Assembly (NCBI GenBank): GCA_038727705.1
Contig: JAVYVJ010000002.1
Coordinates: 114,012 to 178,011 of the forward strand
DNA: 64,000 nt
Direction of reading: 5' to 3'
Source of the DNA: Zestosphaera sp.
GTDB taxonomy: Archaea > Thermoproteota > Thermoprotei_A > Sulfolobales > NBVN01
The notes below the pieces were generated by a model. It was not told the origin of the DNA, did not search any database, and saw only the letters and a program-made list of their open reading frames with translations. Each line of letters starts with the position of its first letter. Position 1 is the first letter of the stretch. The translations under genes and the position numbers were made by a program. Shown here in pieces: positions 1-64,000 of the stretch.

Positions 1-1
1 C

Positions 2-823
2 TACGTTGCGGCGGCCGCGGCTTTATGGGGAACTACCGGGGTTGCCATCGCTTTCTCTAAAGCTTCCGGTTTGACGTACCTGCAGGTCTCACACCTGATG
101 ATCTTAGTTAGCTCTTGCTTCCTGACCCTGACACTTAGGAGAGGCATCAGAAGGTTCAAGCCGTTGCTCGTTGCCTACGGGGCGCTGGTAGTGACTTCAT
201 TCAGACTTCTGTACGCAGCATCCATCTCGCTGAACGGTGTCGGCCTGACCTCCTCGCTGATATATATGGCCCCACTCATAGTCACCTTCATCAACTCGGC
301 CCGGTACCGGGCGCTGCCTGACGTGTGGGACGTCGTAGCGTCTTCTCTCGTGTTCTTAGGGGCGTTCGTAGCCACGAACCCCGCCCTCAGCCTGACATCG
401 GCCGCCGGGTTTGTGGTCGGGTTCTTGCTGGCGCTAACCTACTCCGTAATGTTGCTAATTCCTGGGGCTCTGTATGCGAGGGGCTACAGCAGGGATGAGG
501 TGGTTATTCAGCCCACCATCTCGGCGGCCGTCGTGCTTACCGTGATTGTGATGTTGTTGGACGGCTTCGCAGTCAGCACTGACTCAATGCCGTACGTCCT
601 GTATGGTGGGGTGGCCTGTATGAGCGTGGCGGTCATACTGTTCTACGAGGGACTCAAGCACGTGAGCCCGGTTCACGCCGGCCTCATAACCACGCTTGAA
701 CCCGTTGTCTCGCTGATCCTCTCGCGGATTTTACTCAATGAGGTTCTGCATCCGATCCAGTATCTGGGGGCTGGGGTTATAGTTGCTGTGGCAACCATGA
801 CCGCTGTGAAAGGTTCGTCGTAG
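2..823 (+). CDS. EamA/DMT family transporter, 5' truncated by window edge
   Basis: Integral membrane permease of the drug/metabolite transporter superfamily; the substrate cannot be told. The reading frame is open from base 2, and the residues before the first possible internal start (TTG at 71) read ALWGTTGVA, the typical EamA first-helix motif, so the gene begins just outside the window and only a few residues are missing. About ten hydrophobic segments follow in two EamA halves; the second half carries the usual HAGLITTLEPVVSLIL block near the C-terminus. It is tail-to-tail with the amidohydrolase gene. Confident of family, not of role. Confidence 0.85.
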   Translation, partial: YVAAAAALWGTTGVAIAFSKASGLTYLQVSHLMILVSSCFLTLTLRRGIRRFKPLLVAYGALVVTSFRLLYAASISLNGVGLTSSLIYMAPLIVTFINSARYRALPDVWDVVASSLVFLGAFVATNPALSLTSAAGFVVGFLLALTYSVMLLIPGALYARGYSRDEVVIQPTISAAVVLTVIVMLLDGFAVSTDSMPYVLYGGVACMSVAVILFYEGLKHVSPVHAGLITTLEPVVSLILSRILLNEVLHPIQYLGAGVIVAVATMTAVKGSS

Positions 824-872
824 GTTCTTCGAGCACGATGAACACGAAGAAACTCGGGTTGGGGGTTAAGCC

Positions 873-2060
873 CTACCTCCTCTCCTCACCAGCTGAGTAC
901 ACGATCCTGCCGTTCACTATGGTGTGCAGTACTCGAGCCTCCATGGCGAAGGGATGGCTACTGAGTATGACTAAGTCGCCGTCCTTACCCTCCTCTATGC
1001 TCCCTATCCTGTCCGACACACCAAGTATTTCCGCTGCGTTGATTGTCACGGTTCTCAAAGCCTCTTCGAGGGTGAGTCCCTCCCGCATGGCCAGAGCCAC
1101 CTGAACCGGTAGTAGCTTTATCGGGACTACAGGGTGGTCTGTAGTTATGGCGGTCTTGACCCCGTGCCTGATCAGCACGGCCGGGGTCTCCATGGTCCTG
1201 TTCCTAAGCTCCACCTTCCTCTTAGCAGTCGCTAAGGGCCCCACCACCGCTGGTAACCCCTCCCTGAACAGGACTTCGGGTATTCTGTGCCCCTCCGTGG
1301 CGTGGTCCATGACTATCTTCAGGCCGAACTCCTTAGCTATGGATATGGCTGTAAGCATGTCGTCAGCTATGTGGGCGTGGGCTCTGACGGGTATTAACCC
1401 TCTGAGGGCCAGCTCCAGCGCCTCAAGTCTTAGGTCGACGTCGGGCATTTTCTCCGGTTGATCCTTGAAGAGCTCCTTCTTCCTGGAGTAGTTCCTAGCC
1501 TTAACCAGCCACTCCCTAATCACCCCTGCTATGGCCATCCTGGTGGCGGGGGACCTCTTATTCTCGACGCCGTGAACCCTCTTCGGGTTCTCCCCGAAAG
1601 CCATCTTAAGACCTATTGGCTCCTTAATCACCATCTCCAGCCTATTCCTCCCATAGCACTTCAGGGCGACCCCCAAACCCCCAATGGGGTTAGCGCTGCC
1701 GGGGAGCACGCCGACCGCGGTTATGCCGGCCTCCAGGGCCTCCTGGAAAGCCACGTCATCGTACTTGACAGCGTCTAAAGCCCTCAGATGGGGGGTCGCG
1801 GGCTCCGCAGTCTCGTTGGTGTCGTTGCCCTCCCAGCCTACGGCCTCCTCATCAACCCCCATGTGGGTGTGGGCGTCCACAATCCCTGGAATAACGTGCT
1901 TCCCTGCGGCATCGATAACGTCCGAGCCAGGCGGGATCAGGACCTCTCCAACCCTTCCCACAGCGCTGATCTTCCCGTCATCGCTGACGACGATAATACC
2001 CTCCTCGATAATGCCTTTAGTTACGGTGTACACACGACCTCCTCTAATAACGAGAGGCAT
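873..2060 (-). CDS. amidohydrolase family metal-dependent hydrolase (imidazolonepropionase-like)
   Basis: A 395-residue cytoplasmic amidohydrolase. It shows the N-terminal beta-sandwich part (LVIRGGRVYTV), the metal-binding HTH motif after GIVDAH near residue 67, later metal-ligand histidines in AHAHIADD and DHATEGH, and the catalytic Asp in TTDHPV. The C-terminal block ending in GSIEEGKDGDLVIL is characteristic of the family. The closest look is to imidazolonepropionase/dihydroorotase-like archaeal proteins of unknown substrate. A minus-strand TATA-like element at 2092-2099 sits about 30 bases before the ATG, suggesting a leaderless, single-gene transcript. Confidence 0.88.
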   Translation of the reverse strand: MPLVIRGGRVYTVTKGIIEEGIIVVSDDGKISAVGRVGEVLIPPGSDVIDAAGKHVIPGIVDAHTHMGVDEEAVGWEGNDTNETAEPATPHLRALDAVKYDDVAFQEALEAGITAVGVLPGSANPIGGLGVALKCYGRNRLEMVIKEPIGLKMAFGENPKRVHGVENKRSPATRMAIAGVIREWLVKARNYSRKKELFKDQPEKMPDVDLRLEALELALRGLIPVRAHAHIADDMLTAISIAKEFGLKIVMDHATEGHRIPEVLFREGLPAVVGPLATAKRKVELRNRTMETPAVLIRHGVKTAITTDHPVVPIKLLPVQVALAMREGLTLEEALRTVTINAAEILGVSDRIGSIEEGKDGDLVILSSHPFAMEARVLHTIVNGRIVYSAGEERR

Positions 2061-2091
2061 GCGCCAACACCAGGATTAATTCAAACGTGAC

Positions 2092-2099
2092 AATATAAA
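2092..2099 (-). promoter_or_regulatory. TATA box for the amidohydrolase gene
   Basis: On the minus strand this reads TTTATATT, 32-39 bases before the ATG at 2060, the spacing expected for an archaeal promoter with a very short leader. Confidence 0.5.
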
Positions 2100-2168
2100 C
2101 CACAAGGCTCAGACCAACACAGTTATGTGTCACCAGCCGCAACACGCATCATTATGAATAAAACTCAT

Positions 2169-2217
2169 AACCTCCACCCCAGAACTCTGTGGATGCTTCC
2201 TATGAACTATGGAGGTT
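2169..2217. repeat. 8-bp inverted repeat in intergenic region
   Basis: AACCTCCA at 2169-2176 is matched by TGGAGGTT at 2210-2217. It lies between the amidohydrolase promoter and the end of the small membrane protein gene on the same strand. It could be a weak transcript-end hairpin or chance; nothing else is visible in 2100-2276. Confidence 0.25.
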
Positions 2218-2276
2218 GTTGAACGAACCCACGCATTGCTGAGTCCAGTATAAGCTAGGGCTGAAACTCTAGTCCT

Positions 2277-2678
2277 TTAGGATGGGGAGTGTAGCTTGAG
2301 TAGTTCGAGGCCGTAGAGGAAGATGAATAATCCAGTAACTATAAAGCCCAACCCTATGAAGACGGTTGCGTACTGCTCCAGTAACTTCGGGGCTATTATT
2401 GAGAGAAGCCCTCCAGCTATGAACACCAGTCCTATCAACATAGATGCTATTCCGCCCATCCTCACCGGAAACTCTGCCCTGATTCTCTTCTCCTCAACGA
2501 CGATGATCTCGCTGAGTAGGAACCCAAGTCCCATACCTACAAACAATGAGGCGATGAACGCGAACGGGCTTATAGGTATTAACATGAACCCGATCCCCAT
2601 CCCTATGAACAGGAACATTGGAAAGGGCAGCTTCTTCTTACCTTTCTCTTCATTCAAAACACGACACCACATCCACAA
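2277..2678 (-). CDS. small four-helix membrane protein, unknown function
   Basis: 133 residues with a short charged N-terminus (EEKGKKK) followed by about four hydrophobic segments, two before and two after a charged loop (VVEEKRIRAEF, around residues 60-70). No catalytic motif is visible and I do not recognise a family. A TATA-like stretch on the minus strand near 2691-2698 would place the transcript start close to the first ATG, so the longest start is kept; internal Met codons at residues 3 and 21 are alternatives. Confidence 0.55.
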   Translation of the reverse strand: MWMWCRVLNEEKGKKKLPFPMFLFIGMGIGFMLIPISPFAFIASLFVGMGLGFLLSEIIVVEEKRIRAEFPVRMGGIASMLIGLVFIAGGLLSIIAPKLLEQYATVFIGLGFIVTGLFIFLYGLELLKLHSPS

Positions 2679-2760
2679 TAGTTAGGGAGTTAATAAGGGC
2701 TTGCGAGGCTAACGCCTTCGAAGGAATGAATCATATTTTAGGTTTCCCGAACATATTGTC

Positions 2761-3300
2761 ATGGTGGTGTCCGCTCTGAGGGTGCTTGTTTTACTCTCAG
2801 TCCTTGTCCCTCTGTTGTTAATCGGCCTAGCCATCTCGCTCTCCCCTTGGTTCAGTCTGTTCAACAACGCGTTGAGTGATTTAGGCCATGCCGTCAGGAG
2901 TGGTGTGGCTCCCCTCTTCAACCTCGGCCTAGTTGCTGGGGGCCTACTCGCCTTCACAGTCGCCTTAAGGAGTCCTCGCGTCGGCAGAGCTTATAACGCA
3001 ACGTTGATGTACTCTGGGTTCTCCCTGATCTTGGTGGGGGTCTTCGATGAGGTCTACGGGTTCCTGCACTTCGTTGTCTCGGTCATGTTCTTTGTCGGCC
3101 TTGCCGCCTTCCTCGTAATCGCCGTCGTCCGCGAAAGATCTCCAATCAAGATCGCCTCACTGACGCTCCTAGTCATAACGATCGTATCCTGGTACGTCCA
3201 CTACACCTACAGAATCCCTAAGGGGGTTGCGATACCGGAACTAGTATCGATAACATCGTTCGCCCCGATATACGTCTGGAAGTACTGTCGGGCTGCGTAG
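2761..3300 (+). CDS. DUF998 family membrane protein
   Basis: 179 residues, about six transmembrane helices. The signature of the DUF998 family is visible: SLSPWFSLFNNALSDLGH near residues 27-44 and the FDEVYGFLHFVVS segment near 100. The function of the family is not established. A TATA-like ATATTTTAGG at 2732-2741 lies about 25 bases before the ATG, so the message is probably leaderless. A short hairpin follows the stop codon. Confidence 0.8.
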   Translation: MVVSALRVLVLLSVLVPLLLIGLAISLSPWFSLFNNALSDLGHAVRSGVAPLFNLGLVAGGLLAFTVALRSPRVGRAYNATLMYSGFSLILVGVFDEVYGFLHFVVSVMFFVGLAAFLVIAVVRERSPIKIASLTLLVITIVSWYVHYTYRIPKGVAIPELVSITSFAPIYVWKYCRAA

Positions 3301-3308
3301 TGACTGAA

Positions 3309-3322
3309 TCGCCAGGAGGCGA
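3309..3322 (+). terminator. short hairpin after the DUF998 gene
   Basis: TCGCC and GGCGA form a perfect 5-bp stem with a four-base loop, 9 bases after the stop codon and followed by an A/T-rich CAATTTG. A possible transcript end; no long U-run follows. Confidence 0.3.
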
Positions 3323-3417
3323 CAATTTGTGAGGGTGACGGATCTCCTCAGTGAGGGGGCTCCAACCCTACGTAAGGCATACATCGGACCCTTAACCCGC
3401 CCATCGAGGGGTCTTTA

Positions 3418-4079
3418 ATGAAGCTCTGGTCTCTCCACCCGAAGCACCTTGATAGGGTTGGATTACTCGCCTTATGGAGGGAGGGACTGCTTGCTCAGAA
3501 GGTGCTACAAGGCCTCACTAAGGGGTACAGACATCGCCCACAGCTTGAGAGATTCAAAAGGACTGAGAACCCCTTACTGTACATAGGGATTGACAGCTGT
3601 TTTGATGTGTTAAGTTTTTGTAGGGTTTTGTGTTGGTGTAGGAGTGCCTGAGAAGTGATGAGGGCGGTGTCTCAAGCTTCCCAGAGAGATGAGACTAGAT
3701 GTGAGTCTCGTGCTGTCGGGCTCGAAGGGTGCCCATGACCCCCACGTAGAGTGGCTAGTGGCCACGGTGAAACGTGGAGCAAGAGGCACAACCCACCCTA
3801 GGAAAACCTACAAAGACCTAGGACGGGAAACGGACCTACCTGCTCCACGTCCGCAACGAAGCGTCGAGCAGAGGGTATAATTTCTCATTAAGTAAGATAG
3901 TGACGTATGATCCATTGCCACAAGCGAAGATACCGATCACCAAAGCCCAGTTGAATTATGAGTTCCAACACCTGTTAAGTAAGCTGGCCGTGCGCAACAA
4001 GAAGTGGATGAGCAGCATTAAGGGGGTTGAGGAGGTGGAGCCTCATCCGCTATTCTACGTGGTGAGTGGGACGGTTTAA
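3418..4079 (+). pseudogene. pyrimidine dimer DNA glycosylase, interrupted
   Basis: The first 57 codons encode the start of a PF03013-type pyrimidine dimer DNA glycosylase (MKLWSLHPKHLD, LVALWREGLLAQKVL-like block, then ENPLLYIG). The frame then runs into unrelated sequence and stops at 3651. The rest of the protein resumes at about 3834 in another frame: TYLLH, NEASSRGYNFSLSKI, then ITKAQLNYEFQHLLSKL and EPHPLFYVVSG, ending TAA at 4077-4079. Both halves are well preserved, so the break looks recent. The encoded enzyme would have started base-excision repair of UV dimers. As it stands it cannot be made as one chain unless the insert is removed from the RNA. Confidence 0.8.
3589..3833. mobile_element. 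about 245-bp insertion of unknown origin
   Basis: Bounds are inferred from where the glycosylase homology stops (after codon GGG at 3586-3588) and restarts (ACC TAC at 3834). The insert has no recognisable transposase, no clear terminal inverted repeat and no convincing target duplication. It contains a GTCTCA...TGAGAC hairpin near 3669-3696 and a GC-rich second half with further short inverted repeats (CCACG...CGTGG). A weakly coding stretch can be read in it but is not recognised. It could be a non-autonomous element or a remnant of a larger insertion sequence. Confidence 0.5.
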
Positions 4080-4097
4080 CTCGACCGCCCAACGAAA

Positions 4098-4105
4098 TTT
4101 ATAAG
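4098..4105 (+). promoter_or_regulatory. TATA box of the AOR/radical SAM operon
   Basis: TTTATAAG preceded by a purine-rich CGAAA (BRE-like). The start codon is 36 bases downstream of its end and is preceded by GAGGT at 4127-4131, so the transcript has a short leader with a ribosome binding site. Confidence 0.6.
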
Positions 4106-4140
4106 CTACGTTACCGGTAACTACTTGAGGTAATTTAATT

Positions 4141-5982
4141 ATGCCTCCACCATGTTCTCCTGGTAGGATACTGCACGTTGATCTATCAACTGAAAGGACC
4201 TGGGAGGAGCCTGTCCCTGAGGATTGGTACAAACTCTACGTCGGTGGCGAGGGCTTCGGAGCGAAGTATCTCTACGACAATCTGAGACCCCGCGTTGATC
4301 CGATGTCCGGTGAGAACAAGCTTCTGTTCATAACGGGTCCCCTAACCGATACTGGCGCCCCAACATGCGGCAGGACCGTGGTCATGTTTAAGTCCCCCCT
4401 AACCGGCACCATATTTGCATCAAACGTCGGCGGTTACTTAGCACCGCAGATCAAGAGGAGCGGCTACGACATGGTCGTGGTCCACGGCATGGCTGGGAGG
4501 CCCACGTACATATACATACACGACGACAGGGTCGAGTTCCTCGACGCCAGGGACTTCATGGGACGCTCGCCCAGGGAGGTCCAGAAGGAGATAAGGAAGC
4601 GTCACAACAACAGAGACATTCAGGTGGCGGCTATAGGAGTTGCTGGGGAGAAGCTGGTCAAGTTCGCGGCGATTATGGTGGACGGTCATAGGGCTGCGGG
4701 TCGAGGCGGCGGTGGGGCTGTGATGGGCTCCAAAAACTTGAAGGCGCTTGCGGTGTACGGAACACGCTTCAAAACCGGGCTGGCTGACCAACCTAGCTTC
4801 AGGGAGGCCGTCAGGAAGGCGTTGAGTGAGTTGCTTGAGGAACCCTTCGTCAGGGACGAGCTGAGGAAGTACGGGACACCTTCATTCTTCGACGCCATGA
4901 ACGCCACAGCACTGGTGCCGTTCTACAACTGGAGGAGGAGTAAGATGCCTGAATTCAACGACCATCTAGGTTACAAACCTTATCACGAGAGGCTCTCAGT
5001 GAGGCCCTATGCATGCTTCAACTGCCCTATAGCGTGCGGAAGGCACACAGTAATCCCTGAGGGGGTGTTCAAGGGTGTTGAGAGCGGCGGCCCCGAATAC
5101 GAGTCGCTCGCGGCGTTCGGAGCTAAGACGGGAGTTAAGGACCTCTACTACGTTACAGCCGCAAACCACCTCGCCAACGAGCTCGGCCTAGATGTAATAT
5201 CCACCGGCCAGGTGATAGCCACAGCGATGGAGTGGTATGAGGCGGGGGTAATAGACAAGGCTAAGGCTGACGGGCTTGAGCTCACTTTCGGCAACGGCGA
5301 GGCCGTGGTGGAGCTAGTCAGAAGGATTGGAACGAGGAAGGGGGATTTCGCAACCCTGCTCGGCGAGGGCTCCCTTAAAGCCGCCCAGATCCTAGGTAAG
5401 GACGCGATGTACTACGTCATGCACGTGAAGGGTCTCGAGATGGCTGCCGACGAGGTCAGGACGAGTAAGGGTGAGGCCTGGTCCCACATGGTCTCCCCGA
5501 GAGGGGCTGACCACCTGAGGCCTTGGGCATCGATAGTGGACGCTTTCGGGTACCTGAGCGAGGAGTTCGGCATCACCGAGAGGCCCGACCCCTTCAAGGA
5601 GGAGTTCAAGTCCTGGGTCAAGCCGCTGGAGGAGTACTCGATGACCACCAACCTGCTCGGCGTATGCCTCTTCACAGTCATAACGCTCGCGGTCAGGGCC
5701 GAGACGTGGACCAAGCTCCTCAACCACGCCGCAGGCTACGATTTCACGATGAAAGACCTCCTTAAGGCGAGTGAGAGGGTCATAAACCTTGAGAGACTCT
5801 TCAACGTTAGGGAGGGCTTCAGCAGGAAGGACGACTACCTGCCTGAGAGGTTCAGCAGGGAGCCAGGCGATGGCGCCGTGGTGGATCAGGACAAACTCCT
5901 CGACATAATCTACGAGATAAAGGGATGGGACAGGAACGGGGTGCCGACTAAAGAGAAGCTGAAAGAGTTAGGCCTAGAATGA
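4141..5982 (+). CDS. aldehyde:ferredoxin oxidoreductase (tungsten type), copy 1
   Basis: 613 residues, the usual AOR length. AORs use a tungsten bis-pterin and one [4Fe-4S] cluster to oxidise aldehydes to carboxylic acids with ferredoxin as acceptor, in the cytoplasm. Visible are the N-terminal GRILHVDLST block, GVAGEKLVKFA, GGAVMGSKNLKA, GPEYESLAAFG, the cluster motif CFNCPIAC (Cys292, 295, 299) and the fourth cluster Cys at about 509 in NLLGVC; GLDVISTG is the first pterin-binding motif. The second pterin motif has Asn where copies 2 and 3 have Asp. Its stop overlaps the start of the radical SAM gene by four bases, so the two are co-translated. The substrate cannot be read from sequence. 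Confidence 0.93.
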   Translation: MPPPCSPGRILHVDLSTERTWEEPVPEDWYKLYVGGEGFGAKYLYDNLRPRVDPMSGENKLLFITGPLTDTGAPTCGRTVVMFKSPLTGTIFASNVGGYLAPQIKRSGYDMVVVHGMAGRPTYIYIHDDRVEFLDARDFMGRSPREVQKEIRKRHNNRDIQVAAIGVAGEKLVKFAAIMVDGHRAAGRGGGGAVMGSKNLKALAVYGTRFKTGLADQPSFREAVRKALSELLEEPFVRDELRKYGTPSFFDAMNATALVPFYNWRRSKMPEFNDHLGYKPYHERLSVRPYACFNCPIACGRHTVIPEGVFKGVESGGPEYESLAAFGAKTGVKDLYYVTAANHLANELGLDVISTGQVIATAMEWYEAGVIDKAKADGLELTFGNGEAVVELVRRIGTRKGDFATLLGEGSLKAAQILGKDAMYYVMHVKGLEMAADEVRTSKGEAWSHMVSPRGADHLRPWASIVDAFGYLSEEFGITERPDPFKEEFKSWVKPLEEYSMTTNLLGVCLFTVITLAVRAETWTKLLNHAAGYDFTMKDLLKASERVINLERLFNVREGFSRKDDYLPERFSREPGDGAVVDQDKLLDIIYEIKGWDRNGVPTKEKLKELGLE

Positions 5983-7040
5983 GGACGGTCGACTGGATCA
6001 TAGCCCTGAGGGGGGATTCCCACCCTAGAGAGCTGATGATAGAGATCACTACAGCTTGCAACTACATCTGTCCGCACTGTTTCAGGTTTTCCATCAAGGA
6101 CTTCAGAACCTGTTACATGGACTTGAGGCTATACACCCACGTGCTCGACTCAGCCATCAATGCAGGTATTGGGAGAGTCGTGTTCTCAGGGTGGGGTGAA
6201 CCCACAGTGCACCCCAACATCCTTGAGATGATAGACGAGGCAAAGGGTAGGGGGTTATCCGTAGCGATTAACACCAACGGCTCCAGGCTTGACGAGCTGT
6301 CTGAGGAGTTAGTGAGGCTGGGTGTGGATGAGGTGTTCGTAAGCATCAACCAATCTGAGTTGAATCGAGACGCACTACAGGGCGTTAAGCAACTTAGGAT
6401 GCAGAGAATCCTCAGGAGGGCTGAGAAGCCTGTGATCAAGGCCATCTACACGGTCACGAAATCCAGCGTCAAGGGAGTGAAGGAGGCGATCAAGCACGCT
6501 AGGGAGCTGGGCGTGAGGGAGCTACACTTCAACTACTACATACCGTACCCCGGAGGACCGGGGGAGCTCGACTGCCTCAACGACGGTGAGTGCAGGGAGG
6601 AATTCAACAAGATGCTGAGCGACGCCGCTCCAAGGATCTTAGGGGCAGGGGTTCGCTTCACACACGCAGGGACGACCCCGAAGTTCGCTAGGAGCTGCCC
6701 TTTCGCAAGCAACAGAGCCCTCTTCGTGAGGTGTGACGGATGGGTAGCACCCTGCCTCTACTACTCGAGGTCATGGAGGACTAGAGTCCTCGGAGTCACC
6801 AGAGAATTGAGGGAGGTGTTGCTCGGCAGGCTCGGGGAGGTAAGCCTTCTGAATATCTGGAGGGGTAGGTATTCGGAGATGCTCTTCAGACTTCACTTCA
6901 ACCACCTCCCCTCATGCTTGGAGTGTCCCTTCATGGAGGGGTGTGGGTTCACGTCAACTAATGAAGCCGACTGCTGGGGGAACACGCCCAGCTGCGCACA
7001 CTGTCCATACATGCACAAGCTCTCATACTGCCCGCTCTGA
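5979..7040 (+). CDS. radical SAM protein, probable tungsten-cofactor oxidoreductase maturase
   Basis: 353 residues. The radical SAM cluster motif is CNYICPHC (Cys27, 31, 34), followed by FSGWGEPTVHPN (the glycine-rich SAM-binding motif). The C-terminal third is cysteine-rich (RCDGWVAPC, CLECPFMEGC, CAHCPY), as in SPASM-type auxiliary cluster domains. ATGA overlap with the AOR gene upstream and the known family of AOR-adjacent radical SAM maturases point to a role in maturing the AOR or its cofactor; that is inference from context. No further gene follows on this strand. Start ATG at 5979 is fixed by the overlap. Confidence 0.85.
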   Translation: MRTVDWIIALRGDSHPRELMIEITTACNYICPHCFRFSIKDFRTCYMDLRLYTHVLDSAINAGIGRVVFSGWGEPTVHPNILEMIDEAKGRGLSVAINTNGSRLDELSEELVRLGVDEVFVSINQSELNRDALQGVKQLRMQRILRRAEKPVIKAIYTVTKSSVKGVKEAIKHARELGVRELHFNYYIPYPGGPGELDCLNDGECREEFNKMLSDAAPRILGAGVRFTHAGTTPKFARSCPFASNRALFVRCDGWVAPCLYYSRSWRTRVLGVTRELREVLLGRLGEVSLLNIWRGRYSEMLFRLHFNHLPSCLECPFMEGCGFTSTNEADCWGNTPSCAHCPYMHKLSYCPL

Positions 7041-7103
7041 GGTATGTGTGAAAAAGTTTTGTTTTTAACTCTTCAAACCTTTCGGAGTGAGCAGGCTTGA
7101 ACT

Positions 7104-8873
7104 TCACAGGTATTGAAGCACTGGACTCACTATCTTCTGCTTCAGCACGTCTATGAACCCCTTGTCCGTCACTGCATAAAGGGGGATGGCGGCCAGGGGT
7201 ATGAAGATGAGGAACATGAACGGGTGGTAAATCGATATGCCGAGGTCCTGTGCGGCTCTCCTAAGCTCCTCAACCTTCTCAGCCACCTTCGTAGGGGGCT
7301 CGTCCGACATCAACCCAGCTATGGGCAGCGGTAGCTCAGCAACTACCTCACCACCATCGATCACTACCTGCCCTCCCTGCAGTTCCGCAATCCTGTTTAC
7401 TGCGAGAGCCATGTCCTCGTGGTTAACCCCCAGAACCACTATGTTGTGGTTATCGTGAGCCATTGACGATGCTATAGCGCCCCTCCTCATGTTGAAGCCC
7501 CGTACGAAAGCCGTGCCTATACCTCCTGACCTGCCGTGCCTCTCCACGACGGATATCTGGGCAACGTCCCTTCTGGGATCGGGGTATACCACGCCGTCAA
7601 CTATCTCCATAACCTCTTCATCGTGTTCGATAATCGGTATGTGCGGCGGCACCCTCATAACTATCATCCGCACTCTCCCCGACGCCCTCTCAACCCTGTA
7701 CATCAGGTCGTTTACTTCGATCCTTCTGGCTAGCCTGACCGTGTTGTGGAGGGAGGGATCCCGCTCAACTGGAGGCACCTCCTTAACCATCCTCCCGTCA
7801 CGAGCTACGACCTCCCCACCTGCTATCACGGTCCTCACACGGAATTTCTCCAGATCATCGACTATCAACACGTCACCGTGCCTGCCGGGGGCCAGCAGGC
7901 CTACCTCGTGGTCGATCCTGTAACTCTCAGCTGTGTTTATGGTGACCATTTGGAGGGCGGTCAGTGGGTCGACGCCCTCCTCAACAGCCCTCCTGATTAG
8001 GTGGTCGAGGTGTCCTTGATTCAACAGATCCGGGGCATCCACGTCGTCGGTAATCATTAGGGCGTACCTCGGGTCGACACGCTTCTCAATCAGGACCCTG
8101 ACGGTTTCGTGCAGGTTCTTAGCCACTGAGCCCTCCCTCATCATTAGTCTGAGCCCGTTCCTCACTCTCTGCAACGCCTCCTCAGCCGTGAAGGACTCGT
8201 GGTCGGACCTCACTCCGAAGGCCGTGTATGCTGATAGTGCTTGATCCTTGAGCATCGGTGCGTGACCCTCCAGAGTCTTCCCATGCCTCCTCCCCACCTC
8301 AACCGCTGCCAGGTAGTCTGGATCTCCTAGGAGGAGGTTGGTGGCGACTATCTCGCTCAGACCCACTGCCTCCGGCAGTTTAATGAGCTCCTCCACATCG
8401 TCAGGACCTAGCTCACCACCAACAGTCTCAAGTCCTGGATGGAACGGTAGTTTAACAGGGACTAGGAAGTAGAGCCTCAGCGGAGTCTTCCTAGCCTCAT
8501 CTATCATCGCTTTAATCCCTCTAACACCGGCCACGAGGCCTACTTCATGAAAGTCCGTCACAACCGCCGTAGTCCCACGCGGCATCACTGCCTCGGCGAA
8601 CCTCCTGTACGTCATGAGGCTCGTCTCCACGTGGACGTGCCCGTCAATTAAACCCGGCGTTAGGTACGCGCCCTCTGCATCAACGACCCTGGTAGTGCTG
8701 CCTATAGTGTAGTTGACGTCACCTACGGCCGCCACCCTGCCGTCGGCCACGGCAACCCCGCCGGGGTATACCTCCCTCGTCACCACGTTCACGATGTTCC
8801 CGTTAATCACGACCAAGTCCGCGGGTTCCCTGCCTAAAGCGACCAGGACGTGCCTCCCGAAGGACATATACAT
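7104..8873 (-). CDS. ade: adenine deaminase
   Basis: 589 residues, the normal length of the AdeC-type adenine deaminase that converts adenine to hypoxanthine and ammonia. N-terminal amidohydrolase domain with GLIDGHVHVETS (metal-binding His pair), the GTTAVVTDFHEVG segment, and later DDVDAPDLL and the RIDHEVGLLAPGRHGDVLIVDD block; the C-terminal domain contains SMAHDNHNIVVLG, diagnostic of this family. The usual DPHE near the active site is DFHE here. A minus-strand ATTTATTA at 8900-8907 lies about 27 bases before the ATG, so the mRNA is probably leaderless. No purine neighbours. Confidence 0.93.
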   Translation of the reverse strand: MYMSFGRHVLVALGREPADLVVINGNIVNVVTREVYPGGVAVADGRVAAVGDVNYTIGSTTRVVDAEGAYLTPGLIDGHVHVETSLMTYRRFAEAVMPRGTTAVVTDFHEVGLVAGVRGIKAMIDEARKTPLRLYFLVPVKLPFHPGLETVGGELGPDDVEELIKLPEAVGLSEIVATNLLLGDPDYLAAVEVGRRHGKTLEGHAPMLKDQALSAYTAFGVRSDHESFTAEEALQRVRNGLRLMMREGSVAKNLHETVRVLIEKRVDPRYALMITDDVDAPDLLNQGHLDHLIRRAVEEGVDPLTALQMVTINTAESYRIDHEVGLLAPGRHGDVLIVDDLEKFRVRTVIAGGEVVARDGRMVKEVPPVERDPSLHNTVRLARRIEVNDLMYRVERASGRVRMIVMRVPPHIPIIEHDEEVMEIVDGVVYPDPRRDVAQISVVERHGRSGGIGTAFVRGFNMRRGAIASSMAHDNHNIVVLGVNHEDMALAVNRIAELQGGQVVIDGGEVVAELPLPIAGLMSDEPPTKVAEKVEELRRAAQDLGISIYHPFMFLIFIPLAAIPLYAVTDKGFIDVLKQKIVSPVLQYL

Positions 8874-8899
8874 CCACGTGTCTATGTCGCGGTGAACGT

Positions 8900-8907
8900 T
8901 AATAAAT
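8900..8907 (-). promoter_or_regulatory. TATA box for adenine deaminase
   Basis: ATTTATTA on the minus strand, about 27 bases ahead of the start codon at 8873. Confidence 0.5.
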
Positions 8908-9041
8908 GTTTTTCAAGTATGTTTGAACTTAATTTAATACACTAGGCTAAAGGCGTCTGAGTATTTTTAACATATTTATTGTAAAAAGTGTCTACTGGTT
9001 AGCGAGTTAAGCCAGGCACGCTCATCCGGCTCTCGCAGACC

Positions 9042-9071
9042 TCGACTATTGTGATTGCGTCATATAGTCGA
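9042..9071. repeat. 8-bp inverted repeat between adenine deaminase and aminotransferase genes
   Basis: TCGACTAT (9042-9049) and ATAGTCGA (9064-9071) form a perfect stem around a 14-base loop. It lies downstream of the aminotransferase gene on the minus strand and upstream of the deaminase promoter. A second short palindrome, ACCACTTCAGTGGT, is at 9091-9104. Either could end the aminotransferase transcript. Confidence 0.35.
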
Positions 9072-9134
9072 TGTCCTCTGTAATCCCCTACCACCACTTC
9101 AGTGGTCCGTCCTGGGGTCATGAGCGAGGCTACC

Positions 9135-10442
9135 TCATCCCGTAACTACTTCCTTAAGGGAGTCCTCCAGGATGTCCAGACCCTTATGCAGTAGCTCCTC
9201 CTCAATCGTCAGCGGCGGGTGGAGCCTCACCACGTTGAGGAGTAGGCCAGCCCGTAGGAGCAGTAACCCCTTCTCCCTGGCCTTGCTTATGAGTTTCGAA
9301 GTCTCCTCCACGGCCGGCTCCTTAGTCCTGTGATTCCTAACCAGCTCCATGGACAACATGACCCCTAAACCCCTCACATCTCCCACCAGCTCATACCTCT
9401 CGTGCATCTCATCCAACCTCCTCCTAATGACCCGGCCTAACCTCTCAGCCCTCTCAACCAGCTTATCCCTAATCATTATCTCTATCACCTTAAGAGCCAC
9501 CGCACACGATACTGGATTCCCCCCGTAGGTGCCTCCGAAACTCCCCGGATACGTCCTTTCCATGATTTCTTTCCTACCTACCACAGCGGACAGCGGCAGC
9601 CCGTTGGCCATCGCCTTAGCCGTTATCATTACGTCAGGCTCGACACCGAAATGTTCTACAGCCCACCACCTGCCCGTCCTCGCCCAGCCTGACTGGACTT
9701 CATCGTCTATCAGCAGTATCTCGTGCGCCTCGAGGAATTTCTTCAACTCCCTAACGTAATCTGGGGGCGGCACTATGAAGCCACCCTCCCCCTGAATCAT
9801 CTCCATGATGAAGGCGGCCACCCTCTCTGGAGGGGTTCTCACGTGGGTGAGCCACTTAACGATGTAGTCTAGGCATGCCAAACCGCACTCAGGGTGTTCG
9901 TGTTTTAGAGGACATCTGTAGCAGTATGGGTACGGAACGAACTCGACGCCGGGTATGAGGGGCTCCAACCCTACCTTATAGGGCTTGTGCTTTCCGGTGG
10001 TCGCTAACGCGTACCCGTACGTCCCCCTGCCGTGGAAGGAGTTCTCATAGGAGACCACCACAGGCCTGCCGGTGACCTGCCTAGCAATCTTAATAGCGTT
10101 CTCAGTCGCTTCGGAGCCGCTGTTCTGGAGGAGGACCTGCTTCTCTGAGGGCCCCGGAGCTATCTTAGCCAGCTTCTCAGCCAGCTCAACGTACGGTCTG
10201 TAGTTGGCGACCATGAAGCACACGTGCCACAACTTCCTCAACTGTTCCTCAGCAGCCTTAACTAACTCTGGGTTGGCGTGACCTAGGGAGGTGACCCCTA
10301 TACCGCTGGTGAAGTCTATGTAAGCCCTGCCATTGACATCGTAGAGTAGTGCGTTCTCCCCCCTCTCAACCGTTATTGGATGGTAGACCGCAACGCCCCT
10401 CATGACGTACCTACCACGTAAATCTAGATAAGGATCTGACAC
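9135..10442 (-). CDS. class III PLP-dependent aminotransferase (GABA/ornithine type)
   Basis: 435 residues. Class III aminotransferases move an amino group from omega-amino acids or diamines to 2-oxoglutarate. Visible: FTSGIGVTSLGHANPE near the N-terminus, QNSGSEATENAIKIAR (cofactor phosphate binding), SFHGRGTYG, LLIDDEVQSGWARTGRWWA with the ring-contacting Asp, and the PLP lysine in TAKAMANGLPLSAVVG. Two pairs of cysteines (CYRCPLKH and CGLAC around residues 170-190) form an insertion that may bind a metal or a disulfide. The exact substrate is open. A TATTTAAG on the minus strand at 10477-10484 is a likely promoter. Confidence 0.9.
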   Translation of the reverse strand: MSDPYLDLRGRYVMRGVAVYHPITVERGENALLYDVNGRAYIDFTSGIGVTSLGHANPELVKAAEEQLRKLWHVCFMVANYRPYVELAEKLAKIAPGPSEKQVLLQNSGSEATENAIKIARQVTGRPVVVSYENSFHGRGTYGYALATTGKHKPYKVGLEPLIPGVEFVPYPYCYRCPLKHEHPECGLACLDYIVKWLTHVRTPPERVAAFIMEMIQGEGGFIVPPPDYVRELKKFLEAHEILLIDDEVQSGWARTGRWWAVEHFGVEPDVMITAKAMANGLPLSAVVGRKEIMERTYPGSFGGTYGGNPVSCAVALKVIEIMIRDKLVERAERLGRVIRRRLDEMHERYELVGDVRGLGVMLSMELVRNHRTKEPAVEETSKLISKAREKGLLLLRAGLLLNVVRLHPPLTIEEELLHKGLDILEDSLKEVVTG

Positions 10443-10604
10443 GCATCATACCAATTACAGTAACTCCCGAACACCACTTAAATACTGAGCACCTTAAGCT
10501 CGAGTTGTTCAAGGCAGTCCTGAAGCCTGTGTTAGGGACGCGTTCAGGCAAGCAATGTTCTGCAGGTCTTGCGAGTTGGGGGACTCAAACACGGTTTGAG
10601 GACG

Positions 10605-10865
10605 CTAAGCCTCGCTCATGCGCTCAACCTCAATCAACATCTTTTCATGGATCCTCTCATCGTTAACTATCTTGTCGAGCAACGCCTCAACTATTCGCGA
10701 TATTCCGGCCGGCTGTGTTTTGAGGTGTTCCCTGATTAGGGGGAGTGCTAGTTGCTGGTACGTTTCCTCCCCAATCGCTACCTCAACCCATTTCTGACCC
10801 TCAATGAACTCCTTTAACGAGGCTGTCTTACCGCCCCTCAAATTGAGGATGGCATTGCTGACCAT
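10605..10865 (-). CDS. C-terminal half of a frameshifted ferritin-like protein
   Basis: 86-residue frame that starts inside, and one frame off from, the gene upstream. Removing one G from the seven-G run (plus-strand C at 10875-10881) joins the two frames without a stop, giving one protein of about 174 residues. This half contains two predicted long helices, with acidic residues in WVEVAIGEETYQQL and an ExxH motif in NDERIHEKML. It may be a separate protein, but the continuous reading after a one-base correction makes a single split gene more likely. Confidence 0.5.
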   Translation of the reverse strand: MVSNAILNLRGGKTASLKEFIEGQKWVEVAIGEETYQQLALPLIREHLKTQPAGISRIVEALLDKIVNDERIHEKMLIEVERMSEA

Positions 10866-11136
10866 ACGCCATGGCCCCCCCTACCACTTCCTCGCAGCTG
10901 TCAACAGGCTCATACGCCTTCGCTGCCTTACCGAGCATCTCAATGACTGACGCGTGCAGGTTGCTCTCCATGGATATGCTCTTCAGAGCCGCGTAGAGAA
11001 TCCCGGTTGCATCACCCTGCTTTAGCACTTTCTCAGCGAAGAGATCTATCGCCAATGCAGTGATCTTCTCGAGCTCTGAAGTGCAGTACAACACCACGCC
11101 CAGAGACGTCATTTCCCTCACCAAGATACTCCCCAT
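10828..11136 (-). CDS. N-terminal half of a frameshifted ferritin-like protein
   Basis: 102-residue frame, predicted helices with ELEKITALAIDLFAEKVL and SMESNLHASVIEML, the latter with Glu and His spaced like an iron-binding helix. The last 16 residues after the GGG GGG run (AMAYGQQCHPQFEGR) lie in the overlap with the next frame and look non-native. Joined to the 86-residue frame the chain has Glu / ExxxH / Glu / ExxH in four helices, the layout of ferritin-like di-iron proteins. That reading is by eye and the family is not assigned. Confidence 0.5.
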   Translation of the reverse strand: MGSILVREMTSLGVVLYCTSELEKITALAIDLFAEKVLKQGDATGILYAALKSISMESNLHASVIEMLGKAAKAYEPVDSCEEVVGGAMAYGQQCHPQFEGR

Positions 11137-11194
11137 TCCAAGGCTTAAATTGCTGTGTTATCGCACCGTGCGACGCCCGTCGAAGTAGGGGTCC

Positions 11195-12112
11195 TTAACT
11201 CATTTGAAGAGGGTCCTCGATCCTTAAGGGCTGGTTTTCCTCAGTAGGTGCTATGCTGGCTACACCGTCGTCGCTGAATACATAGACACCCCTCTCCACG
11301 CGGATGAGCCTGCCCGTTGCCGACGAGTGTACTGGAGTTCCGCCGATCCAGGTCAGGATATCGCCCTTCCTTATGTGTGCGCCCGGCTCTACGGCGGGTT
11401 TCGGGAACCCCTCCGCTGAAGCCCTCACTTGAACTAGCTTGCCGTAGTAGGTCTTCCCTGTAGGGCGGGCGGCAGGACCGTTACCACTAACCACCCCGAG
11501 GCCTGCTAAAGTCCCGAGGGCAACTCTGAAGAGAGTCTCCCCCCACTCCTCACTGTAGTACCCGTCGCCGCCAACGGTCTCTATAATTGCTGCAGGTATG
11601 CCGCTGTGCGCGGCCTCGACGAACAGCTGACCGCGCGTGCCGGCGGACTCCACGACAACGTCCCACGGTATTAAGTCGGTGAACTCCCTGACTCTAGGGA
11701 ATTCCCTGTGGAGGGCAAGCACATACTGATATGAATTCAGGCCAGCGCAGTGGAGATCCAGCACGTAGTCGGACGAGGACGCAAGCTCCCACACGAACTT
11801 GACTACCTTCCTAGTGACGGTGGAGCCAGCCCCTTCAGGGAAGACCCTGTTCATGTCTACGTAGTCCACCGGATTGAACCTCGTCCTGGCATTAAATCCC
11901 AACACATTAACCACAGGCACTACAGTCACAGCCCCCTCAACACCGTCCCTCAGTCTCAGATATTCAATCAGCTTGTAAGCAACGTAGACCCCCGTAACTT
12001 CATCGCCATGTATAGCGGCCGTAATCAAAACTCGCGGGGACCTCCTAGACCCGAAGACGTAGTGCTTAAGCCTAAGTCCAGGCAGATCTAAAGACCGTGA
12101 ACTCACGAGCAC
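11195..12112 (-). CDS. succinylglutamate desuccinylase/aspartoacylase family protein
   Basis: 305 residues, zinc-dependent deacylase of the AstE/AspA (M14-like) family. The zinc motif is AAIHGDEVTG near residue 33, followed by VVPVVNVLGFNARTR, DMNRVFPEG and DYVLDLHCAG with the third zinc ligand, then ETVGGDGY. The C-terminal 90 residues form the usual beta-barrel-like lid (AGAHIRKGDILTWIGG). The amide substrate is not clear. It stands alone on the minus strand, opposite in direction to the KaiC-like operon. Confidence 0.87.
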   Translation of the reverse strand: MLVSSRSLDLPGLRLKHYVFGSRRSPRVLITAAIHGDEVTGVYVAYKLIEYLRLRDGVEGAVTVVPVVNVLGFNARTRFNPVDYVDMNRVFPEGAGSTVTRKVVKFVWELASSSDYVLDLHCAGLNSYQYVLALHREFPRVREFTDLIPWDVVVESAGTRGQLFVEAAHSGIPAAIIETVGGDGYYSEEWGETLFRVALGTLAGLGVVSGNGPAARPTGKTYYGKLVQVRASAEGFPKPAVEPGAHIRKGDILTWIGGTPVHSSATGRLIRVERGVYVFSDDGVASIAPTEENQPLRIEDPLQMS

Positions 12113-12220
12113 CCCTGGATATTCTAGGGGCTAATCAATAAAATAGCGTGTAGGAACTGAAAGGCGGTGTATGGTAGGGTCTAGGCTTAGATAATGTAAT
12201 CATCAAAAAGCCAAGATAAC

Positions 12221-12270
12221 ATGTTAAAATTATTTAATATTATATTTATTATATTATATATTTAGGGGTG
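12221..12270 (+). promoter_or_regulatory. A/T-rich promoter and ribosome binding site of the first KaiC-like operon
   Basis: An uninterrupted A/T tract (12221-12263) with several overlapping TATA-like sequences, followed by GGGGTG at 12265-12270 six bases before the ATG. The A/T content is far above the surrounding DNA. Confidence 0.5.
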
Positions 12271-12276
12271 TGACGC

Positions 12277-13692
12277 ATGGATTATTCCCTCACCACCGGC
12301 AGTGGCGAGTTAGATGCGTTAATTGGGGGACTACTGCCTCGCAGTATGGTGCTAGTTGTTGGTCATCCCGGTGCCGGTAAGACCACACTCGCTTCTCAGA
12401 TCTGCTACGCCAATACCTTGAGAGGGAAAAAGTGTCTATACGTGACCTTCTACGAGGATAAAGATAAGCTCTTCAGGAATATGAGTAGATTAGGTATAAA
12501 CTTGTCTGAAGCCGAGAGTAAGGGACTCCTTAGTTATGTGAAGTTACCGACGATTTCTGTAGATGAGATGTTGAAGGTCATGACGGAGCTCTTAACCAGA
12601 GGCTCCTATGATGTGGTAGTCATAGATTCCATAAACCCCACGCTCGAGCTAAGCGAGCCGAAGGAAGCTCAGAGGGCAGTCCTACTGAACTTCTTCTACC
12701 AGCTGGTCAACATCATAAACGGACTGTTAATAGTCTCTGCGGAGATACCTCTGGGCAGGGAATCGCTGAACCTTGGTTCAGTAGAGTTCGTTGCTGATGC
12801 CATAATCTACTTGAAGCACAGGGTGACGTACGGCTCGCTATCGCGCGTGCTGGAGATCAGGAAGATACGTGGGGCACCGCTCTCAATCGTCGAGTTTCCG
12901 TTCTCGATTGTTGAGGGTAAAGGACTTAAGGTGTACATACCTCCGAGGCTTGAGAGGGTTATTGCAGGTAAGGGTGAGACGTTTAAAACGACCTTGAGCG
13001 CCATTCCAGAGCTCGTCGGACCCATTAACAGAGGTGACCTCGTGTTCATCAGCAACCCGCCACACGGAAGGACGCCCTTGGTCATCATACCGGTTGTAGA
13101 CTTAGCCGTTACGAATGATGCGAGGGTTCTCCACATATCTTACAGGTACTCGCCGGACGAGGTGAGGGATACTTACGCCCGGGTGTTTGAAAGCTATTTC
13201 GGCGTGGAGAGGGACTATACATTGAAAGCGCTGGACAAGCACTTCTACATTGATTCAGTGAATCCAGCCAGTTACTCACTGTCGCACATGCGGGCCTTAA
13301 CGAGGGAATTAATAGAGAGGCTTGATCCGGATATAGTCGTGTACCACGGCGTGGACGCCCTTAAGGGGGTTATTCGAGAGCAGGAGGAGTATTGGGCAAT
13401 GCTCATGAACGAGCTCGTTTGGCTTAAGAACATGGGTAAGCTTGTAATACGATACGCCTCCAGAGTCGATCCGTATTGGACCAGAATGAACGAGGCCCTA
13501 TCCGACATAGTCGTCCGGGCCTACTATAGGCGTGAGGGCGTTCACTTGAAGCCCGTATTCTATATATGGAGACGTGGGATGAACCCAACTATATTCGATT
13601 ATACTGAGAGGGATTCCGAGAAAGCGACTTTGGAGCTTAAGGAACTGGCTAAAATGGTTAGGGAGGATGCCAGCGCGGGGGTGAAAGGATGA
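12277..13692 (+). CDS. KaiC/RAD55-like ATPase with a second, degenerate RecA domain, paralogue 1
   Basis: 471 residues. The N-terminal RecA-type domain (about 1-230) opens with TGSGELDALIGGLLPRS, has Walker A GHPGAGKTTLA and Walker B YDVVVIDSINP. The C-terminal domain (about 240-460) keeps the length of a RecA fold, including a Walker-B-like DPDIVVYHGVDA, but has NPPHGRTPLV where a P-loop should be, so it probably binds no nucleotide. The protein is closely similar in layout to that encoded at 35956-37344. KaiC-like ATPases in archaea are linked to signalling and surface-appendage control, but no such role can be proven here. Its stop overlaps the next gene by four bases. Confidence 0.85.
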   Translation: MDYSLTTGSGELDALIGGLLPRSMVLVVGHPGAGKTTLASQICYANTLRGKKCLYVTFYEDKDKLFRNMSRLGINLSEAESKGLLSYVKLPTISVDEMLKVMTELLTRGSYDVVVIDSINPTLELSEPKEAQRAVLLNFFYQLVNIINGLLIVSAEIPLGRESLNLGSVEFVADAIIYLKHRVTYGSLSRVLEIRKIRGAPLSIVEFPFSIVEGKGLKVYIPPRLERVIAGKGETFKTTLSAIPELVGPINRGDLVFISNPPHGRTPLVIIPVVDLAVTNDARVLHISYRYSPDEVRDTYARVFESYFGVERDYTLKALDKHFYIDSVNPASYSLSHMRALTRELIERLDPDIVVYHGVDALKGVIREQEEYWAMLMNELVWLKNMGKLVIRYASRVDPYWTRMNEALSDIVVRAYYRREGVHLKPVFYIWRRGMNPTIFDYTERDSEKATLELKELAKMVREDASAGVKG

Positions 13693-14015
13693 CTAGGCTG
13701 AGGGGAAACAAGGTACAGGATAGCATTAGAAGCTACGCCAGGAACGTCGCTCCCGGGCTATTCTACTTACTGGACTTGTACTGCCTTAAACTCACGGGGA
13801 GGGACTGCGTGACACTCCTGCTGGACGAGCCCGAGACCCTCAGGGAAATCATTGCGGGGATATACGGTTCATCGCCAGCGGTTAGAGTGATTGCAAGGAT
13901 GTTGCTCCATCCCTTGAAACTGGAGATAAATGTTGACAAGTCTGTGGATGAGTTGGTTGAGCTGTTCATGAACAACCCCGTGGAACTGCGTAGAGTGCTG
14001 TATGAGCATGCATGA
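13689..14015 (+). CDS. small conserved-looking protein co-translated with the KaiC-like ATPase
   Basis: 108 residues, no membrane segment, mostly predicted helix, with TGRDCVTLLLDEPETL and IYGSSPAVRVIARMLLHPL as the most conserved-looking parts. It starts with ATGA overlapping the stop of the KaiC-like gene, so it is very likely a partner or regulator of that ATPase. Not recognised; the paralogous ATPase at 36 kb has no such neighbour. Confidence 0.65.
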   Translation: MTRLRGNKVQDSIRSYARNVAPGLFYLLDLYCLKLTGRDCVTLLLDEPETLREIIAGIYGSSPAVRVIARMLLHPLKLEINVDKSVDELVELFMNNPVELRRVLYEHA

Positions 14016-14152
14016 TCACGTAAGCGGTCCACGCATGCATTCATCCACCAACACCTTCATCACTATTCAAGCATGCTTCATAGTAGGGGGTTGTGCTGCA
14101 AGCCACGGCCTGTCAAAAGAGCGGGTCTAGGTTGTGATGAGCGTGTTGACGC

Positions 14153-15205
14153 TTATCCCTCGAAGACTGCTTTGAGGACTCTTAGTATGTTTTCATGCGC
14201 TATCTTCTTAACGTCCCCCTCTGAAAACCCTCTCTCCATGAGTCTAGCGTAGAGTGCCGGCAACTTATCTATGCTTTCAAAGCCTTCAGGTGCTGGCAGT
14301 CCGAACAGTCCAAGAAAGTCCGTGCCTACCGCGAGCATGTGGACTCCGTAGGTTTCACGGACGTATGTGAAGTGCTCCACGACATCATCTAGCGTTGCTT
14401 TAGGCTTAGCCGATGTGAGGGGTCCTATAGCTGAGATGCCGATCACCCCTCCGTTTCTGTGAAGGGCTTCCAGCACGTCATCACCGACATTCCTCGACTT
14501 ATCCACGAGCCTCCTGACGTTCGCGTGACTCACGATCACGGGCTTCCTGCTCACTGTGAGAACGTCTAAGGATGTCCTCCCACTGGCGTGGGCTAAGTCC
14601 ACTACGATCCCGAGCTTATTGGCTGTCCTGACTAACTCCTCGCCCTCGCCCGTCAGCCCTACGTCCTTCCTGACCGCACACCCGCATCCGTACTTGTTCT
14701 GATAGTTCCAAGTCAACCCCAAACTCCTGAGTCCAAGCTTCTTAAGGAGGACTAGGTCGTAGGGATCGTCAATCGGCTCCGCCCCCTCTAGATGTAGGAG
14801 GAAACACAGGCCCTCACCCCGCAGGCATCCCTCAACGTCAGAGAGCTTCTCCACTATCTTAACGCCGTAGACCTCGGCCATCCTGTGGTAGATTGAGAAG
14901 TGCTCTAGGAGGAGAGCTTGAGGTGCCCTGTACTTCATCGCCGGAAGCCACCTACCGTAGAGCTTCTCGAGGGCGCTGGACTCCTCCGGGCTGAAGCTCT
15001 CAGTGCAGAGGAACATCGCGGCGAAGACGACGCGGACGTTCGCCCTCCCGTACTTAGGTATGTCCGCTGTACGGCCCGCTACGTCCTCCCCGAAGTCTCC
15101 GAGCGGTGAGTCACCGCCGTGGTGGAGGTAGTGAGCCGACACGTCTTCGTGAAGATCCACGGTAGGAGGTAGGGAAGTAAGTGACGTATGCCACATCCCA
15201 CTCAA
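14153..15205 (-). CDS. membrane dipeptidase family (M19) peptidase
   Basis: 350 residues, zinc-dependent M19 dipeptidase. Motifs: VDLHEDV near the N-terminus (the DxH/ND zinc site), LHLEGAEPI with the bridging Glu, LGLRSLGLTWNYQNKYG, VDLAHASG and VIVSHANVRRL (the two later zinc histidines), and AVGTDFLG. No signal peptide, so cytoplasmic. The likely job is cleavage of dipeptides during peptide catabolism. The 137 bases between it and the KaiC-like operon hold nothing I can identify. Confidence 0.88.
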   Translation of the reverse strand: MSGMWHTSLTSLPPTVDLHEDVSAHYLHHGGDSPLGDFGEDVAGRTADIPKYGRANVRVVFAAMFLCTESFSPEESSALEKLYGRWLPAMKYRAPQALLLEHFSIYHRMAEVYGVKIVEKLSDVEGCLRGEGLCFLLHLEGAEPIDDPYDLVLLKKLGLRSLGLTWNYQNKYGCGCAVRKDVGLTGEGEELVRTANKLGIVVDLAHASGRTSLDVLTVSRKPVIVSHANVRRLVDKSRNVGDDVLEALHRNGGVIGISAIGPLTSAKPKATLDDVVEHFTYVRETYGVHMLAVGTDFLGLFGLPAPEGFESIDKLPALYARLMERGFSEGDVKKIAHENILRVLKAVFEG

Positions 15206-15411
15206 ACCTCTCAGTGAGATTACGGCCCACCGCCTTTATATTTCACCCAGTCCTCCACCGCTATCCCCTGTTTTAGGTTGGCTCGCTACGCCCCTGCTGG
15301 TGTGGTTGGTGGTTTGGGAAATTGAAGCGGCTGAAGACCCTGCAGTTGATGAGGGCCAGTGCAGGGATCTGCTTGGAATGCCTCTGAATGGTGGGCCTTC
15401 GGTCGTAGCTG

Positions 15412-16296
15412 TTAAGCACTACCCCCAGACGGCTTGTGGTCAGGCTGGTTTCCGTGCACGTTGTTCCTCACGATCTCATCCATCTCCTCCCCTATCTCCC
15501 TTGACCTCCTGCACGAGGACTCGACGACCTCCATCAGCCCCGCCTTGATCCCCTCGGTCTCAAGTATCTTCAGCCCTCTTATCGTGGCGCCTGCCGGGGT
15601 CGTCACCTCGTCCCTGATCTCAGCCGGGTGGGCCTTCAACTCCTTAAGCAGTCTGGCGGTTCCCTCGATCATGTCCAGCACCACCCTGTACGCGAGGTCC
15701 CTGGGCATTCCGGAGGCCACGGCACCCAGGACGAGGCCGTCTATCACCTCGGCCATGAACGCGGGGCCGCTGCCTATCAGGCTCGTCCACACATCCATAT
15801 ACTCCTCGGAAACCCAGTAAACGCTGCCCAAGCACTGGAGGACCTTCTCAACTAAGGCCCTGCCTGAGTCGCTGACACCGTCTCCCGCAGTAACGGCCGT
15901 AGTGGACCTCCCAACCAAAGCGTTTATGTTAGGCATAGCCCTGAAGACCTCGGCCCCGTTGAGGACCTTACCCAGTGTGCTCAGCTTGACACCGGCCATT
16001 ATAGATACAACGACCCTGTCAGACCACAGGCCCTCCGGAACCTGGCTGTAGAGCTCCGGGAAGTGATGCGGCTTAACACTTATAACCACTAAGTCGGAGT
16101 TACCCACCACACGGGCGTTATCCCTGAAAACCCTAGCACCAAGTCCTGAAACCCTAGCAAGAGTCTCATCACTCCTCCCACTAGCGTAAACAACCACATC
16201 AGGCATGCAGGACCTAACAGACCTAATGATCGCAGACCCTATCCTACCAGCACCCAAAACACCAACACTAAACCCACCCACACTCCCACACCCCAA
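15412..16296 (-). CDS. proC: pyrroline-5-carboxylate reductase
   Basis: 294 residues. Reduces 1-pyrroline-5-carboxylate to proline with NAD(P)H. N-terminal Rossmann motif GVLGAGRIGSAI, then SVKPHHF, VVSIMAGVKLSTLG, FRAMPNINALVG, and the family signature in SLIGSGPAFMAEVIDGL followed by DMIEGTARLL and VTTPAGATIRGL. A minus-strand ATAATTTATAGG just upstream (about 16330-16340) is a likely TATA element. The 206 bases separating it from the dipeptidase gene show no further gene. Confidence 0.93.
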   Translation of the reverse strand: MGCGSVGGFSVGVLGAGRIGSAIIRSVRSCMPDVVVYASGRSDETLARVSGLGARVFRDNARVVGNSDLVVISVKPHHFPELYSQVPEGLWSDRVVVSIMAGVKLSTLGKVLNGAEVFRAMPNINALVGRSTTAVTAGDGVSDSGRALVEKVLQCLGSVYWVSEEYMDVWTSLIGSGPAFMAEVIDGLVLGAVASGMPRDLAYRVVLDMIEGTARLLKELKAHPAEIRDEVTTPAGATIRGLKILETEGIKAGLMEVVESSCRRSREIGEEMDEIVRNNVHGNQPDHKPSGGSA

Positions 16297-16544
16297 CCGT
16301 GTTTTGTAATCTATTACAGTTGTTTCCTATAAATTATATCTGGTTCCCTTTAGCTACTTCAAAACTTCGAGACCTGCGTCAAAGCGTATAAGTATATCTC
16401 CTTTCTACCCGGTTAGGAGTGGGAAGGCAGAGATCTTATACGCCAGGAGTATCGTAGAGGCTGGGCACGACGGACTACCAAGTAGCATCAAACCCATATA
16501 GGATACATTCCAATATTCACCACTACTTCTATGCATGTTTCCCC

Positions 16545-16724
16545 ATGAGTAGATTGTCTGAGTTCACGTTAACGATCTCAAGCCTGAATAGAGTAAAGTT
16601 CGGAAACTATATAAAGTCATCACCCATCGCAGTCCGACACGCGCTGAAAGAGTCCTTAACGCCGATTTTGGAAGAATGGTCCCTAGAACAGTTAATCATG
16701 AGAATGAGGACTCAGTTTATTTAG
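16545..16724 (+). CDS. possible 59-residue protein, unknown
   Basis: ATG to TAG with no stop, reading MSRLSEFTLTISSL and ending MRMRTQFI; amphipathic with a helical look. A TATA-like CCATATAGGA lies about 50 bases upstream. No ribosome binding site is evident and I recognise no family, so this may be a decayed fragment rather than a gene. Confidence 0.2.
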   Translation: MSRLSEFTLTISSLNRVKFGNYIKSSPIAVRHALKESLTPILEEWSLEQLIMRMRTQFI

Positions 16725-16856
16725 GGATTACGCCCCGCAAACGTGCTCGTTATGAGGTGTTGGTTTAACGTGTTAGTTGTAACTACGTCTTACTGTTGGT
16801 TGTTCTTATTTAACTTGTTTATGTTAATTCTTGCTATGAACTTGCGGAGATAAAGC

Positions 16857-16865
16857 TTATAAATT
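16857..16865 (+). promoter_or_regulatory. TATA box of the ABC importer/AOR operon
   Basis: TTATAAATT, 18-26 bases ahead of the ATG at 16883, which puts the transcript start at or next to the start codon: a leaderless message for a six-gene operon. Confidence 0.6.
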
Positions 16866-16882
16866 TACATATATATGTTTAA

Positions 16883-17950
16883 ATGAGTGTGTGTTTGGGG
16901 GTGTGTTGTGTGGGTTTAACAGGTGTTTCGGGCGTTAAGTTCCTCGCCCTGGGTTTGGTTGTTGGTTTTGGTTTGGGATGGTTCATGAAGCCTGTTGGGA
17001 CTCAATCTGTTGTTGGGCATGTGAGGTTCACTCTTGACTGGGCTTATCAAGGCCCTCAGGCGCCGTTCCTAGTGGCTCTGTATAAGGGGTTCTTCGCTGA
17101 GGAGGGGCTTTCCGTCACGATTGACAGGGGTTACGGCTCGGCTAAGGTGATCAGCGATGTTGCGGCCGGGATGTTCGACGCGGGGTTCGGCGACATCAAC
17201 TCCCTCATAGAGTTCAAGTCGAAGAACCCTGACGCTAAGGTTAAGCTGGTGGCGGTCATCCACGTCAGGTCACCTCTGAGCGTCGTGACGCTGGCGAGGA
17301 CTGGGATCCAGACGTTGAAGGACCTTGAGGGGAGGAGACTCGGGGCGCCGGCGGGCGATGCTGCGAGGAGGGTCTTCCCAGCGCTCGCCAACGCCGTCGG
17401 CGTGGACCTGAATAAGGTTGAGTGGGTCACGATGGACGTCCCCCTTAGGGAACCCATGCTCGCCAGGGGGGATGTGGACGCCGTGACGGGGTTCTACTAT
17501 ACGGTGGTGCTCAACCTGCTGGGGTTAGAGATCCCTGAAGGCGAGGTAAGGGTCTTCAAGTACGGCGACCACCTGCCGCTGCTGGGGAACGGCATAGTCG
17601 TTAACGAGGACTTCCTGAGGAGTAACCCGGAGGCCGTGAGGAGGTTCCTGAAGGCCGTCGTGAGGGGCATTAAGTACGCGATACAGAACCCCGACGACGC
17701 GGTGGAGATACTAACGATGAGGGACCCAACCCTCAACAAGACCGTTGAGAAGGCGAGGCTGATTATGGCCCTAGAGATCATCAACGTGAAGGGGGTGACG
17801 GACAAGCACGGGCTGGGCTACGTCGACCAAGCAACCATTGAGGGATGCATAGACGTGGTTGTACGCACCTTCGGACTCGGCAGGAAGCCCTCGCTAGGCG
17901 AGATCGTCGACCTCAGCTACCTCCCGCCGCTTGAATACGGAACTCCATGA
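16883..17950 (+). CDS. ABC transporter substrate-binding protein, NMT1/SsuA-like
   Basis: 355 residues. One N-terminal hydrophobic segment (about 17-35, FLALGLVVGFGLGWFM) anchors it outside the membrane. The mature part is an NMT1/THI5-like periplasmic binding fold: LDWAYQGPQAPFLVALYKGFF, EEGLSVTIDRGYGSAKV, DAGFGDINSLIEF and LEGRRLGAPAGDAARRVFP. Families of this fold bind thiamine precursors, alkanesulfonates, nitrate or small aromatic acids; the ligand here is unknown. First gene of the operon that continues through the transporter, a polyferredoxin, an AOR and a MoaD-like protein, so the ligand is plausibly related to the AOR substrate. Confidence 0.85.
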   Translation: MSVCLGVCCVGLTGVSGVKFLALGLVVGFGLGWFMKPVGTQSVVGHVRFTLDWAYQGPQAPFLVALYKGFFAEEGLSVTIDRGYGSAKVISDVAAGMFDAGFGDINSLIEFKSKNPDAKVKLVAVIHVRSPLSVVTLARTGIQTLKDLEGRRLGAPAGDAARRVFPALANAVGVDLNKVEWVTMDVPLREPMLARGDVDAVTGFYYTVVLNLLGLEIPEGEVRVFKYGDHLPLLGNGIVVNEDFLRSNPEAVRRFLKAVVRGIKYAIQNPDDAVEILTMRDPTLNKTVEKARLIMALEIINVKGVTDKHGLGYVDQATIEGCIDVVVRTFGLGRKPSLGEIVDLSYLPPLEYGTP

Positions 17951-17957
17951 CAATGTG

Positions 17958-18722
17958 ATGCTGATGAAGGACGCGCTCCTGAGACTTCATCACGTCACAG
18001 TCAAGTACGGCAACAACGGCGGCGAGCTGGTGGCGGTGAGGAACGTCAGTCTAGACGTAACGCCCGGCGAGGTCGTCGCCATCGTGGGGAGGAGTGGATG
18101 CGGCAAGACAACCCTACTCAAGACCATGGCCGGACTCGTCAAACCTGTTGAGGGGGAGGTGATCTTCAAGGGACGCAGGGTCGTCAGCCCACCGAAAGGT
18201 GTGGGAGTCCTCTTCCAGACCCCCCTACTCCTGCCCTGGAGGAACGTGTTGAGGAACGTCCTACTGCCGATAGAGATAGCCGGCGAGGACATCGGTAAGT
18301 ACGTCGGCAGGGCGGCCGAACTCCTTGATAGAGTCGGTCTGAAGGGGTTTGAAGGCAGCTACCCGTGGGAGCTCTCAGGGGGGATGCAGCAGAGGGCGGC
18401 ACTCTGCCGGGCACTCATCCATAAACCCTCCCTACTCCTGCTGGACGAGCCCTTCAGCGCGCTCGACGCGATCACTAGGGAGGAGATGTGGATCCTAACC
18501 CAGGAGATCATCTCATACGAGGGGTACACCGCAGTGCTGGTGACGCACGACGTCAGGGAGGCCGTCCTACTGTCCGACAGGGTTGTCGTGGTGGGCGGCA
18601 GGCCGGGCACAATCAAGGCCGAGGTCAGCGTGCCCTTTACTAGACCCAGGGGGCTGGAGCTCCAGTACAGCGAAGCCTTCAACGAGCTTGTGGCGAAAGT
18701 GAGGAGCCTGCTGGGTGATTGA
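17958..18722 (+). CDS. ABC transporter ATP-binding protein (SsuB/TauB type)
   Basis: About 254 residues from the ATG at 17958; a TTG at 17931 would add nine residues but would overlap the binding-protein gene, and ATG at 17964 is also possible. Walker A GRSGCGKTTLL, Q-loop FQTPLLLPW, signature LSGGMQQRAALCRAL, Walker B LLLLDEPFSALD and switch VTHDVREAV are all intact. It powers the importer formed with the genes on either side. Four-base overlap with the permease gene. Confidence 0.92.
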   Translation: MLMKDALLRLHHVTVKYGNNGGELVAVRNVSLDVTPGEVVAIVGRSGCGKTTLLKTMAGLVKPVEGEVIFKGRRVVSPPKGVGVLFQTPLLLPWRNVLRNVLLPIEIAGEDIGKYVGRAAELLDRVGLKGFEGSYPWELSGGMQQRAALCRALIHKPSLLLLDEPFSALDAITREEMWILTQEIISYEGYTAVLVTHDVREAVLLSDRVVVVGGRPGTIKAEVSVPFTRPRGLELQYSEAFNELVAKVRSLLGD

Positions 18723-19489
18723 GTGTGGGCATCAGATACAGGATAAGGGTCCCGGGCTCGCTCCTAGCCATGACGACTGTGTGTGCGGTTTGGGAGCTGA
18801 GCGTACGCCTTCTGAGCGTCCCTCAATACGTGTTGCCAGCTCCCTCCGTAATCCTGCTGAGCGCGTCGAAGTACTCTTGGTACCTAACCCACAACCTGCT
18901 CGACACCCTCACCCACGCCGTGCTAGGACTCGCGCTCGCTGCCGCCTTCTCACTCGCCCTCAGCCTTCCCCTAGCCTACAGCGGCTCCCTCAGGAATGCT
19001 GTGTACCCGCTCATAGCAGGATTCAACGCCATACCCAGGGCGGCGCTAGTGCCCCTCCTAGCACTGTGGTTTGGTCTCGGCTCAGTGCCGAAGGTGCTGA
19101 CGGCCTTCCTGATAGCGTTCTTCCCAATCCTCGTACCCACCCTCACGGCGATGGTGACGGTGGAGAGGGAGCTCCTGGAGATGCTCCTCTCCTTCGGGGC
19201 CACTAAGGGTCAGATACTGACTAAGGTCGCCGTACCGAGGGCGATGCCGTACTTCCTGAGCTCGCTCCACATGGGCCTGACCAGCGCCTTCGTGGGCACA
19301 GTGATCGCGGAGATGGTGGCTTCAGATAAGGGCCTCGGATACGTAATACTGTCCTCGACATCAAGGCTTGACACCCCGTTAGCTTTTTCATGTTTGATGC
19401 TCCTAGCTCTCGTGACCTTCACCGCCTCAAAGGCGTTGAGCCTGACTGAGAGGAGGGTTGTGGTGTGGGCCTACAGGGCAAGCGCCTGA
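18719..19489 (+). CDS. ABC transporter permease (SsuC/TauC type)
   Basis: 256 residues, about six transmembrane helices, with the EAA-like coupling loop ELLEMLLSFGATKGQILTKVAVPRAMPYF near residues 143-172. TTG start at 18719 overlaps the ATPase stop, indicating translational coupling. It forms the membrane channel of the importer. Its last eight codons overlap the ferredoxin gene, tying the transporter firmly to the redox genes downstream. Confidence 0.9.
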   Translation: MSVGIRYRIRVPGSLLAMTTVCAVWELSVRLLSVPQYVLPAPSVILLSASKYSWYLTHNLLDTLTHAVLGLALAAAFSLALSLPLAYSGSLRNAVYPLIAGFNAIPRAALVPLLALWFGLGSVPKVLTAFLIAFFPILVPTLTAMVTVERELLEMLLSFGATKGQILTKVAVPRAMPYFLSSLHMGLTSAFVGTVIAEMVASDKGLGYVILSSTSRLDTPLAFSCLMLLALVTFTASKALSLTERRVVVWAYRASA

Positions 19490-19866
19490 CAGTCAGGCCG
19501 GAGCTCTGCACCGGCTGCTCTATATGCGAGCTAATCTGCAGCTTCACGAAGTTCAGGGTATTCAACCCAAGGAAGTCCATGGTGAGAATACATTACAACC
19601 ATAAGCTCGGCCGCCTCGAGAAAGCCGTCACGTGCAGCCAGTGCGGCGCCTGCATGGCCGCATGTCCATCAGGAGCGATACGCAGAGGGAATGGCGTTGT
19701 GATCATAGACCACAGCAGGTGTGGCAGATGCCTGACATGCGTCAACACATGCCCAGAAGGCCTAATCCAGGTGGTCGACGGAACGCCGCACAAGTGTGAC
19801 CTGTGCGGCGGTATCCCTCAATGCGTGAGGTACTGTGTGAGGGGTGCGCTCAATGTCGTCTCTTAA
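19465..19866 (+). CDS. polyferredoxin-like 4Fe-4S subunit associated with AOR
   Basis: 133 residues with many cysteines in ferredoxin spacing: CTGCSICELIC near residue 15, CSQCGACMAACP near 57, CGRCLTCVNTCP near 87 and CDLCGGIPQCVRYC near 109, enough for up to four [4Fe-4S] clusters. This matches the small electron-transfer subunits found beside some AORs. It would take electrons from the AOR encoded next. GTG start at 19465 lies inside the permease gene; its stop is past the ATG of the AOR gene. Confidence 0.88.
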   Translation: MGLQGKRLTVRPELCTGCSICELICSFTKFRVFNPRKSMVRIHYNHKLGRLEKAVTCSQCGACMAACPSGAIRRGNGVVIIDHSRCGRCLTCVNTCPEGLIQVVDGTPHKCDLCGGIPQCVRYCVRGALNVVS

Positions 19867-21796
19867 GGGATATGCTGGCAGGATACTCTACGTAGACTTA
19901 ACGAGGGGTAAGTACTGGACGGAAGAGTTGCCCGAATCCGTAGTCAAGGCGTACGTAGGGGGGAACGGGCTCGCCGCCCACCTACTCTGGAACCTCATCA
20001 GCGAGGAGGTTGACCCTCTGAGCCCTGAGAACCCCTTAATAGTGGCGACAGGTCCCGCCACCGGCGCGCTCTCACCATCGTCCGGGAGATTCGCGGTCGT
20101 CACGAAGTCCCCGCTCACCGGGGCTTGGGGGGAGTCACATGCAGGCGGCTTCCTCGGCCCCCAGATCAAGTACGCTGGCTACGACTTCTTAGTGATCACC
20201 GGAAGATCGCCTAAACCGGTAACGCTGGTGGTGGATGACGGGAGTGTAGTCCTGCGGGACTCCCACGACCTCTGGGGCTTGAGCACGGCGGACACCACCG
20301 ACGAGCTCAGGGGGGTGGTCGGTAGCGATTACCACGTCATGTGCATAGGTCCTGCGGGGGAGAAGCTAGTTAAGTTCGCGTCAGTGATGGTCGACTACTA
20401 CAGGGCATTCGGCAGGACCGGCGTGGGGGCAGTGATGGGCTCCAAGAGGCTGAAGGCGGTGGCGGTCAGGGGAGGCAAGGACGTCGTGGTCCACGACCCG
20501 GACAGATATATTGAGGTTCTTGAGGACTTCCTGTGGAGGAACACTGAAGGGCCTTGGGCGTTCCCAGCGCAGGCGAGTCTGGGCCGGTTCGGCACTCCCT
20601 GCCTAGTGACGGCCATGAATGCCATCGGCAGATTGCCTACTAAGAATCACTGGACGGGCTACTGGGAGCGTGCTGAGGAGATCAGCGGTGAGGAACTCCT
20701 GAAGTACAGGGTCTCCAGAGGTTCATGCTTTTCGTGCATGATAATGTGCAAGCACATAACGAGGGTTGACGATGGGGTCTACGCAGGAGCGATGTCAGGC
20801 GGGCCTGAGTACGAGAGCGTTGCCGCGCTGGGTTCGAACCTCCTAATACACGACATCAAGGCGGTAATATACATGAACACTCTCTGCAATCTCTACGGTC
20901 TGGACACCATATCAACGGGTAAGGCGATCTCGTTCCTGTTCGAGTGCTACGAGAAGGGATTAGTTGAGAAGAAGAATGTAGACGGCCTGGAGCCCGTGTG
21001 GGGGAATGCGGAGACCGCCGTCGAACTCATTAAGGCGATAGCTGAGAGAAGAGGCATCGGCGACTTGCTGGCCGAAGGGGTTAGGAAGGCCTCGGAGGTG
21101 CTTGGACATCGCACTCGACACTACGCTCTTCACGTTAAGGGTCTTGAAGTGTCCGCCCAGGATCCGAGGGCCCACAAGTCCGTGGGTTGCACTTGGGCCA
21201 TATCGGTCAGGGGCGCTGACCACCTGCGCTCGCTGACAACGGTTGACGAGCTAGGCTACAGGGACATAGCTACTGAGAGGTTTGGCCCGGTAATGACTGA
21301 CGCTATATGCGACAGGCTGACCGAGAAGTATAAAGGGGTCGTTGTCAAGGACCAGGAAGACCTCTTTGCACTCGTGGACTCGATAATAATGTGTAAGTAC
21401 GGCACTATGTGGCCCCCCATGTACTACTTCGACTTCATAGCTAAGCTACTGCCGCCTCTGACCGGCATCAAGGAATTCAGCGACGTTAAGTACTTGAGGC
21501 TGACCGCTGAGAGGATCGCCAACCTTAAGAGGTGCTTCAACCTAAGGGAGGGGGTGGGGAGGGAGTCCGAAACTCTCCCTCAACGCTTCACCGAAGAGCC
21601 GATGCCCACAGGACCCTCAAAAGGACACACATGCAATCTAGAACCCATGCTAAGGGAGTACTACAGTCAGAGGGGTTGGGACTACGAGTCAGGGTTGCCG
21701 TACGAGGAGACTCTGAAGAGGCTGGAGTTGAATCAAGCGGCCGACGCCTTGAAGAGGAGGTATAGGTTGCCGAGGTGGGAGCGTGGTAGTGGTTAG
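19853..21796 (+). CDS. aldehyde:ferredoxin oxidoreductase (tungsten type), copy 2
   Basis: 647 residues from the ATG at 19853, chosen because GAGGGGTG precedes it; a GTG at 19844 is possible. Motifs: GYAGRILYVDLT, GPAGEKLVKFAS, GVGAVMGSKRLKAVAV, cluster Cys CFSCMIMC (292, 295, 299), GPEYESVAALG, GLDTISTGKAI, and DSIIMCKYG with the fourth cluster Cys. All cofactor motifs look intact. It sits between its own polyferredoxin and a MoaD-like protein, in an operon headed by an organic-solute ABC importer. Oxidation of an imported or derived aldehyde is the likely role; the substrate is not known. Confidence 0.93.
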   Translation: MSSLKGYAGRILYVDLTRGKYWTEELPESVVKAYVGGNGLAAHLLWNLISEEVDPLSPENPLIVATGPATGALSPSSGRFAVVTKSPLTGAWGESHAGGFLGPQIKYAGYDFLVITGRSPKPVTLVVDDGSVVLRDSHDLWGLSTADTTDELRGVVGSDYHVMCIGPAGEKLVKFASVMVDYYRAFGRTGVGAVMGSKRLKAVAVRGGKDVVVHDPDRYIEVLEDFLWRNTEGPWAFPAQASLGRFGTPCLVTAMNAIGRLPTKNHWTGYWERAEEISGEELLKYRVSRGSCFSCMIMCKHITRVDDGVYAGAMSGGPEYESVAALGSNLLIHDIKAVIYMNTLCNLYGLDTISTGKAISFLFECYEKGLVEKKNVDGLEPVWGNAETAVELIKAIAERRGIGDLLAEGVRKASEVLGHRTRHYALHVKGLEVSAQDPRAHKSVGCTWAISVRGADHLRSLTTVDELGYRDIATERFGPVMTDAICDRLTEKYKGVVVKDQEDLFALVDSIIMCKYGTMWPPMYYFDFIAKLLPPLTGIKEFSDVKYLRLTAERIANLKRCFNLREGVGRESETLPQRFTEEPMPTGPSKGHTCNLEPMLREYYSQRGWDYESGLPYEETLKRLELNQAADALKRRYRLPRWERGSG

Positions 21797-22022
21797 GCTT
21801 CACGGACTGTTGAGGGAGGAGGCAGGGACCACCGTCCTCAATGTGAGGGGATGCAATCTTGAGGAAGTCCTTCAGAACCTACCCCCTGAAGTGGGAGAGG
21901 TTTTAAGGATGTACGCGAAGCACCTGATAATCCTAGCTGATGGAAGGAGGATCTACGACATGAAAACGATTTTAGATGAAGATGCCACGGTTGACATAAC
22001 CTTGCCAGTGGGGGGTGGGTAG
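21783..22022 (+). CDS. MoaD/ThiS-like ubiquitin-fold protein
   Basis: 79 residues, beta-grasp size, ending in LPVGGG, the C-terminal Gly-Gly that is adenylated and thiocarboxylated in MoaD-type sulfur carriers. MoaD supplies the dithiolene sulfur of molybdopterin/tungstopterin. GTG start overlaps the end of the AOR gene by 14 bases, so it is made with the AOR. AOR-linked MoaD-like genes are a known arrangement; whether it serves general cofactor synthesis or this AOR only cannot be told. Confidence 0.85.
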   Translation: MVVVRLHGLLREEAGTTVLNVRGCNLEEVLQNLPPEVGEVLRMYAKHLIILADGRRIYDMKTILDEDATVDITLPVGGG

Positions 22023-22050
22023 GTAAGCACCCGCCCCGGTGTCCGGGAGC

Positions 22051-23178
22051 TTATACAACCACCGGGAGCGGGAGGGTTAGGAAGAGTAGAATGAGGTATG
22101 TCGTGCCGTACAGTACTTTGTCTCTGCCGCTGAGCTTTGAGAGCGTGTTGGCTGCGCCGTAGTGGGGCCCTCTCCCGGAGATCAGGAGCGCTATGACGGC
22201 GAAGATCCCCAGCCATATAAGGTTGGGCACGATTATGGACGTTATAATGCTAACAGTTATGACGGTCATCGACAGGATTGAGTGGGCTCTGACGTTGGTT
22301 AAGGACCTCATCACGTGACCGCCGTCAAGCTGCCCTATAGGCATTAGGTTGGCGAAGTGGACTAGCAGGAGGAACCAGGCTGCTAGGGCTATGGGGCTCA
22401 GGAGTACCACGCCCTCAACCTTAAGTAATTGGTCTATGAGGAGGGTGAGCGACGGCACCACGCCCAACTCCCTGATAAGGTCCGCCTCCAAGGCTGCCTG
22501 AGCAACCTCAACCGGTATTGTTGGCGAGCTGATGTATGAGAATATATAGAGAACTATGGAGAGGAGGACGCCTGCAAGAGGTCCTGAGATGCCTACTAGA
22601 GCCAGGCTCTTCACGTCCTTAGGGGGGTGGTAGGATCTGATGAAAGCCCCGAAAGTCCCGACGGGAGAGACTATGGGTGCGGGTATGGGGAGTGGGTAGG
22701 TGACGGGAACCCCCGCACGCCTGCTGGCTATGTAATGACTCAGCTCATGACCCATCAGCGGGGTCATAACCCCAGCCACGAATGCCGCAGTGCCTAAGAT
22801 GGGGTCTATGTAGGGCACGCCCGCCCCGAAGCTCCTGTTCAACGCTGAAACAGTTGCGTTGTAGTTGGACAGGGTGAAGTACCCTGTAACAGCTACGGAG
22901 GCCACTGTGGCGAAGAGCATTATCATGAAGCGGTTGAACGTCTCCCTAGGTGTTGAGGCCCTCTTTGAGACCCTCAAGAACCTCATGCCCTTACTGCTGA
23001 AGAGCACGACCGAATAACCTTTAGGGACTAACGCGTTGTAGACTTCTGAGAAAGCCTCATCGACTGTGAGGCCCGGGAGAGGGTCGACCAAAAACTCAAC
23101 AAGGTTCTCGTCTTCATACGTTAGTGCATGCGTGAAGTGTCTGGAGACGAGGAACTCAAGCTCCTCTCTACTCATCAC
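22051..23178 (-). CDS. site-2 protease family (M50) membrane metalloprotease
   Basis: 375 residues, six or more membrane helices. The zinc motif HExxH is in GHELSHYIASRR near residue 165, and the third ligand Asp is in GQLDGGHVMRS near residue 280, both intact. A soluble N-terminal domain of about 85 residues precedes the first helix. Site-2 proteases cut membrane-bound substrates within the bilayer. It follows rpoK on the minus strand with an 8-base gap and is probably in the same transcript. Confidence 0.88.
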   Translation of the reverse strand: MMSREELEFLVSRHFTHALTYEDENLVEFLVDPLPGLTVDEAFSEVYNALVPKGYSVVLFSSKGMRFLRVSKRASTPRETFNRFMIMLFATVASVAVTGYFTLSNYNATVSALNRSFGAGVPYIDPILGTAAFVAGVMTPLMGHELSHYIASRRAGVPVTYPLPIPAPIVSPVGTFGAFIRSYHPPKDVKSLALVGISGPLAGVLLSIVLYIFSYISSPTIPVEVAQAALEADLIRELGVVPSLTLLIDQLLKVEGVVLLSPIALAAWFLLLVHFANLMPIGQLDGGHVMRSLTNVRAHSILSMTVITVSIITSIIVPNLIWLGIFAVIALLISGRGPHYGAANTLSKLSGRDKVLYGTTYLILLFLTLPLPVVV

Positions 23179-23186
23179 ACCATCAC

Positions 23187-23507
23187 TTACTTAGATGCTT
23201 CCAGGCCGTACACACGGCCGAACAGTTTGTGTTCAACCTCAACAAGCTTGTTGACAGGAACTAGCTCAACCTCACCTGTGGGACGTCTCCTAACAACGGT
23301 TATCGGGAGGAGGCCCCTCCTCAACTCCTCCATGGCGATCACCACAGGGTCCTTAGGAAATCCCCTGATGTCGATTAGGGGTACAGCACCCAGACTGAGC
23401 TGTAGCGCCCTCGCAGCGACTATACGCGCCTTCTCATACCTGGTCAGCCTGTAGGGCTTGGTCCTCAGCTCTAATGACTTCAGATAATCGACGAAACCCT
23501 CACTCAT
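23187..23507 (-). CDS. rpoK: DNA-directed RNA polymerase subunit K (Rpo6/omega homologue)
   Basis: 106 residues. The conserved Rpb6/omega core is clear: LTRYEKARIVAARALQLSLGA, then IDIRG..KDPVVIAMEELRRGLLPITVVRR. This subunit aids assembly of RNA polymerase. A 25-residue tail after the core (RPTGEVELVPVNKLVEVE) is longer than in many archaeal homologues. The N-terminal 17 residues are non-conserved. A/T-rich DNA just upstream at 23525-23560 probably holds its promoter. Confidence 0.9.
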   Translation of the reverse strand: MSEGFVDYLKSLELRTKPYRLTRYEKARIVAARALQLSLGAVPLIDIRGFPKDPVVIAMEELRRGLLPITVVRRRPTGEVELVPVNKLVEVEHKLFGRVYGLEASK

Positions 23508-23578
23508 TCACCACACCTACTGAATCAATAATACATTAATAAAGTATTTAAAAACGAACGTTACCCACTTTGAAGAGC

Positions 23579-25267
23579 CTAGTCGAGACCGCCGAACTTG
23601 CCTGCCTCAGGCATTTCAGCTCCTTCCTTACCCTTCTCCTCCTTCTTCATCGGGCTGGCCGCTATGACGTCGTCCGTCTTGAGTATCGCCGTGGCTGCCT
23701 CGGTAGCGGCTTTAATGACCTGCTTCTTAACCACCACCGGATCTATTATCTTGGTGGTCATCATGTCCTCCACTATCTTCCCGCCGAGCACCTCTATACC
23801 GGCGTTGACCTTACCCTCACTGTGGAGTCTCCTCAACTCCATTATAGTCTGCAGCGGGTCCATGCCAGCCGACTGAGCCAGTATGGAGGCGATCTCCTCA
23901 AGCGCGTCGGCGAAGGCCTGGATAGCGAGTTGCTCCTTACCGCTGACCTCCTCGGCCTTCTTCCTCAGCCTCAACGCCAGCTCAAGCTCCACAGCACCGC
24001 CGCCGGGCACTATCTTAGGGTCTCTAAGTATGTTGCGCATCGAGTGCAGTGCATCGTTGAAGGACCTCTCAGTATCGTCAAGTATCATGTCGCTCGAGCC
24101 TCTGATGAGTATTGTCACGGCCTTCGGGTTCTTGCACCCCTCAACAAACACCATCTTCTCGTTACCGACCCTCCTCTCCTCCACTAGGGCTGCGTAGCCG
24201 AGGTCGTTCGGGGTCAGGTCCCTGATGCTCGTCACTATCCTGCCTCCGGTCGCTCTCTCCAGCTTCTCCATGTCTGATCTCTTCACCCTCCTCACTGCTA
24301 GTATGCCTTTCTTGGCTAGGAAGTGCTGCGCCACGTCGTCAATGCCCTTCTGACACACCACGACATTAGCGCCGGCGGCAGCGATCTTCTCAACCATGTC
24401 CTTAAGGACCTTAGTCTCCTCGTCGAGGAACGTCTTTATCTGGTCCGGCGAGGTAATGTTTATCTTAGCGGTTATGTCCGGCTTCTCGATCTCCAGCGGG
24501 GCATCGAGGAGGGCTATCCTAGCGTTCTCAACCCTCTTAGGCATGCCCGGATGAACGACCTCCTTATCCAGGACTATACCGCTGACTAACTTCGTCTCGG
24601 CGAGGGAGGCGCCCTTCTTCTTCTCTATCTTGACGTTGTCAAGCCTCACATCGTAGGTCCCATCACCCCTCCTCTCAGCCACCTTCAGAGCCGCCTCGAT
24701 GCTGAGGTCTATCATGTAGTCGATTATGTCCGGGGTCGCCACATACTTCGAGGCGAGGACCGAGTACACCACATTCCTTAACTCACGTTTAGAGGCCTCC
24801 AGACCCTCAGGGGTCTCCAGGTTCTGAATACCCACCCTATACCCCACCTCGTCGAGCAGCTCCAGAGCGGTGCTGGCGGCCTTCTTATAACCCTCAATCA
24901 CTATCGTCGGATGTATGTTCTGATCCAGCAGGGCCTCAGCCTTGCTCAGCAACTCACCAGCGAGAACCACGGCTGAGGTAGTTCCGTCGCCGACCTCGGC
25001 GTCAGTCGCCTTAGCCACCTCAACCAACAGCTTAGCCGCCGGGTGTTGTATCTCCATCTCCTTGACTATGGCGGCACCGTCATTGGTGACGGTGACGTCG
25101 CCGAATGAGTCGACCAACATCTTATCCATGCCCCTAGGGCCTAAGCTCGTCTTAAGTATCTCGGCCAGAGCCCTAGCAGCTATTATGTTGTTCCTCAGAG
25201 CCTCACGGCCGTAGGTCCTCTGAGTCCCTTCCTTAAGGATTACCACAGGTATACCATAGACCGACAT
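23579..25267 (-). CDS. ths: thermosome subunit (group II chaperonin)
   Basis: 562 residues from ATG at 25267; an upstream frame extends 45 codons but lies across the promoter, so it is rejected. ATP-binding motifs [23 protein letters not shown] and [15 protein letters not shown], and the C-terminal [24 protein letters not shown] and [13 protein letters not shown] blocks are all present. Assembles into eight- or nine-membered double rings that fold proteins in the cytoplasm. Only one copy is seen in the window. The tail ends GKFGGLD. Confidence 0.96.
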
Positions 25268-25300
25268 GTTCAACCCCATTAACTCATCATTGAGCAGTTC

Positions 25301-25309
25301 TATATAAAC
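25301..25309 (-). promoter_or_regulatory. TATA box of the thermosome gene
   Basis: GTTTATATA on the minus strand, 34-42 bases before the ATG at 25267. The implied transcript start at about 25276 rules out the longer upstream reading frame. Confidence 0.6.
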
Positions 25310-25507
25310 TTTTCGGTCCCATACTGCACTAAAGCTTATTAACCCATAAACGTAAAGGTCATCAGTTCTATCATCAAGCAATGAAGGAAATCGAACCTCC
25401 AAGACTAGTGAACCTCCCGTTCAAGGAATGGCTCCGCCGAAAAGCCGGCAGTACATTCACATTTATTTAGCTCCAGGCTGTTTGAATATTAGACTGAGGT
25501 GAAGACA

Positions 25508-25789
25508 GTGACTCAGGTCGGAGATAAACAGACCATGAATGAGGCAAGGCTGAAGCAGGCGATGCTCATGCTTGAGAAGATAGTGAATGACTCAAGCATA
25601 CCGAGGAACATAAGGAGGGCCGCCATAAGCTCGCTGAACATGCTGAAGGACGCGTCACTGACGCCCGGCGTCAGAGCGGCTAACGCCATAGGTATTTTAG
25701 ATGAGGTCACACAGGACCCCAACATGCCGATGCACGCTAGGACGGCGATATGGAATGTCATAGCGGTCCTGTCGACCGTTAAGGACTAA
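25508..25789 (+). CDS. UPF0147 family protein
   Basis: 93 residues from the GTG at 25508, chosen because GAGGTGA at 25495-25501 is a well-placed ribosome binding site; GTG at 25499 lies inside that site. The sequence is the typical all-helical UPF0147 chain ([44 protein letters not shown]). The function of the family is unknown; it is widely kept in archaea. Confidence 0.88.
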
Positions 25790-25818
25790 CAACGCTACTG
25801 CAGGATGAAGTCAGGCAG

Positions 25819-27234
25819 GTGTGTTGCCCAGTGGGTCTGAGGGCTAGGGTTAGGGGGATTTATTCAACCGCCATATCCAAGATACTGCACGACAACGGCG
25901 TGGAGTTAGTGGACGTGACTCCGTCGATAGCGTCGAGGCTTAAAGTGAGTGAGAACAGGGGTCTTCCAGCGGACGTCACCGTCAAGACCGAGAACGACAA
26001 CCCCTCACAGCTGATAGTTATAGGATTCCCGGACGCTGTGGAGGAGGTCGCCTCCATACTCGAGGTGAGCATCCCCGACATGCTGGTCTTCAAACCCCTG
26101 GCGGGGCTCTACGCGACCTTCAAGACACGCATCCTAGGTCATGAGGGGAGAGAGTGCGTGGTGCAGAGCCCGTGGGGCAAGGCAACACTGGTCGACTACA
26201 AGGAATGCACGCAGGGTAGGGAAACCCTTGTGACGACGATAAAGCTGATAACTAACAGCTCCGAGAAGATAGTGGTTTCTGAGAACATCAGGGTGGTGGG
26301 GAAGTACGCGATAGTTGGGAGGGGGTCCAGCGTCACCTTCAGCCACTTCATAAGGAGTAAGGAGAGGATATCACAGCTCATAGAGATATCGTCTAAGCAC
26401 GTGCGTGAGGGCTACAGCATCAGGTGGAGGAGTAACTCCGACGAGGCGAGCCTCTCTGAAGTGATGGCTGAGCTGGAGGAGCTGAGGGAGAAGTACAGAG
26501 ATCTCCTAGAGGAGGTGCGAGGGGCGCCACCACTTAAGGTGGTGTATGAGGGGGAGACCGCAAGATTCTACGAGCTCACATACAGTTCAAAACTATACCT
26601 CGACCAGGTCAGGAAGGAGGTCTGCCCAACAATCCACATGCACCACGTCTTCAGAGGTTGTGAGAGGGATGGAAGCTTGGTCGGGCTCCTCGACGCCCTC
26701 TCAGCCAAGGTGCCCGGGAGCGAGGAGGTCGAGATAGTTAATGAGTGGCTCCTGAGTGAGTTGAGGGAGGCTGATGAGGTGGTGGTGGAGCACAAGAAGA
26801 TCTGGGACAAGACGATATTCATGAGGGGCGTCATCGACAAGGTGCTCAACGAGGGCGGGCCCGTCCTACAGCTCAAGCGAGTGTTCAGGACCCATGGAAC
26901 ATATGACGGGCTTGACGTAGGTAAGGAGGTCGGCGACATTGCGTTGACGTTCATGAGGGCAGGCTCCTCACACATAATCCACAAGTACTTCAGCAGGGAC
27001 GGGAGGCTTAAAGGCGTCTATGTGAACTTCAACACGCCGGTGGAGATCCACCACTCTGGCAGGGTGTACTACGTGGATCTGGACGTAGATCTAGTCAGGT
27101 CCGAGAGGAGCGGTTGCAGAATGGTGGACTCAGAGGGCTTTCGCAGACTGATGGCTGAGGGAGTGGTGAGTCAGGGAATTCTGGAAAGCCTAATCAGGGA
27201 CTTCCAGAAGGTTCTCCAGAACGTCTGCACGTAG
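25819..27234 (+). CDS. FAU-1-like ribonuclease / AU-rich RNA-binding protein
   Basis: 471 residues, the size of Pyrococcus FAU-1. The N-terminal part (GLRARVRGIYSTAISKIL) resembles the RNase E/G-type S1-like region, and the C-terminal third is a DUF402 domain: YDGLDVGKEVGDIALT, AGSSHIIHKYFSRDG and VYVNFNTPVEIHHSGRVYYVDLDVDLV. FAU-1 binds and cleaves RNA, with a role in 5S rRNA processing reported for the family. GTG start at 25819; GTG at 25831 is an alternative. Convergent with tmk, one base between stops. Confidence 0.85.
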   Translation: MCCPVGLRARVRGIYSTAISKILHDNGVELVDVTPSIASRLKVSENRGLPADVTVKTENDNPSQLIVIGFPDAVEEVASILEVSIPDMLVFKPLAGLYATFKTRILGHEGRECVVQSPWGKATLVDYKECTQGRETLVTTIKLITNSSEKIVVSENIRVVGKYAIVGRGSSVTFSHFIRSKERISQLIEISSKHVREGYSIRWRSNSDEASLSEVMAELEELREKYRDLLEEVRGAPPLKVVYEGETARFYELTYSSKLYLDQVRKEVCPTIHMHHVFRGCERDGSLVGLLDALSAKVPGSEEVEIVNEWLLSELREADEVVVEHKKIWDKTIFMRGVIDKVLNEGGPVLQLKRVFRTHGTYDGLDVGKEVGDIALTFMRAGSSHIIHKYFSRDGRLKGVYVNFNTPVEIHHSGRVYYVDLDVDLVRSERSGCRMVDSEGFRRLMAEGVVSQGILESLIRDFQKVLQNVCT

Positions 27235-27235
27235 C

Positions 27236-27841
27236 TCAAGCACAGAGGATGCCGAGCCTCGCGCATATGACGTCCCTGCAACTGCTGACGACCTCCTCCA
27301 GGCTCCTGGAGGCGTCGACCTCAATCATGAGCCCGTCCGCAACCAACCTCCTGTAGATCTCCCTAACCCTCCTCAGGAATGAGGCGTTCTCCTCAAGATA
27401 TTTTATCTTGGTGGTGGAGGACTTCTTCCTGGCCAGGCCGAGCTCGGGGTCCACGTCTAGATATATGGTCACGCTTGGCTCAGGTGCGAAGGCGTTAAGG
27501 GTTCTAATCCACCCCACACTCACCCCCTTAGCTCCCTGATACGCTATGGAGGAGTAGTAGTACCTGTCGCTGACGACCACTCTGCCCTCCATCAAAGCGG
27601 GCTCGATCACAGAGACCACGTGGTTGTAGCGATCGGCCGCCATGAGGAAGGCCTCCATAACACCGCCTAGCCTCCTCCCGTAATCGCTTATGAGTCTTAT
27701 GAAGTCCTCGCTGTAGGGTTCGTATGTGTAGAGGGTCTTAAACCCTTGCCTTTCCAGAAGTTCGGCAAGCCTCACAGATACTGAGGTCTTGCCAGAGCCG
27801 TCCAGACCTTCGAGAACTATGAAGTACCCCACGACACCCAC
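27236..27841 (-). CDS. tmk: thymidylate kinase
   Basis: 201 residues. Phosphorylates dTMP to dTDP. P-loop GLDGSGKTSVS, DRYYYSSIAYQG (nucleotide-binding DR motif) and a LID region RKKSSTTKIKYLEE are visible. Its start overlaps the end of the AcnX small-subunit gene by 25 bases, so it is the last gene of the isoprenoid block transcript. Confidence 0.92.
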   Translation of the reverse strand: MGVVGYFIVLEGLDGSGKTSVSVRLAELLERQGFKTLYTYEPYSEDFIRLISDYGRRLGGVMEAFLMAADRYNHVVSVIEPALMEGRVVVSDRYYYSSIAYQGAKGVSVGWIRTLNAFAPEPSVTIYLDVDPELGLARKKSSTTKIKYLEENASFLRRVREIYRRLVADGLMIEVDASRSLEEVVSSCRDVICARLGILCA

Positions 27842-28239
27842 CAGTGGGCGTTGAGAACCCCACCCTCAATACACGCGTTAGCGCCGCTCAATGCCTTCAG
27901 GGCGTTGAAGTCCGCTCCCTCGTCGAGGAGCCTGTAGAGGGAGACCCCCGCGAGAACGCACCCGGCCACCAGGGCGGGGTCGACTGATTTGACGGCCAAC
28001 GCTTTAGGGGCTAGTCCCCTCCTGCTCAGCGCGTAGAGAACGTAAGGACCCACAGTGCTGCCCACGGCCGCCGGCGCTAGGAGGATGGTCCCGGCAATCC
28101 TCCCAACGCCCCTGACCTCAGCCAAGTCAACCGTCACATCCCCCAGGAAGGAGAAGGGCTTGGCAGCGACCATCAACACGCCGCACACACTATCAGCGCC
28201 GAACACCTTAGCAACACGGAGAGAAACCACGTCAACCAC
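27817..28239 (-). CDS. phosphomevalonate dehydratase small subunit (AcnX swivel domain)
   Basis: 140 residues, DUF126/aconitase-X small-subunit type. The swivel-domain signature is APAAVGSTVGPYVLYALSRRG, followed by APKALAVKSVDPALVAGCVLAGVSL. With the large subunit it dehydrates (R)-5-phosphomevalonate to trans-anhydromevalonate 5-phosphate, as shown for the Aeropyrum pair. Its start overlaps the end of the large-subunit gene by eight bases. Assignment to this function rests on family plus the neighbouring UbiD gene. Confidence 0.88.
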   Translation of the reverse strand: MVDVVSLRVAKVFGADSVCGVLMVAAKPFSFLGDVTVDLAEVRGVGRIAGTILLAPAAVGSTVGPYVLYALSRRGLAPKALAVKSVDPALVAGCVLAGVSLYRLLDEGADFNALKALSGANACIEGGVLNAHWWVSWGTS

Positions 28240-29443
28240 CGTGAAGGAACTCCTTGAGGATCTCGTGACGCTCCTTGAGAACCACCTTAACCCCCGCCAG
28301 CTTAGGCATGTAGTGGAGGGCCTTACCGGAGTCCGTCACCACGCACTTAACGCCCATCAAATCGAGTCTGGTGGTGACGGGGCACATCCCCCTGGCGAGT
28401 CTGACACCCATGTTGTTCAGCGTATCGACGAGACCCTCGTCGAGTTGCACGCCTTCACCGACACCGAGCCAGAGCTCAGGGACCTCCTCATTCCCTCCGA
28501 AAGACTTTCCCTCACGCACGACGTAATCAACTATAGCTGCCAGCTCCTTCTGCGAGAGGTGAGGACAGCCTATAAAGTAGAGGACCCCACCGCCCTCGCA
28601 AACTTCCCGCACCTCAGCGTCGGACTCCCTCAGCAACTCTGCATCAACCGTTATCCTCTCCCTCAAGTCGGAGCCCGCTAGAAGCCCCTCGCTATCCGGG
28701 GTTAGCTCGTTAAAGATCACCATGGGGGCGTTGGAGGTGGAGCCGAAAGCTGCTAGGAAAGCCTTAGCACCAACCTCCGGAACTCCCTCAAGACCCCTCA
28801 CAAACGGTATTGAGTCAGGGCACAGCTCACCGACCTTCAGACCCACGAGCGACAGCGTCTTCAAACCCCAGTCAAGCTGAGCCTTCACTGAGACGATGCA
28901 TGAGGGACGGCGACCCTCCTCCAGGTGAACCCCAGCAGCGTAAGTCCTCCCGACAAGTCCTTCAAGAAGGGCTAGAGGGCCTCCCTCCCTATTGCTCCTA
29001 GCCCCTATGAGGGAGTTGACGTAGAGCACGGCATTCGACTCAGCCCAGGCGAGGTGCTCCCCGTATGACGGCTTCCTCACGTAGTAAGGAGCGCACGTGA
29101 ACGTAGCGCTTCCCATACGTCTCAGAGAGCTCACGATCCTTGATTGCTTGCTAATTGCATCGCCAGGCAACCTGCCGTAGGAGGTGTCCATCAGGGCCGC
29201 GTACGGGTTGGCCGTCGTGAAGGCGGTAAATCTAGCGTCGCTTGCAGCCAGCGACTCTATGAACTCCAGGCCCGCATCGCCTATGTTGAAGTACGAGATC
29301 CCTGAGACGTGGACGTGAGCGACCGGTATTAGCCTCTCGGCATTCAGGGACTCCCCGACCGCGGTTATTACCCTCATAGCCAGCATGTATGGATAGCCCC
29401 GCTCGCCGTTGAGTATAGCCTCCTCATCCTTAGTCAAGTACAT
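28232..29443 (-). CDS. phosphomevalonate dehydratase large subunit (AcnX catalytic domain)
   Basis: 403 residues, DUF521/aconitase-X family. Visible: LTKDEEAILNGERG at the start, VHVSGISYFNIGDAGLEF, the cluster region TCAPYYVRKPSYGEHLAWAESNAVLYVNSLIGARSNREG, a Cys in CPVTTRLDLMG and TDSGKALHYMPKLAG at the end. It carries the [4Fe-4S] cluster and active site of the dehydratase of the archaeal mevalonate route. It lies directly downstream of the UbiD-type decarboxylase that would use its product; four bases separate them. Confidence 0.9.
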   Translation of the reverse strand: MYLTKDEEAILNGERGYPYMLAMRVITAVGESLNAERLIPVAHVHVSGISYFNIGDAGLEFIESLAASDARFTAFTTANPYAALMDTSYGRLPGDAISKQSRIVSSLRRMGSATFTCAPYYVRKPSYGEHLAWAESNAVLYVNSLIGARSNREGGPLALLEGLVGRTYAAGVHLEEGRRPSCIVSVKAQLDWGLKTLSLVGLKVGELCPDSIPFVRGLEGVPEVGAKAFLAAFGSTSNAPMVIFNELTPDSEGLLAGSDLRERITVDAELLRESDAEVREVCEGGGVLYFIGCPHLSQKELAAIVDYVVREGKSFGGNEEVPELWLGVGEGVQLDEGLVDTLNNMGVRLARGMCPVTTRLDLMGVKCVVTDSGKALHYMPKLAGVKVVLKERHEILKEFLHGG

Positions 29444-29447
29444 GGTG

Positions 29448-30773
29448 CTAACCCTCAGGAAGTACCGGTCTCATAAACAGCGACCTCTTCGAGAGCGGGT
29501 ATGTAGCCACTATCGCCACCTTATCCGTCAGGCCGTCGTCCGAGCTCGGGTCCAGCGTGGAGCCTCTTGACTCCCTCACCACCAGAAGGCCTCTGGAGGC
29601 CTGGAACCTCGTGGCGATGGCCCACTCAACCTCACTCAGGTTGTCCGGGTCGACGTCGGAGTCCACCACGACCACGTGCTTCAGGCTCGGGTGTCCGGCG
29701 AAGGCCGCTAAAGCCGCGTTCTTGCCATCACCGTCGTGATTCCTTTCAATCGATATAACCGCGTTGAGCCACTGACCACCGCCCTCCGTCAGCCTGACCT
29801 TAACGACTCTGGGCACAACCCTCCTCACTGAGTCCCATATTAACGCCTCACGCGGAAACCCCATGAGGGTCTTGTGCTCGCTGCCTCCAGGCAGTATCAC
29901 GTGGAAGTACGGGTTCTCCTTAAGGACGTATATGGAGTCAATGGTTATTAAGGGCTGCTTCCTGACGGCATCATACAGGTTCAGAAGGTCCACGAAAGGT
30001 CCTTCATCAACCAGCCTTAAACTTATCCTCCCCTCAATCACCACAGAGGTCCCGGCTACCACCGGCAGGCCGTACTTAGGTGTCCGGACTATAGGCACCC
30101 TCGACCCCGCGAGGGTCGATGCGAGGGAGAACTCGAAAACACCGTAGGGCGGTGAGAGCGCCGAAACTAGGAGCGCCAGCGGGTGGGTGCCGACAGCTAT
30201 CGCTACCGGGGTCTCAGATCCTCTAAGCCTGTTCTGCTCGTAGATCCTGTAGAGATGTCTCGGGACCAGTCTTACTGCAAGCCCCTCCTCCATGACCATG
30301 AGTCTATGTATCGAGGCGTTGTATGAGTCGACCTCAGGCGTCTCAGCCACAATTACTGAAGAGTCTATGTAGAGCCCTCCATCCCTCTCGAAGAACTTGA
30401 TTGCAGGCAACGTGTGGTGGTCGCCCCCGTATGGTCTGTAGAGCTCTGTGAAGGAGTACTCGGTGAACCAGTCACCGACCTCTTTCTCAGCGCTTAAGGC
30501 GCCGACCAGTTTCCTGTACGCATCGACGTCGCCGCCGACCCCTAGATACTTGTAGACCCTGCGTCTAGACCCCACCAAGTTGCCGACGCACTTCAGGCGC
30601 TTGCCGGCCACGTCGAACAACACAGTTCTATCCCTACTCTCCGCCTCCATGAGGACCCTAGTAGGCTCGTAGAGGTTGCTCAGCGGTCTCCCAACCTCAA
30701 CCAGGTCACCGCTCGAACGCAACTCGCTGAGGACGTCCTCTAAGCTCCACAAGCTACTCCGTCCTCCTTGCAT
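29448..30773 (-). CDS. UbiD-family decarboxylase, probable anhydromevalonate phosphate decarboxylase
   Basis: 441 residues, UbiD fold, depending on prenylated flavin. The N-terminal SLEDVLSELRSSGDLVEVGRPLS and the RYPYGGDHHTLPAIKFF-like block (residues about 113-128), then VAIGTHPLALLVSAL and the C-terminal DSDVDPDNLSEVEWAIATRFQ are family features. In Aeropyrum the UbiD homologue converts anhydromevalonate phosphate to isopentenyl phosphate; the adjacent AcnX pair strongly supports the same role here. Its first 20 bases overlap the 3' end of the Clp1-type kinase gene. Confidence 0.88.
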   Translation of the reverse strand: MQGGRSSLWSLEDVLSELRSSGDLVEVGRPLSNLYEPTRVLMEAESRDRTVLFDVAGKRLKCVGNLVGSRRRVYKYLGVGGDVDAYRKLVGALSAEKEVGDWFTEYSFTELYRPYGGDHHTLPAIKFFERDGGLYIDSSVIVAETPEVDSYNASIHRLMVMEEGLAVRLVPRHLYRIYEQNRLRGSETPVAIAVGTHPLALLVSALSPPYGVFEFSLASTLAGSRVPIVRTPKYGLPVVAGTSVVIEGRISLRLVDEGPFVDLLNLYDAVRKQPLITIDSIYVLKENPYFHVILPGGSEHKTLMGFPREALIWDSVRRVVPRVVKVRLTEGGGQWLNAVISIERNHDGDGKNAALAAFAGHPSLKHVVVVDSDVDPDNLSEVEWAIATRFQASRGLLVVRESRGSTLDPSSDDGLTDKVAIVATYPLSKRSLFMRPVLPEG

Positions 30774-32064
30774 CCCTGAATCCCTCGTCTAATCTAATAT
30801 TACTGCCTACTAGAGCTATTATAGGCCCTTCGTAGGGGGTTCTCAGCTTGATCGTAGCGTCGCCGCCTTCGTCGAACCTCACGTCCTCCACCACACCCAC
30901 GCCGACATCCCTGAATCCCTCTCCCACAATGCCCACCAAATGCCCGGTGAGCTCCTTCCTATCAACGAGCGTTAGCTTAACCGCGTACTTAGCGTAGACA
31001 TCGTTCCTAATCCCCTCTACTAGGGAGGGGTTCGGCGATCCCCTGACCAGCAGGGTGAGGTCCCTATCGTCAGCACACGCCCTTAGTATGTAGGGAGCCA
31101 GCACCGTCAACTCAGGGTAGATGCTCAGCAGCACATCTACAGGAATCCGCCCGCAGTTGAAGAGGGGAATCTTGATCAGTCCAACACCGTCTGTACGCAC
31201 GCTCCTCACTGAGGCGTTCGCGAAGTACTTCCTGTAGGCCTCGGCCCTGAGTTGTCGCCTCTCTTCCCTACTCCTGGCTCTAACCTTGCCGGGTGCCTTG
31301 GCACCAACAACCTTAAGGAGTCCCCGGAATGCGGTGTCCATCAAGCCCTCCATCCTCTCATCCAACACCACGAGATGGGTCGGCTTAACCCACCTGATCA
31401 ACTCCAGCTTGTACGTCAACGCATCCCTCCCGTCAACCCATCCGTCAGTATTCACTAATACGGCCCCGCATCCCTTGCTTGAAGCCGCGCTGATCAAATC
31501 GGCTAGGGCGGCTATGACTCTGGACTCACAGCCGCGCGGACTGGCACACCCGACGAACCTGAACTCCTGAAAGCTCAGCTCCCTCTGCCATATGAACGGT
31601 CTGTCAACCACGGTCATGGCGACGGCGGTGGGCACCGCCAGATCCTCCTGACCTACGTCACCCTCGATTAGACAGCACCTTACCCCCTTAGACCTCAGGT
31701 AATTGGTTATGAAGGCTGTCAACGTGGTCTTACCGGACTCTGGAGGCCCTATGACCATGACCTTAACCAAGTCACCGCGGGCAACATCCCTCCAGACACA
31801 GTCCGCCACCTCAACCCAGTCGTCAATCACCTCATCCGCCGGACTCACCCTCTCGAAGATGCCTCCTGCCCCCAGGAAGACCCTGAGCTCCGACTCCTCC
31901 AGAGCCTTGATTGAGTAGCTCCTAAGACCGTGGATCACCATGGCACTGCCTCCAACGTACTCGCTACCCACAAGCAGTATCCTGCCCTTCATCACCTCAA
32001 CTCTCGCAGGACCTGTGACTCTGGCGATCTCTCCAGCCTCTAGAGTGTGGGTTACGCCATTCAT
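30754..32064 (-). CDS. Clp1/Grc3-type polynucleotide 5'-hydroxyl kinase
   Basis: 436 residues. Central P-loop domain: GPPESGKTTLTAFI, then LIEGDVGQEDLAVPTAVAM (the Clp1-type Asp-Gln motif) and VLVNTDGWVDGRDALTYKLELI. Flanked by an N-terminal beta domain (residues 1-95) and a C-terminal domain. Archaeal members phosphorylate the 5'-OH of RNA and DNA. First gene of the minus-strand run that continues into the isoprenoid genes, although no functional link is known. Confidence 0.87.
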   Translation of the reverse strand: MNGVTHTLEAGEIARVTGPARVEVMKGRILLVGSEYVGGSAMVIHGLRSYSIKALEESELRVFLGAGGIFERVSPADEVIDDWVEVADCVWRDVARGDLVKVMVIGPPESGKTTLTAFITNYLRSKGVRCCLIEGDVGQEDLAVPTAVAMTVVDRPFIWQRELSFQEFRFVGCASPRGCESRVIAALADLISAASSKGCGAVLVNTDGWVDGRDALTYKLELIRWVKPTHLVVLDERMEGLMDTAFRGLLKVVGAKAPGKVRARSREERRQLRAEAYRKYFANASVRSVRTDGVGLIKIPLFNCGRIPVDVLLSIYPELTVLAPYILRACADDRDLTLLVRGSPNPSLVEGIRNDVYAKYAVKLTLVDRKELTGHLVGIVGEGFRDVGVGVVEDVRFDEGGDATIKLRTPYEGPIIALVGSNIRLDEGFRDARRTE

Positions 32065-32126
32065 AAGCCATACTCAAGAACTATACATGCCGCCGTTATT
32101 TAGGCATTTCACGTCTTAACTATCGG

Positions 32127-32975
32127 TTGGGTTTAATGGGGTTCGACGCCGGTGACCCATGTGTGTGGCTCAAGAACATTCTATCCGATATCGAGAGAGG
32201 TACACCCCTCCTGAGGAGGTACGGGCAGCACTTAATGACTGACTGCAGGCTCGGGACGCTTTTCATGGAGTCCCTCTCGAGGCTGGGCGTAAGCACCGTT
32301 CTCGAGGTGGGCGCGGGCCCGGGCCTCCTCACCAAATTCATCGTTAGGGCTGTGAAGCACCTGGTAGCGGTCGAGCTGGATGTCAGGTTCTCAAGATACG
32401 GCAGCAGGCTAGTCCGGGAGGAGCCGAAGGTGGAGTATCTGCTGGGGGACGGGCTTAAGATGGTTAAAGAGAGGGTCGTGAGGGCGGATGCCGTTGTGTC
32501 CAACACTCCCTACTCAATAACCGGGCCGTTCATAGCCTCTATAGTGAAGTCAAACATCCCCTACGCACTAATAACCCTCCAGAAGGAGGTGGGTGAAAGA
32601 CTCATCGCATCCCCGGGAAGCAGGGAGTACGGGCGAGTCACAGTACTCGTCCAGAGCTTCATGAAGCCCTCGATCGTGGATTACGTAAGTCCGGAGTCCT
32701 TCCACCCACCGCCTAAAGTCTGGTCAGCGCTGGTGTTGCTTGAGAGGCGTAGAGAGTGGACACGCGGAGACGAGCTGTTCGAGGAACTCCTCAAGTGTCT
32801 GTTCAACCAGAGGAGGAGGAAAGCGTCTAAAGTGTTTAGAGAGTGTTCCACCAGACTAGCGGGCGTAACGCCCGCCGCCGAGGAGCTGAAAGCCCTGGTG
32901 GGTGAGAGGAGGGTCTACCAGCTGAACGTGGACGAATTCAACGCGTTGGCGGAGATGATTAGACGGTTATTCTAA
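32127..32975 (+). CDS. rsmA: 16S rRNA dimethyladenosine transferase
   Basis: 282 residues, KsgA/Dim1 family; dimethylates the two adenosines of the 3'-terminal 16S rRNA hairpin during small-subunit maturation. SAM-binding motif VLEVGAGPGLLT, acidic end of strand 2 in AVELDVRF, and the catalytic motif as NTPYSITGPF (usual form NLPY/NIPY, so Thr replaces the hydrophobic residue). The C-terminal FHPPPKVWSALVLLER and LFNQRRRKASKVF blocks are typical. Start ATG could also be at codon 4. Its end overlaps the convergent gene by 17 bases. Confidence 0.93.
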   Translation: MGLMGFDAGDPCVWLKNILSDIERGTPLLRRYGQHLMTDCRLGTLFMESLSRLGVSTVLEVGAGPGLLTKFIVRAVKHLVAVELDVRFSRYGSRLVREEPKVEYLLGDGLKMVKERVVRADAVVSNTPYSITGPFIASIVKSNIPYALITLQKEVGERLIASPGSREYGRVTVLVQSFMKPSIVDYVSPESFHPPPKVWSALVLLERRREWTRGDELFEELLKCLFNQRRRKASKVFRECSTRLAGVTPAAEELKALVGERRVYQLNVDEFNALAEMIRRLF

Positions 32976-33630
32976 GGCCTTCCCTAAGAGCTATGTTAAT
33001 GCAGGCCTTGAAGTCCATTCCCTTAAATGCCTTCCTGCCTACGTAGCTCACTGGGCACTCAACGTTTGTCCTATGCTCGTCCACGAGCGTTAGGACGTAG
33101 TCACACCCGCCGACAAGTCCGAGGAGTTCGTCCAGGAAACGTTCATGAAGTCCCGCCGGCGAGACCCCTACCTTAATGAACACTTTCTCCGGTCTCAACG
33201 CGTCCCTGACCCTGAGAAGGGAACACATAAGGTCAGAAGCGCTCCCCACAGCCCCGTACTCCAAGAGGACGTTGTCAGCCAGTATCACGTAGTTGACGGC
33301 AGTCCCTAGGTCGACCCCCACGAGCAGGGCCTTAACCCTCCTAATGCCGACCAGCTCGAGAACCCTGCTCAGGATGTTCCCCTCATTGACCCTCATCACC
33401 TTCAGCCCCTCCAGGACGTGTTGCCTCTCCAACAGCTGAAGGCACTCATCGTCAACCACCAGAACTTCGCCCTTAGGCAGGTCTTCAGGGGATTCAGGGA
33501 TCGTGAAGTTCAACTCGATCGAATCGCTTAAGGACCTGAAGGTGTTCATCAACCTAGGGTCGCAGATAAATACTGCAACACTCCCGCGTCCAGCCCTACA
33601 CCGTCCCACTACGTCCCCGCTAACTCCCAT
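32959..33630 (-). CDS. hypothetical protein with RNase H-like/actin-like motif
   Basis: 223 residues, soluble. The central ALLVGVDLGTAVNYVILAD (about residues 115-133) looks like the first strand-turn-strand of an RNase H-like or actin-like fold, and PEKVFIKVGVSPAG later gives a second strand. Cysteines in the N-terminal third and near the C-terminus are not in metal spacing. Not recognised as a characterised family. Convergent with rsmA; divergent from carS with a shared A/T-rich gap. Confidence 0.6.
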   Translation of the reverse strand: MGVSGDVVGRCRAGRGSVAVFICDPRLMNTFRSLSDSIELNFTIPESPEDLPKGEVLVVDDECLQLLERQHVLEGLKVMRVNEGNILSRVLELVGIRRVKALLVGVDLGTAVNYVILADNVLLEYGAVGSASDLMCSLLRVRDALRPEKVFIKVGVSPAGLHERFLDELLGLVGGCDYVLTLVDEHRTNVECPVSYVGRKAFKGMDFKACINIALREGLRITV

Positions 33631-33713
33631 CCACCACGTTAATCACTCAACGAATCTAATAAGGATTCTATCTGGGGTGTAAATGTTAAAAGATCACGTT
33701 CTACCCTATCTAG

Positions 33714-34262
33714 GTGGGAGTGATGTACGGCTGGCTCGACGTCCTGGCCAGGATCGTGATGATGTACCTGCCGGCTATGGTGGCTAACGCAATGCCGCTG
33801 ATTACACGCAGGTACATCTTCAGGAACTCCCGTCCCATCGACTTCGGGAGGACCTTCATCGACGGTAGGAGGGTTTTCGGAGATAATAAGTCGCTGGAGG
33901 GCTTCGCCTCAGGCGTTGTTGCCGGCTCGTTGGTCGGTCTGGCCTACAGCTACTACTTCTCCGCGCCCGTGTGGTTGATGTACGGCATAGTCTCCGGCCT
34001 CGGCGCCATGTGCGGCGACCTCCTCAACTCCTTCGTCAAGAGGAGGCTAGGTCTAGCCCCAGGCCAGCCCTTCATACCCTTAGATCAGATCTCCTTCTTC
34101 CTCGCGGCCTTCATAGCGGTCAAAGCCTCCCGAGCGGATCTGCTGGTCGGCCGCGAGCTAGGCGTCGTGGACTTCGCAGTGGGTTTGGCTCTAGCCGGGC
34201 TCCTGCATCCCCTCACCAACTACTTGGCGTACCTGCTCGGCGTGAAGGAATCCCCGCTCTAG
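33714..34262 (+). CDS. carS: CDP-archaeol synthase
   Basis: 182 residues, about five membrane helices. Couples CTP to unsaturated archaetidic acid to make CDP-archaeol for ether lipids. Motifs: YLPAMVANAMPLI at the N-terminus, PIDFGRTFIDGRRVFGDNKSLEGF (the diagnostic loop), GAMCGDLLNSFVKRRLGLAPGQPFIPLDQ. Its stop codon overlaps the stop of nop10 on the other strand. Confidence 0.94.
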   Translation: MGVMYGWLDVLARIVMMYLPAMVANAMPLITRRYIFRNSRPIDFGRTFIDGRRVFGDNKSLEGFASGVVAGSLVGLAYSYYFSAPVWLMYGIVSGLGAMCGDLLNSFVKRRLGLAPGQPFIPLDQISFFLAAFIAVKASRADLLVGRELGVVDFAVGLALAGLLHPLTNYLAYLLGVKESPL

Positions 34263-34432
34263 CCATCCTCACGTCCAGTGCCGTACTTCGCGGCTATCCT
34301 GTAGTCCACGTACCTATCGATCGGCGAGAATCTCGGGGGATGGGGGCACACGGTCCGCGTGTTGCATGCAGGGCATGACTCTCTAAGCGTGTACCTGCCG
34401 CAGTTAGGGCACTTCCTGAGGAGGAACTTCAC
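34259..34432 (-). CDS. nop10: H/ACA ribonucleoprotein component Nop10
   Basis: 58 residues beginning with GTG, reading [16 protein letters not shown], then SCPACNTRT and PHPPRFSPIDRYVDYR: the standard archaeal Nop10 with its zinc ribbon of two CxxC pairs. It stabilises the Cbf5 pseudouridine synthase in H/ACA particles. The GTG overlaps the stop of the aIF2alpha gene (GTGA), so it is translationally coupled. Too short for common ORF cut-offs. Confidence 0.93.
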   Translation of the reverse strand: MKFLLRKCPNCGRYTLRESCPACNTRTVCPHPPRFSPIDRYVDYRIAAKYGTGREDG

Positions 34433-35253
34433 TTAGGTCTCTCCCTTTCGAAAGAAACTTCAACGCCATGCCTGGCAGCGACCTTCTTAACATTGTTCAA
34501 GGCCTCCGCAAGGGCCTTCTCAGCGATCTTGTAGTCCTCCGCAGACACCTCTATGGCGTACCTCGGCGCTCCGACCGTGTAGACCCTGATACCCACATCC
34601 CCTGCCTCCTTAATGAAGGAGGTCAGTGAAGTGAGGACCTCCCTGATCCTCTCAACACCGTCGGGCGCTAGGCTGGTGATGGTCAACGCCCCACGTATCT
34701 TGACGCCCTTAGGCTTTATGCGCTTCCTGACCTCCTCCACTACGATTGGGATCCACTCCTCAGGCACGTCCAGCTCCCTTAAAACCTCCTCACCCCTGGT
34801 GGCCACTTCCTCGAAGCCCAGCATCACGTCGCCGTAGTGGTCCTCGAGCCTCCACCCAACCTCCCTGTAGGCGTCGTCCAACGTCCTGCCCAGCCTCTGG
34901 GCCATGACCTCCAACATCTTCTCAGCCCTCTGAGCCCTCTTAAACTCTATCAGCTTACCCCTCTGCTCGCTGTCGGTGACCCTCTTAAGGGAGACGTCGA
35001 TCTGGTTCTTCCTACTATCCACCCTGATGACCTTAACGACTACCTTCTGACCCTCCTTGAGGACCGCATGGATATCTTTGACGTACTTGGAACTCACCTC
35101 GGACCAGGGCAGGTAGGCGTCGATGCCGCCGTACTCGTCGAGCTTCAGGTAGGCACCGTATTCGAATATCTTGTTCACCGCCCCTATGACCAACTCCCCT
35201 ACAGACGGCGTTGGGTGTCTCTTCCTAACCAAAGGAAAACACCTGGCCCTCAA
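34429..35253 (-). CDS. translation initiation factor aIF2 subunit alpha
   Basis: 274 residues, normal length. The N-terminal S1 domain is clear: [36 protein letters not shown] and [22 protein letters not shown], then the helical middle domain and the C-terminal alpha/beta domain ([20 protein letters not shown]) that binds the gamma subunit. Part of the factor that brings initiator Met-tRNA to the ribosome. Start overlaps the S27e stop. Confidence 0.95.
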
Positions 35254-35450
35254 CTCAGGATCTTGACAGACTCGCCCAGCAGTCTAGCCTTACCGCCAGT
35301 CGGCTGCACTATCTGAGTTCCGCAGATGAGGCATCTGACGGGGAATGTAGCGTAGTCAAAGACCGCCTGCTCGTTACCGCATGAAGGGCACTTAATCTTG
35401 ATGAACTTGGTTCTAGGCATCGGTATTAGGATTCTTCTCTTCCCGCTCAT
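35250..35450 (-). CDS. rps27e: ribosomal protein S27e
   Basis: 66 residues with one zinc finger, [20 protein letters not shown] then CG, and the [14 protein letters not shown] end that marks S27e. The first Met is kept because homologues share the [14 protein letters not shown]-terminal arm. Four-base overlap with both L44e upstream and aIF2alpha downstream. Confidence 0.95.
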
Positions 35451-35740
35451 GCCTTACTGACCACCTCACCCATCTCAGCCTTCTTAAGCCTCACACCCCT
35501 CCTATGGGTAATGAACCCGCATACACTGCACTTAAGCTTGAGCACCACCTTCTTAGTGGTCTTGGCGAGCCTCTTCTGCTCTGGCTTCCTCTTACTGCCG
35601 TAGCCCTCATTCTTCCTATCGTACCTCCTCTGACCCTCGGCGAGGGACCTCCTCTTACCCGCCTTATATATAGCTACTGAATGCTGCGTGTGCTTCCTGC
35701 ACCGCGGACAGTAGGTGTTCAGGGACTTAGGAATCCTCAC
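35447..35740 (-). CDS. rpl44e: ribosomal protein L44e
   Basis: 97 residues. Zinc ribbon [12 protein letters not shown] and [12 protein letters not shown], with the family block [23 protein letters not shown] in between (the KxHKxxxYKxG-type E-site contact region). First gene of the L44e-S27e-aIF2alpha-Nop10 operon. Promoter elements likely lie in the A/T-rich DNA at about 35785-35800. Confidence 0.95.
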
Positions 35741-35885
35741 TCACAGCACCTCCACTCATCACTAAGTGGTGTAGACCTCGGAGCAATTTAAGTTTTTGCT
35801 TTCGGAAATCCGCCAGGCTGGAGCTAGTAACAGCTAGAGTTAAAAGTTTTGCGGGGTTCCCCGCGATTTCAGGCAAAGCAAAACA

Positions 35886-35893
35886 TTTATATA
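35886..35893 (+). promoter_or_regulatory. TATA box of the second KaiC-like gene
   Basis: TTTATATA about 63 bases before the ATG; a poly-T/poly-A tract follows, and GAGGGAG near 35947 precedes the start, so this message has a leader of about 40 bases with a ribosome binding site. Confidence 0.55.
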
Positions 35894-35955
35894 GGACTTT
35901 TTTTTTAAAAAATGAAGCATAGTGTTAGAGTGCGGGTAAGTTTTGAGGGAGATTC

Positions 35956-37344
35956 ATGGAGCAGTACAGACTCGGGGTTGAGGGGCTCGACGAAGCCCTT
36001 AAAGAGGTCGTCCGTCCAGGTACCTTGCTGGTAGTGGCTGGTCATCCAGGCACCGGTAAGACAACGCTTGCGTCAGTGATATGTTACTCAAACGCTGTAA
36101 GGGGGAATAAGTGTCTTTACGTATCATTTCAGGAAACTAAGGAGAAGCTCCTCAGAGTCGCGAGGAGTCTTGGAATGGATTTCAACGAAATCGAGGCTAA
36201 GGGCCTGTATTCCTTCTTAAGGATGCCGGTGATTAAGAGTCTTGAGTATGCAATCGAGCACATCAACAGTTACGTGGCTGGCATGAGCCCTAAGGTGGTC
36301 GTGATAGATCCAATCAACACTTTACTGGAGGGTATGGAGGGAGTTGATAAGAGGGCTTGGCTTCAGAACTACTTCTACAACCTGCCTCAGGTGACGAGCG
36401 GGCTTGGAGTGTTGGTAGCTGAGATCCCAGTGGGTGAGGAGAGGGTAGAGCTGGGCGCGATAGAGTTCGTGGCTGACGCCATCCTGATCTTAAAACGTAG
36501 GGTGGAGAGAGGGCTGTTAAGCAGGGTTATCGAGATCAGGAAAGCTCGCGAGTCGCCGTTGCAGTTCGTCGAGATACCGTTCCACATCGTCGAAGGGAAG
36601 GGTATAGAGGTTCTCATCCCACAGATGCAGAGGAAGCCAGGGAAACGCCTTGAGTACTACGAAGTCAGGGCGCCGGTTTTGAGGGGTTTCATTGAAAAAC
36701 TGCCGGTCGACGGGGTTGTCGTTTATCAACACCCGCCCGACGCTAGGATATACACACCACTATACTTCATGATCGATATCGCATTAAGGTACGACTTAAG
36801 AGCTTTGATCATATCCTTCACCGAAACCCCTTACCGCGTTGTGGAGACGCTTAAGGGAATGGTGACTCAAGAGCTGAAGTTTAATGAAGTGGAGGTCAAC
36901 AACTTTTTGTCGAAGCACTTAATCACTGTTGAACACATAAACCCCTACTCAATGCCCCTCAGCGAGATCTGGTTGCATTTAACCAACCTCATCACAACGT
37001 ATAAGCCGAATGCCTTGATCCTGCACGGGGTGAATGCGTTGTACACTCTGCTAGCTACTGAGGATTTAGCAACGAGCATCGCTGGAGTATTTAATGCTCT
37101 TCAGTTACTCAAGTCGATGGGCGTGCTCACGATAATCACTCACTCGTACGTCGAACCTAAAATTCAGAACTTCATCACATCCACCTGCGACTTGGTGCTG
37201 AGGCTTTACTACAAGATTAAGGAGGACAGCGTGGATATATACATATACGCATGGAAGCACGGCAGTCCCCCTAATATCTACAGACTGGATTTAAACGAGG
37301 TTGTGGGATCAGTCAGAGAATACTTCCAGAGAATAATTAAGTAG
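35956..37344 (+). CDS. KaiC/RAD55-like ATPase with a second, degenerate RecA domain, paralogue 2
   Basis: 462 residues, same plan as the protein at 12277. N-terminal RecA domain opens GVEGLDEALKEVVRPGT, Walker A GHPGTGKTTLA, Walker B PKVVVIDPINTLLEG. In the C-terminal domain the P-loop position reads YQHPPDARIYTPL, without the GKT, so nucleotide binding there is doubtful, while ALILHGVNAL mimics Walker B. Stands alone between the ribosomal protein operon and tRNA-Val. Function unknown; a regulatory or signalling ATPase is the likely class. Confidence 0.85.
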   Translation: MEQYRLGVEGLDEALKEVVRPGTLLVVAGHPGTGKTTLASVICYSNAVRGNKCLYVSFQETKEKLLRVARSLGMDFNEIEAKGLYSFLRMPVIKSLEYAIEHINSYVAGMSPKVVVIDPINTLLEGMEGVDKRAWLQNYFYNLPQVTSGLGVLVAEIPVGEERVELGAIEFVADAILILKRRVERGLLSRVIEIRKARESPLQFVEIPFHIVEGKGIEVLIPQMQRKPGKRLEYYEVRAPVLRGFIEKLPVDGVVVYQHPPDARIYTPLYFMIDIALRYDLRALIISFTETPYRVVETLKGMVTQELKFNEVEVNNFLSKHLITVEHINPYSMPLSEIWLHLTNLITTYKPNALILHGVNALYTLLATEDLATSIAGVFNALQLLKSMGVLTIITHSYVEPKIQNFITSTCDLVLRLYYKIKEDSVDIYIYAWKHGSPPNIYRLDLNEVVGSVREYFQRIIK

Positions 37345-37616
37345 TCGCTCTTAAATCTCGAGCCCCTAGTTCCTGGGGACCATTGACGAACTTGTAGTGA
37401 TATATGTGTCCTACAGTGAGGTAAAGGGCGTTGTAAAGTCTTAGCAGATCTCAAATCCTAGAATCATGGCTGAATAACATCTGTTGCAGCTTTACCTAAC
37501 GCTACGGAAATGGGTCCTATGCGCTACAATCCACGCCCGATCCAATGCATGAAGTCTTGGGTGAGCGATAACTAGTGGGCTAAAAGCTTTAAAGGTTAGT
37601 GGTGATTCTATTGAGG
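37345..37616. other. intergenic DNA ahead of tRNA-Val
   Basis: No gene is visible. A TAAAAGCTTTAAAGG stretch at 37581-37595 is suitable as the tRNA promoter, about 25-35 bases ahead of the tRNA. Confidence 0.35.
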
Positions 37617-37694
37617 GGGCCCGTCGTCTAGCCTGGTTAGGACGCCGCCCTCACACGGCGGAGGTCCGGGGTTCGAGTCCCCGCGGGCCCACCA
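37617..37694 (+). tRNA. tRNA-Val (anticodon CAC)
   Basis: Complete cloverleaf: acceptor GGGCCCG pairs with CGGGCCC (37684-37690), discriminator A at 37691 and an encoded CCA at 37692-37694. The anticodon stem CCGCC/GGCGG encloses loop CTCACAC, giving anticodon CAC. The T arm has GGGGTTCGAGTCCCC. No intron. Confidence 0.95.
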
Positions 37695-37873
37695 CCAACC
37701 CTAATCAAATTCTTGCATGATCCCACGTGGATGACCTTATATGAGGTAGTAACGATTCTTAATCCTCATCACAGTATAGAACAGGTTACCACAGCTCCTG
37801 CCGAATATCCTCGCGGGTCATGTGTTGTTGAAGTATATTAGCTCCCTCGCCAACGTCTCTATTTTGAGGGCTT
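37695..37873. other. intergenic DNA between tRNA-Val and the flavodoxin gene
   Basis: No gene or RNA is recognised here. A TTATATGAGG at 37737-37746 is a weak promoter candidate. Confidence 0.3.
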
Positions 37874-38410
37874 ATGAGGAGTTCGTTACGTGTTGCCACG
37901 GTCTTCTACAGCAAGACCGGAAGGACTAGGAGGGCGGTGGAGCTCCTCTCGCAGACTCTGCGTGAGAGGGGTGTGTCAGTTGATTCGTTTGCGGTCAGCC
38001 CTGCGAGGGAGTATTTTAGCGGGTTTCTCCACGCTAACCCAAGGATCCTATATGAGACTCTCGCCAACGTAATTGTTGAGATTCGCGGTGTCGAGAACTT
38101 TGATCCGACGCGATATGATTCAGTGGTCATAGCGACTCCCATCTGGTGGGGACGTCCCCCACCACCAATAACCGCCTTCATAGTGAAGTACAGCAACGTA
38201 ATCAGGGCAAGGACGTACTGCATAACCACCGCAGACCTAGGTGTGGATTACTCATCCAGGCTGAGGGGGCTCCTGAGTAAGTGGGGGTATGATGTTGTCG
38301 GTTGCGTCTCACTCAGAGATCCGGAGGCGGAAGTCGGTAAGTTGGGTGAGCTGGCGAATGCTATCGTGAGCCACACTCGGCCTGACGTGCAAGGAGCTGT
38401 CCTCTCCTGA
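37874..38410 (+). CDS. flavodoxin-like FMN-binding protein
   Basis: 178 residues. Starts with the flavodoxin phosphate loop VATVFYSKTGRTRRAVE, and the YDSVVIATPIWWGRPPPPITAFI block around residue 85 is the second FMN contact of the flavodoxin/NAD(P)H:quinone reductase fold. Likely a cytoplasmic electron carrier or quinone/metal reductase. No operon partner. Family is sure, role is not. Confidence 0.82.
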   Translation: MRSSLRVATVFYSKTGRTRRAVELLSQTLRERGVSVDSFAVSPAREYFSGFLHANPRILYETLANVIVEIRGVENFDPTRYDSVVIATPIWWGRPPPPITAFIVKYSNVIRARTYCITTADLGVDYSSRLRGLLSKWGYDVVGCVSLRDPEAEVGKLGELANAIVSHTRPDVQGAVLS

Positions 38411-38461
38411 CGTAATGGCCTGTAGGAGCGTCTGCAGTGAGGGGGTGACGACGATCAGGAG

Positions 38462-38785
38462 CTAACTCATGAATCCCCTCACGAGGCTTAACACGCTGTC
38501 TGCCCCTAGATATTCGTTGATTATATATCCAGAGACTTTTGATATCCCCGTGGGTTCATGATTGACTGTCGAGCCCAGCGACACAGAGCTCACATCCACA
38601 GCTGGGAAGTCATCCCCAGGCGACTTGGAGCACCACCACCATAACCGTCCAGAGCTCCCGCAACGTATAGGCTCACCACCTAGGATTAAAAACGGCTTGA
38701 AGCCTGTAGATCTTCTCCCTAAAAACATCTTAAGAAAACGCTTCCTGAACCCCCGTAGCGGGGAGGGCGCCAAATCGTAGACCAC
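38462..38785 (-). CDS. hypothetical protein
   Basis: 107 residues, reading LAPSPLRGFRKRFLKMFLGR near the start and GRLWWWCSKSPGDDFPAVD mid-chain. A competing frame on the plus strand covers the same DNA but has an odd His-rich composition. A minus-strand GATATAAACC at 38829-38838 gives a plausible promoter. I recognise no family. The Ser/Val/Gly-rich C-terminal half looks protein-like, so it is kept at low confidence. Confidence 0.4.
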   Translation of the reverse strand: MVYDLAPSPLRGFRKRFLKMFLGRRSTGFKPFLILGGEPIRCGSSGRLWWWCSKSPGDDFPAVDVSSVSLGSTVNHEPTGISKVSGYIINEYLGADSVLSLVRGFMS

Positions 38786-38956
38786 CAGGTCATAGGGGAG
38801 GCGACCTGAATGCTTCGAGGACTATTAAGGTTTATATCTCGGCTCAATAATATGTTGGATGTGGCTGCTGGTGTTGAGCTCTATCCCCTCCAGCTCTGAC
38901 CAGACCTGTGAAGGCTTGAGGGACGCGTTGTCAGAAATCCGTCGAGGGTTGGGGAA

Positions 38957-40900
38957 TTGACTTCCGCTAGATTAAGAGGCTTCATTAGCGCGGTTGCCTC
39001 ATACCTGGGTGTTGCGTTGATGGTGTATGGAGGTCTCTTCCACAACCCGTTCGCAACACGCAGGGTCACCTACGACTACATGGTTTGGGCGGCCGTCCTC
39101 CTCTCACTCTACTCCCTATATCTCGAGCTCAAGACTTACCGAGGCCGGTCCATCGCGTCGAGCTTGGTGGTCAGCATTGCGGGCGGGGTTCAGGTGGTTG
39201 TCGGCAGGGTCTTAAGTCTGTACATCAACTCCTACAGCATATTCGGGTACTTCGGCGCCCTTGTAGGTGAGCACTACTCCATGGAGGGCTTCCTCGCCTC
39301 AGGGCTTGTGCTCTCAGGTTCCGCGATACTTTCCGCATCAACCACTATCCACGCCCTCCTCGGCGGACCTCTGGAGTTCTCGGAGAGGCCCAGGTTGTGT
39401 GAGGTTTGGAATAAACTCGGGGGGCTGTGGATAAGGTTTAACTCCCTGCTTGATGGGAGGGCTTGGGTGATCGCGGCACTATCGGGGTTGTTTGCCTTCT
39501 GCTTCAGATTCATCGTTGAGGTACGTTGGTGGGAGTGGCTGATAGGTTGGGACACACCGGAGCACGCCGCTCACCTCATGGACTTCATGGAGAGGCTCAA
39601 CCCCTTCACGAGCTACTACTGGATGGGTTCAATGAGGAACATCCCACCACTTCTGAACATGGTGCTGGCGCCATTCACACTCGTGAGCGATGCGTGGACC
39701 GTCTTCAAAATCTACCCCAGCGTCGCCTACGCGATAATGGCGGGGCTCTCAGCACTCGCGACGATGAAGGTATACAGAACAGGGTGGAGGGCCGGGCTAC
39801 TGGCCGGCGCGCTGACCTCACTCTACATACTGAACCTGATGCACTCATACCAGTACCATAGACAGCTACTCGGCGCGGTGATGATGCTTGCAGCCGTCCT
39901 GACCCTCGAGACCGTTGAACCAGCGAGACGCCTGCGATGCGTGATCCTCGCCGCGACGTTGCTCACCGCATGCGGGCTGAGCCATGAGGTCACGGGTCTC
40001 GTAGGTTTCACGCTGTCTCTCACGCTACTGTATAGGTCTGCGAATGGGGGGTGGCCGCCCGGGATGATCGCCGGTGCGGTTGGGGCGGTAGCCAACGCCC
40101 TGCTCGAGATCTGGTACTGGAGGAGGCCCTACACCATCAGCACGGTGGTCGGCGCCCTGCCGGTAGGGCTGGTCAGCACTGGACTGGAGGCGCAGAGCCA
40201 GGCACTCTCATATCTCGTGGCTGGGTACGGTCTCACACTACCGTTTGTCATGATCGCCCTGACCAGACGGTGGAGGACATACGCTGGGACGGCGGTGCTG
40301 ACGCTCTTCACGGCGGGGGTCTCACCACTTATAGCGCCATACTCAAGCGTTACAACATGGTACAGGTTCCTGATGGGGGCAGCCCCACTTGTAACCACCC
40401 TGACTGCGGTAGGAGTTGTTGAGGCGTTAAGGGACTGGAGGGCGGTGGTTGCGTACACGATCGTATTGGCGCTCCCGAGTGTGGGTTTCGCGTACGGCTA
40501 CAACCTCATGGGCACTTACACGAGAGCTCTGAGGGAGTTCCCAGACATAATGACGCCCGCCCCACCGGATCGAGAATACCTTAAGACTTACGAGTACTTC
40601 AAGAACGTGGGTGTAGGGGATAGAGTCATCATAGCCGACAACTCCATAGCCAGGTACGTCCACCTCGCCATCAGGAACCCGAACCCCCAGCAATTAATAT
40701 GGATTCGAGGCCCGGTGGGCGAATTAAAGAACACGACCGTGTGTGACATACTCGGTAGGCTGGGGGTGGGCGAGGCAGTCATAGCGTCCACCTATGTGGA
40801 CGCTTCTACAATAGGTTGCGTCAAGAGCGTGGAGCCGGTGAGTAGCGAAACACCTTGGATAATGGTGGTGAAGCTAAATACCCGGCATGATCCGCACTGA
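38957..40900 (+). CDS. multi-pass membrane protein, probable GT-C fold glycosyltransferase
   Basis: 647 residues with about 12-14 membrane helices. The first extracellular loop after the helix at about 175-192 carries GWDTPEHAAHLMDFMERLNP, an acidic motif placed as in GT-C enzymes that use dolichyl-phosphate sugars. A C-terminal soluble part of about 110 residues follows the last helix. TTG start with a weak ribosome binding site. Probably adds sugars to lipids or proteins at the outer face of the membrane; the donor and acceptor are unknown. Confidence 0.72.
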   Translation: MTSARLRGFISAVASYLGVALMVYGGLFHNPFATRRVTYDYMVWAAVLLSLYSLYLELKTYRGRSIASSLVVSIAGGVQVVVGRVLSLYINSYSIFGYFGALVGEHYSMEGFLASGLVLSGSAILSASTTIHALLGGPLEFSERPRLCEVWNKLGGLWIRFNSLLDGRAWVIAALSGLFAFCFRFIVEVRWWEWLIGWDTPEHAAHLMDFMERLNPFTSYYWMGSMRNIPPLLNMVLAPFTLVSDAWTVFKIYPSVAYAIMAGLSALATMKVYRTGWRAGLLAGALTSLYILNLMHSYQYHRQLLGAVMMLAAVLTLETVEPARRLRCVILAATLLTACGLSHEVTGLVGFTLSLTLLYRSANGGWPPGMIAGAVGAVANALLEIWYWRRPYTISTVVGALPVGLVSTGLEAQSQALSYLVAGYGLTLPFVMIALTRRWRTYAGTAVLTLFTAGVSPLIAPYSSVTTWYRFLMGAAPLVTTLTAVGVVEALRDWRAVVAYTIVLALPSVGFAYGYNLMGTYTRALREFPDIMTPAPPDREYLKTYEYFKNVGVGDRVIIADNSIARYVHLAIRNPNPQQLIWIRGPVGELKNTTVCDILGRLGVGEAVIASTYVDASTIGCVKSVEPVSSETPWIMVVKLNTRHDPH

Positions 40901-41081
40901 AGAACCTCACCCCCGGACCTCTTGCTGGAGAGTCAATCAAGTGCGTTAGGGTGGCGGCGGATCTTTTGAGGTCTGCAGAAGGCTGGCGTGCAGGATCAAC
41001 CCGCCGCTTGCTGTTTAAACCCCTCATCTCAATTTTAATGGCGCGTTTTGCGTATACTTATACTGTGGATGGTGTGGTGTC

Positions 41082-41645
41082 GTGCGTGACGGCGAGTTAG
41101 TGCTCATCGATGAGTCGACCCTATGCGTGGGCAGGAGGGTTAAGCTGATCCAGAGAACCTACCTCCATGGGGGTAAGGTGGTTTTGAAGGACGTTGTGAG
41201 GTTCGGTGAGGCGGTGGCGATTCTGCCTGTCAAAGACGATGGCAGCGTGGTGCTCATAAGTCAGTTCAGAGTGTCTGTTAACAACTGGGTTCTCGAGGTT
41301 CCTGCTGGGAGGGTTGAGGAGGGGGAGGATCTCGTGGACGCCGTGAGGAGGGAGTTGAGGGAGGAGGTCGGGTATGATGCTGAGGAGGTGGTTAAGCTGG
41401 CGTCGGTCTACACGGCCCCCGGCTACAGCGATGAAGTGCTTCACGTATTCCTGGCCAAGAAGCTCAGGTTCGTGGGGGCGTCGCCGGAGCCGGGCGAGCT
41501 CATAAGGACTGTAGAGCTAAGCGTCGATGAAGCGGTTGAAGCCCTGCTTAAATCCGAGCACACGGACGCCAAGACATTGCTTGCGATCCTGCTACTCAAG
41601 ACCTTGAGCGCGGCCCGCCGGGTAGGTCAGCAAGCTTTAACCTGA
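41082..41645 (+). CDS. NUDIX hydrolase, probable ADP-ribose pyrophosphatase
   Basis: 187 residues. The Nudix box is complete: G RVEEGEDLVDAVRRELREEVGYDAE (around residues 76-101), preceded by VSVNNWVLEVPAG, as in ADP-ribose/NADH pyrophosphatases. GTG start at 41082. A TATACTTATACTG stretch about 30 bases upstream is a fair promoter. Its end overlaps the convergent membrane protein gene by nine bases. Confidence 0.9.
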   Translation: MRDGELVLIDESTLCVGRRVKLIQRTYLHGGKVVLKDVVRFGEAVAILPVKDDGSVVLISQFRVSVNNWVLEVPAGRVEEGEDLVDAVRRELREEVGYDAEEVVKLASVYTAPGYSDEVLHVFLAKKLRFVGASPEPGELIRTVELSVDEAVEALLKSEHTDAKTLLAILLLKTLSAARRVGQQALT

Positions 41646-41936
41646 TTCACTACCCGCATGCGAGGAGGCCCCTAGGATACGGCGGAGTCTGGCATTCTCC
41701 ACTACCTCAGTCATGTAGAGTGCTAGGAGGGTGAGCGAGGAAGCGATTATCAGCAGGGTGCATAAATCAACTATGAACCAGTTAGGCCACCAGGCAACGT
41801 AGAACGGGAGCGGGAACACAACATCCCTCTTACTCCAATCTACGTGTGCCTTATACGACTCCCACCAGGACCACAGCCCGATCATTATGAGGGTGTGGAG
41901 CACACACGCAACAGACACCTCAACACCGCTCCTCAA
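41637..41936 (-). CDS. small membrane protein, unknown function
   Basis: 99 residues with two hydrophobic segments (about 6-25 and 50-75) separated by a short charged loop (KAHVDWSKRD), then a charged tail. No family recognised. Coding potential rests on the clear two-helix pattern. Confidence 0.5.
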   Translation of the reverse strand: MRSGVEVSVACVLHTLIMIGLWSWWESYKAHVDWSKRDVVFPLPFYVAWWPNWFIVDLCTLLIIASSLTLLALYMTEVVENARLRRILGASSHAGSESG

Positions 41937-42235
41937 CTCAAACCTCTCCGCAAGTCAACGCGCTGAATCCGAACACCTCGCTCATCCCCAACCCGGCGGT
42001 GAGGACGTGCAGTCCGCGGAGAGTCCTCATCGAGGTACGGGCAATTCCCTAGCATTCTCCTACCTAAACATCACATGCTCTAGAACGCTTATATATTGAG
42101 AGAAAGTTAACATGGGTTTCGCCGTAGATGTCGGCAACCCCATCGCGTTGCTTAGCTTATGCCGCCGCGCACGCCGCTCAGCGACGCTGCGAGGTAAGTG
42201 CAGAGGGCCTACGATCCCGTAGTTGTGGATTAAAA
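41937..42235. other. 299-base intergenic region
   Basis: A minus-strand TATA-like AATATATAAG lies at 42089-42098 and could drive the small membrane protein with a long leader. Very short minus-strand frames exist in that leader (for example a 29- or 40-codon frame) but none is convincing. Nothing else seen. Confidence 0.35.
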
Positions 42236-43126
42236 TCAGATCACCTCTTCCCTGACCACGTTCCTCGCCAGAGGGATGTCGAGAACGAGCTTAACCCTAA
42301 CCATCCCATTCGCATACCCTGAAATGTGTGGGTAGGTAGTTATCCCCACCGATTTTGCCAACCTGGACAAGTTAATCAGGTTGAGATGCTCTACGACCAC
42401 TTTCCTCTCCTGCAGGTTGCTTAACTCCCTCACCACCTCCTCGCCAGGTCTCCTGACCTCAAGAACGGTGTCACATATCTCGACCGCTAGGGCTTGCTGA
42501 GGCCTAGCACACAGTTTAACCGCAGCGCCCCTCACTCTACCCCTTACCTCAGGCGTTGTAGTGATGGTGTAGACCCCTTTTTTCTCATCGTAGAGAACCC
42601 CCCACTGACCGGGGGTGCTGACAGCCCATGAGGCTTTAACCACGTACCTGCCGTCCTTCAACTCCACCTCAGACCTAACGCTGGTTTGACTTTCGGTAAT
42701 CTCAATCGACTTACTGAGTTTCGGAATTTTCGACGGATCCATACACATTATGATGACGTTCCTTCCCTCACGCGAGGCAATCCTAACCCCTGGAGCTATC
42801 AGATACCCAACACCTCTACTGTCAGTTGCTAGGAGGTATGTGTCGCTACACAGGTCACTGTAGGTGATTCTGTCTACCAAGGCGCTACTGCGTCTGAAGA
42901 ACTCCGTGGTGATGTGGTAACCCCTGCTGTAGTAGCCGCGAGCCTTCAGAAGGCCGAACTCAACCTCCATGGGCTTAGCCAGCAAGATACCGTCATCGAA
43001 GAATCGAACCGAGCTCCTAACCGCTGAGGCCGCCCTGGAATTACTCACACGCACCGCGAAAGGCGTCAGGGTCAGTAACGCGATGAAGACCAGGAAGAAC
43101 GTTAAAGCGATGTCGAACCCGTTCAA
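42236..43126 (-). CDS. hypothetical membrane-anchored protein
   Basis: 296 residues: one N-terminal hydrophobic segment (about 6-27, ALTFFLVFIALLTLTPFAV) followed by a soluble domain rich in beta structure. Contains motifs ITYSDLCSDTYLLATDSRG and a basic, Val-rich second half. Probably tethered to the membrane with the domain outside. No family recognised. A separate transcript on the minus strand, divergent from the third AOR gene. Confidence 0.6.
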   Translation of the reverse strand: MNGFDIALTFFLVFIALLTLTPFAVRVSNSRAASAVRSSVRFFDDGILLAKPMEVEFGLLKARGYYSRGYHITTEFFRRSSALVDRITYSDLCSDTYLLATDSRGVGYLIAPGVRIASREGRNVIIMCMDPSKIPKLSKSIEITESQTSVRSEVELKDGRYVVKASWAVSTPGQWGVLYDEKKGVYTITTTPEVRGRVRGAAVKLCARPQQALAVEICDTVLEVRRPGEEVVRELSNLQERKVVVEHLNLINLSRLAKSVGITTYPHISGYANGMVRVKLVLDIPLARNVVREEVI

Positions 43127-43296
43127 ACCACACCCCTAAAATAGACATGCTAAAGAGTTAAATGTGTCTCGAGACTCCTTGCAATGAGGGCAGTACGGCT
43201 TCATTGAGTACACTCGCTTTTTTCAGCGCCCCACCCAAAAGTCTTTAGGAGATCCAGCGAGCCTGTGCTTGAGAAACGTCAAACAATTTGTTGATA

Positions 43297-43304
43297 TTTA
43301 TAAA
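43297..43304 (+). promoter_or_regulatory. TATA box of the third AOR gene
   Basis: TTTATAAA, 34-41 bases ahead of the GTG at 43338; the GGTGA at 43329-43333 serves as a ribosome binding site. Its position excludes the longer upstream reading frame from 43269. Confidence 0.6.
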
Positions 43305-43337
43305 CCTTGTAGTGATTTTCTTTGTGTCGGTGAAATC

Positions 43338-45201
43338 GTGGGTTACGTAGGCAAGGTTCTAATAGTCAACCTAGCTAAGGGTAGGGTATGGTACGAGCCG
43401 ACTCCAGATCAGGAGGTTCTGGAGAGGTTTGTGGGCGGTAAGGGGCTTGGACTGTGGTACCTCCATAGGTTGCTGGGGCCGCACTCAGACGTGTCGCCTT
43501 TCGACCCCCGCAACCCGCTGATATTCATGACGGGGCCGCTCACAGGACTTCCCGTTCCGTGCGGTAACAACACTACCGCCGTCACTATAAATGGTGACAC
43601 GTGGTACACGACTGCTGCGTCGCACACCCACGGATTCTTCGGGCCCTACCTAAAGATGGCCGGCTTCGACGGTCTCGTGCTGCTCGGCGCCTCCAAGGAC
43701 CCAGTTTACATCTGGATTCATGATGGCGAGGTCGAGTTGAGGGACGCCTCCAAGCTCTGGGGCAGAGACACTCACGAGACGGAGGACCTCGTTAAGAGTG
43801 AGTTGGGTTTGGAGCCGGCTAAGGTCAGCGTGGCCGCGATCGGGCCTGCGGGGGAGAACATGTGCACCGGCGCCGGCATCTGGAACGACAAGCACCACTC
43901 CTTCGCTCACTCAGGCGTCGGTGCTGTGATGGGCTCCAAGAAGGTTAAGGCTATCGCGGTTCACGGCAACGGGAAGATACCTGTCAAGGACCCTGAGAGG
44001 TTGAGGGAGGTTGCGAGACTGTGGAGTGAGAATCTCTGGAAGAGCGACGTCGTTAACGCCCTCGCGAGGGGCGGCCTCCCCCGCACCGAGTACGCCTACA
44101 CGAAGCAGAACTACTTGGTCTCCGACAAGAACCTCTCTGACGTGAGCTCGCCGGAGTTCGCTAAGGGGATGTCCAAGTTCAAGTACACTCCGAAGGCCTG
44201 CTTCGCATGCCCTATAGCGTGCTCCTACGAGGTCGAGGTGACTGAAGGACCGTATAAGGGGGTCATCGCAACACCTGCCGGCGGCGGTGAGAACCTGGAG
44301 GGCGTGTCCTCCCTGCTCGGGATCTACGAGCCGGGCGCGATATTCCACTTAATAGAGCTTGCGGACAGGCTGGGGTTCGAGACGAGCACCATAGGCTCCA
44401 CGATAGCCGTCCTCATAGAGGCTTACCTGAAGGGGAGGGTGGGTAAGGAGGAGTTGGGTGGGATCGAGCTTAGGTGGGGTGACCCGAAGTTAGTTGAGGA
44501 ACTGCTGATTAAGGCTGCGAGGAGGGAGGGATTCATAGGTTACCTCCTCTCCTTAGGTCCGAAGAGGGCTGCCGAGGCCGTGGGGGCTGAGGACCTCGCG
44601 GTCCACGTCAAGGGGACCGGGATAAACCTCCACGACTGGCGGTTCACGTGGGCAATACTGCTCGGGCAGTTAATTGGCGGTGGGTACAGCTGGCCCGCCC
44701 CCGGCGTGGACGCGTGGGCGACCGAGCCGGACATAGGCTACCCAACATATCAAGACCCCTTCGACTGGAGGCTGAAGCCTAAGGCGGTTAGGGACACGCA
44801 GCTCAAGAAGAACTGGGTGGATAGTATAGGAATATGCTGGTTCGCTGACTGGGGCGTGCCCGGCTCCCTAGGGTTTGAGGCGGAGGCCGTCGAGGCCGCG
44901 ACGGGGATGAAACTCACTAAGGAGAAAGCACTCGAGGTCGGTGAGAGGGTCGTAAACCTTGAGAGGGTCCTCAACGTGAGGCTGGGTCTGAAGCCCGAGG
45001 ACGACGTGGCCGACGTAGGGCCGAGGTTCCTGGAACCCCCCCGTAGCCGGCCCCGCCAAAGACAAGGACATAAGGAAGCACGTCAGGTGGATGGTTAAGG
45101 AGTACTACAGACTCATGGGCTGGAGCGAGAAGACCGGGATGCCTCACCACGAGACCCTTGAGAGGCTCGGCCTGAAGGAGTTACTGTGCTGTTGCCGCTG
45201 A
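43338..45201 (+). pseudogene. aldehyde:ferredoxin oxidoreductase (tungsten type), copy 3, frameshifted near the C-terminus
   Basis: From GTG at 43338 (GYVGKVLIVNLAKGRVWYE) the frame has all AOR motifs: GPAGENMCTGAG, GVGAVMGSKKVKAIAV, cluster Cys CFACPIAC, the pterin motif region LGFETSTIG and DSIGICWF with the fourth Cys. At a run of seven C (45036-45042) the frame shifts: as given it ends at 45098 with a non-AOR tail, but with six C it continues PPVAGPAKDKDIRKHVRWM to GLKELL and stops at 45201, giving the expected 620 residues. The body is perfectly preserved, so a sequencing slip, slippage during expression or a very recent mutation are all possible. No ferredoxin or maturase gene is adjacent. 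Confidence 0.85.
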
Positions 45202-45222
45202 AGCCCTCAACGTGAAGCACCA

Positions 45223-45242
45223 TTGATTTTTCAGTAAATCAA
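45223..45242 (+). terminator. hairpin between AOR copy 3 and the TnpB remnant
   Basis: TTGATTT and AAATCAA form a perfect 7-bp stem around TTCAGT, 21 bases after the restored AOR stop. It could end the AOR transcript or belong to the left side of the insertion element. Confidence 0.4.
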
Positions 45243-45326
45243 TTCGAGAGTCCACCTGTCTGTGGTCTAAACTTTATATATTGCTACATTGTAATTAAGG
45301 GTCTTGGAGCAATTGGGAGCATCAGA

Positions 45327-46187
45327 GTGAGGTACATCGGTAGGGTAAACGTTATAGGTAAGCAGGGTAGGGCTGAGGTACGCTACGACAGCGATGAAAG
45401 GAAGTGGTACATACACGTAGCGTTCGAGGTATCCGAGAAGCTGGTTAAGGAGAAATGGGCTAAGGTCCCAATGAAACCTCTAGGAGATAGGATCGCTGGA
45501 GTAGATATCGGTATTAACGATCTTCTCGCTGTTTACGTGGAGGATGATTCAGCTCTACTCGTTTCGGGTAGACCTTTGAAGAGCACTAGCTTCTACTGGA
45601 GGAAGAAGATAGCGGACTATCAATCCATCTTGAACAGGTATGGGCTGAGAACTTCTAGGAGGTTTAGGAGAATGTACAAGAAGTGGAGAAAACAGATCAG
45701 GAACTACATAAACTGGGCTGTGAGGAACATTATGGAGTGGTTGTACTGGAGAGGAGTATCAAGAGTGATAGTTGGCTATCCGAAGTACGTAGCTCAGAAC
45801 AGTAATAAAAGCTCTAAGGTAAACTTCGAAGTTGTTCACACATGGACGTATAGATATCTGTTGATGAGGATTGCCGAGGTTGGAGAAGAGTACAGTATCA
45901 GAGCGAAGTTTGTCAGCGAAGAGAATACATCCACTACCTGCCCACTATGCAAAGCGAAGAACCAAGACCACAGAAGAGTATACAGAGGACTGCTGAAATG
46001 CTACAAACACAACAAAGTATTCAACGCAGACCTAGTGGGAGCATACAACATACTACTCAAAACAAGAACCATATCCCCAAGCCCCGTTCTACACGGGGTA
46101 GGGGTAATGCGCCTGAGACCAGGCGTAGAACTGAACCCTAAAACTGGGAATGTAGCTCCAAACCTCCCCAGAACCCTCGCACTTTAG
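45327..46187 (+). CDS. IS200/IS605-type TnpB (RNA-guided nuclease family), N-terminally truncated
   Basis: 286 residues against about 370-400 for full TnpB. What remains is the RuvC half: RuvC-I Asp in AGVDIGINDLLAVY, a helical stretch, VIVGYPKYVAQN at the RuvC-II position, the zinc-finger part CPLC...CYKH, and RuvC-III Asp in FNADLVGAYNILL. TnpB homology can be followed upstream of the GTG (…GLGAIGSIRV) to about 45297, next to a TATA box at 45273-45280, so the first third was deleted and a promoter lies at the junction. The usual RuvC-II Glu is not at its normal place. No TnpA gene is in the window. The 3' end CTTTAGGGCGGGGAGGAGG is typical of such elements. Confidence 0.85.
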   Translation: MRYIGRVNVIGKQGRAEVRYDSDERKWYIHVAFEVSEKLVKEKWAKVPMKPLGDRIAGVDIGINDLLAVYVEDDSALLVSGRPLKSTSFYWRKKIADYQSILNRYGLRTSRRFRRMYKKWRKQIRNYINWAVRNIMEWLYWRGVSRVIVGYPKYVAQNSNKSSKVNFEVVHTWTYRYLLMRIAEVGEEYSIRAKFVSEENTSTTCPLCKAKNQDHRRVYRGLLKCYKHNKVFNADLVGAYNILLKTRTISPSPVLHGVGVMRLRPGVELNPKTGNVAPNLPRTLAL

Positions 46188-46215
46188 GGCGGGGAGGAGG
46201 TCAGTTCACGCGTAG
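46181..46215 (+). mobile_element. right end of the IS200/IS605-type element
   Basis: Directly after the TnpB stop, GGGCGGGGAGGAGGTCA is the kind of conserved sequence found at the 3' end of archaeal IS605-family elements, where TnpB also derives its guide RNA. The exact end, probably near 46205-46215, cannot be fixed without an empty site. Confidence 0.45.
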
Positions 46216-46288
46216 GCCGTGATTGCCTGTTTTTAATTTGTTGGCTTTCTTCATATATAGTATGTGGTTGGCCCGGCCTTCCTTCCCC

Positions 46289-46313
46289 ACTTCCGGTGGG
46301 TTGGACCGGAAGT
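46289..46313. repeat. 9-bp perfect inverted repeat (hairpin)
   Basis: ACTTCCGGT (46289-46297) and ACCGGAAGT (46305-46313) with a seven-base loop, about 100 bases past the TnpB gene, in DNA without a convincing gene. Confidence 0.6.
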
Positions 46314-46335
46314 CCTGGTTCTCGGGTGGCTGTTG

Positions 46336-46362
46336 GTGTAGTTAATACGCACTTAACTACAC
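46336..46362. repeat. 10-bp perfect inverted repeat (hairpin)
   Basis: GTGTAGTTAA (46336-46345) and TTAACTACAC (46353-46362) with the seven-base loop TACGCAC. It follows the previous hairpin by 22 bases, and both have a seven-base loop, so they may be parts of one structured element. Confidence 0.6.
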
Positions 46363-46970
46363 TCCGGTGAAGTTAACCCACAACACCATTGCCTCAATAG
46401 AGACCCTACATAGAGAACCATAAAGAGAACGAAACCCCGAACAAACCTTAAACCAAGCCGGAAAACAGAACCACATAAAGGTTAAATGACCTAAGACAAA
46501 CAGCCAACACACCATTAAGTTAAGATCCCGAAGCAAGTGCATCAACCAGTACACCAACCAATGAACCAGCTGATGAACCACTCCCTCCGCGCGTTCCTCG
46601 TGACGTATTCCACGAGAGCTCACCTAATTCTAGGTATGGAGAAGCCTTCAATTCTTCGTATGGAGAATCACACACGGTTCTTGAGTCCTTATGGACTGAC
46701 TTGACCTAGTCCCTTGCCTACGGCGTCATTACGTTAGGGTTCCTAACTTAGTGTGTGATCTAGTGCGTGGTTTGGTAGACCGACTCGCCGCCGTGCTCCT
46801 GCTTGGTGGAGGTTGCCCCACGCTTCACCCCTTGGGTGTAGTGGCTAACTCCCGCGTTAACTCCCTCACGTCGCTCAGCCTATCTAAACCGCTGACGAGA
46901 CCTGCAATCCTTGCGACTGCCTCCTCAGGTAGGGCGGTGCGGGTTAGGTCTATGAAGATGCTGGTAAGGG
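46363..46970. other. decayed region without an intact gene
   Basis: No convincing gene. Two near-copies of GTATGGAGAA occur at about 46634 and 46659. On the minus strand 46825-46970 reads as LPEEAVARIAGLVSGLDRL and further residues to a stop, which looks like the C-terminal end of a helical protein but has no start and no recognised family. A Trp-rich minus-strand frame at 46357-46623 is probably chance. Confidence 0.4.
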
Positions 46971-47132
46971 TTGAGGGGGGTTGGTGTGGAGCCGGCCGGT
47001 GCTGCCTCTCTGGCCGGATACCTTAAAGCAGTCGAGGACGGTATTGTGGAGGAAGGCGATGACGTCGTGTTAGTGAGAAGAGGGTATGTGTTGAAGGATT
47101 CGGACACGATCCACGGACCCGCTGTGGATTAA
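46971..47132 (+). pseudogene. threonine synthase C-terminal relic
   Basis: An open stretch without a start reads [20 protein letters not shown] and ends at the TAA 47130-47132. The EPA-ASLAG segment is the hallmark of the C-terminal part of threonine synthase and related PLP enzymes of fold type II. Only the last 50 or so residues remain. A short GGATT/AATCC hairpin follows the stop. Confidence 0.6.
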
Positions 47133-47169
47133 AAATCCGCGACGATGTATCAGGATTTAACCTACAGGA

Positions 47170-47601
47170 TTACGTTCCGGCTTTCCTGAGTTCTAAGACC
47201 TTAAGGACGTCCTTGTTGACTAGGTTCTTAGGTAGCTCTCCCTTCAATATCCTTATGGCTTCCTCGACCGCTGTGTACTCGAGTCTTTGGAGGGCTTCCT
47301 CAGTAAACCAGGCTATATGGGGTGTCAGTATTACGTTGTCAAGTTTAAGGAGTGGGTTGTCGGGCGGTAGGGGCTCGACTTCGAACACGTCAAGCGCTGC
47401 CCCGGCTATCCATCCCTCCTTCAGGGCCTTGTACAGCGCTTCCTCGTCTATCAGAGGGCCTCTGGACGTATTCACTATGTAGACGTTGGTCGGAACGAGG
47501 CTGGATCCACCTGCAATCGAGAGGCTTACATCTCTAGCTATTGATGAGATTAGCCCCATAACTGACATAAGGGGGTCTGCGGAGTACAGGAGAGCCCTCA
47601 C
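47170..47601 (-). pseudogene. 2-hydroxyacid dehydrogenase, C-terminal fragment
   Basis: 143 residues against about 310-340 for the family. The preserved part has VNTSRGPLIDEEALYKALKEG, IAGAALDVFEVEPLPPDNPL and VILTPHIAWFTEEAL, i.e. the second half of the NAD-binding domain with the catalytic Glu and His. The NAD-binding glycine loop and the N-terminal substrate domain are missing, and the first 30 residues do not fit the family well. Convergent with the threonine synthase relic; both mark a zone of gene loss. Confidence 0.75.
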
Positions 47602-47668
47602 AAAGGCATTGCTGTATGAGGCGTTGCTGGAGATATGTAGGCGAAAGAATTGTTGAGTGGAGGCGGAG

Positions 47669-48067
47669 TTAGGCCTTAGTGCATCGACCCGGCACTACGC
47701 TCCTTGCTACGCGTTCCAAATCCTTCGAGAAGACGGGGTGCGGTGGAGAGAATACCTCAACCGCCACTGCGTCCTCAAGGGCTTTCAGCCAATGGACCAC
47801 CCCCTTCGGGACTATGTATGAGTCACCGCTGTTGAAGAGATACTCCTTGTCTCCAATCCCCACGAGAACCTTTCCAACTACTATGTAGTTAACCTGTTCA
47901 AGGTCGTCATGGACATGTCGAGGGACTTCAGACCCCCTGAGGTACGTGTTCTCCGTCAGTAACATGTTGGACCCGCATGCCAGCACCCTCCTCCTAACCC
48001 CTGGAAAGGTTTCGACCTCGACCGAGTCCCTTCTCAAGACGAACGCCACCAATTCCTGGCACACCAC
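47669..48067 (-). CDS. cupin domain protein
   Basis: 132 residues, a single cupin beta-barrel. Metal-ligand motif PRHVHDDLEQVNYIVVGKV (His, His, Glu) and the second motif NSGDSYIVPKGVVHWLKAL with its His. The substrate is unknown; such proteins can be isomerases, dioxygenases or sensors. Separate from the decayed genes beside it and looks intact. Confidence 0.85.
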   Translation of the reverse strand: MVCQELVAFVLRRDSVEVETFPGVRRRVLACGSNMLLTENTYLRGSEVPRHVHDDLEQVNYIVVGKVLVGIGDKEYLFNSGDSYIVPKGVVHWLKALEDAVAVEVFSPPHPVFSKDLERVARSVVPGRCTKA

Positions 48068-48215
48068 ATAATGGATCGTGTCGTAAGCCTTAATTTATGT
48101 TTTAATGCCTACACGACCTCAGCGCGTGGAGCCGGACTATCTGTCTAAATTTAATGTAGTCGTTTGTCGTAAAGCTTTTAACCCTACCCACCATTTAGTA
48201 GTTTAGTGTATCTTT

Positions 48216-48464
48216 ATGGGCGACGATGACAACGTGTACTATGAGCTGTACGGGGAGTACATATCGTTAAGGGAGTTAGGGGTTGCTACAGTGGTTTCAA
48301 CCGCGCTCGCCCTAATATTCTACTCTCTAGCGCCCTATGTGGCCAGCACGTTGAGGATGCCTCAGACAGGGCTCATGATAACTTTAGGTGCTGTGGGGGC
48401 GTCGCTCGGGTTCGCGGTAAGCATCTTCTTGACTAAGGTTAAGCGGGTGATTAAGGAGGTGTGA
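48216..48464 (+). CDS. small two-helix membrane protein, partner of the TctA-like transporter
   Basis: 82 residues with two hydrophobic segments (about 24-42 and 50-72). Its stop overlaps the ATG of the TctA-like gene by one base and GGAGGTG precedes that start, so the two are coupled. By position it takes the place of a TctB subunit, though it is shorter than TctB. A/T-rich TTTAGTAGTTTAG at about 48191 is upstream. Confidence 0.65.
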   Translation: MGDDDNVYYELYGEYISLRELGVATVVSTALALIFYSLAPYVASTLRMPQTGLMITLGAVGASLGFAVSIFLTKVKRVIKEV

Positions 48465-49846
48465 TGGGTTTGGATCCCTTCACAATACTACTGGTCGTGG
48501 CACTCTCAGCCCTCTCCACAATCCTCTATATATTTATAGGGATACTGCCAGGAACCGATGAAACCGCTACGATGGCTCCAGTATTGCTCACACTACTCTT
48601 GGCAGGTGTGGACCCGCTACTGGCCCTGGTCTGGTTCGTGGCCAGTATAGCGGCGTTCAAGATGGCTGACAGTATTCCGGTCGCCCTAGCCGGGATTCCC
48701 GGAGGGGTTATGGCGGTTCCTCAGGTTCCTGACGCGCTGACCGCTAAGGAGAGCGGTCTGGCCGACACGATACTGAGGAAGGGCATTGCAGCCAGCGTCG
48801 TCGGCCAGTTCGTAGCTCTCGCCACGACCCTCACACTCTCCTACTACCTAATGCCTCTGGGTGACTGGCTCAGAACGGCTGATGAGGTACTCCCAGGCGT
48901 TAAGGTCGCCAGGTGGTTCTGGATCCTCTTGATCGGGCTTGTGGTGCTTGCCCTCACCTCTAAGAACAGGTGGCTCTCACTGCTGACTATACCATCATTC
49001 GCCCTGCTCGTGCAGGGGTTTAGAGCGGTCTACGGCAAGTCAGTCTCCATAAGCTTCTTCCTAGGTATAACTATAGGTCCCATGCTGTTCGAGCTGATAT
49101 CAATGCTCCATAGGGAGTTAAGGAAGTCCTACGAGAGGAGGGGGCCTAAGGAGGTGAAGCTGGCCAGGATTGGTAGGATATCGCTCAACCCGTTGAACAT
49201 ATTGAGTAAGGAGGAGGCAGTGCAAAGCACTGTCTGGTCCGCAGTCACGTCAGTGCTCGCCACAGTGATGTCGCCGGTCGGGCTGACCATACTCATAGGG
49301 GACCTCCTCAGAGAGAGTAAGAGGGACAAGGTCAAGGGCTCCATACTAGCGTACACAGTCAGGGACGCTGTAAAGAACGCCACCTACATAGGAGGCACCC
49401 TAATACCCCTGCTGGTCATAGGGCAGGCCACCGGACCCATGGCGGCGGGCCCAGCACTACCGTTCTTCCAGAAGCTCGACAACCTCGGGATGAGCGCTAG
49501 AGACTACATAATGACTCACTACGACTACGCGACCATAGTGGCTTCAGTGCTAGGCGCTACCACCATAGCGTTCGCCTTAGCCTACCCAGTATTAGTTAAG
49601 TACTCGAGAACGTTGACCCTGGCAGTCTTCAGGAGGGTTCCTGCCGAAGCGCTCTACGGGCTCTTCATAGCCATAGTGATAATGCTCTCCTACTACGACG
49701 CCAGAATATCTGGAGTGTTCGGAACGCTCATCGTGAGCCTAGTATCCGGGACGCTGTGGAGGCTTGGCGTCTCGCTGGGCGTGCTCTTCATGACCTTAGT
49801 AGGGGCGTCAACAATAGTCGCGCTGCTCACCGGGTTGCCTATATGA
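48464..49846 (+). CDS. tripartite tricarboxylate transporter TctA-like permease
   Basis: 460 residues, about 11 membrane helices. TctA family features: GILPGTDETATMAPVLLTLL at the N-terminus (the G-LPG motif), SIPVALAGIPGGVMAVPQVPDAL, and a second-half repeat IGGTLIPLLVIGQATGPMAAGPALPFF. TctA permeases import di- and tricarboxylates with a TctC binding protein; no TctC gene is in the window, so it may work alone as a secondary carrier. ATG at 48464 is preferred to GTG at 48461. Confidence 0.8.
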   Translation: MGLDPFTILLVVALSALSTILYIFIGILPGTDETATMAPVLLTLLLAGVDPLLALVWFVASIAAFKMADSIPVALAGIPGGVMAVPQVPDALTAKESGLADTILRKGIAASVVGQFVALATTLTLSYYLMPLGDWLRTADEVLPGVKVARWFWILLIGLVVLALTSKNRWLSLLTIPSFALLVQGFRAVYGKSVSISFFLGITIGPMLFELISMLHRELRKSYERRGPKEVKLARIGRISLNPLNILSKEEAVQSTVWSAVTSVLATVMSPVGLTILIGDLLRESKRDKVKGSILAYTVRDAVKNATYIGGTLIPLLVIGQATGPMAAGPALPFFQKLDNLGMSARDYIMTHYDYATIVASVLGATTIAFALAYPVLVKYSRTLTLAVFRRVPAEALYGLFIAIVIMLSYYDARISGVFGTLIVSLVSGTLWRLGVSLGVLFMTLVGASTIVALLTGLPI

Positions 49847-50045
49847 ATCCTCGTTGCGAACGCTCAAAAACATCAGTGTTTTTCTTTACTTAACACGTAG
49901 GCCATTCGAGCCTTGTTAAGCAAATCCATTGAAGCGGAAGGTCACTAACTCCTTAATTTACGTGAGACTCCTAGATGCCCTGGAGCTTAGTTGGTTGAGC
50001 GGAGGAAAAAGGTATGTTGTTCAGAGACAAGACGGGAATGCGGGC

Positions 50046-50102
50046 TTACTTGCCGCACTTCTTTCCTTTCTTCTCCTCCTTCTTCTCCTTCTTCTCGCTC
50101 AT
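50046..50102 (-). CDS. possible 18-residue Lys/Glu-rich micropeptide
   Basis: ATG to TAA on the minus strand encoding MSEKKEKKEEKKGKKCGK. An A/T-rich TATA-like CATAAATATTATT precedes it by about 10-25 bases, fitting a short or leaderless message. It sits downstream of the aminotransferase gene on the same strand. The plus-strand frame over the same DNA is a run of Leu codons and is probably the shadow. Short, low-complexity and unproven. Confidence 0.35.
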   Translation of the reverse strand: MSEKKEKKEEKKGKKCGK

Positions 50103-50157
50103 GAAGGGGCCCCAAATAATATTTATGTATTCGAACTACTTAAATTGAGTGTGATTG

Positions 50158-51372
50158 TTAACGCTTCCTACCCGCTTCCTCCTCTATGAACTCAGCCATC
50201 AGTTCAACGCCCTTCCTTAGCTTCTCCTCGGGTTGCGTGACGAACGTGATCCTTAGGTGGTTGTTTCCATGCTCGCCAAATATTGATCCGGGTAGCATGA
50301 CGACCGCCTTCCTGTCCGCTAGCTGGTACGTGAAGTCCACGTCACTCATCCCGATCCTCTGGATGTACGGCGTTAGGTCTGGGAAGAGATACATGGATGC
50401 CTGAGGCTTCCAGACTTTGGCTTCGGGTAGGTGCTTCCTCAAAGCGTCGTACAGGGCATCCCTCCTAGATCTATATATTGGGAGCACCTTACCGAGGTAT
50501 CTCCCCTTAATCCCTGTCGTCAGAGCGTAGTATGCGAACCACTGCCCCGGCACCGGCGATGTTATGCTGAGGAACCCCTTAACCTTAGTGATCTCCGCCA
50601 CCACCTCCTTAGGGGCGTACGTGTACCCGAGCCTGAAACCCGGTATCGCTATGTCTTTTGAGAACGAGTTAATGCTTATCAACTTCTCCATGGTTCTCGA
50701 GTGTCTCTGAATCCAGACATGCTCGCCCTCATAGACCACGTGCTTGTAGGCCTCATCGTAGATCAACCATACATCATTGTCTATGCATAGGTCCGCTATC
50801 AACTTCATAAGATCCTCCCTGACGATCCTGCTGGTAGGATTGTCGGGGCTCACGACTATGACCGCTGCCGTCTTCCTGCTTATCGCGCTCTTCAAGCACT
50901 CCTCATCAGGTTGGAAGCCATTGCTCACGTCCTGCACGCACTTCCTGACCTTAAGGCCGTAGAACTCGGCTAGGTCCCAGTAGACACTGTAAGTCGGATC
51001 CAGCAGGACGACCTCATCACCGGGATCTGTCGTGACTATTAGTGAGAGGTTCATCCCCTCAACGCCGCCTGACGTAACCACTATATTCCCCACATCGACA
51101 TCGAAGCCGCCGTACTTTCTCAGGTCCTCCCTGATGGCCTCACGTAGCTCTATCAGCCCGGCGGTAGGGACGTACCTGAAGTGGTTGAACGGGTCTTTAG
51201 TGAGCCTACCGTAGAATTCCTTAATGAGATCCTCGTCCGGCGGGAGTCCGGGCTGGCCGGCCGTGTAGTTATAGACAACCCTCCCGGACTTAACCAGCTC
51301 ATCCGCCTTAGCGATCAGCCTCCTCTGAGGCGAGGGCTTCACCTTAGAAGACCTAGACGAGATCTTCCTCAA
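50158..51372 (-). CDS. class I/II PLP-dependent aminotransferase
   Basis: 404 residues, fold type I. Motifs: YNYTAGQPGLPPDEDLI, VVTSGGVEGMNLSLIVT (cofactor binding), VVSPDNPTSRI, WLIYDEAYKHVVYEG with the Asp and Tyr that hold PLP, and the lysine in INSFSKDIAIPGFRLGYTYAP. Probably transaminates aspartate or aromatic/branched amino acids with 2-oxoglutarate, which would feed 2-oxoacids to ferredoxin-linked oxidoreductases. Substrate not certain. Confidence 0.9.
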   Translation of the reverse strand: MRKISSRSSKVKPSPQRRLIAKADELVKSGRVVYNYTAGQPGLPPDEDLIKEFYGRLTKDPFNHFRYVPTAGLIELREAIREDLRKYGGFDVDVGNIVVTSGGVEGMNLSLIVTTDPGDEVVLLDPTYSVYWDLAEFYGLKVRKCVQDVSNGFQPDEECLKSAISRKTAAVIVVSPDNPTSRIVREDLMKLIADLCIDNDVWLIYDEAYKHVVYEGEHVWIQRHSRTMEKLISINSFSKDIAIPGFRLGYTYAPKEVVAEITKVKGFLSITSPVPGQWFAYYALTTGIKGRYLGKVLPIYRSRRDALYDALRKHLPEAKVWKPQASMYLFPDLTPYIQRIGMSDVDFTYQLADRKAVVMLPGSIFGEHGNNHLRITFVTQPEEKLRKGVELMAEFIEEEAGRKR

Positions 51373-51455
51373 CAGACCACCCTACATAACTATGCAGTGA
51401 AATTAAAAACCTCCTAACCCTCCACGTTCAGGGCATTGCATCCTAGACTCAAGCC

Positions 51456-51737
<282 letters not shown>

Positions 51738-51783
51738 TTATTTATTGTTGTGGTATGGCATTATATATATTGGTGGTTAATGT

Positions 51784-52638
51784 ATGGACGGTTTTGGCGA
51801 CTTCCTGTGGTTGTTCTTCATACTGTGGCTCTTCACTTCATTCATGTATCCCCAGCTAAGGTACTCCTCACTCAGGAATGCGAGGTCCTCGATAATAAAG
51901 GCTCTGGAGAGCGCGTACAACTCTAAGGTTATAACGCTTATCCATAGGCATGAGAGGATCAGCCTCTTCGGCATACCCCTCTACAAGTTTATCGACATCG
52001 AGGACTCGGAGGACGTGCTGAGGGCCATAAGGTCGACGCCCCCCGACAGAGGGTTGATGCTGATAATGCACACCCCGGGCGGTCTGATGCTTGCAGCCTC
52101 TCAGATAGCGCTCGCCCTCAAGAGGCATCCGGGCAGGAAGATCGTTGTGGTGCCGCATTACGCAATGAGCGGCGGAACTCTAATAGCACTTGCTGCAGAC
52201 GAAATATGGATGGATCCGGACGCGGTGCTCGGACCTGTAGACCCGCAGATAAGCACTCAGACAGGCTCGCTGCCAGCACCCTCGATAGTTAAGGCAGTTA
52301 GGGAGAAGGGGGTCGATAAAGTCAGTGACGAGACCCTGGTTCTAGCCGACATAGCTGAGAAGGCGCTGAACCAGACGAAAGACCTTGTGGCGAAGTTGTT
52401 GGACGGCAAGTTACCTCAGGACAAGGTTGAATTGGTTGTGGAGAGACTGGTTATGGGCAGATACACTCACGATTGGCCCATAACGGCTGAGGAGCTCAGG
52501 GAGCTAGGTCTTAACGTGAAGACCGAAATCCCTCCAGCAGTCTACAAGCTGATGTCGCTGTACCCGCAGGAGGCGGCCAGGAGGCCTGCGGTCGAGTACC
52601 TTCCGGCAACGCCACACAGGTCTGGAGTTCAGCAGTAG
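51784..52638 (+). CDS. membrane-anchored serine protease-like protein (SDH/ClpP-related)
   Basis: 284 residues, PF01972 type. One N-terminal helix (about 6-23), then a ClpP-crotonase fold: GLMLIMHTPGGLMLAASQIALAL, VVVPHYAMSGGTLIALAADEIWMDPDAVLGPVDPQ. The likely nucleophile Ser is in AMSGG. TATA-like TTATATATAT at 51761-51770 lies 23 bases before the ATG, so leaderless. Probably takes part in membrane protein quality control; that is inferred from relatives. Confidence 0.87.
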   Translation: MDGFGDFLWLFFILWLFTSFMYPQLRYSSLRNARSSIIKALESAYNSKVITLIHRHERISLFGIPLYKFIDIEDSEDVLRAIRSTPPDRGLMLIMHTPGGLMLAASQIALALKRHPGRKIVVVPHYAMSGGTLIALAADEIWMDPDAVLGPVDPQISTQTGSLPAPSIVKAVREKGVDKVSDETLVLADIAEKALNQTKDLVAKLLDGKLPQDKVELVVERLVMGRYTHDWPITAEELRELGLNVKTEIPPAVYKLMSLYPQEAARRPAVEYLPATPHRSGVQQ

Positions 52639-52714
52639 TTAATGCTGGTTTAACCTCAGAACCCCACGTACTACGGGATCAAGCGTGCACGATCGAGCAA
52701 CTGCTGGTTTGAAG

Positions 52715-52756
52715 CTTATATACATCTATCTATAGATATGTTGGTAGATAGATATG
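52715..52756 (+). promoter_or_regulatory. promoter with overlapping inverted repeat, probable PadR operator
   Basis: TATA element CTTATATA at 52715-52722 runs straight into ATCTATCTA (52724-52732), matched by TAGATAGAT (52745-52753) ending on the start codon of the PadR gene. A further near-palindrome, ACATCTATCTATAGATATGT, spans 52722-52741. A repressor bound here would cover the transcript start; autoregulation by the PadR protein is inferred. Confidence 0.6.
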
Positions 52757-53221
52757 ATTCCAGGCAGGATGGCGTTCAGGGGTTATATGAAGTTGGTCAC
52801 ACTCAACATTCTGAGGGGGCAACCGAAACACGCCTATGGATTGATTAAAAGTCTTGAGGACTTAGTCGGTATGAGGCCGAGTACAGGCGTCGTCTACCCG
52901 GTCCTCAGGAAGTCGATCCAGGAAGGCTTGGTGGAGGTCGAGATGTTGCGTGCTGAAGGCAGGGAAGTCAAGGTGTACAAATTGAGTGAAAAGGGTCTCG
53001 AGTATCTGAAGCTCCATGAGGGAGAGTTGAGGGAGGCTTTAAGACTCGCTGAGTCCTTCAGGAAGTTCAGGCAAGCTGGCTGTGACAGGCTGCTTGAGCT
53101 GGTGAGGGAGTTGGTGAAGGGTGCTGGAAGGTTAAGTGAGTCAGAGTTGATAGAGCTGAGGAGGGCTATAGCGGATTTTGAGACGAGGGTTCTCGAGATA
53201 CTGGCCTCCTCCAAGGTGTGA
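52754..53221 (+). CDS. PadR-family transcriptional regulator
   Basis: 155 residues. N-terminal winged helix (about 10-85) with LNILRGQPKHAYGLIKSL, RPSTGVVYPVLRKSIQEGLVEVE and the wing EGREVKVYKLSEKG, followed by a helical dimer domain. PadR repressors commonly control multidrug ABC exporters and their own operon; the exporter genes follow with four-base overlap. The start is fixed by the operator and the leaderless spacing. Confidence 0.9.
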   Translation: MIPGRMAFRGYMKLVTLNILRGQPKHAYGLIKSLEDLVGMRPSTGVVYPVLRKSIQEGLVEVEMLRAEGREVKVYKLSEKGLEYLKLHEGELREALRLAESFRKFRQAGCDRLLELVRELVKGAGRLSESELIELRRAIADFETRVLEILASSKV

Positions 53222-54216
53222 TGAGGATGGGTAGCGAGGCCGTCGTTGTTGAGGGGCTCGTCAAAAAGTTTAAGGAGGTGGTCGCGGTCGACAACATCTC
53301 CTTTAAGGTAGGGAAGGGGGAGATATACGGCCTGCTCGGCCCTAACGGGGCCGGCAAGACCACGACCATCCACATACTCACAACCCTGCTGAGGCCTACT
53401 TCAGGCAGGGCTTACGTAGCCGGCTACGATGTGGTGAGGGAGCCCGATAAGGTTAGGAAGGAGGTGGGCGTGGTTTTTCAAGACCCTAGCCTAGATAACA
53501 TGCTCACTGCGTACGACAACATGTACATTCATGGGAGGCTCTACGGGTTGAGGGGGGAGGGGTTGAGAAGGAAGATCTTCGAGCTGCTCAGGTTCGTCGA
53601 CCTTGAGGAGTTCGCCTACAAGCAGGTGAGGCACTTCTCCGGAGGCATGAGGAGGAGGTTGGAGATAGCCAGGTCCCTGATTCATGAGCCTGACGTCCTC
53701 TTCCTGGATGAGCCTACGCTGGGTCTCGACCCGCAGACAAGGGCTAGGATATGGGATTACATATTAAGCGTGAAGAAGGAGAAGGGCACCACAATAATCC
53801 TGACGACGCACTACATGGATGAGGCAGAGGAACTCTGCAACAGAATTTCCATCATGGATAGGGGGAAGATCATAGCGGAGGGAACGGCCGACGAACTCAA
53901 GTCGATGTTGGGCTCTGACGTCATATACGTGAGGTTCGACGCTCGCGCAGGCAACCCACCCCTCTGCATGGAGTCTGAGATTATTGAGAAGTGTGGAAGG
54001 GTCAGGGAGGACACGATCGAGTTGGTGGTCAGGGATGCTACTTCAGCAATACCTAAAATATTCGAGCTAGCCAACGGCGCTGGACTCAAGATAGTTGAAG
54101 TGAGCTACAGGAGGCCGACGCTTAACGAGGTCTTCATCCACCTGACGGGCAGGGAGCTAAGGGACTCGCTGGAGGAGGCGCCTATTCCACACGGCCCCAG
54201 AGGGAGGTGGTTCTGA
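53218..54216 (+). CDS. ABC-2 type exporter ATP-binding protein (DrrA-like)
   Basis: 332 residues. Walker A GPNGAGKTTTIH, Q-loop FQDPSLDNMLTAYDN, signature HFSGGMRRRLEIARSL, Walker B LFLDEPTLGLDPQT and switch THYMDEAEEL are intact. The C-terminal 90 residues form the DrrA-type regulatory tail. It pairs with the membrane protein encoded directly downstream. Internal Met codons at residues 2 and 4 are possible starts. Confidence 0.93.
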   Translation: MMRMGSEAVVVEGLVKKFKEVVAVDNISFKVGKGEIYGLLGPNGAGKTTTIHILTTLLRPTSGRAYVAGYDVVREPDKVRKEVGVVFQDPSLDNMLTAYDNMYIHGRLYGLRGEGLRRKIFELLRFVDLEEFAYKQVRHFSGGMRRRLEIARSLIHEPDVLFLDEPTLGLDPQTRARIWDYILSVKKEKGTTIILTTHYMDEAEELCNRISIMDRGKIIAEGTADELKSMLGSDVIYVRFDARAGNPPLCMESEIIEKCGRVREDTIELVVRDATSAIPKIFELANGAGLKIVEVSYRRPTLNEVFIHLTGRELRDSLEEAPIPHGPRGRWF

Positions 54217-54983
54217 TGGACGGATTCATAGTGATGACCTACAGACAGCTTAAGCGTTTTGTCAGCGCTAAGTCCAGGCTAGTGATGTCAGTCGTGAACC
54301 CGATCGTGTGGATTGTTTTCTTCGGCCTTGGATGGAGCAACGTCTTCAGTTTCCCGGGCGCCAGAGCGGTGTTCGGCGGGCTTGACTACCTAACATACCT
54401 GGCGTCAGGGATGGTCGCCATGACAATAATGATGGGTTCCTTCATCAGCGGCATTTCAGTCATATGGGACAAGCAGTTCGGCTTCCTTAAGGAAACTCTA
54501 GTAGCACCTACCTCCAGGGCCGAGGTGATATTAGGGAGAACCTTCGGCGACTCTCTAGTCACGGTGTTGCAGGGACTTATTATACTGGCTATAATGTACT
54601 TCGTAGCACCTCAAATACGCGTTGCGGGGGCGGTTCCAGCATTGGCGTACGGTATGGTACTCTCGATGGGGTTTACATCGCTCGGGATATCTATCTCGCT
54701 GAAACTCTCGAGCAGTGAGGGTTTTCAGATGATAGTGAATTTAATGACCATGCCGCTCATATTCATGAGCGGCGTCTTCTACCCGATAGAGAACATGCCT
54801 GAGTGGATGAGGACAGTAGCGTACGTCAATCCATTGACCTACGCCGTGGATGGGATGAGATATTGGTTGACAGGCGTCTCCAGGTTTGATCCCATAGTGG
54901 ATATAGGACTGTTAGGCGTTTTGACATCCGCTCTGCTACTACTGGCAATAAGAACCTACGTCAAGGCAACCATCGAAGACTAA
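54216..54983 (+). CDS. ABC-2 type exporter permease (DrrB-like)
   Basis: 255 residues, six membrane helices. VVNPIVWIVFFGLGWSNVF, GFLKETLVAPTSRAEVILGRTFGD and the late MTMPLIFMSGVFYPIENMPEWM are typical of ABC-2 permeases. ATG at 54216 overlaps the ATPase stop (TGATG) after a strong AGGGAGGTGG; GTG at 54207 is the alternative. Exports a drug, lipid or other hydrophobic compound, not identifiable. Confidence 0.9.
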   Translation: MDGFIVMTYRQLKRFVSAKSRLVMSVVNPIVWIVFFGLGWSNVFSFPGARAVFGGLDYLTYLASGMVAMTIMMGSFISGISVIWDKQFGFLKETLVAPTSRAEVILGRTFGDSLVTVLQGLIILAIMYFVAPQIRVAGAVPALAYGMVLSMGFTSLGISISLKLSSSEGFQMIVNLMTMPLIFMSGVFYPIENMPEWMRTVAYVNPLTYAVDGMRYWLTGVSRFDPIVDIGLLGVLTSALLLLAIRTYVKATIED

Positions 54984-55180
54984 AACGGTATCTCGTAACA
55001 ACTCCACAGGACATGCTAAGCTACAACTGAAAACTTTTCATAATTTTCGAGGCGTAATGCATCGCTAGGCCATACTCCCTCCAAGGGATCTCCCCAATAC
55101 GCCCGAAGTGTGTCGGGCTATTAATCTTCAGGAGAGTTGAGCTAGCCTCCGTTCCCCCAACCTCATGCCTGTGCTTGGGA

Positions 55181-55702
55181 TTAGTCATCGTGGTTGCTGA
55201 GCCCTTTAGTCATTAGGTATTCGGTCTCCTGAGTGTGGAAGTTCATCGCGGCCAGTTCTGACACCAGCAACCCCTTCGACGCATCCACGGGTATCACTAT
55301 CTCGCTTAGCCCCTCCTTAACGGCCGTCGTCTTGAGTTTGTAGACTATCTCGTTGAGCACTTTCGTCGCGTTGTAGGAGGAGAGGGCTACGTAATTGACG
55401 AAGAGCCTGCCGTTGCACGAGAACTCAACCACCCCTCTGACCCTCCTGCCAGATCTAACGAGGATTGCTTTCTCGCCCTTCAGATAACGCTTGTGAATGA
55501 TTCTCTGAACGTCCTCGATCAGATTGCTCCACCAGGTCGTCGGCCTTAACCTTAAGCGCTTCAGACCCTCTGCAGGTATTTCCTCCACCACATAGCGACC
55601 CCCTGGGCGGGTCGCGTTGATCCTGCGCGGATCGGCTGAGAACATCATCACTACGCCCTCAACAACGTAGCCCCTCCTCAAGTAGAAGTCGAGAGCCCTC
55701 AA
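55181..55702 (-). CDS. GNAT acetyltransferase, second part of a frameshifted double-GNAT gene
   Basis: 173 residues. It begins in the middle of a GNAT domain: RALDFYLRRGYVVEGVVMMF is the standard end of the N-terminal GNAT domain, and upstream of its ATG the same frame reads ESEGVKSLALSVKNWNL without a start. The rest is a second, weaker GNAT-like domain (ILVRSGRRVRGVVEFSCNGRLFVNYVAL). The first domain up to LLLDVIEGG is in the overlapping frame upstream, so a one-base loss (or two-base gain) near 55738-55746 split a protein of about 295 residues. Confidence 0.6.
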   Translation of the reverse strand: MRALDFYLRRGYVVEGVVMMFSADPRRINATRPGGRYVVEEIPAEGLKRLRLRPTTWWSNLIEDVQRIIHKRYLKGEKAILVRSGRRVRGVVEFSCNGRLFVNYVALSSYNATKVLNEIVYKLKTTAVKEGLSEIVIPVDASKGLLVSELAAMNFHTQETEYLMTKGLSNHDD

Positions 55703-56067
55703 GTTCCAGTTCTTAACGCTAAGCGCGAGGGACTTAACACCCTCCGATTCAAGCCTCCCTCAATCACGTCCAGCAGAAGCCCCCCAACACCACGGCTCCT
55801 AACATCCTCATCCACAGCAATGCTGTCAAGAAACGCCACCTCTCCACGCTTGAAGACCGTGGCGAAGCCGACCACAGAACCGTCCAACTCAACAACGACG
55901 ACCCTCTTCCTCCTAGACCTACTCCTAACCAGAGCCTCAAGCCACTCACGACCCACTTCATCCAGAGCCCCTAAGGCCTGCGAATATATCTCGAAAACCC
56001 TTCCCACATCACTGGGGCCTGCATCCCTGACTACGAACCCACCCGCACAGGCGGGTCCGTCAAGCAC
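55699..56067 (-). CDS. GNAT acetyltransferase, first part of a frameshifted double-GNAT gene
   Basis: 122 residues. GNAT core: FVVRDAGPSDVGRVFEIY, VVELDGSVVGFATVF, AFLDSIAVDEDVRSRGVGGLLLD with the acetyl-CoA loop RSRGVG. The chain then leaves the GNAT pattern after VIEGG and stops; the missing end is encoded in the other frame downstream. As encoded it lacks the last strands of the fold and is probably inactive. Confidence 0.6.
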   Translation of the reverse strand: MLDGPACAGGFVVRDAGPSDVGRVFEIYSQALGALDEVGREWLEALVRSRSRRKRVVVVELDGSVVGFATVFKRGEVAFLDSIAVDEDVRSRGVGGLLLDVIEGGLNRRVLSPSRLALRTGT

Positions 56068-56145
56068 TCAAACCACCATACTCTCAACGCACCACTACAT
56101 ATCTTTCTGTGTACCGAACCTAATAAGACTCACGATCTATGATGC

Positions 56146-57399
56146 CTATACATGCTTCTTAACTATGTCAATGAACTTCGCGGTGAAATTATCTAAGGTT
56201 AAGTCTCTAACCCGATCCGTGGACTTCATTGACAGGTATTCCCATAGTTTTCTATTGGTTAGGACGTCAAGAACCTTCTCGACAGCATCATCAGCGTCCC
56301 TGTACCCTAACCCGTGCTCACCATGCCTTACTATATCACTCCAAGCCCCGCCGGACTCATGCACAACTACTGGCAGTCCTCTGGACATAGCCTCAGCAAC
56401 GACTATCCCCCAGTGCTCGTTTATCGTTGAGTGAAGAAAGACCTTAGAGCGGTCCATCACTTTAGTTATGTCCCTGCGCGGCGCGTCGGGAATCAGGTAT
56501 ACGTCAGCATCTGCGTTTAAGCTGGTGGCGGTTTTGAAGCCTAGAGACTCGGCTAATTTAATTAACCTGGAAAGGTAATTCATGGAAGTCCTAGTACTCG
56601 CGCCTCCGAACACGTAAAGCTTAACACCCTTAACTTCCCGTCTTATCGAGGGAAACACTTCACCGATTACCCAGTGATACCTTTTCTCCTCACTAAACCT
56701 GCCGACCATTACGACTGAGTCCATCCTCGTGTCGAATGCCGGTATCTCATTCCCCGTGAGAATACTTAGAGCCGGAGGTAGTGGAGGATTAAGCACCTCT
56801 GGCTCCTCACCATAAATATCCTTAACAATATCGGCAGTCCAAGCCGAATTCGTTAGAACAACCGAGGCTACCTCAAACGGGTTCTCCCTGACATACCGGG
56901 GGGATATCTTTGTATAGAGCTTCCAATACACGTTTAAGGGGAACTTACCATATCTCTCGAGGATGTATGGATCCTCACCGTAGTAGAGTCCGCTCCCACG
57001 AAGTTTGGGATCAATCGACACCTCTAACGGGAAATGAATGTACTCGATAAGCTTCACTCCCCTCTTAACCACCTCTGGAATCAGAGGCTTATAAGCAGAC
57101 TCGTCAGTGAAGACCAATCCAGCGTTGTACTCACGTAACGCCTTCACACCGACATACCCAACCAACAATCTGAGATACAGTCCGAAAGCTTTCAACTCCA
57201 GGCGTGTTGAGTATCTAGTAAACCTGCTTAAGTCAATCCCATACCACTCAGGATATTTCTCAACATGAATGGTGACGGGCGATACAAGAACAGGGGTCAA
57301 GCCCATTAAGTCAAACGTGTGCGTGACTGAAGCGCAGACAAGTTGGCCTCCTCCAGGCCTGTTCCAGTAGTGATGGAGCACTAACGCACGCCTGCTCAA
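56146..57399 (-). CDS. GT4-family glycosyltransferase (ALG11-like)
   Basis: 417 residues, GT-B fold. LHHYWNRPGGGQLVCASV at the N-terminus, VVMVGRFSEEKRYHWVIGEV at the start of the donor domain, and INEHWGIVVAEAMSRGLPVVVHESGG with the E-x7-E motif that binds the nucleotide sugar. The EHWG form resembles eukaryotic ALG11-type mannosyltransferases. Likely acts in glycan assembly at the cytoplasmic membrane face. Upstream of it on the same strand is a GT2 gene, 78 bases away, perhaps one pathway. Confidence 0.87.
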   Translation of the reverse strand: MSRRALVLHHYWNRPGGGQLVCASVTHTFDLMGLTPVLVSPVTIHVEKYPEWYGIDLSRFTRYSTRLELKAFGLYLRLLVGYVGVKALREYNAGLVFTDESAYKPLIPEVVKRGVKLIEYIHFPLEVSIDPKLRGSGLYYGEDPYILERYGKFPLNVYWKLYTKISPRYVRENPFEVASVVLTNSAWTADIVKDIYGEEPEVLNPPLPPALSILTGNEIPAFDTRMDSVVMVGRFSEEKRYHWVIGEVFPSIRREVKGVKLYVFGGASTRTSMNYLSRLIKLAESLGFKTATSLNADADVYLIPDAPRRDITKVMDRSKVFLHSTINEHWGIVVAEAMSRGLPVVVHESGGAWSDIVRHGEHGLGYRDADDAVEKVLDVLTNRKLWEYLSMKSTDRVRDLTLDNFTAKFIDIVKKHV

Positions 57400-57477
57400 C
57401 TAGATCACAAACAAATTTATCCTAAACAGGTTTAAAGCTATGAAAATCGGAGGTTCCAGGTAATCACAACGGCTACG

Positions 57478-58407
57478 CTATCTATCATGTAACAAGCCGT
57501 AGAGCGTAGCGAGCAGTCTGGGCAGTGTATCCCTCCTCAATGCGATGCCCAGGGCTAAGGCGTATCTCACCGCTGAAACGCCTGCCTTCAACCTCCTTAA
57601 CCTCCGGAACATGGCCACCCGATCATAGTGCAGCCAGAATGTATCCCAAAAACCCCTGTGCCTAGTAAGGGAGTCATTGTGCTCGATATGCCACACTATG
57701 GGCGATATTTCCTTATCCACTACCTCATAAGTTTTGAAACCCTTCAAAACACACCAATAGGCCACCACGCTCTCGAACCAGAAACCTTTCCTACTTCCTT
57801 TGTAGAGGGCTGAGAGGTGAAGATCCTTGATAAGTGAAGTCCTTAAACCCATGTTCGCTCCGCATAACAAAACCGATTTACGAACGCCATCATTGCATAT
57901 TTTTTCACCCGCAAAACCTGAAGCAGATATCCATCCACAGTAGTCCCTAAGTTCGGGTAAAGGCTCACGGTGTGGGGCGCTTCTAGTCTGCACCTTTATA
58001 AAGAATGGCACCTCGGACTTAATTAGCCTATCGTTATTTAGAAATGCTTTATAAACAAGGCCCGTTAAACCGGCCGCGTCGTCTTTCTCGCTGAACAACC
58101 TCTCATACCTCAACACCCATTCCTCATGAGCTACAGCATCGTCATCTAGGAACAAAACTACGTCTCCTGATGCGTTCAGATAACCCAACTCAACCGCGTC
58201 TGTAACGTTACCGCTAGAGTTCTGGTATATTACCCTTAGCGGTAAGGCTTTCTTAAATCTTGAAATCACTTCTTCACTCCCGTCATTGCAGGGTTTCAAA
58301 ACGATTAAGACTTCGTCGGGCGGTCGTTTCTGGTGTGCTAGGCTGTCGAGAGAGTAGCACAGAGCCCATTCCCTACAGTGCGTGAGTACCAGTACAGAGA
58401 TCCTCAC
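57478..58407 (-). CDS. GT2-family glycosyltransferase
   Basis: 309 residues, GT-A fold. SVLVLTHCREWALCYSLDSLAHQ, PDEVLIVLKPCNDG, then ASGDVVLFLDDDAVAHEEW with the DDD metal-binding motif near residue 88. No C-terminal membrane helix pair is obvious, but a basic tail (RRLRRLKAGVSAVRYALALGIALRRD) may associate with the membrane. Probably the first gene of a two-gene glycosylation unit with the GT4 enzyme. Codons are more A/T rich than in neighbouring genes. Confidence 0.87.
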   Translation of the reverse strand: MRISVLVLTHCREWALCYSLDSLAHQKRPPDEVLIVLKPCNDGSEEVISRFKKALPLRVIYQNSSGNVTDAVELGYLNASGDVVLFLDDDAVAHEEWVLRYERLFSEKDDAAGLTGLVYKAFLNNDRLIKSEVPFFIKVQTRSAPHREPLPELRDYCGWISASGFAGEKICNDGVRKSVLLCGANMGLRTSLIKDLHLSALYKGSRKGFWFESVVAYWCVLKGFKTYEVVDKEISPIVWHIEHNDSLTRHRGFWDTFWLHYDRVAMFRRLRRLKAGVSAVRYALALGIALRRDTLPRLLATLYGLLHDR

Positions 58408-58533
58408 GTGAGCCCCGCGCTAAATTACTTGACCGTAATAAATAAATTTCAAATCTCAAGCCTATAGGTGCAAAAGGGAAAGTTAAAATAACGGTTGCGA
58501 AACGCAAACCCCCCTATAGGGGACCTATACATG
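58408..58533. other. intergenic DNA between GT2 and M20 genes
   Basis: A/T-rich; TAATAAATAAATTTC at 58436-58450 gives the minus-strand promoter of the GT2 gene (AATTTATTTATTA). No gene seen. Confidence 0.4.
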
Positions 58534-59889
58534 TCAGTCTGGCAAACTCATAAGCTCTCTAGCTACCCCAACATAGAATCTCGGCAGTAGTCGTAGGGTG
58601 TTGATGTCGACCCACTCGTCGGGACCGTGTACGTTCCCGCCTTTAGGTCCGAAGTCCATGCTCTTGACGCCGAGCGGCGTGAAGTACCTTGAGTCTGAGG
58701 CGCCAGCCCCCTCCACAGGCGACGCCCTCACGCCCATGCTCTCGAGGAGTTTGAGGGACGTCTTGACCAGCCCGTCATCCGGAGAGAGGTATAGGCAACC
58801 GCTGCTTCTCTCGCCGTGGACCTCTAAGCTAACTTCAGGGCCTACCTCAGAGGCCACGCGTTCTAGGGCTTCCCTGACGACCCCGGTCTCGTTGGTCATC
58901 GCCCTCACATCCACCTCGACCACGTGCCTGCCCTCCCCGTCTAGGTAGTACATGTTTGGCGTTATCGTCACCCCGTAGTCGCTGTGCAGGGATGTCTGGA
59001 CTGGAGTTCTGCTTAACGGCATGAGGAGATGAAGGACTTCAGTTAGGCCGACGTCGGCCTCGACCTCGCCGCCCTCCCCGGAGGGGTCTGCGTACTCAAC
59101 CATTACTTTGGACGGCAGCACGTTCGACTTTACGAAGGTCCCTTCGACACGGGTCGCCAGTAACCACGGGTTAGACCTCATGAAGTGTGAGGCCGCTATG
59201 AATGGATGAGTGTCGACTCCGGGGATGAAGTATGCTGCGTGCCTGGTCGGCGTCACCGGAGTCCTCACCTCGAACTCAACTTTCCTTAACGCTCCAGACA
59301 CCTTGACAGTTTTTCTCGCGGCTTTAACAAGCGCTTTAAATGACTTCCTCCGCCTCACTATAGGACTCATGAGGGAACCATCGCAGTTGATTAGGTATTT
59401 TGGTAGTGAGTTTTCTTTGGCTAGCTTTTCAGCCAGTGCCTTAGCGCCGTGGACACCCCCTACCTCCTCATCCGTCGTGAAGGCGTAGAGGACTCTGCCT
59501 CTAAGGCCTTGCTCCTTCAGCCTCTTCAGAGCCAGCATCACCCCCACAACGTTGCCCTTATCGTCTGCAACACCCCTCCCGAAGGCCTTATCCCCGACCA
59601 CAGTGAGTTTGAAGGGGTCGTGAGTCCACTCCTCCCTTACTGCCGGAACCACGTCTAGGTGCGCCATGAACATGATGAGCGGCTCCCCCCTGCCGACCTC
59701 GCCGTATATCGTGTAGTAGCCGTTGACCTCAAGGAGGGAAGCGTCCAGACCCCAACCCCTCAGCAGGTCCTCAACCAAGTCGATCACAGCCCTTCCTGGC
59801 TTCAACCCCCTGACGGGATCGTTGGTCGTGTCTACACTGACTAGTGAAGCTAGAAGGTCCAGCACGTCCTCACTCAAGCAGGACATCAC
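58534..59889 (-). CDS. M20-family metallopeptidase (dipeptidase/deacylase)
   Basis: 451 residues from ATG at 59889; an upstream ATG at 59943 would add 18 residues that do not match the family. Zinc ligands: MFMAHLDVVPA (His), GRGVADDKGNVVG (Asp), FTTDEEVGGVHG (Glu, and the catalytic Glu), and the last His in GGNVHGPDEWV. The middle lid domain (about 190-320) is present. Likely splits di- and tripeptides or deacylates amino acids. Divergent from the aIF1 gene. Confidence 0.88.
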   Translation of the reverse strand: MMSCLSEDVLDLLASLVSVDTTNDPVRGLKPGRAVIDLVEDLLRGWGLDASLLEVNGYYTIYGEVGRGEPLIMFMAHLDVVPAVREEWTHDPFKLTVVGDKAFGRGVADDKGNVVGVMLALKRLKEQGLRGRVLYAFTTDEEVGGVHGAKALAEKLAKENSLPKYLINCDGSLMSPIVRRRKSFKALVKAARKTVKVSGALRKVEFEVRTPVTPTRHAAYFIPGVDTHPFIAASHFMRSNPWLLATRVEGTFVKSNVLPSKVMVEYADPSGEGGEVEADVGLTEVLHLLMPLSRTPVQTSLHSDYGVTITPNMYYLDGEGRHVVEVDVRAMTNETGVVREALERVASEVGPEVSLEVHGERSSGCLYLSPDDGLVKTSLKLLESMGVRASPVEGAGASDSRYFTPLGVKSMDFGPKGGNVHGPDEWVDINTLRLLPRFYVGVARELMSLPD

Positions 59890-59954
59890 CTCGCAATATT
59901 CATGGCAGGGGCTAATATGCTTCATCACCCTCATCGGAGGCACGGCCCTAAACC

Positions 59955-59962
59955 TTTATAAG
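59955..59962 (+). promoter_or_regulatory. TATA box of the aIF1 gene
   Basis: TTTATAAG, about 37-44 bases ahead of the ATG at 59999; GGTGTGAG just before the ATG is the likely ribosome binding site. Confidence 0.55.
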
Positions 59963-59998
59963 CCCTTGTTTGAGGTATTACATGCAGTAGGGTGTGAG

Positions 59999-60331
59999 AT
60001 GAGCAAGAAGGGCAAAGTCGATATAACCTCCCTGTGCGGCGGGCTTCCGGAGGAGCTCTGCGTTCAGTTAGGCGCTGAAGAGCAGCTCGTTAAGATCAGG
60101 CTTGAGAGGAGGAAGTTCGGCAAGGAGGTAACGATCATTGAAGGCATAGATCCCTCCACGTACGACCTGAGGAAGGTGGCCTCAGTCCTTAAGAGCAGGC
60201 TGGCTACAGGAGGCACGGTGAAGGACAACCACATAGAGATTCAGGGGGACCAGAGGCAGAAGGCAAGGAACATACTTGTGGAGGAGTTCGGCATACCTGC
60301 TGAGAGCATAATATTCATAGAAGCTGAGTAA
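59999..60331 (+). CDS. translation initiation factor aIF1 (SUI1 family)
   Basis: 110 residues from ATG at 59999; the open frame runs further up but crosses the promoter. SUI1 features: LCGGLPEELC, VKIRLERRKFGKEVTIIEGID, LKSRLATGGTVKDNHIEIQGDQ with the conserved Gly-Gly-Thr. Guides start-codon choice on the small ribosomal subunit. Single-gene transcript. Confidence 0.94.
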   Translation: MSKKGKVDITSLCGGLPEELCVQLGAEEQLVKIRLERRKFGKEVTIIEGIDPSTYDLRKVASVLKSRLATGGTVKDNHIEIQGDQRQKARNILVEEFGIPAESIIFIEAE

Positions 60332-60369
60332 ACCGGTTTTAAGGTTTTAATTATGGGCTGAAACGACGT

Positions 60370-61302
60370 CTACTCTTCCTCTTCATCCTCAGGCACTTTA
60401 AGGCCCAATTGTTGCGTTATCTCCCTATACCTGTTCCTCACAGTGACTTCAGTGACTCCAGCGACCTGCGCTATGTCCTTCTGAGTCTTCTTGATCCCGC
60501 AGAGCCTGGCCGCTATGTAGACGGCGGCGGCAGCCACCCCCGCTGGATCCTTGCCTGCCGTTATGCCGGTGCTCTTAGCCTGCTCCAGTATCTCCCTAGC
60601 CTTAGCCTCAACCCTGCCGCCAAGCCCCAGCGCTGAGATCATCTGAGGTACGTAGTCACTGGCCCCTGATACAGGGATCCTTATGTTGAGCTCACGCACC
60701 AGGAGTCTAAAGCACCTCGCTATCTCCTTCTTCTGGGTCTTAGTGTACTCCGCTATGTCGTCCAGGGACCTTGGTAGCTTGTAGAGCCTGCACGCTATAT
60801 AGAGGCATGCTGCCACGACAGCCTCAACAGCTCTCCCCCTGACGATACCTCTCTCCACGGCCTTCCTATATATCGCCGCGGCCTCGTCCTTAATCGCCTC
60901 CGGCAACCCTAACTCCACAGCAAGCCTGTCAAGTTCCTCAGCGGCCTGAGTTATGTTCCTGTCAATGCTGTTCTGGATCCTCGTCCTTATCTGCCACTTG
61001 CGCATGCGCATGGCCTCGAGCTTACGCTCGAGCTCCAGCTTCTTACCCGATGCATCCCTGTCACGCCAGTCAATCATCGTGGCGATGCCGCTGTCGTGCA
61101 ACGTCTGAGAGAGCGGGGAACCTGAACGCGACCTCCTCTCCTTCTCCTCGGGCGTGAAAGCCCTCCACTCAGGACCTTGATCGACAACCCTCTCCTCAAT
61201 GACCTCCCCGGTCTCAGCGCAGATGTACTCCCCCCTAACCTCGTCATAAACAATCTTACCCGGGGGGCACTTAACCTCCCGGGACTCACCGCCTTCTTCC
61301 AT
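60370..61302 (-). CDS. tfb: transcription initiation factor B (TFB)
   Basis: 310 residues from the ATG at 61302, which lies about 25 bases from a minus-strand TATA-like TTTTTAAG near 61330; an ATG at 61320 is possible. Zinc-ribbon region reads [23 protein letters not shown] with only two of the four usual Cys, as known for crenarchaeal TFB1. The B-reader WRAFTPEE, then two cyclin folds follow: [30 protein letters not shown], and [13 protein letters not shown] with the helix-turn-helix [17 protein letters not shown]. Recruits RNA polymerase to TBP-bound promoters. Confidence 0.96.
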
Positions 61303-61481
61303 TATAGAACCACCAACCACCGTAAACCTTAAAAAGGTGTACTACAGAGTTAATAAGCTTTTTTACTAGTTTCAAGAAAGACACTACATCATCCCTAACA
61401 TAATATGTGGTGAGGACTCACTCTCAGCGAATACTTAAATAATCACGTAGCACAGTATAGTACTAAGGAGGTAGTGAGGTT

Positions 61482-61673
61482 TTGAGCGGGTCGGAGAACG
61501 TGGTGTATAAATGCTGGAAGTGCGGCAGGGAGTTTTCTTTGGAGGAGGGAATGGAGAGCTTCTTGAGGGCGGAGGAGAGGGAGGGCTACACGTTCCTGAG
61601 GTGTCCTTTCTGCGGGTTCAGAATCATAGTCAAGGCCCGAAGACCTAGCTCTAAGAAGGTCGGTGCAGTCTAG
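61482..61673 (+). CDS. rpoP: DNA-directed RNA polymerase subunit P (Rpo12)
   Basis: 63 residues. Zinc ribbon YKCWKCGREFSLEEG and LRCPFCGFRIIVKARRP, the standard Rpo12 pattern. TTG start at 61482 is supported by GGAGGT eight bases upstream; GTG codons at 61499 and 61502 are alternatives. Followed by an uncharacterised gene and diphthine synthase on the same strand. Confidence 0.92.
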   Translation: MSGSENVVYKCWKCGREFSLEEGMESFLRAEEREGYTFLRCPFCGFRIIVKARRPSSKKVGAV

Positions 61674-61725
61674 CGGCATTGCCTGGAAGCCTCCATAATC
61701 AGGGCTTTTAGCTGAGGGACACGCG

Positions 61726-62172
61726 GTGCAACCGGCAGAGTTCCTGACCAATTTCACTGAAGACCTCTTAAGTCGGGAGGATCTGGAGTGGATGCTAAGT
61801 GACGCGGAGGTCAGTGGAGCTAGGCATGTCCTAATGGCTTTCACGACGGACTCCAACACAATCCCTCGAGTTAATGTCGTCTTCTCATACATGGCTGGGG
61901 TAGGTCTGATTGAGTGGCTGCGTGTTGAGGTCCTTGTCTCGAAGGATATTGAGGCGGCGAGCTTCTTCACCAAGCAGTACTCGGACCTCATCAGAGGTGG
62001 TGGGGAGGTGATTGTCCGCGGTGACGGCATCTCCGTCTTCTACAGGGTGGATGCTAGGACTGAGGTGAGGAGGTTAAGGGATTATGTGCAGGCAGTGGCT
62101 GAAGTGATAGGGGTGAGTGTCGGGGTTCTGAGGTATGTCGGCTACACTCTAATACCTGATGAGAGTCTTTAA
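61726..62172 (+). CDS. hypothetical protein between rpoP and dphB
   Basis: 148 residues, soluble, mixed alpha/beta, with SGARHVLMAFTTDSNTIPRVNVVFSYMAGVGLIEWLRVEVL in the middle and RDYVQAVAEVIGVSVGVLRYVGYTLIP at the end. Start GTG at 61726. I do not recognise the family. Its position in a translation/transcription neighbourhood hints at a housekeeping role, no more. Confidence 0.6.
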   Translation: MQPAEFLTNFTEDLLSREDLEWMLSDAEVSGARHVLMAFTTDSNTIPRVNVVFSYMAGVGLIEWLRVEVLVSKDIEAASFFTKQYSDLIRGGGEVIVRGDGISVFYRVDARTEVRRLRDYVQAVAEVIGVSVGVLRYVGYTLIPDESL

Positions 62173-62203
62173 TTGACGCCACCCCAAGTAATTGGGGGTA
62201 CTG

Positions 62204-62995
62204 ATGCCTGGGAAGTTAGTTCTCGTTGGTTCAGGGCTGTCTGCAGGCCTGATCACCCTGAGAGGTGTTAGGGAGATTTCAGACGCTGACCTAGTGTATG
62301 TGGATTCCTACACGAGCGTTTCGCTAGGGGGCTCTGCAGAACTCATAAAGTCGCTTACCGGCAGGGACTTGGTTCCTCTGAAACGCGGGGATGTGGAGGA
62401 GAGGTACTTTGAGATCCTGCTGAGGCCGGCTCTAGAGGGGCTTAAGGTGGTTGTGGTGGTTCCAGGCAACCCCCTGGATGCCACCACGCACGCCGCACTG
62501 CTTGTTGAGGCGGGGAAGAGGGGGGTTGACTTCGACGTGGTTCCAGCGCCCGGCATAATACCTAACGCGCTGACCATGTCAGGCCTTATGCTCTACAAGA
62601 TGGGTAAGGTGGCAACCATCACATACCCGAGGTCAGGCGCCGTGTCGGAGTACGCGTACGACGTGCTGAAGGACAACGACTCAAGGAATCTCCACACGCC
62701 CTTCCTCACCGAGATGGATCTTGAGAAGGGTTTAGTAATGCAGGTCAGGGAGGCCGTTGAGATACTCTACATGGTCGAGGCTACTAGGGGTGAGGAGGTG
62801 GTGAGGGACTCCAGGATGGCTATCGCGGTCTCAGGGCTGACTGGGGAGAGTCAGAGGATATGCTTTAAGACCCTCGGAGAGCTTAGGGGTCTACCAGACC
62901 ACGGAGGTCCACACACGCTGATCGTGACGTCCCCTAAGATGCACTTCATGGAGGAGGAGGCCGCCAGAATCATCTCCGGGAAGTACTGCCGGTGA
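62204..62995 (+). CDS. dphB: diphthine synthase
   Basis: 263 residues from ATG at 62204, preceded by GGGGGTACTG; TTG at 62192 would add four residues. Tetrapyrrole-methylase-like fold: LVLVGSGLSAGLITLRGV, VVVVPGNPLDATTHAALL (SAM site), VVPAPGIIPNALTMSGLMLYKMGKVATI. Trimethylates the histidine side chain of elongation factor 2 on the way to diphthamide. Its end overlaps the convergent taw3 gene by 26 bases. Confidence 0.94.
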   Translation: MPGKLVLVGSGLSAGLITLRGVREISDADLVYVDSYTSVSLGGSAELIKSLTGRDLVPLKRGDVEERYFEILLRPALEGLKVVVVVPGNPLDATTHAALLVEAGKRGVDFDVVPAPGIIPNALTMSGLMLYKMGKVATITYPRSGAVSEYAYDVLKDNDSRNLHTPFLTEMDLEKGLVMQVREAVEILYMVEATRGEEVVRDSRMAIAVSGLTGESQRICFKTLGELRGLPDHGGPHTLIVTSPKMHFMEEEAARIISGKYCR

Positions 62996-63614
62996 GCCCG
63001 GTGCTTGAAGCTCTCTCCAAAGCCTTCCTAAGCCTCTCGAGCTTCTCCTTACCCTCAAGCAATGCCTCGTTAGCTACCCTCACAACCTCCTCAACCTTCT
63101 CAGCACCGATTAAAGTCTGATCCCTAATCTTAAGCAAGCTCGTTAACCTTACTCCAGTCCTCAGCTCCACTATAACCCCCTTCCCCCTACTTATTGAGAG
63201 TACTCCAGAGTGCTTCATGCCGGACTCTCGAGCGATCCTCAGGAGCTCGCCAGCCCACCCCAGGCTGACTGCGGAGGCATGTATTATGGGGCCCGTCACC
63301 ACCAGCCACAGCCTCCGCGAGACAGGGCCCTCCAGGTAACTCAGTAGCTCCTCAAGCGCTAGAGGCTGGTGCTTCTTGAAGATTATGGTTGATCCCTTCC
63401 TCCGCCATGGTAGATCCCCGTCGATCAGGGTCACCCTCCCACTGCAGGAGCTTATCGTGTACAGCCCGTCGAACTCGAAGAGCTTGAGGAGCACGTCAAC
63501 TATGTCCTTGTCCAGATACCCTATCTCAAGGTCCTCCCTAAGCCTACTGAGCATCCTCCCCTTCCTCTCACGCCACCTCACTACATCAACTAAGGGCACT
63601 GAGCGCCACCACAC
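62970..63614 (-). CDS. taw3: tRNA wybutosine-synthesis methyltransferase Taw3
   Basis: 214 residues. TYW3 family: LLKLFEFDGLYTISSCSGRVTLIDG with the invariant SSCSGR, then LWLVVTGPIIHASAVSLGWAGELLRIARESGMKHSG and RGKGVIVELRTGVRL. Methylates the wyosine precursor at position 37 of tRNA-Phe using SAM. Divergent from the PhoH-like gene with 48 bases between. Confidence 0.93.
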   Translation of the reverse strand: MWWRSVPLVDVVRWRERKGRMLSRLREDLEIGYLDKDIVDVLLKLFEFDGLYTISSCSGRVTLIDGDLPWRRKGSTIIFKKHQPLALEELLSYLEGPVSRRLWLVVTGPIIHASAVSLGWAGELLRIARESGMKHSGVLSISRGKGVIVELRTGVRLTSLLKIRDQTLIGAEKVEEVVRVANEALLEGKEKLERLRKALERASSTGLTGSTSRR

Positions 63615-63662
63615 GAGAATCGTTTAAAAGACTTTAATATCAATACAACACTGGTGCTGAAG

Positions 63663-64000
63663 ATGCTTGATAGAGTGAACGCGCTGACGCCGGGGCAGGG
63701 GAGGCTTAAGGAGGCTCTTGAGGATGAATCCTACTCTATAGTGGGGGTCTTCGGGCCCACCGGGGTTGGTAAGTCCCTCTTCGCTCTGGCGTACGGTATA
63801 GGAGCGGTCAACTCAGGTAAGTACAAGAGGTTGGTGGTGATAAGGCCTGTGATCGACGTCACAACTGGGAGGGAGGTCAGCATGGCTGAGGCAGGTCCCC
63901 AGTTCATGGAGCTCTCGAAGCAGTACGTCACGGACGTCCTGAGCGGCTTGATGTCGTGGGATGAGGTTAAGAAGCTAGTCGACGAGGGGAGGCTAACGTT
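63663..64000 (+). CDS. PhoH-like P-loop ATPase, 3' truncated by window edge
   Basis: 112 codons are visible from ATG at 63663. Walker A FGPTGVGKSLFALAYGIG near residue 30, then KYKRLVVIRPVID, the RP motif that follows the P-loop in PhoH-like ATPases/helicases, and GPQFMELSKQYVTDVLSGLM. PhoH-related proteins couple ATP hydrolysis to RNA transactions. The rest lies beyond the window. TAATATCAAT about 30 bases upstream may be its promoter. Confidence 0.75.
   Translation, partial: MLDRVNALTPGQGRLKEALEDESYSIVGVFGPTGVGKSLFALAYGIGAVNSGKYKRLVVIRPVIDVTTGREVSMAEAGPQFMELSKQYVTDVLSGLMSWDEVKKLVDEGRLT

Follow-up and report, generated by a model that had tools for sequence, protein, structure and literature searches.

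The window, by which we mean the whole 64,000-nucleotide stretch of DNA from the heat-loving archaeon Zestosphaera sp. that was analysed, carries six open reading frames on the forward strand at positions 16883-22022. ORF calls and profile searches agree on these genes, and domain searches bear out the families first named for them in the original prediction. The features are as follows:

16856..16864, forward strand: TATA-like box cttataaat, a promoter element some 20 nt before the ATG of the binding-protein gene, as read from the sequence
16883..17950, forward strand: NMT1/SsuA-type solute-binding protein (SBP), PF09084 at 2.4e-41, with an N-terminal membrane anchor, orthologues at 68-74%
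17931..18722, forward strand: ABC-transporter ATPase of the TauB/SsuB type, PF00005, with orthologue starts considered
18719..19489, forward strand: ABC-transporter permease of the TauC/SsuC type, PF00528 (BPD_transp_1) at 2.5e-23, orthologues at 65-77%
19465..19866, forward strand: four-[4Fe-4S] (FeS) protein, an electron-transfer subunit like AorA and the WOR5 small subunit
19844..21796, forward strand: predicted AOR-family tungstopterin oxidoreductase, from PF02730, PF01314, the tree and the residue table
21783..22022, forward strand: MoaD/ThiS-like small protein ending in GGG, from a weak moaD_arch match and orthologues

It had been proposed that every junction in this series overlaps, which holds for four junctions but not for that between the SBP and the ATPase. 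The ATPase and permease genes overlap by 4 nt, the permease and FeS genes by 25 nt, and the AOR and MoaD-like genes by 14 nt. The FeS/AOR overlap is 14 nt if the AOR begins at ATG 19853, the probable start judging from orthologous sequences, and 23 nt if it begins at GTG 19844. The SBP and ATPase genes overlap only if TTG 17931 is taken as the ATPase start. Since the alignments of ATPase orthologues begin at residue 9-17, the start is likely to lie at 17955-17964, and the two genes would then abut. The single TATA box proposed before the unit is indeed present, and given its position the SBP transcript is probably leaderless or nearly so. Most orthologous SBPs are likewise preceded by similar TTATAA-type boxes.

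Many archaea have several AOR-family genes whose substrates are unknown, and the 1.6 Mb genome of the window has about nine. Two further ones lie in the window itself: one at 4141-5982, which overlaps a radical SAM/SPASM gene (5979-7040) by 4 nt, and one at 43269-45180, whose last ~50 codons are in another frame through a frameshift or a sequencing error near 45030.

The FeS protein, encoded beside the AOR, has 16 invariant cysteines, enough for four [4Fe-4S] clusters. It matches the small subunits of AOR complexes (PDB 8c0z_C, 9mqx_E and 6x1o_B, of the Aromatoleum AOR, 9mqx and WOR5, respectively), and it is therefore to be regarded as a subunit of the AOR rather than as a free electron carrier, the role of polyferredoxin in which it had first been cast. 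The MoaD-like protein has no Pfam match and reaches 19.7 bits against the NCBIfam moaD_arch model, whose cut-off is 49.5. Its C-terminal GGG includes a GG end that is conserved among orthologues, and a ThiS-family protein adjoins the AOR of one relative in the AOR clade described below. By these sequence features, it is a putative sulfur carrier for tungstopterin. The tungstopterin cofactor is not made by a MoaD homologue alone. "Self-contained", as the unit had been called, is thus an overstatement, given an FeS protein that is part of the enzyme, a MoaD homologue that does not suffice, and an importer that stands alone in two genomes.

Ten other genomes, nine from the family of the window and one an Ignisphaera MAG, have orthologues of the SBP at 69-75% identity. 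In six of these genomes (loci L044, L045, L046, L047, L049 and L052) the complete series SBP-ATPase-permease-FeS-AOR-MoaD lies on one contig. The MoaD-like gene of G017 (L047 14742-14984) points the opposite way from the other five genes. In G007, the contig stops inside the AOR and leaves the unit partial; in G027, it stops in the FeS gene, and the AOR is on a separate contig. Two genomes, G022 and G025, retain the three importer genes alone, with no remnants of FeS, AOR or MoaD genes found in either, and part of their flank matches G018. The genes flanking the unit are unrelated between genomes, close relatives excepted, and no AOR orthologue of at least 70% identity was found in genomes that lack the importer. 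The maintenance of gene order amid unrelated flanks, together with the restriction of AOR orthologues to genomes with the importer, excludes a chance adjacency. The proposed linkage of importer and AOR thus recurs in other genomes of the order Sulfolobales and supports a coupled uptake-plus-oxidoreductase unit; that all six genes act together as a single functional unit is, in our judgement, nearly certain. The unit was not found in the other four genomes of the genus. An SBP homologue of G041 (L053, about 13844-14484) is broken by several stops and is apparently a decaying copy. No paper in the literature searched, which included few subscription titles, was found to describe AORs linked to such an importer or to place AORs in purine metabolism.

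What, then, is the substrate of the AOR? The protein scores above the cut-offs of both AFOR_N (267 bits) and AFOR_C (414 bits). The cysteines that bind the proximal [4Fe-4S] cluster (CxxCxxxC plus C) are kept as C295, C298, C302 and C517, corresponding to C288, C291, C295 and C494 of PfAOR, and Thr251, Glu324 and His460 correspond to Thr243, Glu313 and His448. At the position of Tyr427 of PfAOR, however, the window AOR has Gln439, so that the second-shell set of AOR sensu stricto (Thr243, Glu313, Tyr427 and His448) is not complete. Tyr427 is listed in a 2025 review among the conserved second-shell residues and is proposed to position the aldehyde (PMC12096430). An IQ-TREE phylogeny of 57 sequences places the window AOR in an 18-member clade (SH-aLRT 98.1/UFBoot 98) separate from the characterised AORs, the deep branches being weakly supported. 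All 18 members of this clade have Gln at the Tyr427 position, as against 1 of 39 other AORs. The subclade of the window AOR is sister to the AORs L122_9366 and L191 (100/100) and does not group with PfAOR, AORAa and CaAOR. Of the clade assignments that a phylogeny was expected to settle, placement outside AOR sensu stricto and FOR is supported, for a tree without GAPOR, WOR4 and WOR5 in which the closest AORs from outside the order were chosen by score alone.

Nucleobase-catabolism genes lie near all 11 clade AORs that are not of the window type, which come from seven genomes. Of 19 AOR loci from beyond the clade, none has such genes nearby (Fisher 2e-8). The markers counted were SsnA, hydantoinase/allantoinase-like, PreA/UacX-like, carbamoyltransferase, PALP lyase and cytosine deaminase genes; they were picked after the first loci had been inspected, some contigs are short (3-7 kb), and the 19 control loci come from the same searches. 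When the count is confined to loci that turned up once the markers had been chosen, it is 4 of 4, from just two genomes, versus 0 of 16 (p = 2e-4). The sister AORs L122_9366 and L191 are each followed by a PreA/UacX-like gene, and the AORs of L125 and L211 have ABC binding proteins of the PnrA/Bmp (nucleoside) type nearby. In the bacterial reductive urate pathway, the components are the urate dehydroxylase XdhD, YgfK or UacX, SsnA, HyuA, YgeW, YgeY and YgeX (PMC12507026). The archaeal AOR clusters have counterparts of several of these, of the SsnA, HyuA and YgeW/UacX types. Their only ORF of sufficient length to encode a large subunit of the XDH type is a fused ABC permease of the nucleoside type, and their gene content suggests that the AOR and its FeS subunit stand where XdhD would be expected.

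These observations bear on two readings in which the enzyme retains aldehyde chemistry. In the first, which is that of the original prediction, the importer takes up an aldehyde or a precursor of one, and the AOR oxidises the aldehyde, passing the electrons to ferredoxin and yielding a carboxylic acid. Characterised AORs all act on aldehydes or acids; to our knowledge, the only other chemistry among characterised homologues is the ring reduction of BamB. The equivalents of Glu313, His448 and Thr243 are kept, and the FeS subunit is like those of AorAB and WOR5. Nevertheless, the clade is distinct from both AOR sensu stricto and FOR, it has lost Tyr427, the clade relatives sit in nucleobase clusters, and the SBP relatives, as discussed below, sit in purine/hydantoin operons. 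We consider this reading unlikely, and the tie of the clade to nucleobase catabolism and the loss of Tyr427 lead us, with moderate confidence, to move the substrate class from aldehydes to nucleobase-type rings. In the second, the unit does belong to nucleobase catabolism, but the AOR oxidises a downstream aldehyde, such as malonate semialdehyde or glyoxylate, and not the ring. This would share the neighbourhood evidence and keep known AOR chemistry. It is nonetheless quite unlikely, as the end product of the reductive urate pathway is pyruvate and no step through an aldehyde is described for it (PMC12507026), the slot left empty in archaea is that of XdhD, and the pocket residue is changed throughout the clade.

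The importer provides an independent view of the ligand. The binding protein has the motif LDWAYQGPQAPF, and DWAYQGPQAPF stands at the place of the ThiY-type DW.PN..H motif, which we take to be the conserved pyrimidine-binding motif of the ThiY/THI5 thiamine-precursor binding proteins. Among solved structures, the protein is nearest to a thiamin-bound SBP, ThiY and Thi5, and one might suppose a ThiY-like importer of thiamine precursors with the AOR beside it incidentally. The replaced motif, the conservation of the linkage in many genomes, the absence of a thiamine gene from the unit, and an Rfam search of the window in which a tRNA was the sole match, with no TPP or other riboswitch, all speak against such an importer, which we consider very improbable. 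The assignment that was to undo the proposed coupling was thus not obtained. The same Rfam result leads us to reject riboswitch control of the unit.

Could the ligand be some other small solute, such as a sulfonate or a methylated amine, used by the AOR or by the pathway of its product? Distant NMT1-type relatives lie beside an MttB-family gene (L098) and a CoA-transferase-like gene (L097), and there are weak matches to SaoX, SsuA and TauA models. Yet the best score of the SBP against the NCBIfam TauA/SsuA/SaoX models is 85.5 bits, with a cut-off of 163.5, it falls below the cut-off of every SBP equivalog model, and relatives of the L097 and L098 kind are outside its subfamily, a 34-member clade with 100/100 support. 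A solute of this sort is therefore improbable. In the annotated bacterial neighbourhoods of the subfamily, genes of purine, hydantoin or related ring catabolism are present in 8 of 14 cases (e.g., 8-oxoguanine deaminase, allantoinase, uraD/uraH and dihydropyrimidinase); 5 of 14 have no such genes, and one, in Deinococcus aquaticus, is urea-related. Control neighbourhoods gave 0 of 2, too few for a rate. One archaeal SBP relative (L096) adjoins an XDH-family Mo subunit. Rhizobium SBPs on a neighbouring branch, just outside the subfamily, carry xanthine riboswitches; none was found near members of the subfamily itself. The structure model of the SBP has a mean pLDDT of 67, and no pocket was therefore read from it. 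Near a subfamily importer of Paracoccus alcaliphilus, an Rfam SECIS_3 match lies inside the formate dehydrogenase gene fdnG (L091 11995-12053).

No ring-opening genes are found in or near the window unit. SsnA has only a 28% match in the genome of the window and none at E<=1e-30 in seven other operon-bearing genomes, while 13 of the 17 remaining family members have it at 48-55% identity, and none of these 13 has the unit (Fisher p = 5e-4, phylogeny ignored). The lack of a good SsnA in eight operon-bearing genomes implies that the unit does more than open an SsnA pathway within one cell. It may replace the known pathway, serve salvage or act as an electron sink; the mutual exclusion may also merely reflect phylogeny. 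The genome of the window has no good PurM match, which would fit a requirement for purine uptake, but most of the other genomes with the operon do have PurM, and purine auxotrophy is accordingly rejected as the common reason for the unit. Most of the 13 SsnA-bearing family members also lack PurM. Compact archaeal SsnA clusters resembling the bacterial reductive urate pathway occur at L151, L153, L155, L157, L160 and L162; these clusters, which come from relatives, comprise two carbamoyltransferases, an amino-acid/carbamate-kinase-like gene, SsnA, a PreA/UacX-like gene and a PALP lyase. On contig C1 of the window's genome, a hydantoinase-like gene lies between two xanthine-dehydrogenase-type gene sets (L166 5506-14715).

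From this gene context, we think it fairly likely that the unit is nucleobase-related. We put at about even the chances of the fuller proposal, in which a nucleobase-type heterocycle is imported and a ferredoxin-linked, tungsten-dependent hydroxylation or dehydroxylation follows. The SBP, permease and ATPase would import an N-heterocycle of nucleobase type, most likely a purine such as xanthine or urate, possibly a pyrimidine or hydantoin. The AOR-family tungstoenzyme would hydroxylate or reductively dehydroxylate the imported compound or its immediate derivative, the four-[4Fe-4S] subunit would conduct electrons from the AOR to ferredoxin, and the MoaD-like protein would help to make tungstopterin. 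That the AOR acts on the ring itself is a suggestion to which we give somewhat less than even weight. Elsewhere, molybdenum enzymes of the xanthine-dehydrogenase type perform this ring chemistry. It is tempting, though more tentative still, to propose that the AOR clade consists of nucleobase (purine) hydroxylases or dehydroxylases replacing the Mo XDH-type enzymes in anaerobic hyperthermophilic archaea, with the lineage of the window adding a dedicated ABC nucleobase importer. Consistent nucleobase neighbourhoods and a changed catalytic residue define a concrete and testable AOR substrate class, and the binding protein offers a simple handle for finding the substrate. Were the ring chemistry true, tungsten enzymology would extend to purine (de)hydroxylation, a new role for the AOR family, and the gap left by XdhD in a purine-degradation pathway of archaea would be closed.

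Among known systems, the aorABCDE operon of Aromatoleum aromaticum encodes an FeS protein (AorA), a W subunit (AorB), an FAD protein (AorC) and MoaD-like proteins (AorD/E) (PMC6365974). The window unit resembles it in joining an FeS small subunit, a W large subunit and a MoaD-like gene in one operon, and differs in having no AorC, in its ABC importer, in its AOR clade and in the change of Tyr427 to Gln. With the AOR (1AOR), FOR (1B25) and WOR5 (6X1O/6X6U) of Pyrococcus furiosus, the enzyme shares its fold family, its cluster ligands and the active-site Glu and His, and WOR5 likewise has an FeS small subunit. Unlike the P. furiosus AOR and FOR, it belongs to a separate clade (in a tree without WOR5), is linked to an importer and has clade relatives accompanied by nucleobase catabolism. 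As in the bacterial reductive urate cluster (PMC12507026), the archaeal AOR relatives lie beside SsnA, HyuA, UacX-like, carbamoyltransferase and PALP genes; in contrast to it, the archaeal clusters have AOR plus FeS instead of a gene of XdhD size, and the window unit itself has no ring-opening genes. Finally, ABC importers of the NMT1/THI5-like and TauA types are found under xanthine (NMT1) riboswitches (PMC7373994; RF03054). The window SBP belongs to another subfamily, on a branch neighbouring theirs, and has no riboswitch, but it shares with these importers a protein superfamily and a link to oxidised purines.
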